64,000 bases of DNA from Haloarcula vallismortis ATCC 29715 (lineage in GTDB: Archaea > Halobacteriota > Halobacteria > Halobacteriales > Haloarculaceae), in the NCBI RefSeq assembly GCF_000337775.1, contig NZ_AOLQ01000004.1, forward strand, positions 1-64,000. Reading direction: 5' to 3'. The position numbers and the translations under genes were made by a program. The notes below the pieces were generated by a model, which was not told the origin of the DNA, did no database searches, and saw only the letters and a program-made list of their open reading frames with translations. The stretch's first letter is position 1. Each line of letters starts with the position of its first letter. Below, piece after piece: positions 1 to 64,000 of the stretch.

Positions 1-1
1 C

Positions 2-778
2 TCCGAGACAAGCCAGCCGCGAACCGAGCAGGCGCTCGCTGTCGTTCAACGAGAAATCGACTGTGTCAAGGCAGAACTGACGGCGTTCAGGCGCTTCCGG
101 ACCCAGCTTGTATCTATCGAGCCGACGGCACAATCCACAGGCTCTGTCGACACATCTGCGGGAGGGATGTCGACACTCAGCGCCCGCCAGCCGAAACTCG
201 ATACGAGCCTGCGTGCCGTTCGGGAGGCCTACCGAGAGACGGTCATGGCCGTGCCGCATTTCGAAGCCGAGTACGACGACTCGCTGGAAGCGAACATGTC
301 GATGGAGTTCGGCCCGGAACTCGGCACCCAGATCGCCACGGGAACGCGCCTGACTCCACAACTGTACGAGGCTCTGCTAACCGCAAGTAAGGGAGCACGT
401 GACGAGCGCGAGACGCTGCTCCCGGCGCTCGAACGCGAGCAGGAGTCGTTACAGTCAGTGCGAGCAACGCTTGACGACTGTGAACGCCGCGGGGCCGCAC
501 TCGGTGCGAACGCACGCCGAACGACTGACCCAGCCCGACTCGACAGTATCGACGAGCGACTCGCAGAGATCGAAGCCGAGTGCGAGGCGGTGGCAGCGAC
601 CCGCCAGCAACGGCTTCACAGCCGATCGACCGCTGCTCTTTCCGGTATTGACGGGACTAGCCTTGTCCGGTATCTCTACGACGACTGCCCGGTGACGTGT
701 CCGGCACTCGCTGACACCGTCGCGTGCCTCGATACGATCAGGCGGCATCGTCGTCACTGCATCGTTTCGACAAGCTAA
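2..778 (+). CDS. Haloarchaeal coiled-coil protein, 5' truncated by window edge (DUF7260-like)
   Basis: The reading frame is open from base 2 to the stop at 776-778, with no stop upstream, so the gene begins outside the window. The first internal ATG (167) is probably not the real start, because the 55 codons before it have the same acidic, charged composition as the rest. The visible 258 residues are mostly helical and charged, with Glu/Arg-rich heptad-like stretches (EREQESLQSV, DERLAEIEAE), and have no membrane segment in the visible part. The C-terminus has a CP-x-tC pattern (DDCPVTCPAL). This resembles a family of haloarchaea-specific coiled-coil proteins of unknown role (the DUF7260 name is from memory). 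No function is assigned. It is convergent with the AbrB-PhoU gene ending at 819. Confidence 0.75.
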   Translation, partial: SETSQPRTEQALAVVQREIDCVKAELTAFRRFRTQLVSIEPTAQSTGSVDTSAGGMSTLSARQPKLDTSLRAVREAYRETVMAVPHFEAEYDDSLEANMSMEFGPELGTQIATGTRLTPQLYEALLTASKGARDERETLLPALEREQESLQSVRATLDDCERRGAALGANARRTTDPARLDSIDERLAEIEAECEAVAATRQQRLHSRSTAALSGIDGTSLVRYLYDDCPVTCPALADTVACLDTIRRHRRHCIVSTS

Positions 779-818
779 GACTACAGGGTGGCTGCATCTG
801 GTTTATCTCGCCGAGTGG

Positions 819-1823
819 TCAGGACTGTGGCCGCGGCGCGGCCTTCTGGAGGGCGCTCTCGGCGATGTTGCCGCCGTAGTCGGCGGTCCGGGACAGGGAG
901 TCGACGATGAGGCCCAGTACCTGTGCGCTCTGGGGGTCGAACTCGCGGATCTGGCCGTCGACTTCGCGAGCAGTCTCGTCGACGTCAGGGATCTGGCTCC
1001 GGGCCTCGTTTGCCAGTTTGACGGCCTCCTCGGAGTCTTCGGTCAGCAGGGCATCCATCGCGGTTTCGGGGACGGCGATAGCCTCGGCTTCCAGCTGGTC
1101 GAGGAGGTCGGCGGTTTCGCCAGTTATCCCTCCGATTTCCTGAGAGAGGCTGGCGATCTTGGTCGCGTGGTCGGCGATACGCTCTAGCTGGCGGGCGCTG
1201 GACTGGAAATCGAACACTGTCTCACGTGGGAAGCCAATCTCGTTGGCAGCCGTCGGATTGCGGAGGACGGTTCGGAACACGCGTGAAACCATGTACCAGA
1301 GCCGGTCCACGTCGTCGTCGCGCTGCATCACGTCTGCCGCGAGGTCGTCGTCGTCCTCGATGAGCGCCTCGACAGCATCGGAGAGCATAGTCAGCGAGAC
1401 CAACCGCATTCGTGTGATTGCGTTGTGGACCGACAGCTCCGACGAATCAAGCAGGTCCTGCAGCACAACCCGGTCGGTCGTTTCCTCGATCATCTCGAGG
1501 CCGACCAGCCCCTGTGTCGCATCGCGGATAATGCGCCGTTGTTCGGCCGTGATCCGGGCCGCTTCGAGTTGGATGATGTCGAAGCCGCTGACGTACATCG
1601 TCATTACCGCCCGCGTGAGCTCGTGCCTGTTTTCGAGTCCCTCTACGTCGAGACTCCCCTCTACGCGGCCGTTATCCCGCTGCGGAGCGAGCAACAGCAG
1701 GTCCCGTTCAGCGTGGAATTCGACGACGCTGCCAGCGCTCACGTCGTTTTCTGTCGCCCACTCTTTGGGTAGTGAGACAGTGTATGTCGACCCGCCCGTC
1801 ACCTGGACCTTGCGTGTCTCCAT
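819..1823 (-). CDS. AbrB-PhoU phosphate uptake regulator (divergent from pst operon)
   Basis: This 334-aa protein has an N-terminal SpoVT/AbrB-type DNA-binding fold (residues 1-50: METRKVQVTGGSTYTVSLPK) followed by a PhoU-like helical domain with the RxxxxADHATKIA segment and a second helical bundle to the C-terminus (SLSRTADYGGNIAESAL). PhoU proteins couple the Pst transporter to phosphate signalling; in archaea the AbrB fusion suggests direct DNA binding, which is inference here. It is transcribed away from pstS across a repeat-rich intergenic region, and a close paralogue lies at the end of the pst operon (7388-8449). A TATA-like stretch (1849-1857) lies 26-34 bp before the ATG, consistent with a leaderless transcript. 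Confidence 0.9.
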   Translation of the reverse strand: METRKVQVTGGSTYTVSLPKEWATENDVSAGSVVEFHAERDLLLLAPQRDNGRVEGSLDVEGLENRHELTRAVMTMYVSGFDIIQLEAARITAEQRRIIRDATQGLVGLEMIEETTDRVVLQDLLDSSELSVHNAITRMRLVSLTMLSDAVEALIEDDDDLAADVMQRDDDVDRLWYMVSRVFRTVLRNPTAANEIGFPRETVFDFQSSARQLERIADHATKIASLSQEIGGITGETADLLDQLEAEAIAVPETAMDALLTEDSEEAVKLANEARSQIPDVDETAREVDGQIREFDPQSAQVLGLIVDSLSRTADYGGNIAESALQKAAPRPQS

Positions 1824-2151
1824 GTGACTGGCACTCGTTCACGGGATGATATAAATCCATTCATATCTATATACTGTATCGGAGGCCACATACTTGAGGA
1901 TATATTCTCCGGATAGACGCGGATTATTCGACGATATTCGCCGGTATAGGTGATTCAAACGGCTGAAAAAGATATACCCGGATGCTCATTGGAATACGTC
2001 GTATTCGGGGTTCTAGAGGAGTGATAGTGGCGTATTCGCTAATACATGTCTTCCAGTTTGTGGGTGCTTGTCATACCATATCTATATAGTAATACCCGCA
2101 TAGATATAGCTATCTTAGCAGGTTACTTATTACCTGTCCCGCTGGACTCTG
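1824..2151. promoter_or_regulatory. Divergent regulatory region between AbrB-PhoU and pstS
   Basis: This 328-bp gap is AT-rich and contains no convincing gene. The 11-mer ATATCTATATA occurs at 1863-1873 and 2078-2088. TATTC occurs at 1903, 1925, 1935, 2002 and 2033. Two inverted repeats are perfect: GAATAC-GTC-GTATTC (1992-2006) and GTATT-CGCT-AATAC (2032-2045). The likely pstS TATA element is TTACTTA at 2123-2129, about 26 bp before the ATG at 2152; the leftward one is at 1849-1857. These are candidate binding sites for phosphate-responsive regulators, with the AbrB domains encoded on either side as the obvious candidates. The binding role is inference. Confidence 0.65.
2078..2107. promoter_or_regulatory. 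Inverted repeat ATATCTAT-N14-ATAGATAT upstream of pstS TATA box
   Basis: Perfect 8-bp arms lie at 2078-2085 and 2100-2107, about 16-45 bp before the pstS TATA-like element. The same octamer ATAGATAT lies just upstream of the TATA box of the leftward AbrB-PhoU gene (1863-1870 on the minus strand), in the same orientation relative to each gene. Phosphate-dependent promoter elements are known in haloarchaea, but I could not compare this sequence with them. Confidence 0.5.
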
Positions 2152-3243
2152 ATGATGGCGCACGACTCAAACGGGCTGTCAGACCGCGTATCGCGGCGGA
2201 AATTCATCGCAACGACAGGTGCGACCGGCATTGCTGCAATCGCCGGGTGTAGCGAGGGCGGTAGCAGTGGCGGCAGTGATGGAGAAAGCGGCGACGGAAG
2301 CAGCGGTGACGGCGGCAGCACCGACGGTGGAAGCACCGAGGAAGAATCCACTGAAACAGCGACAGAGCAGAGCCTTTCCGGGGAAATCAACATCACAGGT
2401 TCCTCGACGGTATTCCCGCTCGCGACCGCTGTCGCAGAGGAATTCCAGAAGATGCACAGCGGCGTGGATATTAGCGTCCAGTCGACCGGTTCTGGTGGTG
2501 GATTCGAGAACTTCTTTTGCCCCGGCGAGTCTGACATCAACAACGCTTCGCGTCCCATCAAGGACAGCGAAACGCAAAACTGCAACAGCAACAATGTCAA
2601 CCCACATGAAATTAAGGTTGCTACGGACGCCCTAACCGTCATCATCAACAACGAGAACGATTGGGCGACCGAGATGACTGTCGACGAGCTTGCCCAGATT
2701 TGGGGTCCCGAAGCAGGCTCCGGCCAGACCTGGGCTGACATCAACTCCGACTGGCCTGACGAGGAAATCGAACGCTTTGGCGCCGCCGAGACGTCCGGTA
2801 CCTTCGACTACTTCACCGAGGTTATCAACGGTGAGGAAGGCGCCCACACGCAGGACTATGAGCCGACTGAACAGGACCGCACTATCGTTCAGGGCGTGAC
2901 CGGGAGCCAGTACGCTATCGGATACCTCGGCTTCGCATACTACTCTCAGAACCCCGACCAGGTGACGGCAGTCGCTGTCGATAACGGCAACGGTCCGGTC
3001 AAACCGACGCTCGAAACGGCTAAATCTGGCGAGTACGCACCCCTCTCCCGACCGCTGTTCACCTATCCTGCGATGAGTGCGCTTTCGGAGCAACACATTG
3101 CCGAATTCTGTCGGTACTTCGTCGAACAGAGTGCCAATACGGAACTCGTCGCCAATCAGGTCGGATATGTTCCGAACAGCCAGGAGGAGATGCAGACGGA
3201 ACTTGACGAGCTTAACTCCGCCATCGAAGAGGCGAACTCGTAA
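2152..3243 (+). CDS. pstS: Phosphate ABC transporter substrate-binding lipoprotein PstS
   Basis: PstS captures phosphate outside the membrane and delivers it to PstCA. The 363-aa product has a twin-arginine signal (R15-R16, SRRKFIATTG) ending in a lipobox with Cys33 (IAAIAGC), so it is a Tat-exported, lipid-anchored protein. A Ser/Gly/Glu/Asp-rich spacer (about 34-75) precedes the mature domain. The phosphate-binding TGSSTV loop is at 82-87, and SRPIKDSE and SGTFDYF match the PstS family. ATG is doubled (2152 and 2155) and the first is chosen. It is the first gene of pstSCAB-phoU, with a 40-bp gap to pstC. Confidence 0.96.
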   Translation: MMAHDSNGLSDRVSRRKFIATTGATGIAAIAGCSEGGSSGGSDGESGDGSSGDGGSTDGGSTEEESTETATEQSLSGEINITGSSTVFPLATAVAEEFQKMHSGVDISVQSTGSGGGFENFFCPGESDINNASRPIKDSETQNCNSNNVNPHEIKVATDALTVIINNENDWATEMTVDELAQIWGPEAGSGQTWADINSDWPDEEIERFGAAETSGTFDYFTEVINGEEGAHTQDYEPTEQDRTIVQGVTGSQYAIGYLGFAYYSQNPDQVTAVAVDNGNGPVKPTLETAKSGEYAPLSRPLFTYPAMSALSEQHIAEFCRYFVEQSANTELVANQVGYVPNSQEEMQTELDELNSAIEEANS

Positions 3244-3283
3244 CCTTCCCGGATTCTGTTTTTATACGCCACACAGACAATAC

Positions 3284-4222
3284 ATGTCAAATACAATCGA
3301 TTTGTCCGGGGACCGAGGGTCACAAGACCTCCGTGAAGGGATCTATGGAGTCGTCTTTTTCGTCTGTGCGGCGATCTCGGTCCTCACGACGATAGGTATT
3401 ATTCTCGCGTTGGTCCTCCCGACGCTCACGTTCCTCGGTGAGGTTCCGATACGGGAGTTCCTGCTCGGGACGCAGTTCAGTCCAGCTATCCAGCCGACCG
3501 TTTTCGGCGTTCTTCCACTCGTGTTCGGAACGTTACTCATCACGGTCGGTGCGGCGGCGGTCGCTCTCCCTGTCGGTCTTCTCACCGCGACCTATCTGAG
3601 TGAGTACGCGAGCCACCGACGGCGTGCCGTACTCAAGCCGCTGCTGGAAATCCTCGCTGGCGTTCCGACGGTCGTCTACGGGTACTTCGCGCTCGTGTAC
3701 GTGACACCGCTGTTGGACGCAATCCCGGGACTGGAACTGGGAACGTTCAACGCCCTCTCGGCTTCGCTCGTGATGGGTATCATGATTATCCCGATGGTCT
3801 CCTCGATAAGTGAGGATAGTATGAGTGCTGTCCCCGAATCGATACGGAACGCCGCGTACGGGCTTGGTGCGACGAAATACCGGGTGTCGACAAGCGTCGT
3901 CATTCCGTCAGCGGTGTCGGGTATCGCGTCGTCGTATATTCTGGCGCTCTCGCGGGCCATCGGCGAGACAATGATTGTGGTGGTTGCAGCGGGCCAGTCG
4001 GCCCGGTTCCCCGACAGCATCTCGGGACTGCTGAACAGTTTCTTCCAGTCGACACAGACGATGACCTCGGCTATTGTACAGTTGGGAACTAGCGACCTCG
4101 CTGGCGGCACGACTGCCTACCGAGCGCTATTTGCTATCGGACTCACGCTGTTCGTGATGACGTTCGTGCTGAACGTCGTGAGTGACGTGATTACCATGCG
4201 ATACCAGGAGGACTACGAATAA
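3284..4222 (+). CDS. pstC: Phosphate ABC transporter permease PstC
   Basis: This is one of the two permease subunits of the Pst phosphate importer. The 312-aa protein starts MSNTIDLSG. The open frame extends further upstream but overlaps pstS, so the ATG at 3284 just after the pstS stop was chosen. There are about six hydrophobic segments, and the cytoplasmic EAA coupling loop is visible (ESIRNAAYGLGATKY). The stop TAA shares its last base with the pstA start (TAATG at 4220-4224), which suggests translational coupling. Confidence 0.94.
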   Translation: MSNTIDLSGDRGSQDLREGIYGVVFFVCAAISVLTTIGIILALVLPTLTFLGEVPIREFLLGTQFSPAIQPTVFGVLPLVFGTLLITVGAAAVALPVGLLTATYLSEYASHRRRAVLKPLLEILAGVPTVVYGYFALVYVTPLLDAIPGLELGTFNALSASLVMGIMIIPMVSSISEDSMSAVPESIRNAAYGLGATKYRVSTSVVIPSAVSGIASSYILALSRAIGETMIVVVAAGQSARFPDSISGLLNSFFQSTQTMTSAIVQLGTSDLAGGTTAYRALFAIGLTLFVMTFVLNVVSDVITMRYQEDYE

Positions 4223-5832
4223 TGGCGACACCAACATCGAGCGAAACCACGTTCGAGTCCGTTAGCCGGACGAAAGGGGCCGTTTTCGAGTACTTGACGC
4301 TGGGCGCGTCGCTGTTCGGACTGGTCGCGCTGGGCGTGTTATTGCTGTACGTCTTCTGGGACGCATTCGGACTTGCAACCGCCGAAATCGCGTGGTACGG
4401 CGCGCTGGTGATTTGTGTCGTCGCCCCGACGCTTGGCTTCGTCGCGTATGCCCGCCGGAACACCGTCGCCGGCGAAGTGGCGCTGGAACTGGTATCGACG
4501 GCTATGGGCGGTCTTCTCGCCGGTTTTGGTGTTATTGCCGTCATTGAGGTTATTGCGGGACCGGCAGTCTGGTTCGCCTACTTCCTGACCGTCGTCGCCC
4601 CGCTGGTCGGACTATTCCTTTACAACCGCGCCCGTCCCGAGGTTACCTGGGTTGGTCTGGCCATGCTTGGCGTGTTGATTGCCGGGCCGATCATCGGGAC
4701 GCTCACCCTCGATACGCTCACACAAATTGAGTCTCTCATCGGCGGGCCGTTCGTCTACCTGCTTTCGCTCGTACTCCCGGCCGCTGTGATAGCGCGGTAC
4801 GTTATCGATGACTATCTGGAACTCGGGAACGGCAACTTCGCGGCCGGGCTCGTTGTCGCTGTCGCGTTCTTCGCTGTCCCGCTCATCGACACGCTGCCGT
4901 TGGTCTCCCGGTCGGTCTGGCTGATATTCCTCTCGACGCTGGTTACCCCACTCGGTATCGTCGCCTGGAAGAACCTCGCGGCCCCCGAGAACCGCGTCGG
5001 CTTCGCTGGCCCCGGCATTTTCATCGGAGGTGTGGGTCTGCTCCTGATTGTGACCGATGCGCTCGGGCTGAGTGGCCCGACGCCGTGGTTCGACTGGCAG
5101 TACCTCACGTCGAACCCATCCCGGTTCGCCGACCAGGCCGGGTTGTATTCGGCGATTATCGGCTCTGTGTTCATCATCGTGCTGGTGGCACTCATCACGC
5201 TGGCGCTGGGCGTCGGTGCGGCGATCTTCCTTGAAGAATACGCCCCCGATAGCGGACCGGGGGCCGCGATTGCACGACTCATCCGTATCAACATCTCGAA
5301 TCTCGCCGGCGTTCCGTCGGTCGTGTACGGCATCCTCGGCCTGGCCGTCTTCGCGAACCTCGTCGGCCTCGGCTTCGGGACCGTCATCACTGCCGCGCTG
5401 ACGCTTTCGCTACTTATCCTCCCGATTGTCATCATCTCCGCCCGCGAGGCGATCCGTGCGGTCCCGGATTCGATCCGGAACGCCTCGTACGGTATGGGGG
5501 CGACCAAATGGCAGACGACGCGAAACATCGTGTTGCCGCGCGCGATTCCCGGCATTTTGACGGGGACGATTCTGGCGCTCGGCCGGGCTATCGGCGAGAC
5601 GGCCCCGTTAATCATGATCGGGGTTGCAACGACGAAGTTCAGCCCGCCCTCGGGCCTGTTCAGCAAGACGACGGCGATGCCGATGCAGATCTTCGCGTGG
5701 TCGTCGTACCCGTCGGCGGAGTTCCAGCATGGCGTCGTCGCGGCGGGTGTCGTGACGCTGCTCGTCGTTCTACTGACGATGAACTCTATCGCCATTCTAC
5801 TGCGAAACAAGTTCGAAACGGAGGAGCTATAA
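4222..5832 (+). CDS. pstA: Phosphate ABC transporter permease PstA, with long membrane N-terminal extension
   Basis: Second Pst permease subunit, 536 aa. Typical PstA is near 280-300 aa. Here roughly 230 N-terminal residues form about seven additional hydrophobic segments before the canonical permease domain, which carries the EAA loop ([15 protein letters not shown]) and the PstA-like AIFLEEYAP and [11 protein letters not shown] segments. The function of the extension is unknown; similar long forms occur in haloarchaea as far as I recall. It overlaps pstC and pstB by one base at each end, so the operon is tightly coupled. Confidence 0.93.
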
Positions 5833-6704
5833 TGGCAAACGAAAACCAATCCGCGACGGCACAGCAAAGCGACACTGACCAGCTCATCTCGACGGACCCC
5901 GGCGGTGGGGGGCTCTCGGAACAATCCGACAACCAAACAGTGGATTCTGAGACTGAGTCGGTAGTTCAATCCCAGAATCTGGATGTATACTACGGCGACA
6001 CGCAGGCGTTGCAGGATATCACGATAGAGATTCCCTCGAACCGCGTCACCGCGATGATTGGCCCGTCGGGCTGTGGGAAGTCGACGTTCCTCCGGTGTAT
6101 CAACCGGATGAACGACCTCGTCGACATCGCCCGCGTCGAGGGGGACCTGTACTTCCACGGCCAGAACGTCTACGACGACTACGTCGACCCCGTCGCGCTC
6201 CGGCGACGCATCGGGATGGTGTTCCAGCACCCCAACCCCTTCCCGAAGAGCATCTACGACAACGTCGCCTACGGCCTCCGAATCCAGGGTAACACCGAGA
6301 ACTTGGACGCAAAAGTCGAGCAGTCGCTGAAACGGGCCGCCCTGTGGGACGAAGTCAAGGACCGCCTGGATGACTCCGCGCTGGACCTCTCTGGCGGCCA
6401 GCAACAGCGGCTCTGCATTGCTCGCGCTATCGCCGTCGACCCCGAGGTCATCCTAATGGACGAGCCGGCCTCTGCGCTGGACCCCATCGCAACCTCACAG
6501 ATAGAGGACCTCATCGAGGAGCTGGCCGAGGAGTACACAGTCGTCATCGTCACGCACAACATGCAACAGGCCGCTCGCATCTCGGACCAGACCGCCGTGT
6601 TCCTCACCGGCGGCGAGTTGGTCGAGTTCGACGACACGGATAAAATATTCGAGAACCCCGAGAGCCAGCGCGTCGAAGACTACATCACCGGCAAGTTCGG
6701 GTAA
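5832..6704 (+). CDS. pstB: Phosphate ABC transporter ATPase PstB
   Basis: Energy-coupling ATPase of the Pst importer, 290 aa from the ATG at 5832, which overlaps the pstA stop. About 45 hydrophilic residues precede the ABC domain. Walker A is GPSGCGKST, the signature is LSGGQQQR, Walker B is VILMDEP, and the switch histidine is in [10 protein letters not shown]. The CINRMNDL and [14 protein letters not shown] segments are typical of PstB. The phoU start follows 4 bp after the stop. Confidence 0.97.
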
Positions 6705-6707
6705 CCC

Positions 6708-7385
6708 ATGTCACGCGAGTCGTACCAGCAACTGCTGGACGAACTCCGGGAGAACGTGGTCGAGATGGGCGACCTCGTCGTCGAGCGACTCGAGGCGGCA
6801 CTCACTGCCCTCCGGACCGTCGACCCGGAGATGGCGCAGTCCGTCATCGACGGTGACGAGGACATAAACGAGCTGTATCTGGCCCTGGAAGCCGACTGTA
6901 TCGACCTCTTTGCCCTCCAGCAGCCGGTCGCGACGGACCTCCGCTTTGTCGCCGCCTCGTTCAAGATCATCACCGACCTCGAACGCGTGGGCGACCTCGC
7001 GACGAACCTCGCGGCCTACGCACAGTCGGCCGACCGCCGACTGGCCCCCGAAGTCGATGTCGACACCATCGGCCGCGACGCTACCGAGATGGTCGAGCGC
7101 AGCATCGACGCGTACCGGCGGGAAGACGTCGAGGAGTGTCGCGCTATCGCGGCTGACGACGACGCGCTCGATGCGCTCTGTCAGCGGGCTAGCGAGACCG
7201 TCGCTCGGGACCTCATCGAACGGGAGGCCGACACCGACGACGGCTGGGCGGTCGAGCAACTTCTCGACGACGTGTCCCGGCTCCTGTTGACGGTTCGGGA
7301 CCTCGAACGGGTCGGTGACCACGCCGTCAACATCGCGGCGCGCACGCTGTATATGGTCGAAACTGATTCGGAACTCATCTACTAA
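6708..7385 (+). CDS. phoU: Phosphate signalling complex protein PhoU
   Basis: Stand-alone PhoU, 225 aa, built from two three-helix PhoU repeats. Metal-binding PhoU motifs are visible in each half: FKIITDLERVGDLATNLA and VRDLERVGDHAVNIAART. PhoU inhibits or tunes Pst transport when phosphate is plentiful and binds PstB; that is family knowledge. It lies 4 bp after pstB and 2 bp before the AbrB-PhoU gene, so all six genes probably form one operon. Confidence 0.95.
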   Translation: MSRESYQQLLDELRENVVEMGDLVVERLEAALTALRTVDPEMAQSVIDGDEDINELYLALEADCIDLFALQQPVATDLRFVAASFKIITDLERVGDLATNLAAYAQSADRRLAPEVDVDTIGRDATEMVERSIDAYRREDVEECRAIAADDDALDALCQRASETVARDLIEREADTDDGWAVEQLLDDVSRLLLTVRDLERVGDHAVNIAARTLYMVETDSELIY

Positions 7386-7387
7386 GC

Positions 7388-8449
7388 ATGGAAACCCGAA
7401 AGATACAGACCGTCGGCGGCGGGACCTACACCGTTTCACTGCCGAAAGAGTGGGCCGAATCGGAGAACTGTACGGCCGGGACGACGGTGAACCTCCACAC
7501 GCACATCGACGGGCTTCTGGTGATTCAGACTCCCGAGTCACAGACAACGCCGCGGAACCGCTTCACACTCGAAGTCGGAAACGACGACCCGGCGGAAATC
7601 GAGCAGCTGTTGCGGGCGGCCTACGCCGCCGGCGTCGAGTCCGTCGTCCTCGAAGTCCCCGATGGCTACAGCGACGAGCAACACCGAGCCATCGAACGCG
7701 TTACCCGGAACCTGACCGGCGTCACCATCGCCGAGGAGACCGACTCAACAGTAACAGTCCAGACGTTGCTCGACGCTGGCGAGGTGTCCGTCAGTCAATC
7801 GGTCCGCCAGCTCCAGTTCGTCGCCCTGTCGATGCACCGGGATGCGATGGCCGCGCTGACGACTGAAACGACCAGCGACCGGTGGGCCGACCGGGACGAC
7901 CAGGCCGACCGGCTGTACGCCATGATCGACCGCTACTTCGAGCGCGGACTGGCCCGACTTGACGAGATAGACGCACTCGGGCTGACCCGCCCCGAACTGT
8001 TCACTCTCTGGGGGACTGCGAACGAACTCGAACGCGTGGCCGACCACGCCGAGCGTATCGGCACTGTCGCCGACCGGCTTGACGGCCAACCCGACGAGCG
8101 CATTATCACAGCCCTCGACGACATTGCACAGGATGTCCATGCCGTCGTCGAGGACGCCGTCCGAATGATCATTGGCGACGCCTGTGTCGACACCGCTCGA
8201 CAGGCACTGGCCACGCGCCGGGATGTTCGAGAGCGGATAACCAGTCTCGACCGACAGCTGTTCGAGTCCGGTGACGCCGACTATCGGCTCACGCGCGCCC
8301 TCGATAGCCTCGCCAGAACGGCGGAACACGGCGGCAATATCGCCGAATTTGGGCTTCGGATGGCCGTCCGCGACGGCGCGCTCGCCGACGTCAGCACCGG
8401 CACCGACGACGCGGATACAGCGGGATCGGCGGCTGAGACGGAGTCATAA
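7388..8449 (+). CDS. AbrB-PhoU phosphate uptake regulator (last gene of pst operon)
   Basis: This 353-aa paralogue of the protein encoded at 819-1823 starts METRKIQTVGGGTYTVSLPK (AbrB-like, 1-50). PhoU-like helices follow (ELERVADHAERIGTVADRL and SLARTAEHGGNIAEFGL). The N-terminal 25 residues are nearly the same in both copies, while the wing after residue 30 differs (VNLHTHIDGLL versus VEFHAERDLLL), which could alter DNA preference. Its position 2 bp after phoU suggests co-transcription with the transporter and hence feedback control (inference). Confidence 0.9.
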   Translation: METRKIQTVGGGTYTVSLPKEWAESENCTAGTTVNLHTHIDGLLVIQTPESQTTPRNRFTLEVGNDDPAEIEQLLRAAYAAGVESVVLEVPDGYSDEQHRAIERVTRNLTGVTIAEETDSTVTVQTLLDAGEVSVSQSVRQLQFVALSMHRDAMAALTTETTSDRWADRDDQADRLYAMIDRYFERGLARLDEIDALGLTRPELFTLWGTANELERVADHAERIGTVADRLDGQPDERIITALDDIAQDVHAVVEDAVRMIIGDACVDTARQALATRRDVRERITSLDRQLFESGDADYRLTRALDSLARTAEHGGNIAEFGLRMAVRDGALADVSTGTDDADTAGSAAETES

Positions 8450-8487
8450 CGCACAGCATCCAAGACCCGTCGGTTCACAGACCCGCT

Positions 8488-9123
8488 ATGGTCGACTGGG
8501 ACGTGTACCTCGTCACGCAGGCGTCGCTCTCGGCGGGTCGGACAACCGACGAAATCGTCGCGGACGCGATTGACGGCGGTATCGGCGTCGTCCAACTCCG
8601 CGAGAAGGACCAGACAGCGCGCGAACGCTACAAACTCGGGCAGGAACTGCGGGAACTGACCCGTGAGGCCGGCGTCACGTTCGTTGTTAACGACCGTGTC
8701 GATATTGCGCAGGCACTCGACGCTGACGGGGTTCACCTCGGCGACGACGACCTTCCAGTTCCCGTTGCGCGAGAGCTTCTGGGTGACGACGCGCTCATCG
8801 GGCGCTCGGTTTCGACTGTCGAAGACGCTGAAGCGGCCGCGGCCGCCGGCGCGGACTACCTCGGTGTCGGCGCGGTGTTTGCCACTGGCTCGAAAGACGA
8901 CATCGACGACGACGAGTACGCCGTCGGCACCGACCGTGTCGCCGCTATCGCCGAGGCAGTGGATATCCCATTCGTCGGTATCGGTGGCATCACGGCCCAA
9001 AACGCCACCGAGGTTATCAGCGCCGGGGCCGACGGTGTGGCTGTTATCACCGCTATCACACAGGCTGAGGACCCTGCGGCAGCGGCGGATACGTTACACA
9101 GTGCCGTCAAGCAGGGGCGATAG
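8488..9123 (+). CDS. thiE: Thiamine-phosphate synthase ThiE
   Basis: Joins HMP-diphosphate and thiazole phosphate to make thiamine phosphate. The 211-aa TIM barrel shows the family landmarks: VVQLREKD near residue 35, FVVNDRVDIA, DGVHLGDDDLP, GADYLGVGAVFATGSK and the phosphate-binding GIGGI near residue 170. Length is typical. It is monocistronic in appearance, 38 bp after the pst operon, and its partner thi genes are not in the window. Confidence 0.95.
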   Translation: MVDWDVYLVTQASLSAGRTTDEIVADAIDGGIGVVQLREKDQTARERYKLGQELRELTREAGVTFVVNDRVDIAQALDADGVHLGDDDLPVPVARELLGDDALIGRSVSTVEDAEAAAAAGADYLGVGAVFATGSKDDIDDDEYAVGTDRVAAIAEAVDIPFVGIGGITAQNATEVISAGADGVAVITAITQAEDPAAAADTLHSAVKQGR

Positions 9124-9173
9124 CACTGGCTTGCTCGTGGTAGCCGCCGAGACAGCCTGACTCGCGGCTGATG

Positions 9174-9473
9174 TCAGGTGCTGAGGAGGTCGGGCGCGAT
9201 GATGGCTGTCCCGACAAGACAGAGAAAAACGAGAATGGCGACCGAGCGCAAGACGCCGGCCATCTGCCGCCTGTGCTTTGGCAACGCCTCCGCTACGCCC
9301 GCTAACCCGGTTCCGACGACCATCGCGAGTAACCAGTTGTGCGGTACGGAACCCTCGGTAACCCAGGCGTACACGTAGAGACTGGAGAAAACAAGCGAGC
9401 CAGCGAAGTGGACGAGAGCAATCCGTGGCCCGGACGGTTCGCTGAACACGGCGTTGCTGATACTGGAGGGCAT
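9174..9473 (-). CDS. Small membrane protein, unknown function
   Basis: A 99-aa protein with three probable membrane helices (about residues 18-37, 45-62 and 72-93: VAILVFLCLVGTAIIAP). There is no signal peptide and no recognised domain. A TATA-like TTTATTGAT (about 9496-9504, minus strand) lies at the expected distance before the ATG, which supports a real, possibly leaderless gene. The codon pattern is typical of the genome. No function assigned. Confidence 0.7.
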   Translation of the reverse strand: MPSSISNAVFSEPSGPRIALVHFAGSLVFSSLYVYAWVTEGSVPHNWLLAMVVGTGLAGVAEALPKHRRQMAGVLRSVAILVFLCLVGTAIIAPDLLST

Positions 9474-9549
9474 CAGCGGTGAGATCTATCCCAGAATCAA
9501 TAAATTGCGGTGTTAGCTGCGACGGAGGGGCTATCGAAGCCACAGGCCG

Positions 9550-9804
9550 CTACGCTAACTGCTGCAGTTTCTCGCGCAACTCCCGCTCGTTGACGTGGTA
9601 CTTGAACGCCGGCGACTCGTCGACGAAGACGTAGGGAACGCGCTCGCCGTACTCCTCGCGCAGGTCAGTGTCTTCGTCAACGTCGACGAGGTCCAGCGCA
9701 ATAGCGACTCCCTCGTCGTCGGCGACTTGCTCGATTGTTTCGATGGCCTCCTCGCAGAGATGGCAGTCCTCGCGCGTGTAGACGGTAATCGACACGTCGC
9801 TCAT
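9550..9804 (-). CDS. Glutaredoxin-like thiol-disulfide protein
   Basis: An 84-aa thioredoxin-fold protein starting MSDVSITVYTREDCHLCEEA. The CxxC redox pair is CHLC (residues 14-17), and the cis-proline loop is ERVPYVFVDE. The frame extends upstream to an earlier ATG at 9840, but those 12 residues are not family-like. It is probably a glutaredoxin or DUF836-type dithiol reductant in the cytosol; the substrate is unknown. Confidence 0.85.
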   Translation of the reverse strand: MSDVSITVYTREDCHLCEEAIETIEQVADDEGVAIALDLVDVDEDTDLREEYGERVPYVFVDESPAFKYHVNERELREKLQQLA

Positions 9805-9882
9805 GACTGGAACGCGGGGGCGACGGCATAAGACACTCACTCTCTCGTCGTCGATGGGTTTCAGTGCCTCGCGCCCGTAACG

Positions 9883-10830
9883 ATGTCAATGACAGGCTGG
9901 ACTATCGAAGATATGCCCCCGCTGACGGACCGAACTGTGGTCGTGACCGGCGCAAACAGCGGGCTGGGACTCGAAGGCTCGAAGGCGTTTGCTCGCAGAG
10001 GCGCGACAGTGGTGATGGCCTGCCGGAGCGTCGAGCGCGGTGAATCGGCCGCCACGGAGATCCGAGAGGCCGTTCCGAACGCGACGCTCGATGTCCGAGA
10101 GTGTGATCTGGCAGACCTATCGAACATCGCGTCGTTCGCCGAGGGGCTCCGGGATGACTACGACGCTATCGACATCCTCTGTAACAACGCCGGGGTTATG
10201 GCCATTCCTCGGAGTGAAACGGCTGATGGCTTCGAAACGCAGTTTGGGGTCAACCATCTGGGCCATTTCGCCCTGACAGGACACCTGCTGGACCTGCTCC
10301 GGGCCGCCGACGGCGAATCTCGAATCGTCACACAGTCCAGCGGCGCACACGAGATGGGTGAAATCGACTTCGAGGACCTCCAGCGCGAGCGCTCCTACGG
10401 GAAGTGGTCCGCCTACGGCCAGAGCAAACTCGCCAACCTCCTCTTCGCCTACGAACTCCAGCGCCGCCTCGGTAACCACGGCTGGAACGACGTGATAAGC
10501 GTCGCCTGCCACCCCGGCTACGCCGATACCGACCTCCAGTTCCGCGGCCCCCGAGAGATGGGGTCGACGCTGCGTACCGCGGCCATGGGCGTCGCCAACG
10601 CCGTGCTGGCCCAATCTGCCGAACAGGGTGCGCTCCCGATGCTGTACGCCGCCACCGCCGAGGATGTCATCGGCGGCGAGTACGTCGGCCCCGGTGGCCT
10701 GCTCGACATGCGCGGCTCGCCCGAGTTCCAGCAGTCGAACGCGGCCTCCCGGGACGAGGCGACCGCCGAACGGCTCTGGGAGGTCTCGACCGACCTCACC
10801 GGCGTCGAGTACGACTTCGGGGCTGACTGA
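9883..10830 (+). CDS. Short-chain dehydrogenase/reductase (retinol dehydrogenase-like)
   Basis: NAD(P)-dependent oxidoreductase, 315 aa. The Rossmann TGANSGLG motif is at 22-29, NNAG follows DILC, and the catalytic Ser...Tyr-x-x-x-Lys is in TQSSGAHE and YGQSKLANL. The MACRSVERGE segment after beta-2 favours NADPH. The closest subfamily by pattern is the retinol dehydrogenase/protochlorophyllide reductase-like group; the substrate is unknown. An alternative start is MPPLTDRT (residue 11). Confidence 0.88.
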   Translation: MSMTGWTIEDMPPLTDRTVVVTGANSGLGLEGSKAFARRGATVVMACRSVERGESAATEIREAVPNATLDVRECDLADLSNIASFAEGLRDDYDAIDILCNNAGVMAIPRSETADGFETQFGVNHLGHFALTGHLLDLLRAADGESRIVTQSSGAHEMGEIDFEDLQRERSYGKWSAYGQSKLANLLFAYELQRRLGNHGWNDVISVACHPGYADTDLQFRGPREMGSTLRTAAMGVANAVLAQSAEQGALPMLYAATAEDVIGGEYVGPGGLLDMRGSPEFQQSNAASRDEATAERLWEVSTDLTGVEYDFGAD

Positions 10831-10903
10831 CAGCACTGTCTCGATACAGACGGGGCTCGTAATCCCCACTTTTTCACCGCCGGAACGTGAACCCCGCCGG
10901 CAC

Positions 10904-11980
10904 ATGCAACCAGTCGAGATCGCAGCCAGACTGCTTGCAGGGGTCGCCCTGATCCTCGCAAACGGCTTCTTCGTCGCCATCGAGTTCGCGCTGACGAGAG
11001 CCAGACAGTACACGGAGTCGGAGTTCGACGAGCCCGGCCTTCGGCGCGCCTGGGAGATGACCGACGACCTCGAGATCTACCTGACGAGCTGTCAGGTCGG
11101 CATCACCGCCTCCAGCATCGCAGTCGGTATCATCGCCGAGCCGGCGCTGGCGGCCATCTTCGAGCCGTACTTCCAGTCGTCGGTCCTGGCCGGCGTCGGC
11201 CTCGGCGGCGCTATCGCCTTCCTCCTCATCAACCTCGTCCACCTGACCCACGGCGAGCAGACCCCGACGTACCTCGGCGTCGAGCGCGCGAAGTTCGTCT
11301 GTCGGTACGGCGCGACACCGCTGTACTACTTCGCGAAGGCCATCTCGCCGATTATCGCCGTCGGCGACGGGGTCGCCAAGTGGACGCTCGGGCTGTTCGG
11401 CGTCGAGATGTCCGGCGCGTGGCTCGAAGCAGAGGTCGACAGCATCGAGTCCCGGGCAGAACTCCGCAACGAACTCAGCTCCGTCCTCGACCGCGGCGAC
11501 GTGCCCGACGAGCGCCGCGAGGAGGTGCTGGCGGCGTTCCGTGTCGGGGACCGCGAGGTCGGCGACGTGATGGTGCCCCGCGAGGACATCGTCGCGCTGT
11601 CGCCGACCGCCGACGATGCGACCAACGCCGAGCGAATCGCCGAGACGCCCCACACCCGATACCCGCTCGTCGGCGAGACGCTTGAGGACTTTCACGGCAT
11701 CGTCTATATCCCTGCGCTCGTCGACGAGCGCGAGGAACAGGCCGGCAGCGGGGGCCTGCTTGACGGTATTGACCTCGAAACCGTCGCCTCGCCGCCGATG
11801 ACGATATCCCCTGACACGACCGTCAGCGACGCTATCGACCAGTTTCAGGCCGAGCGTCAGGAACTCGCGCTCGTGTTTGAGGACGGCGCAGTCGTCGGGC
11901 TGATGACGGTCACGGACCTGCTCGAAGAGGTCGTCGGCGATATCCAGGACCCGATGGACGCTGCGGCCGGCGTCGCCTGA
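10904..11980 (+). CDS. CNNM/CorC-type membrane protein with CBS pair (hemolysin C family)
   Basis: The 358-aa protein has an N-terminal DUF21/CNNM membrane domain (about residues 1-190: ANGFFVAIEFALTRAR, QVGITASSIAVGI, NLVHLTHGEQTPTYLGV) followed by two CBS motifs (VMVPREDIVAL, then PPMTISPDTTVSDAI and GLMTVTDLLEEVVGDI). Family members are implicated in Mg2+/Co2+ efflux or homeostasis. The C-terminal transporter-associated domain often found after the CBS pair is missing here. The start is the ATG at 10904; the longer frame runs into the preceding gene. Confidence 0.88.
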   Translation: MQPVEIAARLLAGVALILANGFFVAIEFALTRARQYTESEFDEPGLRRAWEMTDDLEIYLTSCQVGITASSIAVGIIAEPALAAIFEPYFQSSVLAGVGLGGAIAFLLINLVHLTHGEQTPTYLGVERAKFVCRYGATPLYYFAKAISPIIAVGDGVAKWTLGLFGVEMSGAWLEAEVDSIESRAELRNELSSVLDRGDVPDERREEVLAAFRVGDREVGDVMVPREDIVALSPTADDATNAERIAETPHTRYPLVGETLEDFHGIVYIPALVDEREEQAGSGGLLDGIDLETVASPPMTISPDTTVSDAIDQFQAERQELALVFEDGAVVGLMTVTDLLEEVVGDIQDPMDAAAGVA

Positions 11981-12024
11981 CGCTGAAAGCGTCTCATAGT
12001 CGCCGACATCGAGGCCTGAGACGG

Positions 12025-12327
12025 CTAGCGTGGCGGCGTGTAGAAGTTGACTGTCTTCAGGGGCTCGTCCCCGTCGTTCTCGATGCCGTGACGCTCCCCG
12101 GCCTCGATGCGGACGAGGTCGCCGGCGTCGACGCGGTGGGTGTCACCATCGACAGTGACGACGCCGGTGCCGCTGACCACGAACAGCCACTGGTCGCTGT
12201 CGGCGTGGTAGTTCTCCGGCCCGCCGACGGACCGGCCCGGCTCGACAGTCATTTCGGCGGCCCGTGCCTCCGCAGTCTCCATGACGACCTCGAAGTAGCG
12301 GTCGAAACCGAGATGCGTCTGGTCCAT
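12025..12327 (-). CDS. Cupin-domain protein
   Basis: A single-domain cupin of 100 aa. Motif 1 is PGRSVGGPENYHADSDQWLFVVSGTG and motif 2 is RIEAGERHGIENDGDEPLKTVNFY. Metal ligands expected in the jelly roll are H42, the acidic residue near it and H79 (approximate numbering). Small cupins range from sugar isomerases to dioxygenases, and nothing here fixes the substrate. The ATG at 12327 (MDQTHLGFD) is chosen over a longer frame with non-cupin sequence. Confidence 0.85.
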   Translation of the reverse strand: MDQTHLGFDRYFEVVMETAEARAAEMTVEPGRSVGGPENYHADSDQWLFVVSGTGVVTVDGDTHRVDAGDLVRIEAGERHGIENDGDEPLKTVNFYTPPR

Positions 12328-12505
12328 ACGTATCCATCCGGCCGACTCTCCGAGTCGTTTTCGGGCAGCGCCGCCCACCCCGGACTGCCAGCACTCCGGT
12401 TCTCCTACATCGCACTGAGACGCCGTCGCCAATCCCCGTCACGCGACTGACCGACGGTTGTCTGACGAGGATATATTTCTCTGGCCGTTCAACTCCCCGT
12501 AATCA

Positions 12506-12685
12506 ATGGACGAAGCGTTTCTTGACCTCGAATCGATTGAGGTCGAACTGGACGAGGAGTTGCTCGACGCGATTGACGACAAGGCGTTCGCCGACCACCG
12601 CGACAACCGGGACGCCGCAATCCGCGACTTACTCGACGAGTGGCTGAAACAGCGCGCCGCCGAGGACACGGACGAGAGCGGCTGA
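12506..12685 (+). CDS. Small ribbon-helix-helix-like protein (59 aa)
   Basis: A short gene giving a 59-aa acidic protein (MDEAFLDLESIEVELDEELL...). Its layout is beta strand (ESIEVELDEELLDAID), turn and two helices (NRDAAIRDLLDEWLKQRAAE), the MetJ/Arc-type ribbon-helix-helix plan used for dimeric DNA binding. A TATA-like ATATATTTC at 12471-12479 sits 27-35 bp before the ATG, so the transcript is probably leaderless. It is probably a transcriptional regulator; the target is unknown. It is convergent with the beta-CASP gene ending at 12706. Confidence 0.8.
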   Translation: MDEAFLDLESIEVELDEELLDAIDDKAFADHRDNRDAAIRDLLDEWLKQRAAEDTDESG

Positions 12686-12705
12686 AAGTGCCCTCTCGTC
12701 GTCTA

Positions 12706-13938
12706 TCAAACCGTAACGGTCGCGCCTAATTCGGGCGCTGCTGCATCGTAGCCGTCCTCGCGGAGCGTGGCTGCAAACGCTTCGCAGCGGTCGCCGTGGT
12801 TGACGAGTACCGGCGTATCACGGTAGCTATCGAGGTATTCTAACAGCCCGTCCCGGTCGGCGTGTGCCGAGAAGTCGTACTGTTCGACCCGTGCGCTGAC
12901 CGGCATAATCCGGCCGTCTATCTCGGCGCGCCCTGTCTCTATGAGGTCTCGTCCCGGCGTTCCCTCGACCTGATACCCGGTCATCGTGATCCTGTTCATC
13001 GGATTTCCGCGGATTTCAGGGATATACGTCATCGCCGGGCCGCCTGAGAGCATCCCGCTGGTGGTGACGATAGCCGCCTTTTGATCGGTGATACGCTTGC
13101 GCTGGCCGTCCTTGCCCGTAACAAACCGAGCGTGGGATTTCGCCCGCTGAAGCGCGTCCGCGTCGCGGACGAACTCGGGGTACTGCCCGAGCATCTCGGT
13201 CACCTGCTTCCCCATTCCGTCGACGTAACACGGGATGTCGTGCGCCTCACAGATGAGGAGCATCTCCTGCGTTCGACCGATGGCGAAGGCGGGCACGACG
13301 ACGGTGCCGCCCTCCCAGAGCGTCGTTTCGACGCTTTCGACGAACCGTCCCTCGACCGTGTCTCTGGGGTCGTGATCGACATCGGAGTAGGTGCTCTCAC
13401 AGATGACCGCGTCCGCGTCGGGACGTGCTGTCGTCCCCGAGACGAGACGTTGGTCATCGGTGTGGAAATCACCCGTGTACAGCAGTCGGGTGTCGCCGTC
13501 GTCGACGAGAACGTGTGCGCTCCCCGGAATGTGGCCAGCGTTGTAGAACGTAACTTCGTAGCCGGCGGCCTCGAACGACTCGCGGTAGCCATGCGTCTCC
13601 GACACCTGCGTCACCCGTCTGACGTTGGTCTCGGTAAACGGACAGTTGACCGTCCCCCCGTGGAGTTTGAGCGTGTCCCGCGCGAGCGTCATTGCCAGTT
13701 CGTATGTCGGCGGCGTCCAGTGAATCGGTGGCCGCGCGTCGCCCGACACCAGCGCTGGGATGGTCCCGACGTGATCGAGGTGGCCGTGGGAAACGACGAC
13801 GGCGTCCGGAGACGGCGTACGAACCGGAAACTGTGGCGGCGAGTCGGTCAGCATCCCGAAATCCAGCAGCAGCGACTCGTCGATGAGGACGGCGCTCCGG
13901 CCGATCTCACCCGCCCCGCCGAGAAACTGCACATCCAT
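12706..13938 (-). CDS. Beta-CASP metallo-beta-lactamase RNA nuclease (aCPSF2-like)
   Basis: A 410-aa RNA-processing nuclease. The metallo-beta-lactamase motifs are HGHLDH (51-56), the GHIPGSAH histidine and TGDFHTDD. The beta-CASP cap contains VICESTYSD, and the C-terminal SAHAD motif supplies a metal ligand. There is no N-terminal KH pair, so it matches the short archaeal CPSF/RNase J-related group rather than aCPSF1. Likely role is RNA 3'-end processing or exonucleolytic decay in the cytosol. Start is the ATG at 13938. Confidence 0.92.
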   Translation of the reverse strand: MDVQFLGGAGEIGRSAVLIDESLLLDFGMLTDSPPQFPVRTPSPDAVVVSHGHLDHVGTIPALVSGDARPPIHWTPPTYELAMTLARDTLKLHGGTVNCPFTETNVRRVTQVSETHGYRESFEAAGYEVTFYNAGHIPGSAHVLVDDGDTRLLYTGDFHTDDQRLVSGTTARPDADAVICESTYSDVDHDPRDTVEGRFVESVETTLWEGGTVVVPAFAIGRTQEMLLICEAHDIPCYVDGMGKQVTEMLGQYPEFVRDADALQRAKSHARFVTGKDGQRKRITDQKAAIVTTSGMLSGGPAMTYIPEIRGNPMNRITMTGYQVEGTPGRDLIETGRAEIDGRIMPVSARVEQYDFSAHADRDGLLEYLDSYRDTPVLVNHGDRCEAFAATLREDGYDAAAPELGATVTV

Positions 13939-14147
13939 TATGCAGACAGAGGCGTCGCGTCCGTTTCCGTCCGTCGGTTCTGCGCGAAGCGTGCTGGTGA
14001 CCGCCGGGCAGGCAGCATATCTACGAACTAGAACAGGACCATATCCGAGTGCTTAGCGGCTATGAACCGTTATGGAACAGCTTTCGAGTATTGTATTGTG
14101 TGTGGGTAACACATTTACTGGGCCGTGTTATCACGCTAGCATAAACA

Positions 14148-14158
14148 ATTATTATACT
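14148..14158 (+). promoter_or_regulatory. TATA box of the 39-aa zinc-finger gene
   Basis: AATTATTATAC is centred about 28 bp before the ATG at 14181, in a 242-bp non-coding stretch (13939-14180) that shows no other gene. A TAACAC/GTGTTA inverted repeat (14107-14112 and 14125-14130) lies just upstream and could be a regulatory site. Confidence 0.6.
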
Positions 14159-14180
14159 CGGGGCTTATAGTTCACTTGTC

Positions 14181-14300
14181 ATGGCGACACGCCAGCAACC
14201 CCCGACGACGTACCACACGTGCAGTTGCGGTGAGGAGTTCGACACGACGGAGGAACTCCTCGAACACGCACGAGAGGCACACGGGCTTAGCGTACACTGA
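14181..14300 (+). CDS. C2H2-type zinc-finger mini-protein (39 aa)
   Basis: Thirty-nine codons encode MATRQQPPTTYHTCSCGEEF...LLEHAREAHGLSVH. The pattern C-x-C-x4-F-x9-H-x4-H is a compact single zinc finger (Cys14, Cys16, His29 and His34 by my count). Tiny single-finger proteins are common in haloarchaea and some regulate gene expression, but the role of this one is unknown. A good TATA box lies 23-33 bp upstream. It is convergent with the gene ending at 14348. Confidence 0.8.
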   Translation: MATRQQPPTTYHTCSCGEEFDTTEELLEHAREAHGLSVH

Positions 14301-14347
14301 CTGGCGTCGCACTGTTTTTCGCGCACAGAAATTTCGACAGCGGCAGG

Positions 14348-14653
14348 TCAGGATGTTTTGTCGATATCCTGTCGCACGCTGAACCGCGCGTAGCCGCCGT
14401 GTGAGAGGTCAAGTGCACCCAGCCACCAGTTCCATCGCTCGGCGAGTTGATAGTCCTCGGGCGCGTCCGCGAGGTTGTCGATGACATCTTCAACGGTCAG
14501 TTCAGCCCCGAAGTCGGTCACGAACTGGTCCGACTCCGAGAGGTCCCGCGCCTGTCTGGCGACGACCGTGACGATATCCGGGTCTGCGTCGAAGGCGTCG
14601 CGGAGGTCCCGTTCGAGTTCCGTTCGGTCCACACTCGCGTGTAGGATGCGCAT
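14348..14653 (-). CDS. Conserved-looking haloarchaeal protein, unknown function
   Basis: A 101-aa acidic soluble protein from the ATG at 14653 (MRILHASVDRTELERDLRDA). A longer start at 14680 adds nine non-acidic residues and is less likely. The C-terminus has aromatic-rich RWNWWLGALDLSHGGYARF. No membrane segment or known motif. The composition (pI, Asp/Glu bias) matches the genome, so it is probably expressed. I do not recognise it. Confidence 0.6.
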   Translation of the reverse strand: MRILHASVDRTELERDLRDAFDADPDIVTVVARQARDLSESDQFVTDFGAELTVEDVIDNLADAPEDYQLAERWNWWLGALDLSHGGYARFSVRQDIDKTS

Positions 14654-14966
14654 CTGACTTGAATGTACGGTTGGGAACATCGCTGTCGTTTCCGGCCGAA
14701 AGATAGCCGTCCGGAACGGGCGTCACTGTCTCAGCGACGCTATCACTCTCACATTGCGCCAGAAAAATGTGAATGTAAGCCGTTGTCGCGCCGATTCGAA
14801 GCTTCGTGCGCTGCGCTTACTCAGCTTCGCCTGTCCCACGGGTCGCCCTTCAGGCTCCCCGTTCCACTACGAAGCGAACTCCTGCGCTTCGCTTAGTCGT
14901 CCGCTTCGCCTTTCTCCGCGGCTCCCATACGGTCGCCGCTTCGATTCGACGCTTCGTGCGCTACGC
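14654..14966. repeat. Non-coding GCTTCG-rich region with duplicated gene tail
   Basis: These 313 bp hold no convincing gene. GCTTCG occurs seven times between 14801 and 14979. A 39-bp segment at 14793-14831 is repeated at 14943-14981 with two mismatches. The second copy contains the last codons and TAA stop of the sulfurtransferase gene, so the first copy is a detached duplicate of that gene end (it also reads GEAE-stop on the minus strand). Open frames here are in low-complexity sequence and were not called. Confidence 0.7.
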
Positions 14967-15827
14967 TTACTCAGCTTCGCCCTTCTCGATAGGCGCACCA
15001 ACCAGATTGCCCCATTCGGTCCAGGAGCCGTCGTAGTTGATGGTGTCGTCGTAGCCGAGCAGCTCGTGCAGGGCGAACCAGGCGACAGAGGAGCGCTCGC
15101 CGATGCGGCAGTAGGCGACTGTCGTGGAGTCGCCGTCGATGCCGTACTCGGCGTAGAGCTCTTCAAGCTCGTCGTAGTCCTTGAACGTCCCGTCGTCGTT
15201 GGTGACGGCCGCCCAGGAGATGTTCTGGGCACCGGGCACGTGGCCGCCGCGCTGGGCGGTCTCCTGAAGTCCAGGCGGTGCGAGAATCTCGCCGGAGAAC
15301 TCTTCGGGCGAGCGAACGTCGACGAGCGGTAGTTCGCGCTCGATAGCGTTCTCGACGTCCTCTCGGTACGCGCGGATGGACTCGCGCGGGCCGGCGGCTT
15401 CGTAGTCGACTTCGGAGAACTCGGGCACTTCGTCGGTGAGTTCGTAGTCGTTCTCGACCCAGTACTCGCGGCCGCCGTCGAGCAGCTTCACGTCGTCGTG
15501 GCCGTAGTACTTGAACTGCCAATATGTGTAGGCGGCGAACCAGTTGGAGTTGTCACCGTAGAGGACGACTGTCGAGTCCTCGCTGATGCCGTGGGCACCG
15601 AGCAGCTCCTCGAAGTCCTCCTTGTCGAGGATGTCACGGGTGGTCTGGTCCTGAAGATCTGTCTCCCAGTTGAACCCGATTGCACCGGGTGCGTGGCTCT
15701 CGTCGTACAGTTCCGTGTCGACGTCCACCTCTACCAGTCGGTGGGCAGGGTCGTCGCTCTGGAACTCGTCCAGATGCTCGCTGACCCAGTCGGCCGAAAC
15801 GAGCACGTCGTTAGCGTATTCAGTCAT
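14967..15827 (-). CDS. Thiosulfate sulfurtransferase (two-domain rhodanese)
   Basis: Transfers sulfane sulfur from thiosulfate or a related donor to a thiol acceptor. The 286-aa protein has two rhodanese domains. The N-terminal one is structural (LVEVDVDTELYDESHAPGAIGFNWE). The C-terminal one is catalytic, with LVDVRSPEEF and the active-site loop CRIGERSS. Start MTEYANDVLVS at 15827 is chosen; a TATA-like TATATTA at about 15855-15861 lies 28-34 bp upstream. It is divergent from a second sulfurtransferase at 16092. Its 3' end lies within a duplicated repeat (see 14793-14981). Confidence 0.93.
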   Translation of the reverse strand: MTEYANDVLVSADWVSEHLDEFQSDDPAHRLVEVDVDTELYDESHAPGAIGFNWETDLQDQTTRDILDKEDFEELLGAHGISEDSTVVLYGDNSNWFAAYTYWQFKYYGHDDVKLLDGGREYWVENDYELTDEVPEFSEVDYEAAGPRESIRAYREDVENAIERELPLVDVRSPEEFSGEILAPPGLQETAQRGGHVPGAQNISWAAVTNDDGTFKDYDELEELYAEYGIDGDSTTVAYCRIGERSSVAWFALHELLGYDDTINYDGSWTEWGNLVGAPIEKGEAE

Positions 15828-16091
15828 AATGCATCGAAGCGTAAGTCTACCAGACATATATTACTACGACTTTCGGCATGTTCGGCCACTCGTCCACCGT
15901 GTCGGCAGACGTTGCCTCTACTGAGGGGTATCGCTACCCAGTACCTCCGCCGCCCAGTGGACAGGGGCCATGGCGTTCCATGTCCGGCTGTAAGCGCTGC
16001 TGTGCGCTCACGAAATGCGGCGGTATTTGCATCCATCTTCGACCGCCCATGATGAGAGTTTTCAAGCGGTCGGAGCGGTTACGCGTGGACG

Positions 16092-16886
16092 ATGACTGAT
16101 TTCGTTTCTGCGGAGTGGGTATCGAGCCGGGGTGCCGACCTCGGGCTGGTCGACGTGCGGGACGCGTGGGAGTACGACGGCCTCGGACACCTCCCGGGCG
16201 CGGTGAACGTCCCCTTCGATTCGTTCCGGGCGGACGAACACGGCGCGGAGTCCGATGCCGGCGAGGGGATGCTACCCGACGAAGACGAGTGGGCGCAGTT
16301 GCTTTCGGAGGCCGGCATTTTGCCGGAGAGCGATATCGTCGCGTATGATGACCACCATGGCGTCTTCGCCGCGCGGTTTCTGGTCACCGCGGAACTGTTC
16401 GGCCACGACCCCGACCGGCTCCACCTGCTGGACGGCGACTTCTCCAGCTGGCAGCTCGAACGGGAGACGACGAGTGAGACGCCGCCCGTCGAGCCGACCG
16501 ACTACGAGGTGGCGCGACCTGGTTCGACGCCGCTGGTCGGCCCGGATGCGGTCGCTGACGCCGCGGACGACCCCGATGCGGTGTTGGTCGACACCCGCGA
16601 GGACGAGGAGTACGACGCGGGCCACATCCCCGGGGCGGTTCTGCTGGACTGGCGGGACCTCGTTGACGACGAGACTCGGGGCCTGTTGCCCCGGGACGAG
16701 GCACTGTCAGTTCTCGAAGACGCGGGCATCGTCCCCGAGAAACGCATCGTGCTCTACTGTAACACCGCTCGGCGAATCAGTCACACGTACGTCGTTCTCC
16801 GGCATCTCGGCTTCGAGCGGGTGGACTTCTACGAAGGGAGTCTCACCGAATGGGAGGCACAGGGGCGGCCGCTGGAGACGAACTGA
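16092..16886 (+). CDS. Thiosulfate/3-mercaptopyruvate sulfurtransferase-like rhodanese
   Basis: The 264-aa protein has tandem rhodanese domains. The first has LVDVRDAWEYDGLGHLPGAVNVPFD and no cysteine in its loop (AYDDHHGVFAARF). The second has LVDTREDEEYDAGHIPGAVLLDW and active-site loop CNTARRISH. The loop differs from that of its divergent neighbour (CRIGERSS), so sulfur acceptor or donor specificity may differ. It is convergent with the AI-2E family permease ending at 16900. The 264-bp divergent gap (15828-16091) shows only promoter-like sequence. Confidence 0.92.
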   Translation: MTDFVSAEWVSSRGADLGLVDVRDAWEYDGLGHLPGAVNVPFDSFRADEHGAESDAGEGMLPDEDEWAQLLSEAGILPESDIVAYDDHHGVFAARFLVTAELFGHDPDRLHLLDGDFSSWQLERETTSETPPVEPTDYEVARPGSTPLVGPDAVADAADDPDAVLVDTREDEEYDAGHIPGAVLLDWRDLVDDETRGLLPRDEALSVLEDAGIVPEKRIVLYCNTARRISHTYVVLRHLGFERVDFYEGSLTEWEAQGRPLETN

Positions 16887-16899
16887 ACCGGCGCGATAC

Positions 16900-17949
16900 T
16901 CAGGTGAGTTTCTGCTGTTCTCCCTGTCGCTCGCTCGTCAGCAGCGACGACAGTTCGACCAGCAGTGCGATGACGACCGGACCGGCGATAAAGCCGATGA
17001 CGCCAAGCGTCAACACGCCGCCGGTGAACCCGACGAAGTAGAGACTGGCTGGGAGGCCGGTCGTGTAGCGGGCGAGTTTCGGCCTGATAACCGCATCGGG
17101 GAGAAAGCCGACGAAGACGAGGCCGAACACGGTCACCAGTATCGCCCCAGTGATATTGCCGTTGATGATGTCCGCGCCAGCGATGGTAAGGACGACGACG
17201 CTGGGGCCGATGACGGGGATGAACTGCAGGATGCCCGCAGCCACCGCCAGTGCGAACGCGCCCTGGTAGCCCAACAGCCAGAACACGACCCACGCCACGA
17301 CGAAGGTCCCGAACGCCGTCGCCGCCTGAAGAACGTAAATCGCGTATAGTGTTCCACGGAGCCGCTGATGCAGTCGGTTGACGACCTCGTGATACGACGC
17401 CGGCACTGTGCGGTAGGCGGCCTTTTTCGGAGCCTGTGGCTGCCAGAGCATCGCGTAGACGAGAATGGTAAACAGCACGGCTTTCAACGCGAGCACGGGC
17501 GATTCAGCTGCCAGATCCACCGCAATAGCCGTGAGTGTCTCTCGGGCTGCTGTCAGCGTTGGGTCGATCTCGATTGGGTAGCTGAACCCGCCGACATCGA
17601 TGGTCACCATCGGTGGGAGTTGCTGGAAGAACGTAAACAGGTCACGGCGACGGAGATACAGCACGGCACCAAGCGGGACGACGATGAGTGTGCCGCTGAT
17701 AAAGGCGATACCAGTCGTCACCGCCGCTGACAGCCGCTTGGTGAGCCCGTGGCGTCCGAGCCATTCCGAGACGGGAAACAGCACGTATGCAACCGTGATT
17801 GCAAAGAAGATAGTCGATAGCACCCGTGCGAGCAGGACTGCGGTCAGGCAGCCGGTGAGAACGAGCAGCCCCGCGAGGACGTAGGTTCGTCGGCGTGTTA
17901 CCACGCCCGTCCTTTTCCATCGGTCGGTAAAAACGTTATCTGCACACAA
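16900..17949 (-). CDS. AI-2E family (PerM-type) membrane transporter
   Basis: The 349-aa polytopic protein has about eight membrane helices. Family landmarks are the N-terminal hydrophobic pair after RRRTYVLAGLL, and the C-terminal AVAAGILQFIPVIGPSVV and GPVVIALLVELSSLL segments. Members export small molecules or act as Na+/H+ antiporters, and the AI-2 name should not be taken literally in an archaeon. Start at the ATG 17949. Confidence 0.87.
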   Translation of the reverse strand: MCADNVFTDRWKRTGVVTRRRTYVLAGLLVLTGCLTAVLLARVLSTIFFAITVAYVLFPVSEWLGRHGLTKRLSAAVTTGIAFISGTLIVVPLGAVLYLRRRDLFTFFQQLPPMVTIDVGGFSYPIEIDPTLTAARETLTAIAVDLAAESPVLALKAVLFTILVYAMLWQPQAPKKAAYRTVPASYHEVVNRLHQRLRGTLYAIYVLQAATAFGTFVVAWVVFWLLGYQGAFALAVAAGILQFIPVIGPSVVVLTIAGADIINGNITGAILVTVFGLVFVGFLPDAVIRPKLARYTTGLPASLYFVGFTGGVLTLGVIGFIAGPVVIALLVELSSLLTSERQGEQQKLT

Positions 17950-17968
17950 CAGCGGAGTAACACGTCCG

Positions 17969-19051
17969 TCAGGACCGGGAGAACAGCGCCGCTAACTGCT
18001 CGCGGGAGAACAGCGTCGTCGGCCGGTCCATGTGGACACCGATTTCGCCCTCGAATGCCTTCATGCCCGCTTTCTGTATCGGCTCCGGTGCGGAATAGCC
18101 GGCCCGAACCGCATGACCCAGCCGAATTTCCTGCCGGAGGTCATCACGCCACGCTCGCTCGTACTCCCCCAGCGTCGCCGGGTCTACGGGGTCGATCTCT
18201 CGGGCCGCGTGGTCGGCCGCGGTCATGCCGTAGCGGATGCCGCCGCCGGTGAAGGGCTTGGTCTGGGCCGCGGCGTCGCCGATGAGGAACGACCGCCGGC
18301 CGGTGACCCGCTTCGGCGGGCCAATAGGAATGAGCCCGGAACAACGGTGGTCGGTTTCGACGCCGTAGCCGTCGACGAATGCCTCGAAGCGGCCGCGGGC
18401 GTCGTCGCCCGGCGGCACCGCCAGCCCATACTCGACGCCGGCCTCGCCCCGCGGGATGCGCCAGGCGAAAAAGCGCGGGACAGTGAGGTGCACGTCGACG
18501 AAATCGCTGTGGTCCACCTCGTCGCTGAACCCGAGCACGCCGTGGAGCAGTTCGTCGGGTTCCGGGAGGTCGAGCTCCCGCCGGACGCGGCTCTTTGGCC
18601 CGTCACAGCCCGCGACCATCTTCGCTCGGTGCGTTTCGACGCCGTCGGGGCCGCGAACCTCTACAGTGACGCCGTCTTGGTCCTCGGTGACGCCGACGAC
18701 GGAGTGCTCCTCGCGAACCTCGGCCCCGGCGTCGCGGGCCAGCCCCGCGAGGTGCTTGTCCAGCCCGACGCGGTCGATGACGTTCGAGATGACCTCGTCC
18801 TTGTAGAAGGGGTGGTCCGCGCTTCCGGGACCGCCCGTGTGGAACCGCGCACCGGAAATCTCGTTCTGGAACAGTTCGTCGCGGGCGTCCTCGGTGAACT
18901 CCCAGATATCTGTGCTCACATGGCCCGAGCAGGCCAGCGGCTTCCCGATCTCCCCCTGTTCGAACACCACCACGTCGAGTCCCTGACTCGCCGCCTGGCG
19001 CGCGTACCGGGACCCAGCCGGACCCGCGCCGACCACCACAACATCGTGCAT
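17969..19051 (-). CDS. Geranylgeranyl reductase family flavoprotein
   Basis: A FAD-dependent reductase of 360 aa. The dinucleotide-binding motif is VVGAGPAGSRYARQ near the N-terminus, CSGHVSTDIWEF follows, and the second FAD motif is FLIGDAAAQTKPFTGGGIRYGM. The family saturates the geranylgeranyl chains of archaeal ether lipids or of menaquinone and related isoprenoids; which substrate applies cannot be read from sequence. The ATG at 19051 places the FAD motif at the very N-terminus, as usual; the longer frame is rejected. Confidence 0.9.
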   Translation of the reverse strand: MHDVVVVGAGPAGSRYARQAASQGLDVVVFEQGEIGKPLACSGHVSTDIWEFTEDARDELFQNEISGARFHTGGPGSADHPFYKDEVISNVIDRVGLDKHLAGLARDAGAEVREEHSVVGVTEDQDGVTVEVRGPDGVETHRAKMVAGCDGPKSRVRRELDLPEPDELLHGVLGFSDEVDHSDFVDVHLTVPRFFAWRIPRGEAGVEYGLAVPPGDDARGRFEAFVDGYGVETDHRCSGLIPIGPPKRVTGRRSFLIGDAAAQTKPFTGGGIRYGMTAADHAAREIDPVDPATLGEYERAWRDDLRQEIRLGHAVRAGYSAPEPIQKAGMKAFEGEIGVHMDRPTTLFSREQLAALFSRS

Positions 19052-19115
19052 ACACGTTCCCTCGGTGTCACGAACCAAATAGCTTCTCGATTTCGCGCCT
19101 GCCGCGACCACTGGG

Positions 19116-19541
19116 TCAGCTACCCGCCGCGGGGAGTCGCGGGTAGCCCCGTCGCTCGGCCAGCCAGCCGCCGAAGCGACCGGCCAGGGCACCGACAAGT
19201 ACCGGAAGCGCCAGCAACCACACGCCGACGACCAGTGTCATGATGAGGCCGACAGCTCGGAACCACAGCGGGTTCGGAACCGTCGGCACTGTCATCAACA
19301 GCCCTTTCAGCGACCAGAGAGCCGGGAGTCCGCCGATGAGGCCAGCCCTGAGGCCCGCAGCGGTCCCCGTTCCACCGTGGCGCTTGACCAGATACCCCGC
19401 GATAGCGCTGCCGAGGAATAGCCCCTGAAACGTGATGTTCGACGACGACTGCAACACCTGCGCGACGGTAAACATCGCGGGGACGAGGCCGCCGATGAGA
19501 GCGCATTGCCATGTCTTCGATAGCTCGAACTGGAGGGACAT
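19116..19541 (-). CDS. DUF5518-like small membrane protein
   Basis: The 141-aa protein has about four hydrophobic segments and Gly-rich loops (GGLVPAMFTVAQVLQ, GSAIAGYLVKRHGGTGTAAGLRAGLIGG). The alternating Gly/Ala helices and the KRHGGTGTAAGLRAG loop match a haloarchaeal membrane family that I recall as DUF5518. Function unknown. The start at 19541 (MSLQFELSKTW) was chosen because the upstream extension is not hydrophobic or conserved-looking. Confidence 0.72.
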   Translation of the reverse strand: MSLQFELSKTWQCALIGGLVPAMFTVAQVLQSSSNITFQGLFLGSAIAGYLVKRHGGTGTAAGLRAGLIGGLPALWSLKGLLMTVPTVPNPLWFRAVGLIMTLVVGVWLLALPVLVGALAGRFGGWLAERRGYPRLPAAGS

Positions 19542-19653
19542 AGCCGGGCTATGGGTCGCCGGTCGCAAATAATGATCCCCTGATGATACAAACAAGCGCC
19601 ATATCGACGGCCCAATCAGGATTCATATGTCGGTCGCGCCCCTGCCAACGGCT

Positions 19654-20040
19654 ATGGCAGAGTACCAGCCTGGGGTGTGTAACATCGGAGCGAAACAGCG
19701 CCGCGCCCGTCGACTGTCGGCCATCGGGTCGTTTGCAGTCGCTGTCGGTATCGCGCTCGCCGTCGCGGTCGGCGCGATACCGACGACATCGCTGTGGGCG
19801 ACTGTTCCGTTCATCTTCGGCGGGTGGGTCGGCGCGCTGCAGGACTACTTCCGGTTCTGTGTTGCCTTCGGTGCGCTCGCCCGCTACGACCTGTCGGGGT
19901 CGGGCGGGGACAGCGGAACCGTTGCTGCAACCGAAGCTGTTCGTGCCGACCGCCGACAGGCTGTGAAAATTCTCCTGCTCGCGGCCGTTGGGACGGCTGC
20001 GACGAGCGGCCTCGGATACGCGGCCATCACGGTACTCTGA
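19654..20040 (+). CDS. Small haloarchaeal membrane protein with YQPGVCNIG N-terminus
   Basis: From the ATG at 19654 (MAEYQPGVCNIG) this is a 128-aa protein with three probable membrane helices (ALAVAVGAIP region, LWATVPFIFGGWVGALQ, and the C-terminal ILLLAAVGTAATSGLGYAAI). An upstream ATG at 19627 would add nine residues. The short N-terminal block with a single Cys and Asn-Ile-Gly looks like a conserved motif of small haloarchaeal membrane proteins. No function assigned. Confidence 0.7.
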   Translation: MAEYQPGVCNIGAKQRRARRLSAIGSFAVAVGIALAVAVGAIPTTSLWATVPFIFGGWVGALQDYFRFCVAFGALARYDLSGSGGDSGTVAATEAVRADRRQAVKILLLAAVGTAATSGLGYAAITVL

Positions 20041-20054
20041 TCAGCTTCTGATAG

Positions 20055-20567
20055 TCACCGTAACGCGACCGTGAAGGCGACGACAGCGAGCAGCAGGAGG
20101 CCGAGTGCCAGCGGCGACGGCGTGCCCGTCACGGAGCGGTAGATGAGATAGCCGACGCCACCGCCCGCCGTCAGAAGCGTGCCGACCGAGATGGTATGGA
20201 CGAGTTCGACGCGGAGCGTCGGGGCCTCGACACCGATCTGTGTTTCCAGCCGAAGCGCGTGTCTGGCGGTTACCCAGGCCAGTACGACCGGTGCCGTCGC
20301 ACCGAGGAGCCACTCCGGCGACCCGGCTCCGGTTCCTGCCTGTATGACGGCGATGAAGAGGCCGCTGACACCGGCCGTCAGCGCGAGCTCGGATCGGCGC
20401 AACAGACCGGCGACAACTGCCAGCCCGCCGCCGCCGGCGAATGCTAGGGCGACGGGAACAGACGCGACGAGTCCGAGTACAGCGAGGACGGACGCGATGC
20501 TGACGCCGGCGCTGAACCGCGGTAGCCCCGCGGGGGATGGCCGCTCACGGTCAGCTATCTGTGGCAC
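20055..20567 (-). CDS. Membrane protein at end of MoxR/DUF58 operon
   Basis: The 170-aa protein is almost wholly hydrophobic after an arginine-containing N-terminus, with about five or six membrane helices and a final segment LALGLLLLAVVAFTVALR. Its start overlaps the end of the DUF58 gene by 17 bp, so it is very probably the last gene of the MoxR operon. Small membrane proteins like this accompany MoxR/DUF58 genes in haloarchaea (I recall a DUF7519 label, unverified). Role unknown. Confidence 0.75.
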   Translation of the reverse strand: MPQIADRERPSPAGLPRFSAGVSIASVLAVLGLVASVPVALAFAGGGGLAVVAGLLRRSELALTAGVSGLFIAVIQAGTGAGSPEWLLGATAPVVLAWVTARHALRLETQIGVEAPTLRVELVHTISVGTLLTAGGGVGYLIYRSVTGTPSPLALGLLLLAVVAFTVALR

Positions 20568-22497
20568 GGGCCTGCACCTCCCTGAACGGCGTCTCCGGGT
20601 TCCAGTTTCGGACTGGGATATCGTGTTCGCGGAGCGTCGAGAGTCGGTTTTCTCGGTCGAGGTGTGCGCAGGCTCCGGCGACCGTGGACGGGGCCGTACA
20701 GTCCGGGCTGACCACCGAAACGCTCTGTCCGGCCTCCGCCAGTCGTCGGATGAGTGTCACACCGTCGTCGTCACAGAGCGGCGAGACGACGATTACCTGT
20801 ACGTCGGGGCCAAGCCGAGCGGTCAGGTCGTCAGCGGCGTCGGTGGACTCTGTCGACGGTGCCGGCGGCGTCCACGGGACCGCAGCTTCGCCGGCGAGAC
20901 AGGTTTGAATTGCCACACGGTGGCGCTCACCGGTTGTCGGCAGCACCCATCGGTCACCCCCGCCGACCGTTCCCACGCCGACTGGAACCCCGTCGTCAAG
21001 CAACTGGTCGGCAATGGTGTAGGCGGCCGCCGCGCCGTGGCGCGGCGCAGGGATATCTCCGGACGCCGCTGCGACGTACGCCGCCCGTCGGGCATCGACG
21101 ACCACGGCGACCCGCGGCTGTCGTGGCTCCCGAAACTCGACTGTCGCCAGCTCGCCGATCTTCGCACGGTGGTGCCAGTCGATTCTCGATGCCGGGTCGC
21201 CGGGACGGTACGCTCGTATGGAGTCGAACTCGACGCCGCTTCCGGTGACCCCCGCCTCCTGCTGTCCCGGCAGTGGCGTCGCCCGCTGGTGGGGCGCGCT
21301 GCCGTCACCGCCGCGCCGTTCGAAGCCACACGTCAGGCTCTCGTGGCCGTCGGTAACCGCGACGGTTCGGACTGTCTCCCGCGCGCCAGCGAAATCACTC
21401 AGAACCGCGACAGGCGGCTCGAACGTGTGATTTCCCGGAACCGCTGTCAGCGTGTAGGTGAATGACCGCTCAGTACCGGGCCGCAACGCGGTGGTCGTCC
21501 GCGGCGACCCCGAACAGACTGTGAGTCCGGCGGGGACCCCGTCCAGCAGCCGGAGGTCCGGTATCGTCGTCTTGCCGACGTTCCGTACGGTCACGGTGAC
21601 CTCGACGGTCGTTCCGGGGGTCGGCGTCTGCGGTTCGAGCGTCCGGGTGAGTTCGATGTCGCCCGTGGGTTCCCAGATACGGGCAGCACCGGCCAGTGCG
21701 ACCCCGAAAGTCGCGGTCAACACCGCGCCGGGAGCCCCCATCACGACGCCGCCAGCGCTGGCGAGCAACACTGCGACAGAGACGCGCTTGGTCCGGCCGG
21801 TCGACCGGGTCCGGGGGAGTCCGTCGGTGGGCCAGTACTCTCCGGTAGCATCCTCGGTATCGGTCGTTTCCGCCGGCACGAGCCGGCTGTCCGGGGCGGG
21901 CGCGTCAGCACCCCGCTGCTCGGCCAGTTCGACGACGGCGTGACGGGCCCGCGTGACGATGGGAAGCTCGGGCCGAACGAAGGGGAGCGACGCCCGGCGC
22001 GGAAGCGGCGGCCGCAGTCCGTCGGCGAAGAAGGCGGCGGCTACCTCGTCGTCGGTCCAGTTGCCGCCCGCGAGCCGGTCGGCGGCCGCGCCCGGCCTGT
22101 CACCGTCGGTTCGTCCGAGTACGTCGACGGCAAGCTCATGGAGCGACGCGTGTATACGCTCTCTAGGTGTGCGCTCTCTCGCGCCGTCCCACTCGTCCGT
22201 GTCGTCGACAGCGCGGCGGCCGACGATGCTACTCCGGTCCAGTAGCTCGGCGAACGCCGTCCCGGGAACGCGATACCGTGGACGGCGCTCGGGCGTCGGC
22301 AGCCGTGTCTCTTGCTCGTCACTGTCGAACAACTGTCCGACCGCGAGCACCACCGCCGCGACCCCGACTCCGACTGTCAGTAGCGTCGCGACCACTCGCG
22401 GCAGGAGCCCGCCGCCCAGTTCTGGCAGCGCCAGAAGGAGTCCGCCGGCACTGATAGCCAGGAGACCAACAATCGTCGGGAGGCGTCGCCGGCTCAC
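20551..22497 (-). CDS. DUF58 protein with membrane-anchored N-terminal extension
   Basis: The 648-aa protein has, in order: two membrane helices (about 7-27 and 33-55); a cytoplasmic charged region (60-230); a second membrane pair (238-275); a beta-rich CARDB/NEW3-like domain (285-385, TTVEVTVTVRNVGKTTIPDL); and the DUF58 core (FDSIRAYRPGDPASRIDW at about 425-441, then VAVVVDAR and a vWA-like fold to the end). DUF58 proteins work with MoxR ATPases, probably in maturation of envelope or metal-containing complexes. The first membrane pair plus linker looks like a separate small protein fused to DUF58. It overlaps the upstream gene by 4 bp. Confidence 0.87.
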   Translation of the reverse strand: MSRRRLPTIVGLLAISAGGLLLALPELGGGLLPRVVATLLTVGVGVAAVVLAVGQLFDSDEQETRLPTPERRPRYRVPGTAFAELLDRSSIVGRRAVDDTDEWDGARERTPRERIHASLHELAVDVLGRTDGDRPGAAADRLAGGNWTDDEVAAAFFADGLRPPLPRRASLPFVRPELPIVTRARHAVVELAEQRGADAPAPDSRLVPAETTDTEDATGEYWPTDGLPRTRSTGRTKRVSVAVLLASAGGVVMGAPGAVLTATFGVALAGAARIWEPTGDIELTRTLEPQTPTPGTTVEVTVTVRNVGKTTIPDLRLLDGVPAGLTVCSGSPRTTTALRPGTERSFTYTLTAVPGNHTFEPPVAVLSDFAGARETVRTVAVTDGHESLTCGFERRGGDGSAPHQRATPLPGQQEAGVTGSGVEFDSIRAYRPGDPASRIDWHHRAKIGELATVEFREPRQPRVAVVVDARRAAYVAAASGDIPAPRHGAAAAYTIADQLLDDGVPVGVGTVGGGDRWVLPTTGERHRVAIQTCLAGEAAVPWTPPAPSTESTDAADDLTARLGPDVQVIVVSPLCDDDGVTLIRRLAEAGQSVSVVSPDCTAPSTVAGACAHLDRENRLSTLREHDIPVRNWNPETPFREVQARATDS

Positions 22498-23228
22498 GAC
22501 GCTTCACCACCCGCAGGCGCATCTAGCGATAGTGTGGCCGCGGCGGCCCGCGCCTGCCGTTCCCGCTCCGGCGTCGCGGCCGCGTCGCCATACCGAACCA
22601 CACAGAACAGCTCAGTCAGCGCCGTCACCGGCCGTCGGGGCAGCCCGGATTCGATTGCCTTCTGCCGAACGTCGGCAGGGGTACCCGGCTCGGCGGTGGG
22701 CGGTCCGAACGCGCTGTCGGTCGATTCGACGTGGTTCCTGAGTGCTGACCACGCCCGATACACGTCGTTTTCCGGCGGCACGTCCGCTGTGAGCGACACC
22801 GAATCGGCCGCGGGTGCTGTCGACGCCGGTGGCGGGTCATCGTCAGTACTGTCGGAGTCGGTCTCCTCGCCGTGAGTCAGTTCGTACAGGAGTACCACCC
22901 CGCCCAGCACGACGAGCGTGAGGCCGGCGGCGACCTGCCATCGCGGCGGCCCGCCGTTCGAACTTGCCGCGGCTGTTGTCGTCATCTCTGTATCGGGTGC
23001 TCTAGACGCTGACTGGGTCCCCTCCGGAGTCCCGGGTCCGCCGCCGCCGGGTCGGTGTGGCGGCGGCGTGGACTCTTCTGTCGGTACCCCGGTCGTCACG
23101 GCCGGTTCTGTCGAGACGGTTTCGACCGACGCAGCAACCATCGCTAGCGCGACGACGGCGAGGACAGCGAGGGCCAGCGAGCCGAGTCGTACCACGATCA
23201 TACCACCCGGTTGCTGCCGTCGAGACAT
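22494..23228 (-). CDS. Membrane protein with DUF4129-like C-terminus (MoxR operon)
   Basis: The 244-aa protein has a first membrane helix at about 11-34, a Pro/Gly/Thr-rich stretch (40-95), a second helix at 98-116, an acidic spacer and a C-terminal helical domain (150-240: VYRAWSALRNHVESTDSAFGP, then TPADVRQKAIESGLP). That C-terminal pattern is typical of the DUF4129 domain that accompanies MoxR and DUF58. The Pro/Thr-rich loop is probably outside the membrane. Start at 23228 lies 28 bp after the moxR stop; MIVVRLG (23201) is an alternative. Confidence 0.8.
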   Translation of the reverse strand: MSRRQQPGGMIVVRLGSLALAVLAVVALAMVAASVETVSTEPAVTTGVPTEESTPPPHRPGGGGPGTPEGTQSASRAPDTEMTTTAAASSNGGPPRWQVAAGLTLVVLGGVVLLYELTHGEETDSDSTDDDPPPASTAPAADSVSLTADVPPENDVYRAWSALRNHVESTDSAFGPPTAEPGTPADVRQKAIESGLPRRPVTALTELFCVVRYGDAAATPERERQARAAAATLSLDAPAGGEAS

Positions 23229-23256
23229 CGGAGCGACTTCTCGTCGTCCATCCTGC

Positions 23257-24240
23257 TCACTCCCCGGCCGCCGGTGTCTTGGGGTCAGCCGGCGATACTG
23301 TCGGGACCGTGATGCTGTCGAACACGTCCGCAACGACATCCTCAGCTGTCGCCCCGTCAACGGTGGCATCAGTCGTCAGGACCAGTCGGTGGGAGAGGAC
23401 CGGCGCACCGACAGTCTGGACGTCCACCGGGCGCACGTAGTCCCGGCCCGCGATTACCGCGCGGCTCCGGGCGGCTTCAAGCAGGCGCTGGCTCCCGCGC
23501 GGTGAGACGCCGACTTCAGTCCGGGCGTCCCGGCGGGTGCCGCGGACGATGTCGATGAGGTAGCTCAGGATATCGTCGTCAACTGTCACTCCCTCGGGAA
23601 CGGACTGTAAGCGGCGGACCCCCTCGGGGTCGAGGACGTCGTCGGTCGACGGGGTCTGTGACGCCCGCTCGGTCCGCTGACGGAGCAGTCCCTTCTCGGC
23701 ACTGGCCGCTGGGTAGCCGATGCTGGTCTTGACGAGGAAGCGGTCGCGCTGGGCCTCCGGCAGGGGGAACACGCCCTCGCTCTCGACTGGGTTCTGGGTT
23801 GCGACGACAACGAACGGGTCTGGCAGTGCGTGCGTGTCGCCGTCGACGGTCACCTGCCCCTCGGCCATCGCCTCAAGCAGCGCGGCCTGCGTCTTCGGCG
23901 GTGCGCGGTTGATCTCGTCTGCCAGCACGAAGTTTGCGAATATCGGTCCCTCCGAGAACTCGAACTCGCCGTCGCCCTCGCGGTAGAGGTGCGTCCCGGT
24001 CACGTCCGCCGGCAACAGGTCGGGCGTGAACTGCACCCGTGCGAAGGTGAGCCCGAGCGCGGTTGCGAAACTCCGGGCGGTCAGGGTCTTGCCCGTCCCC
24101 GGCACGTCCTCGATGAGCACGTGGCCACGGGCGAGGACGGCGGTCAGTACCGTTTCGAGGAACTCCCGTTCGGCGACGACGCTCTCGGCGACCGTATCGA
24201 GCAGGCGGTCGCACTCGTTACAGGCGTCTGGCACGTCCAT
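23257..24240 (-). CDS. MoxR family AAA+ ATPase
   Basis: The 327-aa AAA+ ATPase has Walker A EDVPGTGKT, Walker B/pore region FVLADEINRAPPKTQAALLEAMAEGQVT, sensor segment VVATQNPVESEGVFPLPEAQRDRF and a C-terminal lid (VGVSPRGSQRLLEAARSRAVI). MoxR proteins act as chaperones for metal-cofactor insertion or complex assembly with vWA/DUF58 partners. It is the first gene of a four-gene operon running to 20055. The ATG at 24240 was chosen; upstream sequence in frame is low-complexity. Confidence 0.93.
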   Translation of the reverse strand: MDVPDACNECDRLLDTVAESVVAEREFLETVLTAVLARGHVLIEDVPGTGKTLTARSFATALGLTFARVQFTPDLLPADVTGTHLYREGDGEFEFSEGPIFANFVLADEINRAPPKTQAALLEAMAEGQVTVDGDTHALPDPFVVVATQNPVESEGVFPLPEAQRDRFLVKTSIGYPAASAEKGLLRQRTERASQTPSTDDVLDPEGVRRLQSVPEGVTVDDDILSYLIDIVRGTRRDARTEVGVSPRGSQRLLEAARSRAVIAGRDYVRPVDVQTVGAPVLSHRLVLTTDATVDGATAEDVVADVFDSITVPTVSPADPKTPAAGE

Positions 24241-24307
24241 TGTACTCCTGGCTGTGACCCGGAATCTGTTAATAATTCGAACTGAGTTTCTGGCCGAGAA
24301 AACGGGG

Positions 24308-25282
24308 TCAGACGATAGCCAGCCCGCTCGGAACCTGCGTGTACTCGGCCGGCCAGCCCTCGTCATCAGGGCCGTTCCAAGTCCACGTTTCCCCACGTTT
24401 CGACTGGAACAGGCCGTGGTTCGTCAGCGCGAGAAAGCCGCCGTCCGGGTCGGATGCCAGAATTGGTCGGGCCAGTCCCGCTGGCCCCGGCAGGCTGTCC
24501 ATCGACCGTGTCCACCGGTCGCTGTCGCACTGATACACGTAGCTCTCGCCGCTGGTGCTGTGCGCAGACCGCGGCCCGCTGGCTGCCGAGACGAGTACAC
24601 AATCGGGGTCATCGGGATGGACGGCCAGCCCCCACACGTACCGATGCTCCAGGCCCTTCTGCGGATAGGTCCATGTCGCCCCGTGGTCGGTCGACAGCGC
24701 GAAGCCGTCGCCGGCAGCGGTGTACACCCGGTCGGGGGCGTCGGGGTGGGTCGCCAGCGTGTGGTTGTCCCGCCGCGCGCCGTCGGGGTGGTCGACCCAT
24801 GTCTCGCCGCCGTCGGGACTGCGGACGAACGCGCCGGCCTCGATGGCGACGTACACCTGCTCTGGGTCGTCCGGCGCGAGGGCAATCCACCGAACGTGGT
24901 TGGTGTGGGGCCGCGGCGGGAACGACCACCGCGACGCCGAGTCGAGCTCGGTCAGTCCGGGACGCTCTGTCCACGTCTCGCCGCCGTCAGCCGAGCGGTA
25001 GACCGCGCTCGGCTCCGTCCCGGCCCAGACCACGTCAGCGTCCTGTGGGCTGACCGTGACGCTCGTCACGCGGTCGCCGGCATCGAGGACTTCCGCCCAC
25101 GTCGCGCCGCTGTCGGTCGTGCGCTGGAGGCCAGTGCCGGCGGTACCCACGAAGGCACGATTCGGTTCGGCGGCCCCCGCGGCGACGCACTCGATATCGT
25201 GACCGAGAAGGCAGTTGTCCCAGCCGTTGCCGCCGTCTCCGACGAGGATGCGGTCCCCGAGCGCGGCGTAGACGGTGTCCAT
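24308..25282 (-). CDS. BNR/sialidase-type beta-propeller protein
   Basis: The 324-aa protein has repeated Asp-box blades: RTTDSGATWAEV, RSADGGETWTER, RSPDGGETWVDH, STDHGATWTYP and SKRGETWTW. These S/T-x-D-x-G-x-x-W boxes form a beta-propeller of five or more blades. There is no signal peptide or membrane segment, so it appears cytosolic. It lacks sialidase catalytic residues that I can recognise, so it may be a scaffold like Ycf48 rather than an enzyme. It lies between the MoxR operon and the pentapeptide protein, all on the minus strand. Confidence 0.83.
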   Translation of the reverse strand: MDTVYAALGDRILVGDGGNGWDNCLLGHDIECVAAGAAEPNRAFVGTAGTGLQRTTDSGATWAEVLDAGDRVTSVTVSPQDADVVWAGTEPSAVYRSADGGETWTERPGLTELDSASRWSFPPRPHTNHVRWIALAPDDPEQVYVAIEAGAFVRSPDGGETWVDHPDGARRDNHTLATHPDAPDRVYTAAGDGFALSTDHGATWTYPQKGLEHRYVWGLAVHPDDPDCVLVSAASGPRSAHSTSGESYVYQCDSDRWTRSMDSLPGPAGLARPILASDPDGGFLALTNHGLFQSKRGETWTWNGPDDEGWPAEYTQVPSGLAIV

Positions 25283-25324
25283 AAGCCGACTGTACGACGC
25301 CCGAGCGAAGAAAGCTGGTGGTGG

Positions 25325-27457
25325 TCAGCGACTGACCGAGCGTGTCAGCGCGAAGACGTACAGCGCGACGAAGAACCCGCCGAGGAACGCCTCGGACTGG
25401 GCGAGGATGCTCACGGTCGGGTTACTGACCTCTCCGACGCCGCCGAGGAAGAAGGCGATGAACGACCCGAGACTGAGCTGGGCGTACTGACTGACGCTCC
25501 CGAACAGCTCTGGCGCGATAGCGAGGTACAGCCCTGCGTAGGCGGCGATGAGCACCGCAGACGCCGCGAGCGTGTACGACGCCCGCTCGCCGTAGCCCGT
25601 GGTCACGAACAGAAAGGCGTTCATCCCCCAGCGGGCGAGCGCCCGGCCCCGATCTCGCAGGGACGCGCCGCCGTCGCGGACGCGCTGGGCGTGACAGCGC
25701 CGCCGATAGGCCAACTGCGACATGAAGAACTCGGAGGCCGCGGTGTTGTCGGCGATGTCGTTCGCGCCGTTTTTCGCCCGGAGGTACGTCACCTCGCCGG
25801 CGGCGGCCTCGATTCGTCCCTCCGTTGCCGTCGAAAGGCGCTCGAAGGTCGCGCTCGCGTCGGGTTCGAGCGTCCGGTCGATGGCCCGTTCGGCTGCAAG
25901 CTCGGTCGCTGTCGCCGGGTCGTCAGCTGACGGGTCCGTGCCGTCAGCCCGGGTTTCGACCGCGTCGTCGAGCGCGGCCGGGTACGCCAGTGCGGTCCGC
26001 AGTCCGTCCCGTAGCGCGCTATCGAGTTCGTGGAGGCGGTAGTTCGATTCTTCGAGGTCGATATCGTCGTCGTCACGGAAGTCAAAGCCCGCGAACCGCG
26101 TCCGGTAGAACGCGACCCTGTCGAGCCCGCTCTCGGTCCCGGTGCCCTCGAACCGGACCGTTCCCAGTGTCGCCCGGTCCAGGTCGTACACGGCGGCGTC
26201 CGCGTCCGGCTGCCCGAACACGCCGTCCTCGACTGTCGCCCCCGAGAGCGAGACGACCGCGACCCCGTTCGGTCCGACCGTCTCCGGACGTAGCTCGGCC
26301 GTACCGACGGTGCAGTCCTGAAGCCGGACGGTGCCCAGACAAGACACGTCCGCCGCACGTAGCCGGTCGATTGTGCTGTCCTCGAACCGTGGGCTCGCCA
26401 GCGTCGCTCCGTCCAGCTGGAGGTCGGTCACGTTTGCGTCGACGAACGACGAGCCGACCAGCGTCGTGTCTGTGGCGTCGAGTCGCTCGATGTCCGCTCC
26501 GGCGAAGTCGGCACCCACGAACATCGAGTCGTGGACCACCAGCTTCATCGAGACGGCCGCGTCGGCGAAGGTCGCGTCGGTGAACGTCACCGCCGGAAGG
26601 TAGAGCCGCTCGGCCTCGACCCGCTCGAAGACGGCCTCGTCGTAGCTGGTCTCGTTGAAGTAGCCGCCGCTGAACGCCGCGCCGTAGAACCGCGCTGTGC
26701 CGAAGTCCGCCCACCGGAAGTCCGCTTCGTCGAAGGTCGCGTGGTAGAAGTCTCCGGTCCCAAACTTCGCCTCGTCGAAGTCGGCCATCTCTAAGGTGGC
26801 GTGCTGGAACGACCCGTCCTCGATGGTCGCCCGGTCGAAAGCGGCGTCGGTCACCGACGCCCGGTCGAAGGTTGCGGTCCCGAGAGTCGCGTCACGGGCG
26901 TCGATTTCGGCCAGCACCGCGCGCTCGAACCCAGCGGTGTCCAGTCGGGCGTCTCGGAGGTCCACCCGGTCCGCCGACACCCCGTCGAACGCCCCCTCGG
27001 CTATCGTTGCCCCTCTCGCGTCGATGTCGTGGTACGTCCCGTCGAACCGCGCGGTCCCGGTGACCGTCGCACCCCGGAGGTCGAGGCGCTGGCCGAACTC
27101 GCTGTCGGTACAGTCAAGCCGGCCGATTGTCGCGCCGCGGAGGTCGACCGGATGGTTGTCGGCGGCATCGACAACCGCGTTCGACAGGTCGAGACCGTCG
27201 AAGGTGGCTCCGATGAACTGCTTCGACCGCTTGCGGTCCTTACGGCTCTCGTTTGCGTCCCCAGCTATTGCATCCAGAAACGCCTCGGACACGTCCACGC
27301 CGTCAGGGACTGCCTCGGGCCGGCAGTGGAATGGACAGCGCTCTCGGTCTTCGAGTGCGCCGTGTGGACAGTGCCACTCCTGTTCGGGCTCACCGTCCCA
27401 CTCTGCGGGGTCGTACGTGAACCTACAGCGGCTCTCGGCGCGCCCCGACCAGCCCAT
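25325..27457 (-). CDS. Pentapeptide-repeat protein with N-terminal Cys site and C-terminal ion-channel-like domain
   Basis: The 710-aa protein has a putative zinc knuckle at the N-terminus (C11, C30, H32, C41, C45; WHCPHGALEDRERCPFHC). It is followed by long runs of A(D/N)LXX-like pentapeptides (about 60-470), which form a right-handed quadrilateral helix. A helical linker leads to two or three membrane segments (about 625-705). The last has a re-entrant-loop-like stretch SLGSFIAFFLGGVGEV before a final helix, in the position of a two-TM channel filter. The architecture resembles pentapeptide-channel fusions; the canonical TVGYG filter is absent. Confidence 0.82.
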   Translation of the reverse strand: MGWSGRAESRCRFTYDPAEWDGEPEQEWHCPHGALEDRERCPFHCRPEAVPDGVDVSEAFLDAIAGDANESRKDRKRSKQFIGATFDGLDLSNAVVDAADNHPVDLRGATIGRLDCTDSEFGQRLDLRGATVTGTARFDGTYHDIDARGATIAEGAFDGVSADRVDLRDARLDTAGFERAVLAEIDARDATLGTATFDRASVTDAAFDRATIEDGSFQHATLEMADFDEAKFGTGDFYHATFDEADFRWADFGTARFYGAAFSGGYFNETSYDEAVFERVEAERLYLPAVTFTDATFADAAVSMKLVVHDSMFVGADFAGADIERLDATDTTLVGSSFVDANVTDLQLDGATLASPRFEDSTIDRLRAADVSCLGTVRLQDCTVGTAELRPETVGPNGVAVVSLSGATVEDGVFGQPDADAAVYDLDRATLGTVRFEGTGTESGLDRVAFYRTRFAGFDFRDDDDIDLEESNYRLHELDSALRDGLRTALAYPAALDDAVETRADGTDPSADDPATATELAAERAIDRTLEPDASATFERLSTATEGRIEAAAGEVTYLRAKNGANDIADNTAASEFFMSQLAYRRRCHAQRVRDGGASLRDRGRALARWGMNAFLFVTTGYGERASYTLAASAVLIAAYAGLYLAIAPELFGSVSQYAQLSLGSFIAFFLGGVGEVSNPTVSILAQSEAFLGGFFVALYVFALTRSVSR

Positions 27458-27524
27458 CGTTATCAGAACTGGTCGACAGGCAGGGTGATAAGCGCTTCTA
27501 CACCCGTTGCCGTTGTGTTACGTC

Positions 27525-28292
27525 CTACGGCGTCCACCAGCGCAGCCCGACCATCACGAACACGATGGCCAGTTGCATCAGGCCTTGCAGGCCGCCGAGC
27601 TTGGCGTTTCGCATCCCGATGTCGGAAACGAGGTCCACGTCCGGGTTCTCGGAGACGACCTGCCGGTAGATACGGACCTCACCGGGCAAGATGACGCCAA
27701 AGCCCTGCACGGACAGCAGCGTCACGATACCGAGCGTGGCGACGATCCACCACGAGGTCATCGCGAAGGCGGGCAGTGCCGTCACGAGATACGCGCCCGA
27801 GCCCACGACGGCGACGCCGAGGGCGCCAAGCGTCTTCGGGTCGGTCAGCGCGTCGAACTGGTAGCCGATGAGGAGCATAACTGGGATGAGGGTCGCGGCA
27901 GTGAGCAGCGCCAGCCACGGGTCGGCGTTGGGGAACTTTCCGAGCCTCAGCGCCAGCAGGATGCCGCCGGCGATGGTCACCGTCGCCAGTGTCGGCATCA
28001 GGAAGGTCATCTTGGGCGTAAACGACGCGAAGAAGTCGGCCCGGACCTCGGGCTCCTGGCCGCCCAGCACCGGTCCCAACACGAGGCCCATGAACAGGTC
28101 GATACCGGTCCACAGCACCCCGGCCATCACGTGTACGTAGGTCAGCGCGCGGATGTTTCCGCTGGCGAGTGCCCCCGCGAACGCGATAAGCGGGACAGCA
28201 ACCGCCCCGACGGCAAAGGCGGGGTTCGCCTGCTTCGCCAACCCACCGATACCCCGTTTTCGTTCGACACGATCCGCTGTCGACTGTGCCAT
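27525..28292 (-). CDS. CopD-like polytopic membrane protein
   Basis: The 255-aa protein has about six or seven membrane helices. It begins MAQSTADRVERK, and YVHVMAGVLWTGIDLFMGLVLGPVL carries an in-helix His typical of CopD/DUF2269-like proteins that may bind heme or copper. The start at 28292 was chosen because the frame upstream runs through the toxin-antitoxin promoter. Function in copper handling or electron transfer is possible but not shown by sequence. Confidence 0.75.
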   Translation of the reverse strand: MAQSTADRVERKRGIGGLAKQANPAFAVGAVAVPLIAFAGALASGNIRALTYVHVMAGVLWTGIDLFMGLVLGPVLGGQEPEVRADFFASFTPKMTFLMPTLATVTIAGGILLALRLGKFPNADPWLALLTAATLIPVMLLIGYQFDALTDPKTLGALGVAVVGSGAYLVTALPAFAMTSWWIVATLGIVTLLSVQGFGVILPGEVRIYRQVVSENPDVDLVSDIGMRNAKLGGLQGLMQLAIVFVMVGLRWWTP

Positions 28293-28391
28293 CTCTGCTA
28301 TATCAGGTTTCGCGACCGTCAAAAGCGTTGGTGGCTCGTATGGGGATTTATACGAAAGTACGGCCCAATCTGGGAGTATGGCCGCACGCTT

Positions 28392-28414
28392 AATACGATG
28401 CAATGCGTTGTATT
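28392..28414. promoter_or_regulatory. Imperfect palindrome over the toxin-antitoxin promoter
   Basis: AATACGATGCA / TGCGTTGTATT around a central A: 9 of 11 arm positions pair. It overlaps the TATA-like TTAATA (28390-28395) located 24-29 bp before the ATG at 28419. A repressor bound here would block TATA-binding protein. Autoregulation by the antitoxin is the obvious model (inference). Confidence 0.6.
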
Positions 28415-28418
28415 TCAT

Positions 28419-28715
28419 ATGGAGAACGTCACGACTCGAATGAGTGATACGGAACTCGATCTGGTGGCGCGTCTCGCTGAGGCGAAAGGAGAGAGTCGGA
28501 GCGATGCCATCCGGCAGGCAATCCGTCAGGGTGCCCGCGAGGAACTCATCCGTGTCGCCCTCCAGCGCTATCAAGAAGGAGACGTGGGAATGCGCGGGGC
28601 GGCGGAGTTAGCGGGACTCACCATCGCGGAGATGATGGCCGAAGCGAATGACCGTGGGGTGCTGTCGAACTACGATGAGGCCGACCTCGCAGACGACGTG
28701 GATGCGCTACGATGA
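28419..28715 (+). CDS. UPF0175 family antitoxin
   Basis: A 98-aa protein from ATG 28419 (MENVTTRMSDTELD); an in-frame ATG at 28440 is an alternative. It has a ribbon-helix-helix-like N-terminus (ELDLVARLAEAKGESRSDAIRQAIRQG) and the UPF0175 helix-turn-helix core (ALQRYQEGDVGMRGAAELAGLTIAEMMAEANDRGV). Partners of this family are PIN-domain toxins, exactly what follows with a 4-bp ATGA overlap at 28712. A palindrome covers its promoter. Confidence 0.9.
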   Translation: MENVTTRMSDTELDLVARLAEAKGESRSDAIRQAIRQGAREELIRVALQRYQEGDVGMRGAAELAGLTIAEMMAEANDRGVLSNYDEADLADDVDALR

Positions 28716-29293
28716 CCTGGAACGGGCGGGTCGTACTTCTTGATGCGAGCGTTATTATTGCATTAGCTGAAACCGGATCGATTGATTTACTCGATTCCGT
28801 GCGTGGCGGATTAGTCGTCCCTCGGGCGGTAAAATTCGAGATCTCGAAAGAGCCTGCTAAATCAGCACTCGACACCTGCATAGATGAAGGGAACATCGTT
28901 CAAACTAATATTCTCGCCTGGGCCGGAGAGGAAGATCAGGATGAACTCGTGTCCGATTCAGCAACTCGACTCGGGAACGATCCTGGGTCGGTTATCGATA
29001 CCGAAAGTAAAGTTCCAATGATCGTCAACGGCGATGTTGCACTGCTCACCGGCGCTCAACTTGCGGACGAGTGTGTCGTCATCACCGATGACAAACCGCT
29101 CCGGCAGGCTTGTAAGTCGATATCGATACCGGTTTCGGGGACAATCGGTGTACTCGTTCGTGCCGTGGAAACCGGAGATATCGAACCAGACACTGCAAAG
29201 GAGACGCTCTATGCGATGGATGAAGTCGGGGCTCGCCTCAGTGCAAGTCTAGTGAAGCGAGCGGAGCGATTGATCGACGACGCGGCCGATTAG
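28712..29293 (+). CDS. PIN-domain toxin (DUF3368-like)
   Basis: The 193-aa PIN-fold protein is a probable Mg2+-dependent ribonuclease. The N-terminal acidic residue is in VVLLDASVIIALAETG, a second acidic cluster is in VVITDDKPLRQAC, and further acids lie between (GDVALLTGAQLADEC). It is longer than a minimal VapC (about 130 aa), having an internal acidic insertion around 70-110. It is visibly more AT-rich than its neighbours (codons ATT, TTA), suggesting horizontal acquisition with the antitoxin. The stop overlaps the convergent uvrA stop by 4 bp. Confidence 0.86.
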   Translation: MTWNGRVVLLDASVIIALAETGSIDLLDSVRGGLVVPRAVKFEISKEPAKSALDTCIDEGNIVQTNILAWAGEEDQDELVSDSATRLGNDPGSVIDTESKVPMIVNGDVALLTGAQLADECVVITDDKPLRQACKSISIPVSGTIGVLVRAVETGDIEPDTAKETLYAMDEVGARLSASLVKRAERLIDDAAD

Positions 29294-32271
29294 TCGTCGT
29301 CCGCGGCCGGCTGCTCGGCCGCCGTGTCGCGGTCGGCGCGTGGCCCCTCAAGCTCGACGTTCGGCAGGAGGTCACGGAGATACTGTCCGGTGTAGGACGC
29401 TTCGGTTCGGGCCACGCCCTCCGGGGTCCCCTGCGCGACGAGTTCGCCGCCGTTCTCCCCGCCCTCGGGACCGAGGTCGATAATCTGGTCGGCGTTCTTT
29501 ATCAGGTCGAGTTCGTGCTCGATGACAACCACCGTGTTGCCGTCGTCGGTGAGCCGGTGGAGCACGTCGATGAGCTTGCGCTCGTCTTCGGGGTGGAGTC
29601 CGGTCGTCGGTTCGTCCAGCAGGTACAGCGTCTCGCCGGAGTCTTTCTTCCCGAGTTCCTCGGCGAGTTTCACGCGCTGGGCCTCGCCGCCCGACAGCGT
29701 CGTCGAGGGCTGGCCCAGTCGCATGTAGCCCAGGCCCACGTCCTTCAGGAGTTCCAGCCGGCGGCGGATGCCGCTGTGGCTCTCGAAGAAGTCGTAGGCC
29801 TCCTCGACGGTCATCTCCAGCACGTCGGCGATGGTCGCGCCCTTGTAGGTCACGTCCAGCGTCTCGTCGTTGTAGCGCGCGCCGCCACACTCCTCGCAGG
29901 GGACCGTCACGTCCGAGAGGAAGTTCATGTCGATGGTGACCGTCCCCTGGCCGCCACAGCCCTCACAGCGGCCGCCCTTGACGTTGAACGAGAACCGGCC
30001 GACCTCGTAACCGCGCTGTTTCGAGAGGCTCGTCTCGGCGAACAGCTCGCGGATGTGGTCGAAGACGTTGGTGTAGGTCGCCGGGTTCGACCGCGGGGTG
30101 CGGCCGATGGGTGACTGGTCGATGAGCCGCACCGTCTCGATGTCGTCGAGGCCGTCGATGGCGTCGTGCTCGCCGGGGTTCACGTCGGTGTCGTTCATCC
30201 GACGCACCAGCCCCTTGTACAGCACGTCGTGCATCAGCGTCGACTTGCCGGAGCCGGAAACGCCCGTGATGGCGGTGAACGTCCCCAGCGGGATGGATAC
30301 GTCGAGGTCGGCGAGGTTGTGCTGGCGAGCGCCCCGGATTGTGAGCTCGCCGTCGGCCTCCCGGCGGCTGTCGGGCACCGGAATCGTCCGCTCGCCCGAG
30401 AGGTACTCCCCGGTGACCGATTCGTCGGTGTCGATGACCTCGTCCATCGGGCCGTTGACGACGACCTCGCCGCCGCGCTTGCCCGGCCCCGGACCCATGT
30501 CGATTATCTGGTCGGCCCGGCGCATCGTCTCGGTGTCGTGTTCGACGACGAGCAGGGTGTTCCCGAGATCCCGGAGCTCTTCGAGCGTGTTGAGCAGGCG
30601 GTCGTTGTCCCGCTGGTGGAGGCCGATAGAGGGCTCGTCGAGGACGTACAGGACGCCGACGAGGCCGCTCCCGATTTGCGTTGCGAGTCGAATCCGCTGA
30701 CTCTCCCCGCCAGAGAGCGTCGAGGCCTCCCGGTCCAGCGTCAGGTAATCCAGACCAACCTCGGTCATGAAGCCGAGGCGGGCTCGGATCTCCTTGAGGA
30801 TCTCCTCGGCGATCTTCCGGTCCCGGGCCGAGAGGTGCTCTTCCATCCCCTCGAAGAGCTCCAGGGCGTCGCCGATGGACATCTCGTTGACTTCTGTTAT
30901 TGAGGTCCCGTCCACCAGCACCGCCCGCGATTCGGCTTTCAGCCGTGTCCCCTCACAGGCCGGACACGTCGTCGTCGCCATGAACTCCTCGATGTGCTCG
31001 CGGGCGCGGTCGGAGTCCGTCTCCACGTGTCGCCGCTCTAGGTTCGGGATGACGCCCTCGAACCGCTCGGTCTTCTCACGGGTCCCGTTCTTGGTCCGCC
31101 ACTCGAAGTGAACTCTGCTGTCGGTGCCATAGAGGAACTGCCGCTGGATGGACTCGTCGAGTTCCTCGAACGGCGTCGTGAGGTCGACGCCGAAGTGCTC
31201 GGCGACGTTGTCGAGCTGGCGGGAGTAGTACGTCCGGTCGTAGCTCCATGGCTCGAAGACGTGCTTGAGCGGCTTCGTCGGGTCGGTGACGACGAGGTCC
31301 TCGCTGACCTCCTTGGTTTCGCCCAGTCCCTCACACTCCGGGCAGGCCCCGTGCGGTGAATTGAACGAGAACGACCGCGTCTCGATTTCGGAGATGTCGA
31401 TGCCACAGTGCGTGCAGGCGAGATCTTCGGAGAGTTCGACGACGACGCGGTCCGAGGTGGCTCCGTCGTCCGCTTCGTCCCCGTCGGCGAGGTCGCCGGT
31501 CGCTCTGGCGTCGGACCCGCCGAGCGTCTCCGCCGCGCCCGCCGCCGGGTCCGGCAGGATGACTTTCAGCGTCCCGTCGGCCTCTTCGAGCGCGGTTTCG
31601 ACGGAGTCCGTGATACGCGAACGGGCATCCGGCGAGATTTTCACGCGGTCCACGACCACGTCGACGGTGTGGTCGTAGTTCTCGTCCAGTTCGGGCCGGT
31701 CCAGCGTGAGGTCGAACTCCTCGCCGTCGACCTCGACGCGGCTGTAGCCGTCGCCCACGAGGTCATCAAACAGGTCCTCGAAGGCCCCCTTCTGGTCGCG
31801 GACGACCGGCGCACACAGTTTGGCGCGGGTGCCCTCAGGGAGTTCCAGCAGCCGAGAGACCATGTTCTGTGCGGACTGCTCACCGACCTCGCGGCCACAT
31901 TCCGGGCAGTGTGGCGTGCCGACGCGAGCGTACAGCAGGCGGAGGTAGTCGTGGAGTTCGGTGACAGTGCCGACCGTCGAGCGGGGGTTGTTGGCGGCGT
32001 TCTTCTGGTCGATAGAGATTGCCGGCGACAGCCCTTCGACGTTCTCGACCTGGGGTTTGTCCATCTGCCCCAGGAAGTTCCGTGCGTAGGCCGACAGCGA
32101 CTCGATGTAGCGCCGCTGGCCTTCGGCGTACACCGTCTCGAATGCGAGCGAGGATTTGCCCGACCCCGACAGCCCCGTCACGACCGTCAGCTCCTCGCGT
32201 GGAATCTCCACGTCGACGTCCTTGAGGTTGTGTTCCTCGGCCCCTCGGACCTCGATAATATCCTTGCTCAT
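29290..32271 (-). CDS. uvrA: Excinuclease ABC subunit UvrA
   Basis: Damage-recognition ATPase of nucleotide excision repair, 993 aa from MSKDIIEVRGAEEHN at 32271; the longer upstream frame is spurious. It has two ABC modules: Walker A GLSGSGKSS and GVSGSGKST, signatures LSGGESQR and LSGGEAQR. Zinc-finger Cys clusters include CPECGREVG, CTHCGIDI, CPACEG, CEGCGGQG and CEECGG. An insertion around residues 270-300 is acidic and low-complexity (GGSDARATGDLADGDEADD), a typical halophilic insertion. uvrB and uvrC are not in the window. Confidence 0.97.
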   Translation of the reverse strand: MSKDIIEVRGAEEHNLKDVDVEIPREELTVVTGLSGSGKSSLAFETVYAEGQRRYIESLSAYARNFLGQMDKPQVENVEGLSPAISIDQKNAANNPRSTVGTVTELHDYLRLLYARVGTPHCPECGREVGEQSAQNMVSRLLELPEGTRAKLCAPVVRDQKGAFEDLFDDLVGDGYSRVEVDGEEFDLTLDRPELDENYDHTVDVVVDRVKISPDARSRITDSVETALEEADGTLKVILPDPAAGAAETLGGSDARATGDLADGDEADDGATSDRVVVELSEDLACTHCGIDISEIETRSFSFNSPHGACPECEGLGETKEVSEDLVVTDPTKPLKHVFEPWSYDRTYYSRQLDNVAEHFGVDLTTPFEELDESIQRQFLYGTDSRVHFEWRTKNGTREKTERFEGVIPNLERRHVETDSDRAREHIEEFMATTTCPACEGTRLKAESRAVLVDGTSITEVNEMSIGDALELFEGMEEHLSARDRKIAEEILKEIRARLGFMTEVGLDYLTLDREASTLSGGESQRIRLATQIGSGLVGVLYVLDEPSIGLHQRDNDRLLNTLEELRDLGNTLLVVEHDTETMRRADQIIDMGPGPGKRGGEVVVNGPMDEVIDTDESVTGEYLSGERTIPVPDSRREADGELTIRGARQHNLADLDVSIPLGTFTAITGVSGSGKSTLMHDVLYKGLVRRMNDTDVNPGEHDAIDGLDDIETVRLIDQSPIGRTPRSNPATYTNVFDHIRELFAETSLSKQRGYEVGRFSFNVKGGRCEGCGGQGTVTIDMNFLSDVTVPCEECGGARYNDETLDVTYKGATIADVLEMTVEEAYDFFESHSGIRRRLELLKDVGLGYMRLGQPSTTLSGGEAQRVKLAEELGKKDSGETLYLLDEPTTGLHPEDERKLIDVLHRLTDDGNTVVVIEHELDLIKNADQIIDLGPEGGENGGELVAQGTPEGVARTEASYTGQYLRDLLPNVELEGPRADRDTAAEQPAADDD

Positions 32272-32406
32272 CTTTGCATCTTTGTTGGCCGGCAGGGGGG
32301 AAACCCTGTCGGTTCGGGTGCCGATAGACGACCCATCGAACCTGACTGTTTTTATTTTGAACAGTATAGCAAAAGATTTACCATTGAAATTAAATAGGAT
32401 ATTGGT

Positions 32407-32985
32407 ATGGGAACAAGCGACTACGACATTACGGGGATTGAGCTCTCCGACGACAGCTACACGGTCGAACAGAGCCTGATACGCAACAAGTACAAGGCGA
32501 TGGACGCCGCCGGGAACGTCGTCCTCCGCGGGAAACAGAAGATGCTGAAGATGAAAGAGCAGTTCCCGTTCGTTGACGCGAACGGCGACGAGGTGTTCGA
32601 GGTCAACGCCGGCGGCATCATTGACGTGGCCGGCAACTACGTCCTCACTGACTCCAAGACCGGCGAAGACATCGTTATCCTCGACAACGACTATTCGATT
32701 TTTCAGGACACGTGGAAGATTCGCGACGCCAGCACCGAGGCCAAGATCGCTGAAATCAATTCCCAGGGCGCGCTCGTGACCATCGCCCGCAACGTCGTCC
32801 CGTTCGGCGGCTGGATACCCCACAAGTACGAAATCACTGACCAGGACGGCAACCACGTCGGCAACATCGACGGGCAGTTCTCGCTGAAGGACCGCTACGA
32901 GATCACCATCGACGACGCCAGCACGGTCCCCAAGGAACCGATTATCGCCGCGGCGATGGTCATCGACGCGATTCAGGGGAACTGA
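32407..32985 (+). CDS. LURP-one-related (tubby-like) protein
   Basis: The 192-aa beta-rich protein matches the LURP-one-related/tubby C-terminal fold by its repeated strand pattern: YTVEQSLIRNKYKAMDAAGNVVLRGKQK, VFEVNAGGIIDVAGNYVLTD and HKYEITDQDGNHVGNIDG. In plants and animals the fold relates to scramblases and membrane tethering; the archaeal role is unknown. No membrane helix. It is divergent from uvrA across a 135-bp AT-rich promoter region (32272-32406). Confidence 0.83.
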   Translation: MGTSDYDITGIELSDDSYTVEQSLIRNKYKAMDAAGNVVLRGKQKMLKMKEQFPFVDANGDEVFEVNAGGIIDVAGNYVLTDSKTGEDIVILDNDYSIFQDTWKIRDASTEAKIAEINSQGALVTIARNVVPFGGWIPHKYEITDQDGNHVGNIDGQFSLKDRYEITIDDASTVPKEPIIAAAMVIDAIQGN

Positions 32986-33037
32986 CTGGCCCGCGGGCAC
33001 CGGAATCCTTCTTGCCCTGGCTCCCTCAGAGGCGGCT

Positions 33038-34444
33038 ATGCGCCGCCGGACGGTCCTCCGCCGACTCGCCCTCGCAGGAACAGGTGTTGGTCTTGCCACT
33101 GGGCCGACCCGCGGTCATCCGACGCCGACGGGCGACGGGACGGCCGAGCCCGCGGCCTCCGACACCCCGACCGGCGGGGACCCGCTGGGCGTGCTGGAGA
33201 TGGAGACGGTGTACGAGGCCGTCACCAGTCCCGACGGCCACACGGCCTACGTCGCAACGGGTGACGGCATTGCGCTCGTCGACCTCGTCACACCGACCAG
33301 TCCGCGGCTGCTCAGCCGACGGACCGACCTGCTGGCCGAGAGCGACAATGGCCCGATACAGCGCGTGCAAGACCTCGCCGTCAGCGACGGCCGACTGCTG
33401 ACTGCCGGGCCCGCTCACCCCGCTGACGGAGCCCACGGTCTGGTCGTCTTCGACGTGAGCGACCGGCGGGACCCGTCCCAAATCGCGGGCCTCGAACTCG
33501 ACACGCGTATCCACAACTGTCACTTCGACGGCCGCTATGCCTACTTGACCGCGAACGACCGCGACGGCAACCCACTGATCCTGGTCGACACCGACGCCGA
33601 GCAGGAAGTCGGAGAGTGGTCGCTGCTCGACGCTGGAGAGGCCTGGACCAACGTGCCGACGAGCCTCTGGCCGCTACACGACGTGTGGGTCCAGGACGAC
33701 CGGGCCTACTTAGCCTACTGGGACGGCGGGACGTGGATCGTCGACGTGTCGGACCCGAGTGACATCTCGCTGGTGGCGAAGGTTCGCGGGCGCTCGCCGG
33801 AAGACCTGGCCGCCGTCGAAGACCCCGGCACCGAACGGAGCGAACCGCCGGGCAACGACCACTTCGTGACGGTCGACGAGGACGCGTCGCTGCTGGGCGT
33901 CGGTGGCGAATCATGGGACCTCGCTGACGACGACAGCGGCGGCCCCAGCGGCATCGAACTGTACGACATAAGCGATCCCACCGATGTCGAACTGCTATCC
34001 ACGCTTGACCCGCCGCCGACCTCGGACCCGTCGCCGGGGGGCATCCTCACGACGGCGCACAACTTCGAACTGACCGACGACCGCTGTTACTCGGCGTGGT
34101 ACAACGGTGGAGTCCGGGTCCACGACCTGACCGACCCGACCGCGCCCGACCTCGCCTTCGAGTGGCGCGACACCGAATCGACCTCTTTCTGGACCGCCCA
34201 GCGGGCCGCCGGCTGTTTCGTCGCCGGGAGTACGAACGCGAGCCAGGGGACGGAGGTCCAGCCCGGGCTGTACACGTTCCCGGACCCGCAGATACGGACG
34301 CCGGCGGCCACAGATAAGGAGGCTGGCAGCGACAACGGCACTGACGGCACCTCTCTGGGCGTCGGCGGCCCCGGCTTCGGTGTCGGGTCGGCGGTCACAG
34401 CGGTCGCGCTGGCAGCATGGCGCGCCCGACGCCGACAGGACTGA
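33038..34444 (+). CDS. LVIVD-repeat beta-propeller surface protein with Tat signal and PGF-CTERM
   Basis: The 468-aa protein begins with a twin-arginine signal (MRRRTVLRRLALAGTG). The mature part has LVIVD-type propeller repeats: GIALVDLVTPTSPRLL, LVVFDVSDRRDPSQIAGL, TWIVDVSDPSDISLVA and IELYDISDPTDVELLS. The C-terminus is Gly/Asp-rich and ends GGPGFGVGSAVTAVALAAWRARRRQD: a PGF motif, a short hydrophobic helix and an Arg cluster, the sorting tail recognised by archaeosortase. It is therefore predicted to be Tat-exported and lipid-anchored at the cell surface. Ligand unknown. Confidence 0.87.
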   Translation: MRRRTVLRRLALAGTGVGLATGPTRGHPTPTGDGTAEPAASDTPTGGDPLGVLEMETVYEAVTSPDGHTAYVATGDGIALVDLVTPTSPRLLSRRTDLLAESDNGPIQRVQDLAVSDGRLLTAGPAHPADGAHGLVVFDVSDRRDPSQIAGLELDTRIHNCHFDGRYAYLTANDRDGNPLILVDTDAEQEVGEWSLLDAGEAWTNVPTSLWPLHDVWVQDDRAYLAYWDGGTWIVDVSDPSDISLVAKVRGRSPEDLAAVEDPGTERSEPPGNDHFVTVDEDASLLGVGGESWDLADDDSGGPSGIELYDISDPTDVELLSTLDPPPTSDPSPGGILTTAHNFELTDDRCYSAWYNGGVRVHDLTDPTAPDLAFEWRDTESTSFWTAQRAAGCFVAGSTNASQGTEVQPGLYTFPDPQIRTPAATDKEAGSDNGTDGTSLGVGGPGFGVGSAVTAVALAAWRARRRQD

Positions 34445-34469
34445 CGCCGAGCAATACGACTATCACCTG

Positions 34470-35870
34470 CTACTCCAGCGCGCTCTTGACCGCAGCGGCG
34501 ACGCTCCGGGCGCGCTCGGCCAGCGTCTCGGGGACGTGCCCGCGCTCGACGGCCGCGTCGAGTTCGTCGTCGTCGACCCGCTCGACGGTGCCGTCGGCGT
34601 GTTTCACCACGTCGACGTGGAGGTCGACGTAGCGGGCGGTGTCGGGGAATATCTCGACGGGCGTACAGACGTTGACGTAGGTCCCCTTCTTCTCGCCGTC
34701 GCTGTCGCGGTACACCGTCGGATACCACCAGCGTCCCTCCTTGACCTTCGTTTCCGCGATATCGCCAGCCTCCTTCGGCACGCCGAGGGCGTCATAGGTA
34801 CCGCCGGCGGACATCTCCCGTTCGATGGTCACTGTGCCGTCGTCGTCGACTGACTGGACCTCGCCGTCGCCCAGCGTGATGAGGCGGCCGTCGGGCTTGC
34901 CGTGGCCCAGCGACACCGACCCGCCGACCTGCGGGCCGAACTGCCGGGCCGTCACGGCGAAGGGAAAGTCCGTCTCGCCAGTCTTGGGGTCGTCACACAG
35001 CGCCTCGACGTAGTCGACGGCGGCGCTGGCCGCGCGGTCGCCGGCCTTCACGCGATGGTGGCCCGGCATCGTCGCCGTCACCTCGCGGCGGGCCTCGTCC
35101 AGCGCGAACCGGCTCTCGCGGCCAAACCAGAGCCACGTCGTTGCCAGCCCCTCGTCGTAGCGGGTGGGCGCGCAGTCCTCGGGGGTGGCGGCCCCGTCCA
35201 GTGACTCATCGATGGCCGCCGCGCGGTCGTTGGCGGCGTCGAGGGCCTCGGCCAGCGCGTCGAAGCTCGCGTCCTCGCTCGCCGACTCCCACGAGACGCC
35301 CCAGCCCTCTCGCGGGTCCGCGGCGATGAGGTCCAGCATCGCCGGGCCGCCGGTTCCGGACGAGCTGGCGCTCCTACCACGGACCAGCGTCAGCAGCGAT
35401 CCGCGGACCGCGACGGTCGTGTCTAGTACGGGCCGGCCGTTCGTCCACGGCGCGCTCGCCTCGACGACCTGCACCCGCAGCGTATCGCCCGTCTCGACGC
35501 GCTCGTCCGAGGACGAGTACGGAAGAAACCCTTCGCCGTCGCCGAGGTCGACGACGGCCCCGCTGCCCAGCGTCTCGGTCACAGTGCCGGCGTAGACCGC
35601 GCCCTCGGGCGTCGGGTCGTCCCAGCGGAGCGTGTCCCGGCCGAGTTCCGTCAGGCGGTCGCTGATTGGTTCGGCAACATCGCGGTCGCCGACGACGCCG
35701 ACGCCCTGCTGGTCGTCCGTCGTCGTCACGGTGACCGCCGCCCGCTCGTCGGCGAACTCGCCGCCGAACCGCGATTCGATGGGGCCCGACGCCTGGACGA
35801 CCTCGTGGCCTGCCTCGCGCAGTAACTGGGTCAGCGCCGTCGCGTAGATGCCCCTGACCCGGACGGTCAT
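34470..35870 (-). CDS. FAU-1 family RNA-binding protein/ribonuclease (DUF402)
   Basis: The 466-aa protein has an N-terminal FAU-1 domain (MTVRVRGIYATALTQLLREAG), an S1/OB-like segment (AVYAGTVTETLGSGAVVDLGDGEGFLPYS), a middle region and a C-terminal DUF402 domain (KEGRWWYPTVYRDSDGEKKGTYVNVCTPVEIFPDTARYVDLHVDVV). FAU-1 binds AU-rich RNA and has RNase E/G-like activity in studied archaea. It overlaps the upstream gene by 4 bp (35867-35870), implying translational coupling. Confidence 0.9.
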   Translation of the reverse strand: MTVRVRGIYATALTQLLREAGHEVVQASGPIESRFGGEFADERAAVTVTTTDDQQGVGVVGDRDVAEPISDRLTELGRDTLRWDDPTPEGAVYAGTVTETLGSGAVVDLGDGEGFLPYSSSDERVETGDTLRVQVVEASAPWTNGRPVLDTTVAVRGSLLTLVRGRSASSSGTGGPAMLDLIAADPREGWGVSWESASEDASFDALAEALDAANDRAAAIDESLDGAATPEDCAPTRYDEGLATTWLWFGRESRFALDEARREVTATMPGHHRVKAGDRAASAAVDYVEALCDDPKTGETDFPFAVTARQFGPQVGGSVSLGHGKPDGRLITLGDGEVQSVDDDGTVTIEREMSAGGTYDALGVPKEAGDIAETKVKEGRWWYPTVYRDSDGEKKGTYVNVCTPVEIFPDTARYVDLHVDVVKHADGTVERVDDDELDAAVERGHVPETLAERARSVAAAVKSALE

Positions 35871-36241
35871 AGCGCGTCCTCGTCGGCGGCGAAGCGGACC
35901 CGCCCGTGGACCGTCGGCCCCAGCGACAGCTCCACTTTCTCGTCGGTCAGGACCCGCCCGCCCTCAACCGGGGCGCCCCAGGTGTCGAACCGCAGATAGC
36001 CGCGGATGTCGTCGGCGTGGGTGAACAGGTCGCAGTACTCGACGGTGTGTTCCTGAATCTCGCTGGAACTGTGGGCGATGTCCATATCCGAGTACACCGT
36101 CTCGCGGCCGTCGAAGAAAGATTCGAGCTCTGCGGCTGCATCGTCAGTCGCCGCGACGACCGCCTCGGAGGCCGCTTCGATGGTGTCCTGATCGAGCCCG
36201 GCGTCACGGAGCGCCTGCTGTTCGCGTTGCGTGAAGTGCAT
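35867..36241 (-). CDS. Conserved haloarchaeal protein, cotranscribed with FAU-1
   Basis: The 124-aa acidic soluble protein (MHFTQREQQALRDAGLDQDTI) has an N-terminal helical half and a C-terminal beta half ending GPTVHGRVRFAADEDAL. I recall it as a DUF7532-type family, without certainty. The ATGA overlap with the FAU-1 gene suggests a linked role in RNA metabolism, which is inference. No catalytic motif visible. Confidence 0.72.
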   Translation of the reverse strand: MHFTQREQQALRDAGLDQDTIEAASEAVVAATDDAAAELESFFDGRETVYSDMDIAHSSSEIQEHTVEYCDLFTHADDIRGYLRFDTWGAPVEGGRVLTDEKVELSLGPTVHGRVRFAADEDAL

Positions 36242-36285
36242 ACCCGCGAGTCAGTGGCGGGGAGAGGAAAACAGTGCGGAATCGC

Positions 36286-36447
36286 CTACACGATCATCGC
36301 GTTCAGCACGAGCATCAACAGCCCGAACATGACGCCGGTCGCGACGATTGTTCGGGGGTCGATACGGATCGTGTTCTGGTCTTCGGCGTCGAAATATCGG
36401 ACCAGTCCCGCACTGGACATCAGTCCGCCGCCGTCGCTGCCACTCAT
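36286..36447 (-). CDS. Preprotein translocase subunit Sec61-beta
   Basis: A 53-aa gene ([20 protein letters not shown]...). The pattern is classic archaeal Sec61-beta: a Gly/Ser-rich N-terminus, [13 protein letters not shown], an acidic turn, IRIDPRTIV, then one C-terminal membrane helix ([19 protein letters not shown]). It is the small subunit of the SecYE-beta protein-conducting channel. The gene is isolated: FAU-1 operon downstream and thioredoxin divergent. Confidence 0.93.
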
Positions 36448-36562
36448 ACTTGAGGGTGGTGTATCACCAACACTAAGCCTTTCGGGTCGACCGCGATTGC
36501 ATGCGGTGGGTACATATGGATAACCCTTATCAGATACCGCGGGCTAACACGAACAGAGTACT

Positions 36563-36829
36563 ATGACGGTTACACTGAAGGACTTCTACGCGGACTGGTG
36601 CGGCCCTTGCAAAACGCAGGACCCAATCCTCGAAGACCTCGAAGAGGAGTGGACAGACGTCGAGTTCGAGAAGGTCAACGTCGACGAGGAGCAGGACGTC
36701 GCCAACGAGTATCAGGTACGCTCCCTCCCGACGCTCATCATCGAGAACGACGACGGCATCGTTGAGCGGTTCGTCGGTGTCACGCAGGCGGACGACATCG
36801 ACGACGCGCTGCAGCAAGCCTCGGCGTAA
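36563..36829 (+). CDS. Thioredoxin
   Basis: The 88-aa thioredoxin fold has the full active site FYADWCGPCKTQDPIL and cis-proline loop VRSLPTLIIENDDG. It is a short form lacking the first beta-alpha unit of E. coli thioredoxin but complete for redox function. Cytosolic dithiol reductant. It is divergent from Sec61-beta. Confidence 0.94.
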   Translation: MTVTLKDFYADWCGPCKTQDPILEDLEEEWTDVEFEKVNVDEEQDVANEYQVRSLPTLIIENDDGIVERFVGVTQADDIDDALQQASA

Positions 36830-36874
36830 CGCGGCTTTCGCGGTTCGTCACACCGGCCAGTAGGGACCGCTGGC

Positions 36875-37180
36875 TCACTTGTGTTCGGCCAGCCCCGAAT
36901 CGTCGATTTCGTCGACGGCGACCACTATTCGTCCGCCTTCGAGCGCCGTCACCATCTTCGACTCGGTGACGGTGGTTTCGTCGGCCCGCAACCCCTTGCT
37001 CTGGCCGGTCCATTTCCTACCGCTTCTAACGACCGGACTGACGTGCGTTCTGATGTGCTTGCCCTCGTCGCTCGGGTGGAGTTCCGACCAGTGCGTGCCG
37101 ACCAACACCTCCGAGTCATAGCCATAATACGAGGCGTAGGTCTCGCCGACTCGCTCGAAGCGGTCGTCCGTGCCAGCGTC
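36875..37180 (-). pseudogene. Remnant of a PAS-domain sensor protein
   Basis: The minus frame ending at 36875 encodes a C-terminal half of a PAS domain: RVGETYASYYGYDSEVLVGTHWSELHP, then GRKWTGQSKGLRADETTV and a final strand RIVVAVDEIDDSG. The beginning of the PAS fold, any signalling output and a plausible start codon are absent; upstream codons run into direct repeats and hairpins (37240-37420). A 141-aa frame opens at 37300 but its first 40 residues come from repeat sequence. It is best read as a decayed fragment of a haloarchaeal PAS protein. Confidence 0.65.
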
Positions 37181-37239
37181 CCGTCGCTGGCGTCGGGGAA
37201 GGGCAGGGCTGCCGCGGAAGCGGGACCCGTGACAACGGT

Positions 37240-37291
37240 ACTGTCGGCGGTCGGGCGGTCGCAGTATGACTGTCGGCGGTTGGGCGGTCGC
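37240..37291. repeat. Two 23-bp direct repeats
   Basis: ACTGTCGGCGG-(T)-CGGGCGGTCGC occurs at 37240-37262 and again at 37269-37291 with one C-to-T change, a 29-bp period. They lie at the broken end of the PAS remnant and beside the hairpin cluster, so they probably mark a recombination or decay site. Confidence 0.7.
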
Positions 37292-37300
37292 GGCAGGCAT

Positions 37301-37418
37301 ACCGCTCGCCGTCGGCGAGCGGTTTCACTCCGAGCGCGCTCGCAGAGCGCGACTCGGAGGTCGTTTTTAGCGTAGATTTTTGCGAACCCGCTCCCCACAG
37401 CGCGCTCTTCGAGCGCGC
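37301..37418. repeat. Cluster of three strong hairpins
   Basis: ACCGCTCGCC-GTC-GGCGAGCGGT (37301-37323) is a perfect 10-bp stem. CTCCGAG+CGCGCTC ... GAGCGCG-A-CTCGGAG (37328-37359) is a 14-bp stem with one bulge, followed by TCGTTTTT, so it resembles a terminator on the plus strand. GCGCGCTC-TTC-GAGCGCGC (37400-37418) is a perfect 8-bp stem. No gene fits here. Together they could end transcription from both sides or be remnants of a mobile or satellite sequence. Confidence 0.65.
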
Positions 37419-37445
37419 GAGGAGAGGGGGTGACGTAAAAAGGTA

Positions 37446-38114
37446 CTATTGGAACCGCACACCGAGGTCGTGCAGGCCGTCGTTGTGGCGGGCGACGTTG
37501 ATGAGCAGCGGTGTCAACCCCTCGATTTCGGCGGCGTTAGCGAGCGGACCGCCATCAAGGGCGCGAATCCCCTCGATACCTTCGGCGAGTTCACAGACGG
37601 TGTCCTTGGCGTCGGTGTCGTCGCCGACGACGATTGTGTCCCAGTCGAGGTCGGCGTCGAGGTTTGCGAGGCGGCCGGCCGCGAGGTTGTGGAACGCACC
37701 GACGACGGGCGTATCGTCGGGGGCGGCGTTTGCGGCCAGTTGTGTGACGCTGCCGGCCCCGGGGCGGTTGTAGTGAAAGCCATCTTCGTCGCGTTGCATC
37801 CCGACGGCAGGGGCAACAAGCGTGGTGTTGTCGAGTTCGTCGGCGACGGCGTCGATAGTATCGGTAAGGTGGTATGCGGGGACAGCAGCGACGACTACGT
37901 CGGCGCGAGCGGCGGCCTCCTCGTTCACTAGGCCGGCGATAGAGGGGTCGTCGTGGCCGCGGCTGGCCAGCTCCGTCTCGTACTCCTCGGCCTTGTTCGC
38001 TGCCTTCTGGGCCTTCCGGGAGCCGATGAGAATCGTGTGGTTGGTGTCGTCAGCCCAGCGGAGGGCGAGGCCTTGGCCGATGTCTCCAGTACCGCCAAGC
38101 AACGCGATGTCCAT
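37446..38114 (-). CDS. npdG: NADPH-dependent F420 reductase
   Basis: The 222-aa protein transfers hydride between NADPH and coenzyme F420. Rossmann motif LGGTGDIGQGLALRWA is at the N-terminus, with IGSRK after beta-2 for NADP phosphate binding. VVVAAVPAYHLTDTI, VAPAVGMQRDEDGF and GAFHNLAAGRLANLD match the Fno/NpdG family. Haloarchaea make F420. The gene appears monocistronic. Confidence 0.92.
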   Translation of the reverse strand: MDIALLGGTGDIGQGLALRWADDTNHTILIGSRKAQKAANKAEEYETELASRGHDDPSIAGLVNEEAAARADVVVAAVPAYHLTDTIDAVADELDNTTLVAPAVGMQRDEDGFHYNRPGAGSVTQLAANAAPDDTPVVGAFHNLAAGRLANLDADLDWDTIVVGDDTDAKDTVCELAEGIEGIRALDGGPLANAAEIEGLTPLLINVARHNDGLHDLGVRFQ

Positions 38115-38163
38115 ACGTACGGCGTAGGCCGACCACTGAATAAACGTTGTGTGACAGGTTCAC

Positions 38164-38553
38164 TCAGGTGTATTCTTCCCACGCCCGGTCGAACCCGCCG
38201 GCGAAGGCAACGTACAACGCGCTTCCGAGGCCAACCAGATAGCTGAGCCACTGGGTCGCGACGCCAGCGACTGATGTAGCCCCGAGTGCGAGAGCGAATA
38301 TCGTCGAGAGCGGGACCATCACAAAAAAGAGGACGATGATGAACATCCCGACGCGACCCGGTCGGTGAACGGAGTCGAGGATATGATCCCGTTCGCGCAT
38401 CGTCCAGTAGGCCGCAACGAGACCGAATAGCTGGCATATCACGGCATACAGCGGCACCAGATCCACCGACGGCTCGCGGATGACCGCGCCCCCGACGAGC
38501 CCGGCCCAGATGCTTACCAGAAACGCCCAGCCGAACGTCGGCAGTCGTCGCAT
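38164..38553 (-). CDS. Small membrane protein, unknown function
   Basis: The 129-aa protein has four likely membrane helices (about residues 7-27, 32-50, 70-92 and 96-118) and ends in an acidic tail FDRAWEEYT. No signal peptide cleavage motif or recognised domain. It lies between the F420 reductase and HAD genes on the same strand, with gaps of about 50-130 bp. No function assigned. Confidence 0.68.
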   Translation of the reverse strand: MRRLPTFGWAFLVSIWAGLVGGAVIREPSVDLVPLYAVICQLFGLVAAYWTMRERDHILDSVHRPGRVGMFIIVLFFVMVPLSTIFALALGATSVAGVATQWLSYLVGLGSALYVAFAGGFDRAWEEYT

Positions 38554-38627
38554 ACCCGGGTTCTCTGTTCCGCCGGTGAAACCGTTGCCGTTTGCTGGTC
38601 AGTTGGGAGCCAGCGACCGACGCTCGA

Positions 38628-39500
38628 TTACGCCGTGTCGAGAAGCTCGGGGAGGTTGGTGACCGACCCGACGACGGCGCTCGCGCCGTTGTTGGCGAAT
38701 GTCTGGCGGCCAGTGTCGCCGGTCAGCCCACCGGTCAAGACGCCGATGCCGTAGTACACGCGGTCGTCGTCGGCCGCGTCGGCGTTGACTGCCGTCGCCA
38801 CGTCGTCGAGGGTGTCCCCGGCGAAGGCGATCCGCTCGGCGTCGAACCGCTCGGCCAGCGTCCGCAGGGCAGCGGGGTGGGGCTTGCCCTCCTCCCAGTC
38901 GTCCATGGTGAAGCGGTGTTCCGGCGGCAGGTCGAGGCCGACGCGCTCCAGCGCGATGTCGGCCTCGGCGGCGGGGCGGCCGGTGACGACGCCGACGGCG
39001 AAGCGTTCACGCAGGGCCGACAGCGTCTCGTCGTCGACAAGCAGCGGCTCGTCGTGGATATAGCCCGGCGCGTCAAACGGCGGCTCGCCGCCCTCGATAT
39101 CACGGTAGAGATCAGTACCGAGATACAGCGCCTGGAACACGTCCCGGAGCTGGTCACGGTCCCAGAAATCGAACACCCGTTTTTCCGCCGGGTCATCGAG
39201 CAGGTCGCGAACCACTGCTTCGGCCGCGTCGAGGCCGCCGCCACGCTCGGCAATAGCGTCAGTAAACGCCGCTATGTCGGCGACGGCCGACTCGCGGCAG
39301 GCGAGAACGAACAGCGCCGCTGCGTATGTCAGCTCCCAGTCGTTGTTGAACCCGCCGGCGTCCTTGAACTGCTGGACCGCTGCCTTCTCGATCGTATCGT
39401 CATACACTCGGTCGATGGATTCGATAATCGCCCGGCGATAGGAGTCGGCCACGTCCACCAGCACGCCGTCGATGTCGAGGACGACCGCGTCGACTTGCAT
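38628..39500 (-). CDS. HAD-superfamily hydrolase (TIGR01548-like)
   Basis: The 290-aa protein has the HAD motif [17 protein letters not shown] at the N-terminus, motif [17 protein letters not shown], motif III lysine in [11 protein letters not shown] and motif [17 protein letters not shown]. The long cap domain (about 40-190) and the length match archaeal TIGR01548 proteins annotated near phosphatase or imidazoleglycerol-related functions; the substrate is unknown. Start [12 protein letters not shown] at 39500. Confidence 0.87.
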
Positions 39501-39519
39501 AGGCGGGCGAAGGCGGGCC

Positions 39520-39969
39520 TCACTCAAGCGCTTTGCTATCTTTCACCCGGTACAGCGTCTCCCCGCCCGGGAGCTGTTCCCGGTCGACGCCGACTGTCGG
39601 CTGGTCGCCGCCAAGCGTCGTGAACCAGAACGCCGCCTCGACGGCGTTGGCGACGGCCAGTGTTGGCCGGTGCAGTTCAGGCGGGAGATTCCGGGCGAAC
39701 ACGACATCTGCATCCTCATACAGAGACCGGTCAGGGTTGAGGATATCATCCACGACGAACCGGACCTCTTCGGGGACCTCCCGGTCGACGATATCCGTCG
39801 CGGTCACATCCACGCCCCGGTCGGCCAAAGCCCCGGCTATGTCAGGGCGGTTTCCGATGCCGACCTCGACGACGGAATCGACGGACGCCAGTCGGTCGAC
39901 GAGCGGGTCGGTGGTGTCGGTCACGTCGTACAATTTATGAGATGCGGGCGCATATGCGTTCCCATGCAC
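39520..39969 (-). CDS. UPF0146 family protein
   Basis: The protein is at most 149 aa. It has a methyltransferase-like Rossmann pattern ([28 protein letters not shown], then [29 protein letters not shown]) as in UPF0146. The first listed start is GTG at 39969, overlapping the divergent archaemetzincin start; an internal GTG at 39924 ([12 protein letters not shown]) fits the family better, giving 134 aa. Catalytic function unknown. It lies 19 bp upstream of the HAD gene start, probably cotranscribed. Confidence 0.82.
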
Positions 39970-40485
39970 GTCGACATCGTGCCGGTGGGCGAGGTCTCAG
40001 CCCAGGTCAAACGCGAGGCCTCGGACGGGCTTCGCTCCGTCTACGACTGTGAGGTCTCGATGCACGAGCCACAGTCTATTCCCGCCGGCGCGTACGATGG
40101 GGACCGCGACCAGTACCGCGCAGAGGAGTTTATCGACCTCGCCCGCCGGGTCGGCTCCGGCGGTAAAAACATCGCTATCACGCCGAAAGACCTCTTCTAT
40201 CGCCGTCGAAACTACGTTTTTGGACTCGCATACCTCGGTGGTTCTGGCAGCGTCATCTCCACGTACCGGCTCCAGACATCCTCCGACGGCGGCTTTTCGA
40301 ACCGCTCGGCCGGCGAAATCTTCTCACAGCGGGTCCGCAAAGAGGTCGTCCACGAGGTCGGCCACACGCTCGGGCTGGAACACTGTGACAACAAACGCTG
40401 TGTGATGAACTTCTCCCCCACCGTTAGACAGGTCGACGTCAAAGAGGTCTCGCTGTGTGGCTCCTGCCAGCGGAACGTTCTGTAG
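39964..40485 (+). CDS. amzA: Archaemetzincin zinc metalloprotease
   Basis: The 173-aa protease has the extended zinc motif HEVGHTLGLEH (130-140) followed by the archaemetzincin-specific second zinc site: Cys141, Cys146, Cys165 and Cys168 (CDNKRC...CGSC), and the Met-turn VMNF (147-150). Physiological substrate unknown. TATA-like TTTATG (39934-39939) lies 25-30 bp before the ATG, so the transcript is probably leaderless. The longer open frame upstream overlaps UPF0146 and is spurious. Confidence 0.95.
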   Translation: MHVDIVPVGEVSAQVKREASDGLRSVYDCEVSMHEPQSIPAGAYDGDRDQYRAEEFIDLARRVGSGGKNIAITPKDLFYRRRNYVFGLAYLGGSGSVISTYRLQTSSDGGFSNRSAGEIFSQRVRKEVVHEVGHTLGLEHCDNKRCVMNFSPTVRQVDVKEVSLCGSCQRNVL

Positions 40486-40553
40486 TTTGCGAACAGATAC
40501 CAAACTGTTTGGGGACGCCGCACATTCTTCTGTGGTACTTGTACACATACGCG

Positions 40554-40769
40554 ATGAGCAAGAGCCAGTCCCCCGAACGCGTCGCGGAACTGCGAGACAT
40601 CTTCGTGTCGGTCACCGGCGATGAATCGATCACTGAGTCCCAGGCCGACGACCAGACCGACCGCGAACTCGACCCCGACGAGGAGTTCGACCCCGAGGAA
40701 GTTGCCGACGGCCTCGACGACGCCGTCGCCGGGTCCGAGACAAGCGGTGGCAGCGACCCTGCGGCCTGA
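40554..40769 (+). CDS. Small acidic protein (conditioned-medium-induced protein 4-like)
   Basis: The 71-aa very acidic protein (MSKSQSPERVAELRDIFVSVTGDESITESQ, then DPDEEFDPEEVADGLDD). The RVAELRDIFVSVTGDESITESQ block recalls short haloarchaeal proteins annotated as conditioned-medium-induced protein 4; this rests on memory. No membrane segment. It follows amzA by 68 bp with its own promoter-like stretch. Probably real given the codon bias. The 184-bp gap after it (40770-40953) holds nothing I can identify. Confidence 0.68.
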   Translation: MSKSQSPERVAELRDIFVSVTGDESITESQADDQTDRELDPDEEFDPEEVADGLDDAVAGSETSGGSDPAA

Positions 40770-40953
40770 CACCGCGGATTGTTCCTACGGCTCGTGATTG
40801 CGAGTAGCGGCTGAACCGTCGGGAATAGCGGTTCCACCGGAGTCCCGTTCGCGACTGACCTGTAGGTTTCTCGAAAACGGAACCAGACACAGGCCTGTAG
40901 TCGCTACTTCGGCCGATGCGCGGGCTGTCCCAAGCCTCGCTCCCGCTCTGAGC

Positions 40954-42783
40954 CTACGGCGCGTAGTAGTACTCGCCGGCGTTTTTCTGCTCGCGGTCCA
41001 GTTGCGAGTCGGGCTTGTTGATGCGCGGCCGTGAGGTCCGTTCGTCCCGACGGAACGTGATGTCGAGGTTCTGAAGGAACTCGTTCATCCCCTCGCGCAT
41101 GCCCTGGGGTGGTGCAGCGTGGCCGTTCCGGGCCGGCTCGCCGTCGAAGACGAGCAGGCGGTCGGCCAGCAGGTCGATCATGTAGATGTCGTGGTCGATG
41201 ACCATCGCCGTCGCGTCGTGATTCTCGGCGTAGCGGCGGATGGCCGACGTCGCCATCACCCGCTGTTCCACGTCTAGGTGGGCCGAGGGCTCGTCCAGCA
41301 GGTAGAGGTCGGCGTCTTTCGAGAGGCAGGCCGCGATGGCGACCCGCTGGCGCTCCCCGCCGGAGAGGTCGGTGAGTTGCTGTTCCATCACCGACTCCAG
41401 CTGGAGCGGCTGGGCGATTTCGGTGTTCCAGTAGGAGCTGCCAAAGTCGTCCGTGATGGACGCGAGGAAGGCGTCGACCCGCATCGGCTGGTCGATCTCG
41501 ATGTACTGTGGCTTGTAGGCGATGTCCAGACTGGTGTCGATATCGCCGGCGGTCGGTTCCAGCCGCCCGGCGAGCATCTTGGCGAACGTCGATTTCCCGA
41601 TACCGTTCGGGCCGACGACGCCCAGCACCTCGCTCTCGCGGATGGTGCCGGCATCGACCGAGAGCGAGAACTCGCCGTCGCCGTAGCTCTTCTGGAGTTC
41701 GGGGTACTCGATGACCACGTCGCCGGTGGAGGCGCTCCGTGGTGCGTGTTCCTCGAACTCGATGTCCGTCTGCCGGATACGCATGTTCTCGTTTTCGAGG
41801 TAGCCCGAGAGGTATTCGTTGATGCCCTTCTTCGTCGATTTTGGCGGCGTGATGACACCGAACGCGCCGGGGGTCCCGTAGGCGACGTTGATGTTGTCCG
41901 CGAGCAGGTCCAGAATGGCGAGGTCGTGCTCGACAACGAGCATCGAGCGGTCCTCCTCCTCGGCGAGTTCGCGGATGAGTCGCGCGGCGGTCATCCGTTG
42001 GCCGATGTCGAGATACGGCGTGATCTCGTCGAGGAAATAGAAGTCCGCGTCCCGCGCCAGCGTCGCGACGAGGGCGACCCGCTGGAGTTCCCCACCCGAG
42101 AGGTCGTCGATGTGATTGTCCACGACCGGCTCGATACCCGTCTGCTCGATGAGGTAGTCGAGGGCACCGCGTTCGTCGGTCCGGTCAAGCAGTTCGATGG
42201 CCTTGCCGTCGAATTGGTTCGGGATCCGGTCGACGTACTGGGGCTTGCGGGCGACATCCACGTCGCCGTCGCGCATCTGTTCGAGGTACTCCTGCAACGC
42301 GGTGCCGCGGTACTCGTCTAAGATTTCGTCCCAGCTCGGTTCCTCGCCGTAGCGGCCCAGGTTGGGCTGCATCTCGTCGGCGAGGATGCGAACGGCTGTG
42401 GTCTTCCCGATGCCGTTCGGGCCGAGAATCCCGGTGACCTGGCCCTCGGCGGGGCTCGGGAGCCCGTACAGCGCGAAGGCGTTCTCCCCGTAGCGGTGGA
42501 CCGGCTCGTCGGTCAGCTCCTGTGGGAGATTGATGATCTCGATAGCGTCAAACGGGCACTTGTTCACGCAGATGCCGCAGGACTCGCCCAGACAGATTTC
42601 CTCGGAGATGCGGACCTGATCGGGCTGGCCCTCGAAGGGTTCGTCCTCCTCGTACTCGTCTTCCCGCTTGACGATGCACTCTTTCCCGCTGCGGTTGGGC
42701 GGGCAGTAGTTCATGCACTCGTAGTTACAGCGGTCGGGCTGACACCGCTCTAGGTCGACGACGGCGATACTATCCTCAGCCAT
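40954..42783 (-). CDS. Ribosome recycling/biogenesis ATPase ABCE1 (Rli1)
   Basis: Splits post-termination ribosomes together with aRF1/Pelota. The 609-aa protein has two N-terminal [4Fe-4S] motifs (CQPDRCNYECMNYC...C and CLGESCGICVNKCPFDAI), then two ABC domains with Walker A GPNGIGKTT and GPNGIGKST, signatures LSGGELQR and LSGGERQR, and a hinge. Start at MAEDSIAVVDLERCQ (42783); the upstream extension is spurious. The start lies 2 bp after the stop of the EMC6-like gene, so both are in one operon. Confidence 0.97.
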   Translation of the reverse strand: MAEDSIAVVDLERCQPDRCNYECMNYCPPNRSGKECIVKREDEYEEDEPFEGQPDQVRISEEICLGESCGICVNKCPFDAIEIINLPQELTDEPVHRYGENAFALYGLPSPAEGQVTGILGPNGIGKTTAVRILADEMQPNLGRYGEEPSWDEILDEYRGTALQEYLEQMRDGDVDVARKPQYVDRIPNQFDGKAIELLDRTDERGALDYLIEQTGIEPVVDNHIDDLSGGELQRVALVATLARDADFYFLDEITPYLDIGQRMTAARLIRELAEEEDRSMLVVEHDLAILDLLADNINVAYGTPGAFGVITPPKSTKKGINEYLSGYLENENMRIRQTDIEFEEHAPRSASTGDVVIEYPELQKSYGDGEFSLSVDAGTIRESEVLGVVGPNGIGKSTFAKMLAGRLEPTAGDIDTSLDIAYKPQYIEIDQPMRVDAFLASITDDFGSSYWNTEIAQPLQLESVMEQQLTDLSGGERQRVAIAACLSKDADLYLLDEPSAHLDVEQRVMATSAIRRYAENHDATAMVIDHDIYMIDLLADRLLVFDGEPARNGHAAPPQGMREGMNEFLQNLDITFRRDERTSRPRINKPDSQLDREQKNAGEYYYAP

Positions 42784-42785
42784 TG

Positions 42786-43082
42786 TTATGCCCCCGTTGT
42801 GAGGAGAATGCCCCACGAGACGAACCACAGCGAGAAAGTCATAAAGCCGACATAGAGCACGTCCTTCGGCGAGAGGTCGTCCGTGTCGATGCCGACCACC
42901 CGCAGAATCGGGAACTGTGCTGCGATAGCGACCGCGAGGACAAGCACGCCTTGCGGGTCGTTCGGCGCGGCCGCTAACGCGTTAGAACCGAACGCGGCGG
43001 CAATGCCAGCGACGGCCGTCAGCGTCGTGACAGTGAGCCCTCGCATATGGGAGCTCATTCCGTCCGCCGTTTCCGTAGCCAT
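42786..43082 (-). CDS. EMC6-like small membrane protein
   Basis: The 98-aa protein has three probable membrane helices: TVTTLTAVAGIAAAFGSNALA, GVLVLAVAIAAQFPILRVVG and VLYVGFMTFSLWFVSWGILL. The layout and the FGSN/LSPKDVLYVGFMTFSLWFVSWG segments match archaeal EMC6-like proteins, relatives of the Oxa1/Get/EMC membrane insertion systems. It is directly upstream of ABCE1, a pairing I recall from haloarchaea. Start MATETADGM at 43082. Confidence 0.8.
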   Translation of the reverse strand: MATETADGMSSHMRGLTVTTLTAVAGIAAAFGSNALAAAPNDPQGVLVLAVAIAAQFPILRVVGIDTDDLSPKDVLYVGFMTFSLWFVSWGILLTTGA

Positions 43083-43195
43083 ACCACACGTTCCACTACC
43101 CGCAACCAAAAGGTGCGCGGTTCAGTACGCCGACGCTCGCGCTGGCGAGACGGACTCCTCAATCTTTATGCGCCCGGCGCTTGTGATTACGGGTA

Positions 43196-43459
43196 ATGAC
43201 GGACTCTGATGGGGAGGCCATCGCAGACCTTCCGCCGAGCGCAAAGCTCGTGTACAAGGTTCTGGAGTACGACGGCCCGCTGACGCAGAAAGGCATCGTC
43301 GAGGAGTCGATGCTTTCCGCCCGGACCGTTCGCTACGCTCTGGAACGACTCGACGAAGTCGGTGTTATCGAAGAAGACGTGTACTTCGCCGACGCGCGGC
43401 AGAACCTCTATGAGATTATCGACCAGCCGGCAGAAGCGGACGCCGCGGTTTCGGACTGA
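43196..43459 (+). CDS. Winged helix-turn-helix regulator
   Basis: The 87-aa single wHTH domain: helix 1 PPSAKLVYKVLEYDG, helix 2 LTQKGIVEESM, recognition helix SARTVRYALERLDEVG and wing VIEEDVYFADARQNLYEI. It resembles MarR/TrmB-like single-domain regulators of haloarchaea. Targets unknown. Divergent from the EMC6-ABCE1 operon with 113 bp between. Confidence 0.85.
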   Translation: MTDSDGEAIADLPPSAKLVYKVLEYDGPLTQKGIVEESMLSARTVRYALERLDEVGVIEEDVYFADARQNLYEIIDQPAEADAAVSD

Positions 43460-43505
43460 CTCGCCTTCTTTCGTGGTTGTCTCGCAACGCGGCCGGTAGC
43501 CGTCG

Positions 43506-44069
43506 TCACAGCGATGCCACCACGTCGTCGGTTGTCGCAATCGTCGCGAACTCACCGCTCAGATGCGCCAACGCCGTCCGGTGGACTAGGGAGGCGTCGA
43601 ACCGCTCGTCGCCGAGCGTTCGGTCGAACGTCGCTGTCGCGTCGCCCGGGACGACGACGTCGAACCCACGGTTTTCGGCCATCCGCGCCGTCGTCGAGAC
43701 ACAGTGGTCGGTTGTCAGGCCACAGACGACGAGCGTTCCGTGGTTCCGTTCGCGGAGCCAGTCTTCTACTCCAGTGTCGACGAACGCGCCGTTGACACAC
43801 TTTTCGAACGTCGCTTCGCCTGCTTTGGGCTCCAGTTCCGGTTTGAACGCGAAGCCCGGCTTCCCCCGCCGGAGCGGCGAGTCCGGCTCCGTGGAGTCGT
43901 GCCTGACATGGACGACCGGGAGCTCGACCTCCCGCCACGCCGCGAGCAGGCGCGCCGCGTTCGCCTCGGCATCGGGGTTGTTACGGGTCCCCCACCGCGA
44001 CTCGTCGAACCCCTCTTGGAAGTCGACCAGCACGAGTACCGGGTCGGCAGGGAGCGAGAGCGCAGCCAT
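43506..44069 (-). CDS. Isochorismatase-family cysteine hydrolase
   Basis: The 187-aa alpha/beta hydrolase has the complete triad D16 ([11 protein letters not shown]), K90 ([10 protein letters not shown]) and C123 ([14 protein letters not shown]). Relatives include nicotinamidase and various amidases; substrate unknown. The start ATG overlaps the stop of the upstream YqcI/YcgG gene by one base (TGATG), so the two are translationally coupled and probably share a pathway. The longer frame is spurious. Confidence 0.9.
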
Positions 44070-44890
44070 CAGCCGGCCGGCTCCGGCGCGGGCGTCTCGA
44101 TGAGCCACTCCGATTTCGGGTGCTCGCGCGTCACGGTGATCGGACATTCGTCCGGTGACGCGTCCTCGTCCGACGACAGCATGTACTGGGGCCACTCACG
44201 GTCGCCCTCGACGCCCCAGTCGCCCAGATCGGCGTGGGGACAGACGCCGTCGTACTCTTCCAGCCGTCCTTGGATGACATCGCGGGCATGCTGGCCGGCC
44301 TCGGTATCGGCCGTGACGTTCAGGTCTTCGAACAGCGCCCGTGGCTGGAAGGTGATCTCCAGCCCGACCGGACAGTAGCGGCTCTTCCGCGTGTCGTAGA
44401 ACGGCGCGCGACAGGTCGGAAACATCGGCTCGCCGCCGAAACAGAACTCCCAGTGGGGGTCATCCGGGTCTGTCGGGATGTCCTCTGGCCACGGCTCCGG
44501 GTCGTGGATGTGGAGGAACTGAAGGATATGCCAGAGTCGGTTGTGGTACTCGGCCTCTGTCAGCGGCCGTTCGGGTGGCCGGAAGAACGTCACCAGCGAG
44601 GCCCGGTCACTGTGGTCCTGATAGGTGTCGAGGTATTCCAGTAGCGTCTGGCCGAGACCGAACAGCGCGTCCGCGTCGCTCATCGACGGGACAGCCGTGT
44701 ACAGCGGCTCGCCGTCCCGAACCGATTCCGCGCCGAAGAAACAGGGGAACGGGGACCCGTCTCGCTCACCGGTCAGCCCCTCGCGGAAGGTCCGCCAGTG
44801 GGCCCCGACCCAACCGGGTGCGTCGCCACGCTCCACCCGGTCGGCCAGCGTCTCCTGATCTCGTAGGTTTCCGACGACTGCGTCGGTCAT
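44069..44890 (-). CDS. YqcI/YcgG family protein (possible heme-dependent N-hydroxylase)
   Basis: The 273-aa protein (start [13 protein letters not shown]; an earlier ATG at 44896 adds two residues). Family features: [104 protein letters not shown]. The conserved Cys, His and Trp residues fit a family that includes the heme enzyme GntA, an N-hydroxylase. It is in an operon with a cysteine hydrolase. Activity here is inference from family. Confidence 0.83.
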
Positions 44891-44988
44891 ATGCATATAG
44901 TGGTACTCCACCGGAATTTAGCTGTCGTTTTCGACGGTTATGCCCGACTCATCGGGCGGTAAGCGTGAGCTGATCCTGCCGTCGAACC

Positions 44989-46866
44989 CTACGACGGCAC
45001 GACGGTAATGGTGCTGCCGCGGTCGATGGCCCGCTCCAGTTCCTCGGCAATGCCCGACCCGCGCGAAACCTGAATCTCGCCGCCACGGGAGACGGTCGCG
45101 GTAAAGAGGTACTCGCCGTCAGCCTGCAGTTCGACCGTATCACCGGCGTGACCGTCGAGCGGCACGATGACGTGCCGTGAGGTGACCTCCGGCTGGACGA
45201 TTTCGCCCTGTTTACCGCCGGACTCGGTCTGAGGGCCGCCCGACGGGCCGGCGGGTCGCTCCTCGAAGGTCCGCACGTCGATGTCGATGCCGAGGCGGTT
45301 CTCCACGTCGGAGATGCGGCCGCCGCCCTTCCCGATGACCTGCGAGATGTCGTCGTCCTCGACCCAGACGACGGCGGTGTTGGGTCCGCGGAGTTCGACC
45401 TCGACGTGGCCCCGAGCGATGGAGCGGATCTCGCGCTCGACCTCCTGCTTGGCGAGGCGGTCGACGCCCGAATCTTCCCCGTCCTCGTCGTCGCCGAGCG
45501 GTACCGTGACGACTTGATTGTTGAACGTGTAGATCTCGAACTCCGGCCGCCCGGTCTCGAAGTCTTTGACCATGATGACCGGTCGCGCGAGGTCTTCCTC
45601 CATGAGTCCCTGCGGAACCTTGACTTCGGTCGTCACGTCGTAGACCGTGTCGACTTCGCCGGCCTCGATGTAGACGACGGTGTCGACGATCTGGGGGATG
45701 AGACCGAGTTCGACGCGGCCGATGAGTCGCTGGAGTGCGTCGATGGCGCGGGTCGCGTGGACGACCCCGACCATCCCGACGCCGGCCAGTCGCATGTCAG
45801 CGAACACTTCGAAGTCGTCGGTCTTGCGCACCTCGTCGTAGATGGTGTAGTCCGGCCGGACCATCAGCAGCGAGTCGGCGGTCTTCTCCATCGAACCGCC
45901 GAGTTCGGTGTACTGCGTGATGTTCGGGCCGACCTGGAGGTCCCGCGGCTTCTCCATCGTCTTGACCGCGTAGTCGGCGTCGACGAGGAACTCGCCGACG
46001 GCCTGAGCGAAGGTGGACTTCCCCGCCCCGGGCGAACCGGAGATGAGGACGCCGCGCTGGTGTTCGGTGAAGCGGTCACGGAGCTGGTCGGCGTACTCGT
46101 AGTCGTCCAGTTCGGTCTTGACGATGGGCCGGACGGCCGTGATTTCCAGTGCGTCAGAGAAGGGCGGCCGCGCGATGGCTATCCGGAAGTCCCGGAACTG
46201 GGTAATCGTCATCCCGGGCTCGTCGAGTTCGAGGAACCCATCGGGTGAGGCGCGGGCGCTCTCCTCGATGTCGGCGGCATACTCCCGGAGCTCGCTCTCG
46301 GTCGCGGGGTCGTCGCGGATCGGTGTGTACTGCATGTCGCCGATAGAACCCTTCTTGGCGTAGGGCTGGACGCCGACCTTGAGGTGGACGCTCATCGTCC
46401 CCTCGTCGAAGAAATTCTCTATCTGGAGGCGGTCGACTGTCCGCTTGACTGGCTCGACGAACTCCACTGCGAGCCCTTTCGCACGGGCTACTTCGGCCTG
46501 TACGTCGTCGCTGGTCACGAGTGTCGCGTCGCGGTCACCGGCGATGTCCCGGATGAGCGCGTCGATCTGGCCCTCGCCGGCCTCGCGCTTCTCGATAGCG
46601 TCGGGTCGCCGCCCGACGTACTCCACGTCGATAGTGCCCTGTTCGGCCAGGTTGACGAGCGTCTGAAGCTCTTCGAGGCCCTCCCAGCCCGTCTCGCGGC
46701 CGTCGTTCGCCTGTGCTTCGAGTTCGCCGACGACGGCCTCGGGAACGACGACCGTCGCGCCGGCAAAGCCCATACCGTCGACGTCCGTGTCAGGGTCGGC
46801 ATCAGCCTTCACTTGGTCGGACACGCGGCCGTCGATGACCACGCTCGTGTCCGGTACGATTTCCAT
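44989..46866 (-). CDS. PIN-ATPase-KH protein (PilT/VapC-like archaeal ATPase)
   Basis: The 625-aa protein has an N-terminal PIN domain (VPDTSVVIDGRVSD, LIRDIAGDRDATLVTSDD), a PilT/VirB11-like ATPase with Walker A SGSPGAGKSTFA near residue 280, MVRPDYTIYDEVRKTDDFEVFADMRLAGVGMVGVVHATRA, and a C-terminal KH domain (VWVEDDDISQVIGKGGGRISDVENRL) plus a final beta region. It couples an RNase-like domain to an ATPase and an RNA-binding module, so RNA processing or ribosome surveillance is plausible. Widely conserved in Euryarchaea. Confidence 0.93.
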   Translation of the reverse strand: MEIVPDTSVVIDGRVSDQVKADADPDTDVDGMGFAGATVVVPEAVVGELEAQANDGRETGWEGLEELQTLVNLAEQGTIDVEYVGRRPDAIEKREAGEGQIDALIRDIAGDRDATLVTSDDVQAEVARAKGLAVEFVEPVKRTVDRLQIENFFDEGTMSVHLKVGVQPYAKKGSIGDMQYTPIRDDPATESELREYAADIEESARASPDGFLELDEPGMTITQFRDFRIAIARPPFSDALEITAVRPIVKTELDDYEYADQLRDRFTEHQRGVLISGSPGAGKSTFAQAVGEFLVDADYAVKTMEKPRDLQVGPNITQYTELGGSMEKTADSLLMVRPDYTIYDEVRKTDDFEVFADMRLAGVGMVGVVHATRAIDALQRLIGRVELGLIPQIVDTVVYIEAGEVDTVYDVTTEVKVPQGLMEEDLARPVIMVKDFETGRPEFEIYTFNNQVVTVPLGDDEDGEDSGVDRLAKQEVEREIRSIARGHVEVELRGPNTAVVWVEDDDISQVIGKGGGRISDVENRLGIDIDVRTFEERPAGPSGGPQTESGGKQGEIVQPEVTSRHVIVPLDGHAGDTVELQADGEYLFTATVSRGGEIQVSRGSGIAEELERAIDRGSTITVVPS

Positions 46867-46999
46867 ATCTGGCCGTTGGAGACTGCCGTTGATAAGGGTG
46901 TGGAGTCTTCGGCTTCAGTACTCGGGCAGCGACAGCATACTCTTGCTCCGCCCCGACGGTGTAGCGACAGAATTGGTGTGTTGTCGGGTAGCATACCAC

Positions 47000-47923
47000 T
47001 CACGCCGGGCCTGACGCATGAGTACCGTCAGCTGCTCGCAGGCGAAACAACGACCGTTCCTTGCCGTGGGATTCAATCATAACGTCCGATTGGTCAGTGA
47101 GCCAGCCCGGGACAGCGGCAACGTGGTCAGCGTGTGCCTGTGGGCTCGCATCGCTGTCGCGGCGGAGGCGTGCCGGCTCGGAGTAATGCGTGATTGGCCG
47201 GACCCCGGCCCACGTGTCTCGTGCTAGGTCGAACCCCTCACGGTACGTGAGCCCGCGGTCGGTGAAGCTGTGATGGTGGTAGTCGAACGTCACAGGGATA
47301 TCGATTCGACTGGCGATGTCTGTGACGAGTTCCTGTACGCTCCACAGCGATTCGGCATCGTCATTTTCGACAGTCAGCCGGTCGCGAGCACGCGGCGCGA
47401 GGTCGCTGACGACGTCACAGAACCGGTCGGCTGTCGCCGCCTTGTCACCGTAATGCGCCCCGATGTGAACGTTGATTGCGTATCGTGGGGACCGGGGGAG
47501 CCCCATCATGTCGAGCCAACGGCTGTGATGTTCGACTGATTCGACGGAGCGGGCGACGGTATCGTCGGATTCACTCGCCAGCTTACACCAGTGGCTGGGG
47601 TGAAAGGTCAGGCGCATCCCGGCGTCCTGAACGAGCTCGCCACACTCTTGTGCCAGTGACCGAACCCGCTCGTAGTTCGGCAGGGCAGTGATATCGAACT
47701 GTGAGTTCCACGGGACGAGTTTGGAGCTACAGCGATAGAAGCCGATGCCGTGTTCGAGGTTCCACGTCAGAATCTCGCGCAGGTCCTCGAAGTTCTGCTC
47801 GGCGAGCGTGGCCGCGTACTCGATGCCGTCAGATTCCCATGTCTTCTTCTGCATATCGCGATTGCACCGGCGTGGCGGGTCATGCTCTCGGAGCGTCCGG
47901 TTCATCGCGGCGTAGCCCAGCAT
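47000..47923 (-). CDS. uvsE: UV damage endonuclease UvsE/UvdE
   Basis: The 307-aa TIM-barrel endonuclease cleaves 5' of UV photoproducts. Family features: MLGYAAMNRTL at the start, NLEHGIGFYRCSSKLVPWNS, LTFHPSHWCKLAS, INVHIGAHYGDK, LTVENDDAESLWSV, VTFDYHHHSF and a histidine in HYSEPAR. These supply the metal-binding His/Glu/Asp set. Start ATG 47923 chosen; a TTG at 47944 would add seven residues. With uvrA in the window, two independent UV repair systems are encoded. Confidence 0.92.
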   Translation of the reverse strand: MLGYAAMNRTLREHDPPRRCNRDMQKKTWESDGIEYAATLAEQNFEDLREILTWNLEHGIGFYRCSSKLVPWNSQFDITALPNYERVRSLAQECGELVQDAGMRLTFHPSHWCKLASESDDTVARSVESVEHHSRWLDMMGLPRSPRYAINVHIGAHYGDKAATADRFCDVVSDLAPRARDRLTVENDDAESLWSVQELVTDIASRIDIPVTFDYHHHSFTDRGLTYREGFDLARDTWAGVRPITHYSEPARLRRDSDASPQAHADHVAAVPGWLTDQSDVMIESHGKERSLFRLRAADGTHASGPA

Positions 47924-48136
47924 TACCAGAATGTTACCACTCAAGACGGACAGGTGTTCGGTTCGACAGACGGTGCTGTCCCCGGAAAACTGCTACCGCC
48001 ACCAGTCTCAGGCCAGACACAGCTTTAGGACCGGGCTGTCGCTCCCCGTTCGGGCTGGGGCCTGCCTGCGCCGGACAGTCGAAGCGGGTGTTCCCCGCCG
48101 CGGATTTTTTGCTCTGTCGGCTCCCGACTCACAGAT

Positions 48137-49219
48137 ATGGACACGCTGCCGTCATTGACTCGCGACCTCGTTGCGATCCCCAGCCACGACGCCGAAGCGG
48201 CTGCCGGAGAGCACATCACAGCGTGGCTCCGGGACCACACCGACGCGCGAGTCACCCGCGACGACCACGGGAACGTCATCGCTCGCAAAGGCGAGGGCGA
48301 GGAGTCACTCGCTCTCGTCGGTCACCACGACGTGGTCCCGCCGGACGGGTCGCAACTCGACGCCGACGGCGAGTACGTCGTCGAGGAACGCGACGGCCGC
48401 CTCTACGGCCGCGGGACGGCGGACATGAAAGGGTGTGTCGCTGCAGCGATGCTCGCCTTCCGGGACGCCGACCCTGCCGGTGAACTCGTCTTCGCATCCT
48501 TCGTCGGCGAGGAACAGGGCGGGGTCGGCTGTCAGGCCGCCATCGAGGACGGCTTTGCGCCCGAGTATGCCGTCGTCGGCGAGGGGTCGACCGGCTACTC
48601 CGCGCCCGGAACGACGGACGTGGCCGTCGCTCACAAGGGCCGGCGCGGGTCGACGCTGATTGCTGAGGGCGCGGCGGCCCACGCCAGCGAACCCGGGGCT
48701 GGCGCGAACGCCATCTACCGCGCGACCGACGCCGTCGACGTGGTTCGGGAGCTCGATTTCCCCGAGACCACCGTTCTCGGTCACGAACTGAGCGGGAGCG
48801 TCGCCGTCACGGAAATCGACGGCGGCTCTGCCTGGAACGTCATCCCAGAGCGATGCGAGGTGACAGTCGATGAGCGGACGGTCCCCGACGAGCGCGCGCC
48901 GCTTGACAGGGCCGAAGCCATCGACGGGGTCTCCTGGCGCGTCGACCAGGACCTCCCGCCGATGGCCTGTGGCGACGCCGACTTCGCCGACGCGGTGCTG
49001 GACGCGGCGACGGCGGCTCAGGACAGCACTCCGGAGCAGGTCGTCAAGCCCCACGCGACCGACGCCGGCTGGCTCGCTCAGGCTGGCACGGACTGCGTTG
49101 TCGTCGGCGCGGCCGAACCCGGCGAGGCACACACCGCCGATGAGAGCGTCTCGCTTGCCGTGCTGGAGCGGTGCCGCGAAGTCTACGAGGGCGTTGCCGA
49201 AGCGTGGCCGTCGAGGTGA
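48137..49219 (+). CDS. M20 family metallopeptidase (ArgE/DapE/LysK-like)
   Basis: The 360-aa zinc hydrolase has LALVGHHDVVPPDG (first metal His-x-Asp), GRGTADMKGCVAAAMLA (bridging Asp), VGEEQGGVGCQ (catalytic Glu pair) and a terminal EPGEAHTADE histidine. The dimerisation lid spans about 165-280. It could be an N-acetyl-lysine/ornithine deacetylase or succinyl-diaminopimelate desuccinylase; neighbours do not decide. A TTTTTT-containing AT patch (48105-48112) is a weak promoter element. Confidence 0.9.
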   Translation: MDTLPSLTRDLVAIPSHDAEAAAGEHITAWLRDHTDARVTRDDHGNVIARKGEGEESLALVGHHDVVPPDGSQLDADGEYVVEERDGRLYGRGTADMKGCVAAAMLAFRDADPAGELVFASFVGEEQGGVGCQAAIEDGFAPEYAVVGEGSTGYSAPGTTDVAVAHKGRRGSTLIAEGAAAHASEPGAGANAIYRATDAVDVVRELDFPETTVLGHELSGSVAVTEIDGGSAWNVIPERCEVTVDERTVPDERAPLDRAEAIDGVSWRVDQDLPPMACGDADFADAVLDAATAAQDSTPEQVVKPHATDAGWLAQAGTDCVVVGAAEPGEAHTADESVSLAVLERCREVYEGVAEAWPSR

Positions 49220-49269
49220 ATGTCCCCGGCGGCATCGGTTCTTTAGGGGTCCCAGCCGTACGGCGGTGT

Positions 49270-50772
49270 ATGGCAACAGCGAGCGAGGACAGCGAGTCCA
49301 CGTACGAGCAGTTCCTGGATCACGTCCGCCGCCTCCACTACATCGGGGACGCTGGTGGCGTCCTCAACTGGGACCAGCAGGTGATGATGCCCGACGCCGG
49401 CACGCCGGCCCGGGCGAAACAGACCTCCGCCATCTCGACGCTTCATCACGAGCTACTGACCGACGACGACCTGGCGGACTGGCTGGACGAACTCGACGAC
49501 GCCGACCTCGACCCCGAACAGGAAGCCGTCGTTCGCGAGGTCCGGCGGGACCACGAGCGAGCCACCAAGGTTCCCTCGGACCTCGTCGAACGCATTTCCG
49601 AGGCCTCTTCGAACGCCCTGCCGGTCTGGAAAGAAGCCAAGGCCGAGGACGACTTCGACGCCTTTGCCGAGACGCTGGAAGAACTGGTCGAACTCCGTCG
49701 GGAGTACGCCGAGGCTATCGACCCCGACCGCGACCCCTACGAGGTGCTGTTCGAGGAGTACGAGCCGTATCTCGGCATCGACACCGCTGAGGAAGTGCTT
49801 ACCGACCTCCGTGATGCGCTCGTGCCGCTCATCGATGCCATCGCCGACAGCGACGTAACGCTTGCCGACCCGTTCGAGGGCACGTACGACGACGACACCC
49901 AGCACGCTCTCGTCGAGGACGCGCTCGATGCGCTGGGCTACGACTGGGACCGCGGCCGGCTGGACACCGCCCCGCACCCGTTCTCGATGGGGACGCAGTT
50001 CGACGCCCGCGTCACCACCCGCTTCACCCCTGCGGACCCGCTTGACGCCCTCGGGTCGACCATTCACGAGTTCGGCCACGCGACGTACACGCTCGGGCTG
50101 CCACAGGCGGAGTACGGCACGCCGCTTGGCGACAACCGCGACCTCTCGGTTCACGAGTCACAGTCCCGTTTCTGGGAGAACCACGTCGGTCGGTCGAAGC
50201 CGTTCTGGGACTTCTTCACCGAGACGGCTAACGACCATCTCGGGACCGACGCCACCGCCCGGGAGTTCTACGAAGCGTCCAACGAGGTGTACGACGACAA
50301 TCTCATTCGGGTCGAAGCGGACGAACTGACCTACCATATGCACATTATCGTTCGCTTCGAAATCGAGCGGGACCTCATCCGCGGGGACCTCGACGTGTCG
50401 GAAGTGCCGGCGGTCTGGAACGACAAGATGGAGGAGTATCTCGGTATCCGGCCAGACACCGACGCCGAGGGCTGTCTGCAGGACATCCACTGGACGAACG
50501 GAGCCTTCGGCTACTTCCCGACCTACACGCTCGGGTCGGTACTGGCCGCGCAACTGGACCACCACGCTCGCCAGGACATCGACGGCTTCGACGACCACGT
50601 CCGGGCCGGCGAGTTCGGCCCGATCCACGACTGGCTCACCGAACACGTCCACCAGCACGGTGCTCGCTACCGAACCGACGACCTCGTCAAAGAAGCGACG
50701 GGTGAATCATTCACCGCCGAACACTTCCTCGACTACGCCGACGAGAAGTACCGCGAGCTATACGACTGCTGA
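49270..50772 (+). CDS. Carboxypeptidase Taq-like M32 metallopeptidase
   Basis: The 500-aa, mostly helical zinc carboxypeptidase has HEFGH (in [16 protein letters not shown]) with the downstream Glu ligand in [19 protein letters not shown]. Other M32 landmarks: [14 protein letters not shown] at the N-terminus, [17 protein letters not shown], and [23 protein letters not shown] near the C-terminus. Length is typical. ATG 49270 is chosen; the longer frame overlaps the preceding peptidase. Confidence 0.95.
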
Positions 50773-50849
50773 CACGGCGGTCGACGACCTCCGTTCCAGA
50801 TATCGACTCTGATACTATCGGGCCATCCGTTTTATATTGCCCATACATT

Positions 50850-51848
50850 ATGACGACTACTATGGCCGAGAGACCGTCGGAAAATGTAACGAACCGAACA
50901 GGGTCGGGGATCGACAACGAGATCGACACCGACATCGGGGATGACGTTGCGGCGAATATCGATACGGAGGCCGGCTACAGCCACACCGCAGCGAGCGAGA
51001 TACAGACGATGGTGTCCGAGCTGGAGGATTCCTCGGTCGGAATCGCGGCGGAAACTGCCGACATCCGCGAACAGGCTGCCGAGCAGTACGAGAGCCTGAC
51101 AGACATCGCGAACGAGGTGTCGAACCTCTCCGCGTCGGTCGAGCAGATCGCCTCGTCGTCCGAAGAGGTTTCCGCAGCCTCCCGCGAAGCGAAGGAACTC
51201 GCCGAGCGCGGGCAGGGGAACGCTGACGATGTCCACGAGGCGATGGAGAACATTCAGCAGGCGGCCGACAGCGTCGCCGAGGACGTCAAGACGATACAGC
51301 AGAGCGTTCAGGAGATCGACGAAATCGTCGATGTGATCAACGACATCGCCGACCAGACCAACATGCTGGCACTGAACGCGTCCATCGAGGCTGCTCGCGC
51401 CGGCGAGGCGGGCGAAGGGTTCGCCGTCGTCGCAAACGAGGTCAAGAGCCTCGCCGAGGAGTCACAGGAGCAGGCGACGACCATCGAGCAGATGATCGAC
51501 GGCATTCAGGACGATACCGAGAACGCCGTCGAGAGCCTCGAAGAGAGCAACGACGAGATCGACGAGGGTATCGATACGGTCGAGGAATCGACCGAAATCC
51601 TCGAAGAGATCGACGACACCGTCCGTGAGGTCAACAACGGTATCGAAGAGGTCGCCACGGCCACGGACCAGCAGGCCGCTTCGACCGAAGAAGTGGCCAG
51701 TATGATCGATCAGTCCACGAGTGCAGCAGAGGACATCGCCGACAGCACGGCCGATATCGCCGAGGAATCCGACGACCAAACAGACCTCCTCAGCGACATC
51801 AATCAGGCGATAGACGACCTCGTCGCGGATCTCCAGCGCAACAACTGA
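50850..51848 (+). CDS. Soluble chemotaxis-type transducer without sensor domain
   Basis: The 332-aa protein has no membrane helix or recognisable PAS/GAF/globin sensor. Residues 1-50 are hydrophilic ([20 protein letters not shown]); the rest is the MCP coiled-coil signalling hairpin with tip [46 protein letters not shown]. Glu/Gln pairs suit methylation. The family passes input to CheA/CheW; the input here is unknown. An alternative start is MAERPSEN at 50862. Confidence 0.88.
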
Positions 51849-51931
51849 GCGGTCTGGCTTTGTCGACCCTACAGCTCGAAACACCTCGAGACGAACCAGT
51901 CGCTTATTCGTCCGGGTGGCATACTGCCACT

Positions 51932-52747
51932 ATGCGACCGGATCTGGACCCGGAACAGCTTGACCGCTATTCCCGGCACATCATCATGAACGACGTCGGG
52001 CCGGAGGGCCAGGCCGCGCTGCTCGACACCGATGTACTGGTCGTCGGGGCCGGCGGCCTCGGCGCACCGGTCCTCCAGTACCTCGCGGCCGCGGGCATCG
52101 GACGACTCGGTATCGTCGACGACGACACCGTCGAACGGTCGAACCTCCAGCGGCAGGTTATCCACGGCGACGACGACGTCGGCCGGCCAAAGGTCGATAG
52201 CGCGGCCGAGTTCGTCACCGGCCTCAACCCCGACGTAACCGTTGACCGTCACGACCTCCGGCTGGCACGAGAGAACGCGACCGATCTGGTGGCCGACTAC
52301 GACATCGTCGTCGACGCCTCTGACAACTTCGCCACGCGGTTCCTCGTCAACGACGCCTGCACCCTCTCGGGCACGCCGTTCTCCCACGGCGCTATCTTCC
52401 AGTTCGAAGGGCAAGTAACGACGTTCTCTGGTGACAGCCCGTGTTACCGCTGTCTGTTCCCCGAAGCGCCGCCGGAGGGGACCGTCCCCGATTGCGCGAC
52501 TGCGGGCGTTCTCGGCGTGTTGCCGGGCACCATCGGCTGCATGCAAGCGACAGAAGTCGTCAAGCTCGCCATGGACTACGGCGAGACGCTGGAGGGACGG
52601 CTCATCGCCTACGACGCCGCAGAGATGTCCTTCGAAGAAATCCCCGTCGCTGCCAACCCCGACTGCCCGGTGTGTGGTGACGACCCCGCCATCGCAAGTG
52701 TCGCCGACGCCAGCTACGAGGGGCGCTGTTCGCTCGCCGAGGACTGA
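51932..52747 (+). CDS. ubaA: E1-like SAMP-activating enzyme UbaA (ThiF/MoeB family)
   Basis: The 271-aa protein adenylates ubiquitin-like SAMPs for protein conjugation and sulfur mobilisation (tRNA thiolation, molybdopterin). Nucleotide motif VVGAGGLGAPVLQYLAAAGIGRLGIVDDD; two zinc CxxC pairs (CYRCLF and CPVCGD); catalytic Cys in PDCATAGVLGVLPGTIGCMQA. ATG 51932 gives the usual RYSRHIIMNDVG N-terminus. In haloarchaea one such enzyme serves all SAMPs. Confidence 0.93.
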   Translation: MRPDLDPEQLDRYSRHIIMNDVGPEGQAALLDTDVLVVGAGGLGAPVLQYLAAAGIGRLGIVDDDTVERSNLQRQVIHGDDDVGRPKVDSAAEFVTGLNPDVTVDRHDLRLARENATDLVADYDIVVDASDNFATRFLVNDACTLSGTPFSHGAIFQFEGQVTTFSGDSPCYRCLFPEAPPEGTVPDCATAGVLGVLPGTIGCMQATEVVKLAMDYGETLEGRLIAYDAAEMSFEEIPVAANPDCPVCGDDPAIASVADASYEGRCSLAED

Positions 52748-52813
52748 GCGGGACGCTCAATTTTCACGGCTGATACTGTGGAAGCGAGCTTTATGCACCA
52801 ACAGCCCCGACTA

Positions 52814-53200
52814 ATGGTATCGCCTCGCATGACCCGCCCTAATACCGCCTTCCATCCCCTCTCAGTTCGCCTCCAGAAGCCCGGCTACGTCGAACTGGTG
52901 TTCTCGCTGGTGCTCGTCTGGGGCTTTGGCGACGCGCTGTCGACGCTGTTCGCCGCGCAGTTTGCCGGGCCGGGACTGGAAGCGAACCCCTGGATACGGA
53001 CCCTTCTTATCCACGAACCCTTGCTCGTGATTGCACTGAAGATGGCGGTCGTTCTCTACGTCGGTATCATCCTGCTTGAGTGTCGTGACGTGGTCGAGCA
53101 GGTCCCGCTGTGGCGGGCCTGGCTCCTGTCTATCGTCGCCGCCGGCGCGGCCGTCGTCCTCGGCAACACCTACATCGGCCTGGCCGCGGCCGCCGCCTAG
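52814..53200 (+). CDS. Small membrane protein (DUF5658-like)
   Basis: The 128-aa protein has about three or four membrane helices: VELVFSLVLVWGFGDALSTLFA, LLVIALKMAVVLYVGIILLE and the C-terminal WLLSIVAAGAAVVLGNTYIGLAAAAA. The GDALSTLFA...G.EANPW pattern matches DUF5658-like proteins. Start uncertain: MVSPRMTRP (52814) fits a TATA-like TTTATG at about 52790; MTRPNTAF (52829) is an alternative. The stop shares CTAG with the convergent BtuF-like gene. Confidence 0.75.
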   Translation: MVSPRMTRPNTAFHPLSVRLQKPGYVELVFSLVLVWGFGDALSTLFAAQFAGPGLEANPWIRTLLIHEPLLVIALKMAVVLYVGIILLECRDVVEQVPLWRAWLLSIVAAGAAVVLGNTYIGLAAAAA

Positions 53201-54108
53201 GCCCGGACCGTTCCGAGCTTGACGACGGTGTCGTTTGGCGGTGTCTCGAACAGGTCGGGGTGACACAGCGCCGCCAGAAACTCGAGCGTGTCCACGAGCC
53301 GCGGTCCCGACCGGTTCACGTAGTGGTGGCCGTCCATCACGTACGCTCGACCGTCCCGAACCGCAGTCAGGTCTTCGAAACCGTCTCGGTCGGTCAGGTC
53401 GGCGAGGTTCTCGCGCGTCTGTGCCACGTCGAAGCCACACGGCGCGGCCACCAGCACCTCGGGGTCGTACTCGCGGACCTCCCCCCACTCGCGCGGCCGG
53501 GAGTGTGCGCCCGGCTCTTCCATCCCGTAGGCTCCGCCGGCTGTCCGGACCATTTCCGGGACCCAGTGCCCGGCGACCATCACCGGGTCGAGCCAGTCAA
53601 GAACCGCTACGCGGGGCGTCGCCTCGGCCCGCGCCGCCGTCGTCTCCACTGCTGCGACGCGGTCCCGGAGGTCCGCAACGAGTTCGGCGGCGCGCTCGTC
53701 GCGCCCGACCGCCGCGCCGACCCGGTGGATGGACTCGAAGAGGTCGTCGAGGCTGTGGACATCGAGCGTCAGTACATCGGCGTCCAGTCCCAGTTCCTCG
53801 ACGGCCTCGGCGACGATGACGTGGTCGACGGCGCAGACGTCACAGACGCCCTGGGTGACGATGAGGTCGGGGTCTAGTTCCGCGAGTGTCCCGTGGTCGA
53901 TGGCGTAGACGCCGCCGCTCTCCTCGGCAGCCGCGACTTGCTCGTTAATCTCGCCGCTCGATGCCGTCGGGTCGACGCGCGAGCGATTGACTGACGGCTT
54001 CTCGCGGGCCGCTGGCGGATGGTCGCACTCGTGTGAAACACCGACCGGCTCGACGCCGAGCGCGTAAACGATCTCTGTCGCCGAGGGCAGGAGCGTGACG
54101 ACTCGCAT
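53197..54108 (-). CDS. Cobalamin-binding BtuF-like protein
   Basis: The 303-aa periplasmic-binding-type III fold protein has a helical backbone (LPSATEIVYALGVEPVGVSHECDHPP, DLIVTQGVCDVCAVDH, GRAYVMDGHHYVNRSGPRLVDTLEFLAALCHPDLF). No signal peptide or lipobox, so it may be cytosolic and used in corrinoid handling rather than uptake. The frame upstream of MRVVTLLPSA is spurious. No BtuC/D nearby. Confidence 0.85.
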   Translation of the reverse strand: MRVVTLLPSATEIVYALGVEPVGVSHECDHPPAAREKPSVNRSRVDPTASSGEINEQVAAAEESGGVYAIDHGTLAELDPDLIVTQGVCDVCAVDHVIVAEAVEELGLDADVLTLDVHSLDDLFESIHRVGAAVGRDERAAELVADLRDRVAAVETTAARAEATPRVAVLDWLDPVMVAGHWVPEMVRTAGGAYGMEEPGAHSRPREWGEVREYDPEVLVAAPCGFDVAQTRENLADLTDRDGFEDLTAVRDGRAYVMDGHHYVNRSGPRLVDTLEFLAALCHPDLFETPPNDTVVKLGTVRA

Positions 54109-54199
54109 ACCCAGACGTTGGCCCGCGCGGACAAAAACCTGCGTCCGCCACCTCGCACGCTTCGTTACGCTTACCCTCTGTCGCCGACGAGACGCGGGT

Positions 54200-54679
54200 A
54201 TGGAAGTCAAGTCGCGACACCACCTCCGTTCGGACGAGGTCGACACCATCACGACGGCGCTGGCGGACAACCTCGGTGTCGAACTCGACGCGGACAGCTT
54301 CGAAAAGGTCGAGTTCGACGACAGCGACTGGGACGTCGTCCTCGTCGATGGCGACCCGCTCGTGCTCTACCTCGATGGTGAGCCGTTCCTCACAGTACAG
54401 GGAGCCAACCAGCACCCGCCGGAGAAACACATCGTCACCGTCGACGCCGGGGCCGTCTCCTTTGTCTCGGATGGCGCGGACATCATGCGGCCGGGCATCA
54501 CCGAGGCCGACGACGACATCAGCGAGGGCGACCTGATTGTGATCAACGAGGAGTCCCACGGGAAGTTCCTCGCCGTCGGCCGCGCACAGACCGGCGGCGA
54601 CGACATGGTCGGTGACAGCGGGAAAGTCGTCAAATCACTCCACCACGTCGGCGACGACCTGTTCGAGTTCTCGGTGTAG
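54200..54679 (+). CDS. PUA-domain RNA-binding protein (MCT-1/Tma20-like)
   Basis: The 159-aa protein has an N-terminal pre-PUA helical/strand region (MEVKSRHHLRSDEVDTITTALADNLG) and a C-terminal PUA domain (HIVTVDAGAVSFVSDGADIMRPGITEADDDISEGDLIVINEESHGKFLAVGRA). This is the layout of archaeal MCT-1-like proteins related to eIF2D/Tma20, which work with 40S subunits or tRNA. Good length match. Confidence 0.9.
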   Translation: MEVKSRHHLRSDEVDTITTALADNLGVELDADSFEKVEFDDSDWDVVLVDGDPLVLYLDGEPFLTVQGANQHPPEKHIVTVDAGAVSFVSDGADIMRPGITEADDDISEGDLIVINEESHGKFLAVGRAQTGGDDMVGDSGKVVKSLHHVGDDLFEFSV

Positions 54680-54701
54680 CGCAGTTCTATACTCGCTCCA
54701 G

Positions 54702-55145
54702 TCACACCAGCGGTCGGAGCCCGAACCGGTCGAAGCCACGGTCTACCGTGATTCTGAGGAGCGCTTCGACCACGCCAGCGCCCACGGCAACGCCGAGCAG
54801 CAATGGCCAGACGGTGAGATACGACGACAGCGGGTGGAGATGTGTCCCGTACAGCCACTCGTACACTGTGTCGCCAAGCAGCCAGAGCGTCACAAGCACC
54901 GGCGTGACGAGCGAGAAGCGACTACAGAGATACAGTGGGACGGCACCGGTGAGGAACATCCCGACCGCGGCATAGCCGGCCCCGAACGCGAGGGCCGTCG
55001 TGCGGTGTGACGAGAAGTGGACGCCGTTCGTGAACAGCCACGACAGCACGCCGATGGCATAGAGGACACCACCGACGGCCGCAACGGTACTGGGCGTCGA
55101 CCTGATGGCGGGCAGGCGCATCAGTGTCGGTGTTCGTTCCGTCAT
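54702..55145 (-). CDS. Membrane protein, unknown function
   Basis: The 147-aa protein has four likely membrane helices: TVAAVGGVLYAIGVLSWLFT, ALAFGAGYAAVGMFLTGAVPLYL, LVTPVLVTLWLLGDTVYEWLY and LTVWPLLLGVAVGAGVVEALL. Convergent with the PUA gene. No recognised domain. Confidence 0.68.
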   Translation of the reverse strand: MTERTPTLMRLPAIRSTPSTVAAVGGVLYAIGVLSWLFTNGVHFSSHRTTALAFGAGYAAVGMFLTGAVPLYLCSRFSLVTPVLVTLWLLGDTVYEWLYGTHLHPLSSYLTVWPLLLGVAVGAGVVEALLRITVDRGFDRFGLRPLV

Positions 55146-55265
55146 CTAAATAACGTTTTGTGCAGCCACGCCGTTCTCGGTCGCCACCACGGCCGATCAG
55201 GGTGTGCTGTGGCGATACGTTCGATGGACGAAAAGTTGAAACGGGTAGCGCACGCGGTGAGTGAC

Positions 55266-55625
55266 ATGGGACTGATGAGCAAGATCCTCGGGGAATCTGG
55301 ATCCTCTCGGAACACCGAGGATTACGTCGAACTGGACGCGAACGAATTCGAGATGACCGGGACGGAACTCGAACGCCAGGTCCGCATCGCCCGCATCAGC
55401 GACAAGCAGGACGTCATCGACATCAAAGACGCCGTCTACGACGGTGACGTGGTCGTCGCGGACATCACGCGCCACTCCACGCAGGACCGCACGATGGAAC
55501 ACATCAGCGATGAACTGAAGCAGGTCGCCAACGAGGTCGGCGGCGATATCGTCCAGAAGGACGACGACCAGCTCATCATCACGCCGGCCGGCGTCGGTAT
55601 CTCCCGAGAACGGCTCGGTCGGTAG
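55266..55625 (+). CDS. sepF: Cell division protein SepF
   Basis: The archaeal FtsZ membrane anchor, 119 aa from MGLMSKILGES. The N-terminal MGLMSKIL forms the amphipathic membrane-targeting helix, then a variable linker, then the compact SepF core (QVRIARISDKQDVIDIKDAVYDGDVVVADITRHSTQDRTMEHISDELKQVANEVGGDIVQKDDDQLIITP). An in-frame ATG at 55224 would bury the targeting sequence, so the later start is preferred. Recruits FtsZ to midcell in haloarchaea. Confidence 0.92.
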   Translation: MGLMSKILGESGSSRNTEDYVELDANEFEMTGTELERQVRIARISDKQDVIDIKDAVYDGDVVVADITRHSTQDRTMEHISDELKQVANEVGGDIVQKDDDQLIITPAGVGISRERLGR

Positions 55626-55748
55626 GCTCTCCACACCCCGGTCTGTGGCACCTCGCCGTCTGGTCACTCTTGGTAGCTTGTCTCACTCTAACTGCCGGTT
55701 TTCGGGGGCTTCAATGCGTTTTTCGGTGTCGCCGCGCTAAGGGCGGCA

Positions 55749-56693
55749 ATGACTGAACCGGCGATACGCGCCAGTGGGTTAGCGAAGCGTTACGGCGACG
55801 TCCAAGCGCTTGACGACCTGGAGTTGACCGTCGAACAGGGCGAGTTCTTCGGGCTGCTCGGGCCAAACGGAGCTGGCAAGACGACATTCATCAACACACT
55901 GGTCGGCCTCGTCCACAAGGACCGCGGGACGGCCGAAGTGTTCGGCTTCGATGTCGAAGACGACTACCGGGAGGCTCGTGACCGCATCGGCGTCGCGCCA
56001 CAGGAGTTCAACGTCGACCGCTTCTTCCCCATCATCGAGGTACTCGAACACAAGGCCGGCTACCACGGTATCGGCCGCAAAGCGGCCCGGGAGCGCGCCG
56101 AGGACGCGCTGAAGACGGTTGGCATCTGGGACAAGCGGGACACGCGCTTCGACTGGCTCTCCGGCGGAATGAAACGGCGATTCGTCCTCGCGCGTGCGCT
56201 CGTCTCTGACCCCGACCTGCTCATTCTCGACGAGCCGACGGCGGGGGTCGACGTCCAGCTCCGCCACGACCTCTGGGACATCATCAACCGGATGAACGAC
56301 GCCGGCACGACGATTCTGCTGACCACACACTACATCGAGGAGGCCGAACGCCTCTGTGACCGGGTCGCGATCATGGACGACGGCCAGAAGGTCGAAGTGG
56401 CAACCCCCGACGACCTGATGGCCCGCGGGACGGATACTATCGTTCTCGACCTCGCCGAGATGCCGCGGACGGCCCCGCGGCTCGACGTGGAGGGCATCAC
56501 CGATATCGAACTGACCGACGAGGGACTGGCCGTCACCGCGATGGGCGGCAGCCAGACCGCACCGGCCATCATGCGCGAACTCGAAGCGCAGGGCCACACC
56601 GTCACGTCGCTGGATATCCGCCGCGCGTCGCTCGAAGAGGTGTTCGTGGACATGACCCGCGACGACCGAGAGTACGCGGAGGTGTCCGCATGA
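55749..56693 (+). CDS. ABC-2 type transporter ATPase subunit
   Basis: The 314-aa single ABC ATPase has Walker A GPNGAGKTT, signature LSGGMKRR, Walker B LLILDEPTAGVD, switch His in TTHYIEEAE. The C-terminal 80 residues (after AEMPRTAPRLD) are the regulatory extension usual in drug-efflux (CcmA/DrrA-like) ATPases. Operon partner is the permease starting at 56690 with a 4-bp ATGA overlap. Confidence 0.93.
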   Translation: MTEPAIRASGLAKRYGDVQALDDLELTVEQGEFFGLLGPNGAGKTTFINTLVGLVHKDRGTAEVFGFDVEDDYREARDRIGVAPQEFNVDRFFPIIEVLEHKAGYHGIGRKAARERAEDALKTVGIWDKRDTRFDWLSGGMKRRFVLARALVSDPDLLILDEPTAGVDVQLRHDLWDIINRMNDAGTTILLTTHYIEEAERLCDRVAIMDDGQKVEVATPDDLMARGTDTIVLDLAEMPRTAPRLDVEGITDIELTDEGLAVTAMGGSQTAPAIMRELEAQGHTVTSLDIRRASLEEVFVDMTRDDREYAEVSA

Positions 56694-57457
56694 ACCCAAA
56701 CGCGACGCAGTTCCTGACGCTCGTCCGGCGGGAAATCCTCCGGTTCGTCCGCCGTCCGTACAACACCTTCCTCCCGCCGATTATCACGAACGCGCTGTAT
56801 TTCTCCGTGTTCGGCGTGATTCTGGGGAGCCGGATTGGTGAAATTGCGGGCGTGAGCTACCTCCAGTTTGTCCTGCCCGGACTGGTCGTGCTCGGAGCTA
56901 TCTCGGACAGCTTCGAGAACGCCTCCTTCACCATCTTCCACGGGCGCTGGAACGACTACATCCAGGCCGTCCTCACCTCGCCGATGTCGAACCGGAGTAT
57001 GGTGGCCGCCTACGTCTCTGCAAGCGCACTCCGGGGCATCGTCACGTCGCTGCTTATCGTCGGTGTGGGGCTGATATTCACCTCGGTTCCCGTCGCCAAC
57101 CCCGTGTATCTCGTCTCGTTCCTGCTGGTAATTACCACACTGTTTGGCGGGCTCGGCGTCATCGGCGGCCTCTGGGCGAGTGACTTCGACTACCTCACGG
57201 TGATGAACCAGTTCATCCTCCGGCCGCTGGTGTTTTTCGGCGCGGTGTTCTACTCGCTGGAAGTCCTGCCGGCGTTCTGGCGGAACGTCTCGCTGCTCAA
57301 TCCTATGGTGTACATGGTTAACGGCGTTCGATACGGCATGATCGGCGTCACTGAAATCGACCCGAACACGTCGCTGGCCGTCCTGACCGGGACGACCGTG
57401 GTTGTGCTGTCGGTCGACTACGTGCTGTTCAAACGCGGCTACGGACTCGCGGAGTAG
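56690..57457 (+). CDS. ABC-2 type transporter permease
   Basis: The 255-aa permease has six membrane helices and the ABC-2 layout (LVRREILRFVRRPYNTFLPPII, LPGLVVLGAISDSFENASFTIFHGRWNDYIQAVLTSPMSN, RPLVFFGAVFYSLEVLPAFWRNVSLLNPMVYMVNGVRYGMIG). Works with the upstream ATPase, probably exporting a lipid, polysaccharide or drug; the substrate is unknown. Confidence 0.92.
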   Translation: MNPNATQFLTLVRREILRFVRRPYNTFLPPIITNALYFSVFGVILGSRIGEIAGVSYLQFVLPGLVVLGAISDSFENASFTIFHGRWNDYIQAVLTSPMSNRSMVAAYVSASALRGIVTSLLIVGVGLIFTSVPVANPVYLVSFLLVITTLFGGLGVIGGLWASDFDYLTVMNQFILRPLVFFGAVFYSLEVLPAFWRNVSLLNPMVYMVNGVRYGMIGVTEIDPNTSLAVLTGTTVVVLSVDYVLFKRGYGLAE

Positions 57458-57847
57458 CGCTACGCCGTCTCCCGGGAGCAAACTCTGTGCCGACGCTACG
57501 TTAATAAAACAGGGCTGCGGGCTCGAAATCTGACCTGGCCGCGAATGCCGGATTGGGTCCGCTCCGGCAGGCGGACAAACTATGACAGGCTGCCCCGGAA
57601 TCCGCGTCCGTGGCAACACGAGGGGTATCTCGTTCCCCGGATACTTGTGAGCGCCTCCGGGCGAGGCGTATGTGAATGTATGCCATAACCGTATTTAGAT
57701 GTGACGCCCGTCTGACGCCGAATGATACTCGCGGTGCTCGACGACGGACTCGAAGAATTTCCGAACGGCTACGCAGACCGTGCTGAACACGATGGCGCAG
57801 TACCAGCCTGCCGGCGTTTACGGACTGTGCGCGTCCGATAGCCGTCG
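57458..57847. other. 390-bp intergenic stretch with candidate small ORF
   Basis: Most of this gap has no convincing coding bias. A TATA-like GTATTTAG (57691-57698) stands 24-31 bp before an ATG at 57722, described separately. No tRNA-like or hairpin-rich RNA was recognised; CTCCGGCAGGCGGA (57570-57583) is only a weak hairpin. Confidence 0.5.
57722..57841 (+). CDS. Candidate small protein (39 aa)
   Basis: MILAVLDDGLEEFPNGYADR... ends CRRLRTVRVR. It has a good TATA box at the leaderless distance and an acidic N-terminal half typical of halophile proteins, with a basic C-terminal tail. There is no known motif, and its length is short enough to occur by chance. It overlaps the 3' end of no gene and lies just before a convergent DUF5611 stop (57848). 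Confidence 0.35.
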   Translation: MILAVLDDGLEEFPNGYADRAEHDGAVPACRRLRTVRVR

Positions 57848-58240
57848 TTAGACGTTGTCCGGCGCGTCGGCGTCGTCCTCGACCGAGCGTTTCAGTGAGT
57901 CGCGTCGCGCCTTCGCGTCGCGGTCGGTCGCTTCCTCCAGGAAGTCGTTCTTGATGGCGACGGCGTCCTCGGCCGCGTCGACGTTGCCCTCGGCAATGAC
58001 GTCCTCTGCCGGTCGCTCGTCGATGTGGAGCGCAAGCTTGTCTTTCTTGGAGCCGTACTCGACGCGGCCCGCGACGACCCGGTCGAACACGGGGTTGTCG
58101 GGGTCGTCGACGACCAGCAGATCGTTGCCCTCGTAGTCTTCCGTATCCGTTATCTCGCCGAAGTACTCCTCGACGAACGCTTCCATGTCAGGGACGCGGT
58201 CTTCGAGATGCTCGCCCCGTCGCATCTTGTACTCTCGCAT
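57848..58240 (-). CDS. DUF5611-like haloarchaeal protein
   Basis: The 130-aa charged protein starts MREYKMRRGEHLEDRVPDMEAFVEEYF (58240). It has an alpha/beta core (LLVVDDPDNPVFDRVVAGRVEYGSKKDKLALHIDERPAE) and a helical acidic tail. The pattern recalls DUF5611; function unknown. The start is 38 bp after the stop of the zinc-ribbon gene, so they may be cotranscribed. Confidence 0.78.
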   Translation of the reverse strand: MREYKMRRGEHLEDRVPDMEAFVEEYFGEITDTEDYEGNDLLVVDDPDNPVFDRVVAGRVEYGSKKDKLALHIDERPAEDVIAEGNVDAAEDAVAIKNDFLEEATDRDAKARRDSLKRSVEDDADAPDNV

Positions 58241-58278
58241 GGGCGAGTTTTTGCGAGGGGCTGTCTTACCCTTTGCGT

Positions 58279-59142
58279 TCACTCCTCGTCACGAGTGATA
58301 AGTGACCCCTTGTGACACTCCGGACAGAAGTCTCCGGCGCGCAACGACGTCGATTCTACCTCGGTGGTGAATCCACATTCCGGACAGGCGAACTCGCCTT
58401 CCGGCACCGTCACGGCGCTGTCGCTGGTCGGCTCGACGCCGGACTCATCGTCCGTTCCGGTATCGACCGGCATCGTCTCCGGCGACCAGTCGTCCCCGTC
58501 GTCGCCCGGTTCATCGGGCCACTCGCCGGGCTGGCGGTCGTTGCCGGCCGACTCTGATTCCTCTTCCTCACCGAGAATGAGCCCGTCGTCTTTCTCCGGG
58601 TCGGTTTCGTCTTCTGTCACCGGCTCCTCGCTTTCGGCGTCGGGCACATCGACCGTCGTCGTCGGCTCGTCCAGTTCCACGTCGCCGCTTTCTTCTTCGC
58701 TCTCGTCGCCGTCGTCGATAATCTCGGCGTCGTCAGCCGACGGATCGACCGGCTCTCCGTCGTCGACACTGTCGTCGCCGATTCCACCGTCCTCCGCTGC
58801 TCCGACCGGGTCGTCGACGCTGTCCCAGCCGTCTGACTCCTCCGTGCCCTCGTCAGTGGGCTCGGCTGTGCCAGCAGACGGTTCGTCTTCCGGCGTCGAC
58901 GCTGTCGCCGCCGTTTCGGACTCGGATTCGGCCTCGTCGTCGACGAGGTCGCTGGCGATGTCCGACGGCGTCTCGATAGCTGTGACCTCCTTGTTCTCCG
59001 AGACGATCCGCGTATTTCCACACCGCTCACAGGTCTCCCGTTCCTGGATGGTGATGACGACTTCGCTACCCTGCTCTTCGCGCTCGCGCTCGACGGTGGT
59101 CTCACCGTACTTGTGCCCGAGGACGGAACATTTGAGACCCAT
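58279..59142 (-). CDS. Acidic protein with N- and C-terminal zinc ribbons (DUF7093-like)
   Basis: The 287-aa protein has an N-terminal metal site (C5, H10, C38, C41: KCSVLGH and ETCERCG), a very long disordered Glu/Asp/Ser-rich linker (about 55-240), and a C-terminal ribbon (FACPECGFTTEV...GDFCPECHKG). No catalytic domain. Such double-ribbon tethers suggest a scaffold or nucleic-acid/protein adaptor. I recall a haloarchaeal DUF7093 family. Function unknown. Confidence 0.8.
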   Translation of the reverse strand: MGLKCSVLGHKYGETTVEREREEQGSEVVITIQERETCERCGNTRIVSENKEVTAIETPSDIASDLVDDEAESESETAATASTPEDEPSAGTAEPTDEGTEESDGWDSVDDPVGAAEDGGIGDDSVDDGEPVDPSADDAEIIDDGDESEEESGDVELDEPTTTVDVPDAESEEPVTEDETDPEKDDGLILGEEEESESAGNDRQPGEWPDEPGDDGDDWSPETMPVDTGTDDESGVEPTSDSAVTVPEGEFACPECGFTTEVESTSLRAGDFCPECHKGSLITRDEE

Positions 59143-59257
59143 TGCCAGAACTTCCCACCGTGGCGTACTTAAACCCTGCCCGTTGGCTCGACGATTCGTG
59201 ACAGAACAGCACCTGTTTCGCAGCGCTTCTGTATTAATTTCAGCATAGCTTGTGAAA

Positions 59258-59265
59258 TTTTATAA
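59258..59265 (+). promoter_or_regulatory. TATA box of the PKD protein gene
   Basis: TTTTATAA lies 26-33 bp before the ATG at 59291, the expected spacing for a leaderless haloarchaeal transcript. Confidence 0.6.
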
Positions 59266-59290
59266 CTGGGGGCGAGGCTACGTTACGCCA

Positions 59291-60715
59291 ATGCAGCGGA
59301 TGACGACACTCGTGGTGTCGGTCCTTGCCCTCTCAGCACTTCTCGGTGGCACAGCGATAGCGGCCGAGAACCAGCCACCGCTTGCTGACGCCGGGCTGGA
59401 TCAGTCCGTCGAGCGGGCGACAACGGTCCAGTTGGACGCCAACGGCTCGCGCGACCCCGATGGCACAGTTGAAGCCTTCGAGTGGACCATCGAAGCGCCG
59501 GACGGGACGACACGCACCCCCGACTGCCCGACCTGTGTCCAGACGACGTTTTCACCGGCCGAAACCGGCCAGTACAACGTCACTGTCACCGTCACTGATG
59601 ACGACGGGGCGTCGCGCTCGGATACCCTCCACGTCGACGTGGTGGCCGCCGGTGGGCCATCCGTCTCGGTGTCGGCCCCGACAGCGCTCCCCACTGACTC
59701 CCGACGGAATCTGACTGCCAATGTGACTGCTGGCGATGCCGACCTCCGAACGCTTGCCTGGGTCGTCAACGGCACCCCGCGGAACCAGACGCAACTCACC
59801 GGTATAAACGGGACCTCGACTATCACGCACACGTTCAACGAATCCGGTCCTGTATCTGTCCGTGCAATCGCTTACGATGCTGCCGGACGGCGTGGCGTCG
59901 CTAACCGGACGATTCAGGTCGCTGGCTCGTCCGGTACCGGTGGCAGGAGCTGCCCCGCCGGTAGCTCCAACTACTACGTCGACGGTTCGCACAAGGGTTG
60001 TACGAGTGCCGCTATGGAAATCGGCGATACGCATGTCGATGTGGATGGCAAACCAGGGCTGTGGACACACGTTAACGGCGAGCTCACGCAGATTATCGAA
60101 CCGGAAGACATGAACCGCATGTCCATAGACGGGAGAGGCGACACGTTCACCCAAGCAACTATCGATGAGGCAATTGAGGAGTACGAAGAATCCCAGGATG
60201 ACCAGACCGATATCGGCGGCGACGACGACAACGACAGTTACGATAGCGTGGATAGTACTGACAGCAACTCTAATAGTGACGGGAATACCCGCCCCGGCTC
60301 CAGCGTTCCAAACAACCTGATGGACCCGGACGATGATACCAGCGATGATGAAGATGGTGGGGGTTATCACTGGGACGATAATGACGACGATGATGACAGT
60401 AGTTCCAGTGATAGTAGTAGCGACGACGATGACAGTAGCGACGACAGCAGTAGCGATGACGACAATGGCGACGACGATGACAGTAGCGACGACAGCAGTA
60501 GCGATGACGACAATGACGACGACGATGGCGGCTTCCTCGGCGGCCTGATCGGTGGTGACGACGATGACAGTAGCGACGACAGCAGTAGTGATGACGACGA
60601 TGACGACGACGATGGCGGCGGTTGGTTCGGCGGCGGGGGTGATGATGACGATGATGACAGCAGTAGTGATGACGACGATGACGACGGCGGTGGCGGCGGC
60701 TGGAGCTGGTGGTAA
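59291..60715 (+). CDS. Secreted PKD-domain protein with Asp/Ser repeat tail
   Basis: The 474-aa protein has a Sec signal peptide (MTTLVVSVLALSALLGGTAIAAENQ), a PKD domain (about 25-110: PPLADAGLDQSVERATTVQLDANGSRDPDGTVEAFEW), a second Ig-like part with N-glycosylation sequons (NGT, NQT, NES), a short Cys-containing domain (SCPAGSSNYYVDGSHKGCTSA), and a tail of about 140 residues almost purely Asp/Ser/Gly. It has no lipobox or PGF-CTERM. The tail DNA holds exact 48-bp tandem repeats. An extracellular polyanionic role is likely. Confidence 0.85.
   Translation: MQRMTTLVVSVLALSALLGGTAIAAENQPPLADAGLDQSVERATTVQLDANGSRDPDGTVEAFEWTIEAPDGTTRTPDCPTCVQTTFSPAETGQYNVTVTVTDDDGASRSDTLHVDVVAAGGPSVSVSAPTALPTDSRRNLTANVTAGDADLRTLAWVVNGTPRNQTQLTGINGTSTITHTFNESGPVSVRAIAYDAAGRRGVANRTIQVAGSSGTGGRSCPAGSSNYYVDGSHKGCTSAAMEIGDTHVDVDGKPGLWTHVNGELTQIIEPEDMNRMSIDGRGDTFTQATIDEAIEEYEESQDDQTDIGGDDDNDSYDSVDSTDSNSNSDGNTRPGSSVPNNLMDPDDDTSDDEDGGGYHWDDNDDDDDSSSSDSSSDDDDSSDDSSSDDDNGDDDDSSDDSSSDDDNDDDDGGFLGGLIGGDDDDSSDDSSSDDDDDDDDGGGWFGGGGDDDDDDSSSDDDDDDGGGGGWSWW
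60422..60602 (+). repeat. 48-bp coding tandem repeats (Asp/Ser tail)
   Basis: A 46-bp block at 60422-60467 recurs identically at 60470-60515 (48-bp period, 16 codons) and almost identically at 60557-60602 after a 41-bp spacer encoding the hydrophobic GGFLGGLIGG stretch. Such units expand or contract by slippage. Confidence 0.8.
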
Positions 60716-60745
60716 CGGTTTCTGATTTGATTTTTGAACTCGGAG

Positions 60746-60752
60746 TTTATAA
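60746..60752 (+). promoter_or_regulatory. TATA box of 60779 gene
   Basis: TTTATAA lies 27-33 bp before the ATG at 60779, suggesting the membrane protein and following lipoprotein have their own promoter rather than depending on the PKD gene. Confidence 0.55.
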
Positions 60753-60778
60753 CAGATAGCGGCTAACTTCCTAATAGG

Positions 60779-61174
60779 ATGAACCGCAAGCGCAAGACCG
60801 GAAAGGTATTCGCCTACCTGTTTGCGACAGTTGCAGGGACACTCCTGCTTCCAGTCGTTGCTCCGGTTATCATGTGGACGAACGCCCGTGGGTATGCAGA
60901 CGACTCCTCATGGTTGCCCGGTATCCAGTCCGGCGGCGGGGTCACGAGTGGTCTTGCCGCGTTCGTCTATGTGATCGCCTTCGCCGCCCTTATCGGTGGA
61001 ATTGCGCTTTTCGCCTCTGGCGGTGGAAGTGTGCTTGATTCACCATCGGCAGGAGCGGACGGTAGTGGGCCGGGTGTCAGTACAACGCCGACCACAACTG
61101 AAGCCCCGACGCTTCTGCCTGTTAAAGAAGAAACCAAGGATACAGACCCCAACAACGAAACTCAAGAACCATGA
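60779..61174 (+). CDS. Membrane protein with Thr/Pro-rich tail
   Basis: The 131-aa protein has a basic N-terminus (MNRKRKTGK), two hydrophobic helices (VFAYLFATVAGTLLLPVVAPVIM and GLAAFVYVIAFAALIGGIALFASGG) and a Ser/Thr/Pro-rich tail (SAGADGSGPGVSTTPTTTEAPT). Overlaps the lipoprotein start by 4 bp. Codon use is less GC-rich than the core genes. No function recognised. Confidence 0.68.
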   Translation: MNRKRKTGKVFAYLFATVAGTLLLPVVAPVIMWTNARGYADDSSWLPGIQSGGGVTSGLAAFVYVIAFAALIGGIALFASGGGSVLDSPSAGADGSGPGVSTTPTTTEAPTLLPVKEETKDTDPNNETQEP

Positions 61175-61821
61175 TGAAGACTAAGACTCTCTTTAGCACT
61201 GTTGCTATCGCCCTCCTGATTATGTCCGCCGGATGTTCGGGCTTCGCGGGAGGGAGTGGACCAACTGAACGGACATCGACGCCAGAGGCCACGCCTACCA
61301 CAACGGCAACGCCCGAAGCTACGCCCGAGGCCACTGAAACGCCAACGCCCGAACCAGTAGTCACTGAGACTGACAGCGACGAGCTGACCAAGGCAGAGAA
61401 GTTTGCGGAGTTCGATGAGAATATCCGAGATTTGTATCGGCTAAGTAATAGAAGCGAGTATCTTAAAGGAACAAGAGCGTTCCCGGAGAACGATACGTAT
61501 CATCTGACGGTTGAAATGCGGGATACTACGAACCGCACTAAAACCGTTAAGGACCGGAGAGATCCACTCTTCAAGTATACTGCTATCGTAGAGGATTACA
61601 ATAACAACGATAACCACTTGCCGGAGCGGGACCACACGTACATCCCCGATAGATTCAATATAACGTTTGTTACGGAGGACGGTGAGGTGTTCGAGACGTA
61701 TTACGTGAAATACACTTGGGCGTGGAACTATTCGACCGGCAGCTGGTCGATGCGAGTCCTACTGGGGAAGTATGGCTCGACCGCCGAGGAAGGGCCGGGC
61801 TACCATGACAAGTGGAAGTAG
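61171..61821 (+). CDS. Sec-type lipoprotein, unknown function
   Basis: The 216-aa protein has a Sec signal (MMKTKTLFSTVAIALLIMSAGC) with lipobox Cys22, no twin arginines, then a Thr/Pro/Glu-rich stalk (TPEATPTTTATPEATPEATETPTPEP) and a C-terminal domain of 130 residues (YHLTVEMRDTTNRTKTVKDRRDPLFKYTAIVEDYN ... YYVKYTWAWNYSTGSWSMRVLLGKYG). NRT, NNT-like and NRS/NYS sequons suggest N-glycosylation. Lower GC than average. Coupled to the membrane protein upstream. The 249 bp after it (61822-62070) hold no gene. Confidence 0.75.
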   Translation: MMKTKTLFSTVAIALLIMSAGCSGFAGGSGPTERTSTPEATPTTTATPEATPEATETPTPEPVVTETDSDELTKAEKFAEFDENIRDLYRLSNRSEYLKGTRAFPENDTYHLTVEMRDTTNRTKTVKDRRDPLFKYTAIVEDYNNNDNHLPERDHTYIPDRFNITFVTEDGEVFETYYVKYTWAWNYSTGSWSMRVLLGKYGSTAEEGPGYHDKWK

Positions 61822-62070
61822 AGAACCGGCTACCTCAGGATTATGAGCCACAGAGCGTTTTCTGGTGACGACCGGGCCGCTCAAGAGTCAGTCAACCCTA
61901 TTCTCTATCGCTGATAGACCAAAAGGGCGGGTTACAGAATCGAAGAGGAACGGACGAGCGAAACGGCAAACCCTGCCGTCGACACCGTTGTTGTACAATT
62001 CGTCGCGCAAGGTGGGCATGTCATAACTCCGAGGGACAAAGATTAGACCCAGCCGGTTCTAGAGGGAGAT

Positions 62071-62364
62071 ATGAGAGCGAAGCCGGAGTATCGCGACCGG
62101 GACGACACGGAGGTTGCGGTGCTCGATGCGCTCGCTGACCGCCGCGACGAGGGGATGACCGTCTTCGAGCTCCGGTCGCGGACGGAAGAGAATATCGACC
62201 GGATTGAGGACGCGCTCGCCGCTCTCAAGGCAGACGGCCTCATTGAGGTTGAGGACAACGGGGAGCGGACCGTCATTCTACCAGGCGAGGGCGTGGTGGG
62301 GGAATCGCTGCCGGACGAAGACGAGTCGATTCTCGACCAGATTCGCAAGCGGCTCCCGTTGTAG
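62071..62364 (+). CDS. Winged-helix protein (DUF6432-like)
   Basis: The 97-aa wHTH protein: RDDTEVAVLDALADRRDEGMTVFELRSRTEENIDRIEDALAALKADGLIEVEDNGERTVILP. Recognition helix is NIDRIEDALAALKADG and the wing follows. The tail is acidic. Resembles DUF6432 transcription-factor-like proteins; target unknown. Convergent with the rhodanese-MBL gene. Confidence 0.82.
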   Translation: MRAKPEYRDRDDTEVAVLDALADRRDEGMTVFELRSRTEENIDRIEDALAALKADGLIEVEDNGERTVILPGEGVVGESLPDEDESILDQIRKRLPL

Positions 62365-62383
62365 CTGCTGTCTCGTAGCGGTG

Positions 62384-63562
62384 TCACACCGCGTCCGACG
62401 GCGCGGCCGCGCAGTTATTCGGGCCGAGTTCAAGCTCGAATGCCGTGTCGTCGTCGGCCGCCTCTGTTCCGAGATTGATGGCGATAATCTGCTCGAAGTT
62501 GGCGGGCCGCGGCGGCATGTCGTCACAGACGTACTCGACGAAGGCATCGCGGTCCATCTCGAATGCTGGAAGTCGGTCGCGAAGAGTGGCAAGGGTCGCG
62601 GTGAACGTGCCATCGGTCGCCGGCGTGGTCGACTCGCTGTAGTGGCCCGGGGCGACGAGTGTCTCGTCGGGGAGTGCAGCCAGTCGGTCGGTCAGCGTGC
62701 GGTGGAGGTCCTGCGCGAGATCGCGAGCGCCGTCGGCCCCGGCTTCCAGATCTGGGCGAGCAACGCTGTCGAGAAAGACGCTGTCGCCGGCCAGAAGCAC
62801 ATCGCCGATGGTGAAGCCGGTCATACCGGTGGTGTGGCCGGGCAGCGGGTGGGCTTCCAGTGTGGCCGACCCAACCCGTAGCGTTTCGCCGTCGGCGAGT
62901 TCGGTTACGTCGTCGACGCCGCGGGCGACTGCCCGTTCGGAAAGCATCGCTTCGGCGTCGGTCTCGGCGGCGAGGCGGCGAACGCCGCTGACGTGGTCGG
63001 CGTGGACGTGCGTATCGATAGCGTACGTGAGCGAGGCGTCGCGGTCGGCGGCATCGGTGACGTACCGGTCGGTAAACGCTCGTAGCGGGTCGACGACGGC
63101 GGCCGAACCGTCGCTGACGATCATGTAGCCGAGACAGCCAGACGACCGACGGCGGTACTGGAGGACGGTCGTGGCGTCGCAGGGAACCTCGCGGGCCTCG
63201 TAGAGCCGCGCCCACCCCTCCATGCCGTCGCTGAGGTTCTGTGCCTCGAAGCCGTGTTCAGTCAGCAAGCCGGCGACGAAGGCGCTGGCCTCGCCGCGGC
63301 CACAGACGACCGTTATCGGGCCGGTGCCGGCGACATCGGCGACAACGTCGTCCACCTCGCCGGTCACCTTTGCCTGGAGGAACTTCGTAAATGGGAGCTG
63401 TGTCGTCGTCACCGATTCGCCGCGAATCCGCCACTGCTCGTACTCGTTGCGGTCGCGAACGTCGAGCAACCGGACCGATTCGCCGGTGTCGAGTTTCGAC
63501 TGCAACGCTGCTGCGGATAGTGACGGCGGGTCCGTCGGTGGGTCAGGGTAGCCATCGGCCAT
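62384..63562 (-). CDS. Rhodanese-metallo-beta-lactamase fusion (persulfide dioxygenase-like)
   Basis: The 392-aa protein has an N-terminal rhodanese domain (LLDVRDRNEYEQWRIRGES; Cys87 in VVCGRGEAS), a linker, and a C-terminal ETHE1-like metallo-beta-lactamase with THVHADH (184-190), LPGHTTGMTGF and a GDSVFLD metal Asp. ETHE1-type enzymes oxidise glutathione or low-molecular-weight persulfides to sulfite; rhodanese fusions handle the sulfur next. Start ATG 63562; a TATA-like GATTTATCC at 63582-63590 lies about 24 bp upstream. Confidence 0.88.
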   Translation of the reverse strand: MADGYPDPPTDPPSLSAAALQSKLDTGESVRLLDVRDRNEYEQWRIRGESVTTTQLPFTKFLQAKVTGEVDDVVADVAGTGPITVVCGRGEASAFVAGLLTEHGFEAQNLSDGMEGWARLYEAREVPCDATTVLQYRRRSSGCLGYMIVSDGSAAVVDPLRAFTDRYVTDAADRDASLTYAIDTHVHADHVSGVRRLAAETDAEAMLSERAVARGVDDVTELADGETLRVGSATLEAHPLPGHTTGMTGFTIGDVLLAGDSVFLDSVARPDLEAGADGARDLAQDLHRTLTDRLAALPDETLVAPGHYSESTTPATDGTFTATLATLRDRLPAFEMDRDAFVEYVCDDMPPRPANFEQIIAINLGTEAADDDTAFELELGPNNCAAAPSDAV

Positions 63563-63632
63563 ACCGACTGTAGCGCTCCCCGGTGGATAAATCGGGCGGG
63601 GATTTCAAGCCACTGCCGCGCCCAGCGGACGT

Positions 63633-64000
63633 ATGGACGCCGAAGCCACCATCGACGCTGTCCGTGACCAGACCGAGACAGAGCGAGACAGACTGGGCTC
63701 GGACAAGGTGCTTATTGCAGCAACAGATGCGACACTGGAGACGGAAGCGGTGCTCACAGCAGCCGCGACCCGCGAGTCAGGGCTTGCAGACATACTCAGT
63801 CGGTGGGCTGCTGAGACAGACAGTAACGCAGCGACGCAGTTCGAGGGAGCTGCCGAGGCCGCGGCCGAGCGGGCGAACCGAATCGACGTAGATGCCGGTA
63901 ATCCGGATGGATTTATCGACCATCTCGAAACCGTTAGCGGGACTGCACAGCGCGTCGGGGCCGGTCTCATTGCCGCGCCACTGGTCGCCGACCGGTTCTA
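63633..64000 (+). CDS. Helical haloarchaeal protein, 3' truncated by window edge
   Basis: From ATG 63633 the frame stays open to the window end (at least 122 residues): MDAEATIDAVRDQTETERDR, then LIAATDATLETEAVLTAAATRESGLADILSRWAAETDSN and AAERANRIDVDAGNPDGFIDHLETVSGTAQRVGAGLIAAPLVADRF. Ala/Glu-rich helices, no signal peptide. Possibly a helical-bundle protein; I do not recognise the family. Divergent from the rhodanese-MBL gene by 70 bp. Confidence 0.7.
   Translation, partial: MDAEATIDAVRDQTETERDRLGSDKVLIAATDATLETEAVLTAAATRESGLADILSRWAAETDSNAATQFEGAAEAAAERANRIDVDAGNPDGFIDHLETVSGTAQRVGAGLIAAPLVADRF

Follow-up and report, generated by a model that had tools for sequence, protein, structure and literature searches.

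The window, that is, the whole 64,000-nucleotide stretch analyzed here, forms the beginning of contig C4 of a Haloarcula-type genome of 3.92 Mb. Close to its start, a gap at 1824-2151 separates a gene for an AbrB-PhoU fusion protein (819-1823, minus strand) from a pst operon on the plus strand (2152-8449), in which pstS, pstC, pstA, pstB, phoU, and a second AbrB-PhoU gene follow one another. Below, phoU without further qualification denotes the AbrB-PhoU gene at 819-1823. The features on which the argument draws are as follows:

2-778, plus strand: DUF7260 gene (Pfam DUF7260), convergent with phoU; its promoter lies on contig C7, outside the window
819-1823, minus strand: AbrB-PhoU gene (334 aa), encoding the candidate box reader; Pfam MazE_antitoxin/AbrB fold at residues 7-51 and PhoU at 136-225; divergent from pstS
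1849-1856, minus strand: TATA box of the phoU promoter, TTTATAT (81-locus logo; 99% conserved in Haloarcula)
1867-1873, minus strand: phosphate box of phoU, TATATAG, 11 nt upstream of TTTAT (alignment, logo, genome pattern search)
2082-2089, plus strand: phosphate box of pstS, the palindrome CTATATAG, 34 nt upstream of TACTTA (upstream-region survey, genome survey)
2104-2109, plus strand: partial second copy, ATATAG, 14 nt upstream of TACTTA (94% conserved in Haloarcula)
2116-2129, plus strand: pstS promoter core TAGYAGNNTAYTTA (here TAGCAGGTTACTTA), TATA box included, near-invariant across loci
2152-3243, plus strand: pstS, Tat-type lipoprotein phosphate-binding protein (Pfam PBP_like_2)
3284-6704, plus strand: pstC, pstA, and pstB transporter genes (Pfam BPD_transp_1 twice, ABC_tran)
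6708-7385, plus strand: stand-alone phoU gene (Pfam PhoU, two stretches)
7388-8449, plus strand: second AbrB-PhoU gene (translation; N-terminal likeness to the first)

Alignment placed the pstS start codon common to relatives at the ATG at 2155, and a paralogous phoU/pstS pair is present on contig C67 of the same genome. Homology to the Haloarcula relatives (L006-L011) ended within the stretch encoding the pstS signal peptide/lipobox; five of the six alignments stop at 2250, and that of L007 stops at 2141. Identity between the mature PstS proteins is only about 26-30%, compared with 92-99% for PhoU, which suggests, on sequence comparison, that the pst operon from 2250 onward (pstS to at least pstB) was replaced by recombination.

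Conserved and non-conserved elements of the gap

The first-pass annotation had described the gap as a repeat-dense control region. Its 11-bp direct repeat at 1863 and 2078 is indeed present and extends to 12 bp (CATATCTATATA, at 1862 and 2077), a length modestly improbable by chance (p = 0.017, 1000 Markov shuffles of the gap). The octamer ATAGATAT occurs three times in the 64 kb, always within the gap, at 1863 (minus), 2078 (minus), and 2100 (plus). As had been proposed, the copies at 1863 and 2100 each lie upstream of a TATA box in matching orientation, but the conservation of the pstS-side copy (2100-2107) resides mainly in its 3' part (ATATAG, 2104-2109). Against a mean gap identity of 0.71 with six Haloarcula relatives, CTATATA at 1867-1873 was 100% conserved, CTATATAG at 2082-2089 approximately 96%, ATCTTAGCAG at 2112-2121 97%, and both TATA boxes 95-99%.

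The remaining elements did not share in this conservation. All five TATTC elements (1903, 1925, 1935, 2002, and 2033) exist and exceed their frequency in shuffled gaps (p = 0.004, in a post hoc comparison), but the three measured (0.63-0.87 identity) were close to the gap background, and we rejected TATTC as a control site. Likewise, the letters of the three reported inverted repeats are there, although chance alone readily gives perfect arms of 6 nt (p = 0.26, shuffles); those at 1992-2006 and 2032-2045 showed identities of 0.59 and 0.57, were intact in none of the six aligned relatives, and were also discarded as control sites.

The box at phoU and pstS promoters across Halobacteria

Across 81 haloarchaeal loci, the phoU-side logo reads T[AC]TATAGA-N10-TTTAT. 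TATATAG was found in 56 of these loci and the shorter TATAG in 70, the latter being absent from 11 phoU promoters, and the spaced pattern TATAG-N11-TTWW occurred in 60 of the 81 (0.42 expected). The start codon mostly follows 38-44 nt past the box, and in the window the TATA box lies about 28 nt from the ATG; both distances are consistent with leaderless transcription of phoU. Many loci without an adjacent pstS still keep the box before phoU, which fits autoregulation. In the 3.9-Mb genome, TATATAGN{10,12}TTWAT matched only three times, each time in one of the two phoU/pstS gaps.

On the pstS side, TATATAG was present in 45 of 46 pstS-type upstream regions (5.6 expected), followed by a near-invariant core, CATAGYAGNNTAYTTA, that adjoins and includes the TATA box. 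The pst promoter therefore shows the mark of a haloarchaeal pho-box pst promoter, a cis element conserved ahead of the TATA box. The core form TAGYAGNNTAYTTA matched the genome exactly just twice, each time at a pstS promoter. The composite TATATAGN{5,34}TAGYAGNNTAYTTA was recovered, usually once per genome, from 80 of 145 Halobacteria genomes (36 of 58 genera) with no matches for the control patterns, and automatic reading placed a PstS-like lipoprotein downstream of 46 of the 49 sites read. Weighing against the box model, the strict composite was absent from 65 of the 145 genomes, although the regulator is present in almost all. The earlier reading of the gap as a phosphate-linked divergent control region is nonetheless well supported, as the box precedes phoU and pstS class-wide in a geometry found almost nowhere else. 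Judged by its sequence conservation, the gap at 1824-2151 is a real, conserved, phosphate-linked divergent promoter region. The main idea of the first-pass annotation is borne out in part, whereas most of the elements that it listed are not.

The distance between TATATAG and TAGYAG was 6 nt in 29 genera, 15-16 nt in five, and 24-26 nt in about five, with the proviso that one genus may count in more than one class. In most other genera, the main box sits where the window has its partial copy (2104-2109). Spacers other than 6 were in phase with 6 (p = 3e-4 at a 10-bp period, 0.016 at 10.5 bp), an out-of-phase spacer of 10 being confined to one genome that also has one of 25. Because the test was devised post hoc and genera are not fully independent, this phasing is suggestive rather than final. 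The pstS spacers of about 6, 15-16, and 24-26 nt would correspond to roughly whole helical turns, as expected if the bound proteins touch on one face of the DNA.

AbrB-PhoU as the candidate reader

The first-pass annotation had named AbrB-PhoU as the obvious candidate for the binding protein. Our comparisons leave it as the best candidate, because 144 of 145 genomes encode an ortholog, the box persists at its own promoter at loci where pstS does not adjoin it, and its N-terminal DNA-binding segment is nearly invariant; binding as such is a prediction from these sequence patterns. Residues 131-334 have the PhoU-family fold of two three-helix bundles, as indicated by the Pfam PhoU match (7e-23) and by an AlphaFold model that matches solved PhoU structures (TM-score of 0.8, by target length, to 1xwm); the protein scores below the NCBIfam cut-off for full-length PhoU. 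The AbrB segment, a putative swapped-hairpin domain of the AbrB/MazE/SpoVT type, was recognized by Pfam as MazE_antitoxin (6e-11), but residues 1-50 were modeled, as a monomer, with low confidence. The second AbrB-PhoU (7388-8449) is identical to the first at 19 of residues 1-23, despite 35% identity overall, and may therefore read the same box.

Wider distribution of the box

The box is only 7-8 bp long and AT-rich, and bare TATATAG was rejected as a regulon finder, as its 73 genome sites lie mostly at unrelated genes, many of them not close to phosphate genes. A more specific pattern, ATATANNNNTCATATAAA with at most one mismatch, had three genome matches, one each at the gene leading the ppk1 operon, at a second GDPD gene, and at the end of contig C7. 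The ppk1 leader encodes a metallophosphatase (the ppk itself was confirmed by Pfam), and its closest Haloarcula orthologs carry CTATATAG or CTATATAC just before TCATATAAA or TAATATAAA, with related box forms in more distant orthologs. Contig C7, reversed, precedes the start of the window, judging by relatives, and carries the 5' end and promoter of the DUF7260 gene; the third match accordingly falls in the promoter of DUF7260, the gene that neighbors phoU. This promoter contains CTATATAGCGAACATATAAAATACCTA, and a box preceded DUF7260 in all 14 Haloarcula loci read, once as CTATATAT. The regulon draws support from the fact that DUF7260 was still unidentified as the third-match gene when the pattern was run. 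We predict that the box-defined regulon extends to the ppk1 operon and the DUF7260 gene in Haloarcula. The region had also been envisaged as a self-contained phosphate switch, and this part of the proposal is unsupported, because the box also precedes these two genes.

Other sites are less clear. A gdpD gene (C3:10477-11427) has TATATAG conserved in nine close Haloarcula orthologs, but at so short a distance from the start codon that this sequence may simply be the TATA box, and the second gdpD gene (C4:212592), with the variant box CATATATCCC before TCATATAAA, is a weak case. TATATAG was also observed on both strands at C3:8158-8172 of this genome (G000; L156:5559-5573), with a phosphonate-type ABC transporter cluster on one side and an MgtC-like gene on the other, and this phn-cluster site is a possible further member of the phosphate regulon. 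A separate element, TATATAGCGANATANNNTTTAT, with a 10-nt spacer, recurs in many Halobacteria genomes (L200-L226, e.g., near position 1500 in L218, L224, and L226) but does not precede phoU or pstS, and the sites checked matched neither an Rfam family nor a tRNA. A second class, of the TATATAGCGA type with a 10-nt spacer, was set aside, since where read it precedes neither phoU nor pstS; some of these sites seem to come after the 3' end of a gene.

Proposed mechanism and alternatives

The explanation that we regard as probable, taken as a whole, is that of divergent box promoters read by AbrB-PhoU, which would act as an activator under phosphate limitation. The gap would hold two divergent, probably leaderless promoters, each carrying, ahead of its BRE/TATA region, a phosphate box, TATATAG (in its fullest form CTATATAG). 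The box is most likely read by the adjoining AbrB-PhoU, possibly together with its paralogue at 7388-8449; a dimer of the AbrB domain would bind the near-palindromic box, and the PhoU domain would signal which state the Pst transporter (PstB) is in. When phosphate is limiting, bound AbrB-PhoU could help to recruit TFB/TBP, and this recruitment would raise expression of pstSCAB-phoU and, as feedback, of phoU itself, together with the ppk1 operon and the DUF7260 gene in Haloarcula. We infer the identity of the binder, its activator role, and the route by which the transporter signal reaches it.

AbrB-PhoU might instead bind the box as a repressor that is released under phosphate starvation. We judge this unlikely, yet it is the strongest of the alternatives. 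Bacterial PhoU is a negative regulator and repressors commonly autoregulate, both of which would agree with repression, and the phoU-side box lies only 11 nt from its TATA box, near enough to hinder TFB. The pstS-side box, however, stands up to three turns from TATA and yet near phase, which fits activation better, and a Haloferax sRNA132 paper reports that the Pho boxes of Halobacterium salinarum are essential for up-regulation (PMC6560208).

Improbable, and ranked behind repression, is that the phosphate box is real but is read by another transcription factor, with AbrB-PhoU merely a target and transporter co-regulator. The presence of the box at unlinked genes, and its retention before pstS at several loci where no phoU was found beside pstS, would be compatible with such a factor. 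Nevertheless, AbrB-PhoU is the only protein with a DNA-binding domain that is persistently tied to the box (144 of 145 genomes), and its promoter retains the box when pstS is not adjacent. It is very unlikely that the conserved letters are just an unusual core-promoter (BRE/TATA) sequence free of phosphate-specific regulation: the elements are AT-rich and adjoin TATA boxes, but their geometry hardly occurs anywhere else in the genome and goes with a single function in 36 genera, and the control patterns gave no match. That the TATTC elements and mid-gap inverted repeats are the operators is scarcely credible, the excess of TATTC over shuffles being set against a near-background conservation that largely contradicts this role.

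Returning to activation by AbrB-PhoU, a broader proposal can be offered tentatively, as one that we find somewhat doubtful in its entirety: a class-wide, one-protein phosphate regulon in which the AbrB-PhoU fusion would read Pst directly, activate through the box at whole-turn distances, and control its own gene, pst, polyphosphate kinase, and DUF7260, without a histidine kinase or response regulator. The way in which archaea link the uptake of phosphate to transcription is poorly understood, and the present analysis contributes an exact element from which predictions follow base by base, names a candidate regulator, proposes a rule for the spacing, and adds predicted members (the ppk1 leader gene and DUF7260).

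Comparison with known systems

The kind of element is already known, because Pho boxes have been reported for H. salinarum pst promoters. According to the Haloferax sRNA132 paper, which cites Furtwaengler 2010 for their necessity in pst up-regulation, these pho boxes are PhoU binding motifs (PMC6560208). The P-boxes of H. salinarum pst1 and pst2 (Furtwaengler et al. 2010, as cited in PMC6560208) are likewise short cis elements of haloarchaeal pst promoters with a link to phosphate and a PhoU-type protein. Outside the H. salinarum P-box papers themselves, we found no published P-box letters in the literature, and the likeness drawn here is one of description. Relative to that system, sequence comparison adds here the letters and geometry of the element throughout the class, a box before the regulator gene phoU itself (from which autoregulation is inferred), the suggested spacing rule, and a wider Haloarcula regulon with the predicted ppk1 and DUF7260 extension.

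In Haloferax volcanii, PhoU2-PstS1 (HVO_2374/HVO_2375) likewise combines an N-terminal DNA-binding domain with PhoU beside pst1, and PhoU2 has been proposed as a transcriptional regulator of phosphate uptake; in the portion of that report available, the phenotype studied is hypochlorite tolerance, and a DNA element was not found described there (PMC6267482). The bacterial PhoR-PhoB/PhoU Pho regulon similarly joins a Pst transporter and PhoU to a box that precedes the promoters of phosphate genes. Unlike the bacterial regulon, the system proposed here would unite DNA-binding and PhoU domains in one protein and act on archaeal TATA/TFB promoters, with no PhoB-type regulator invoked.
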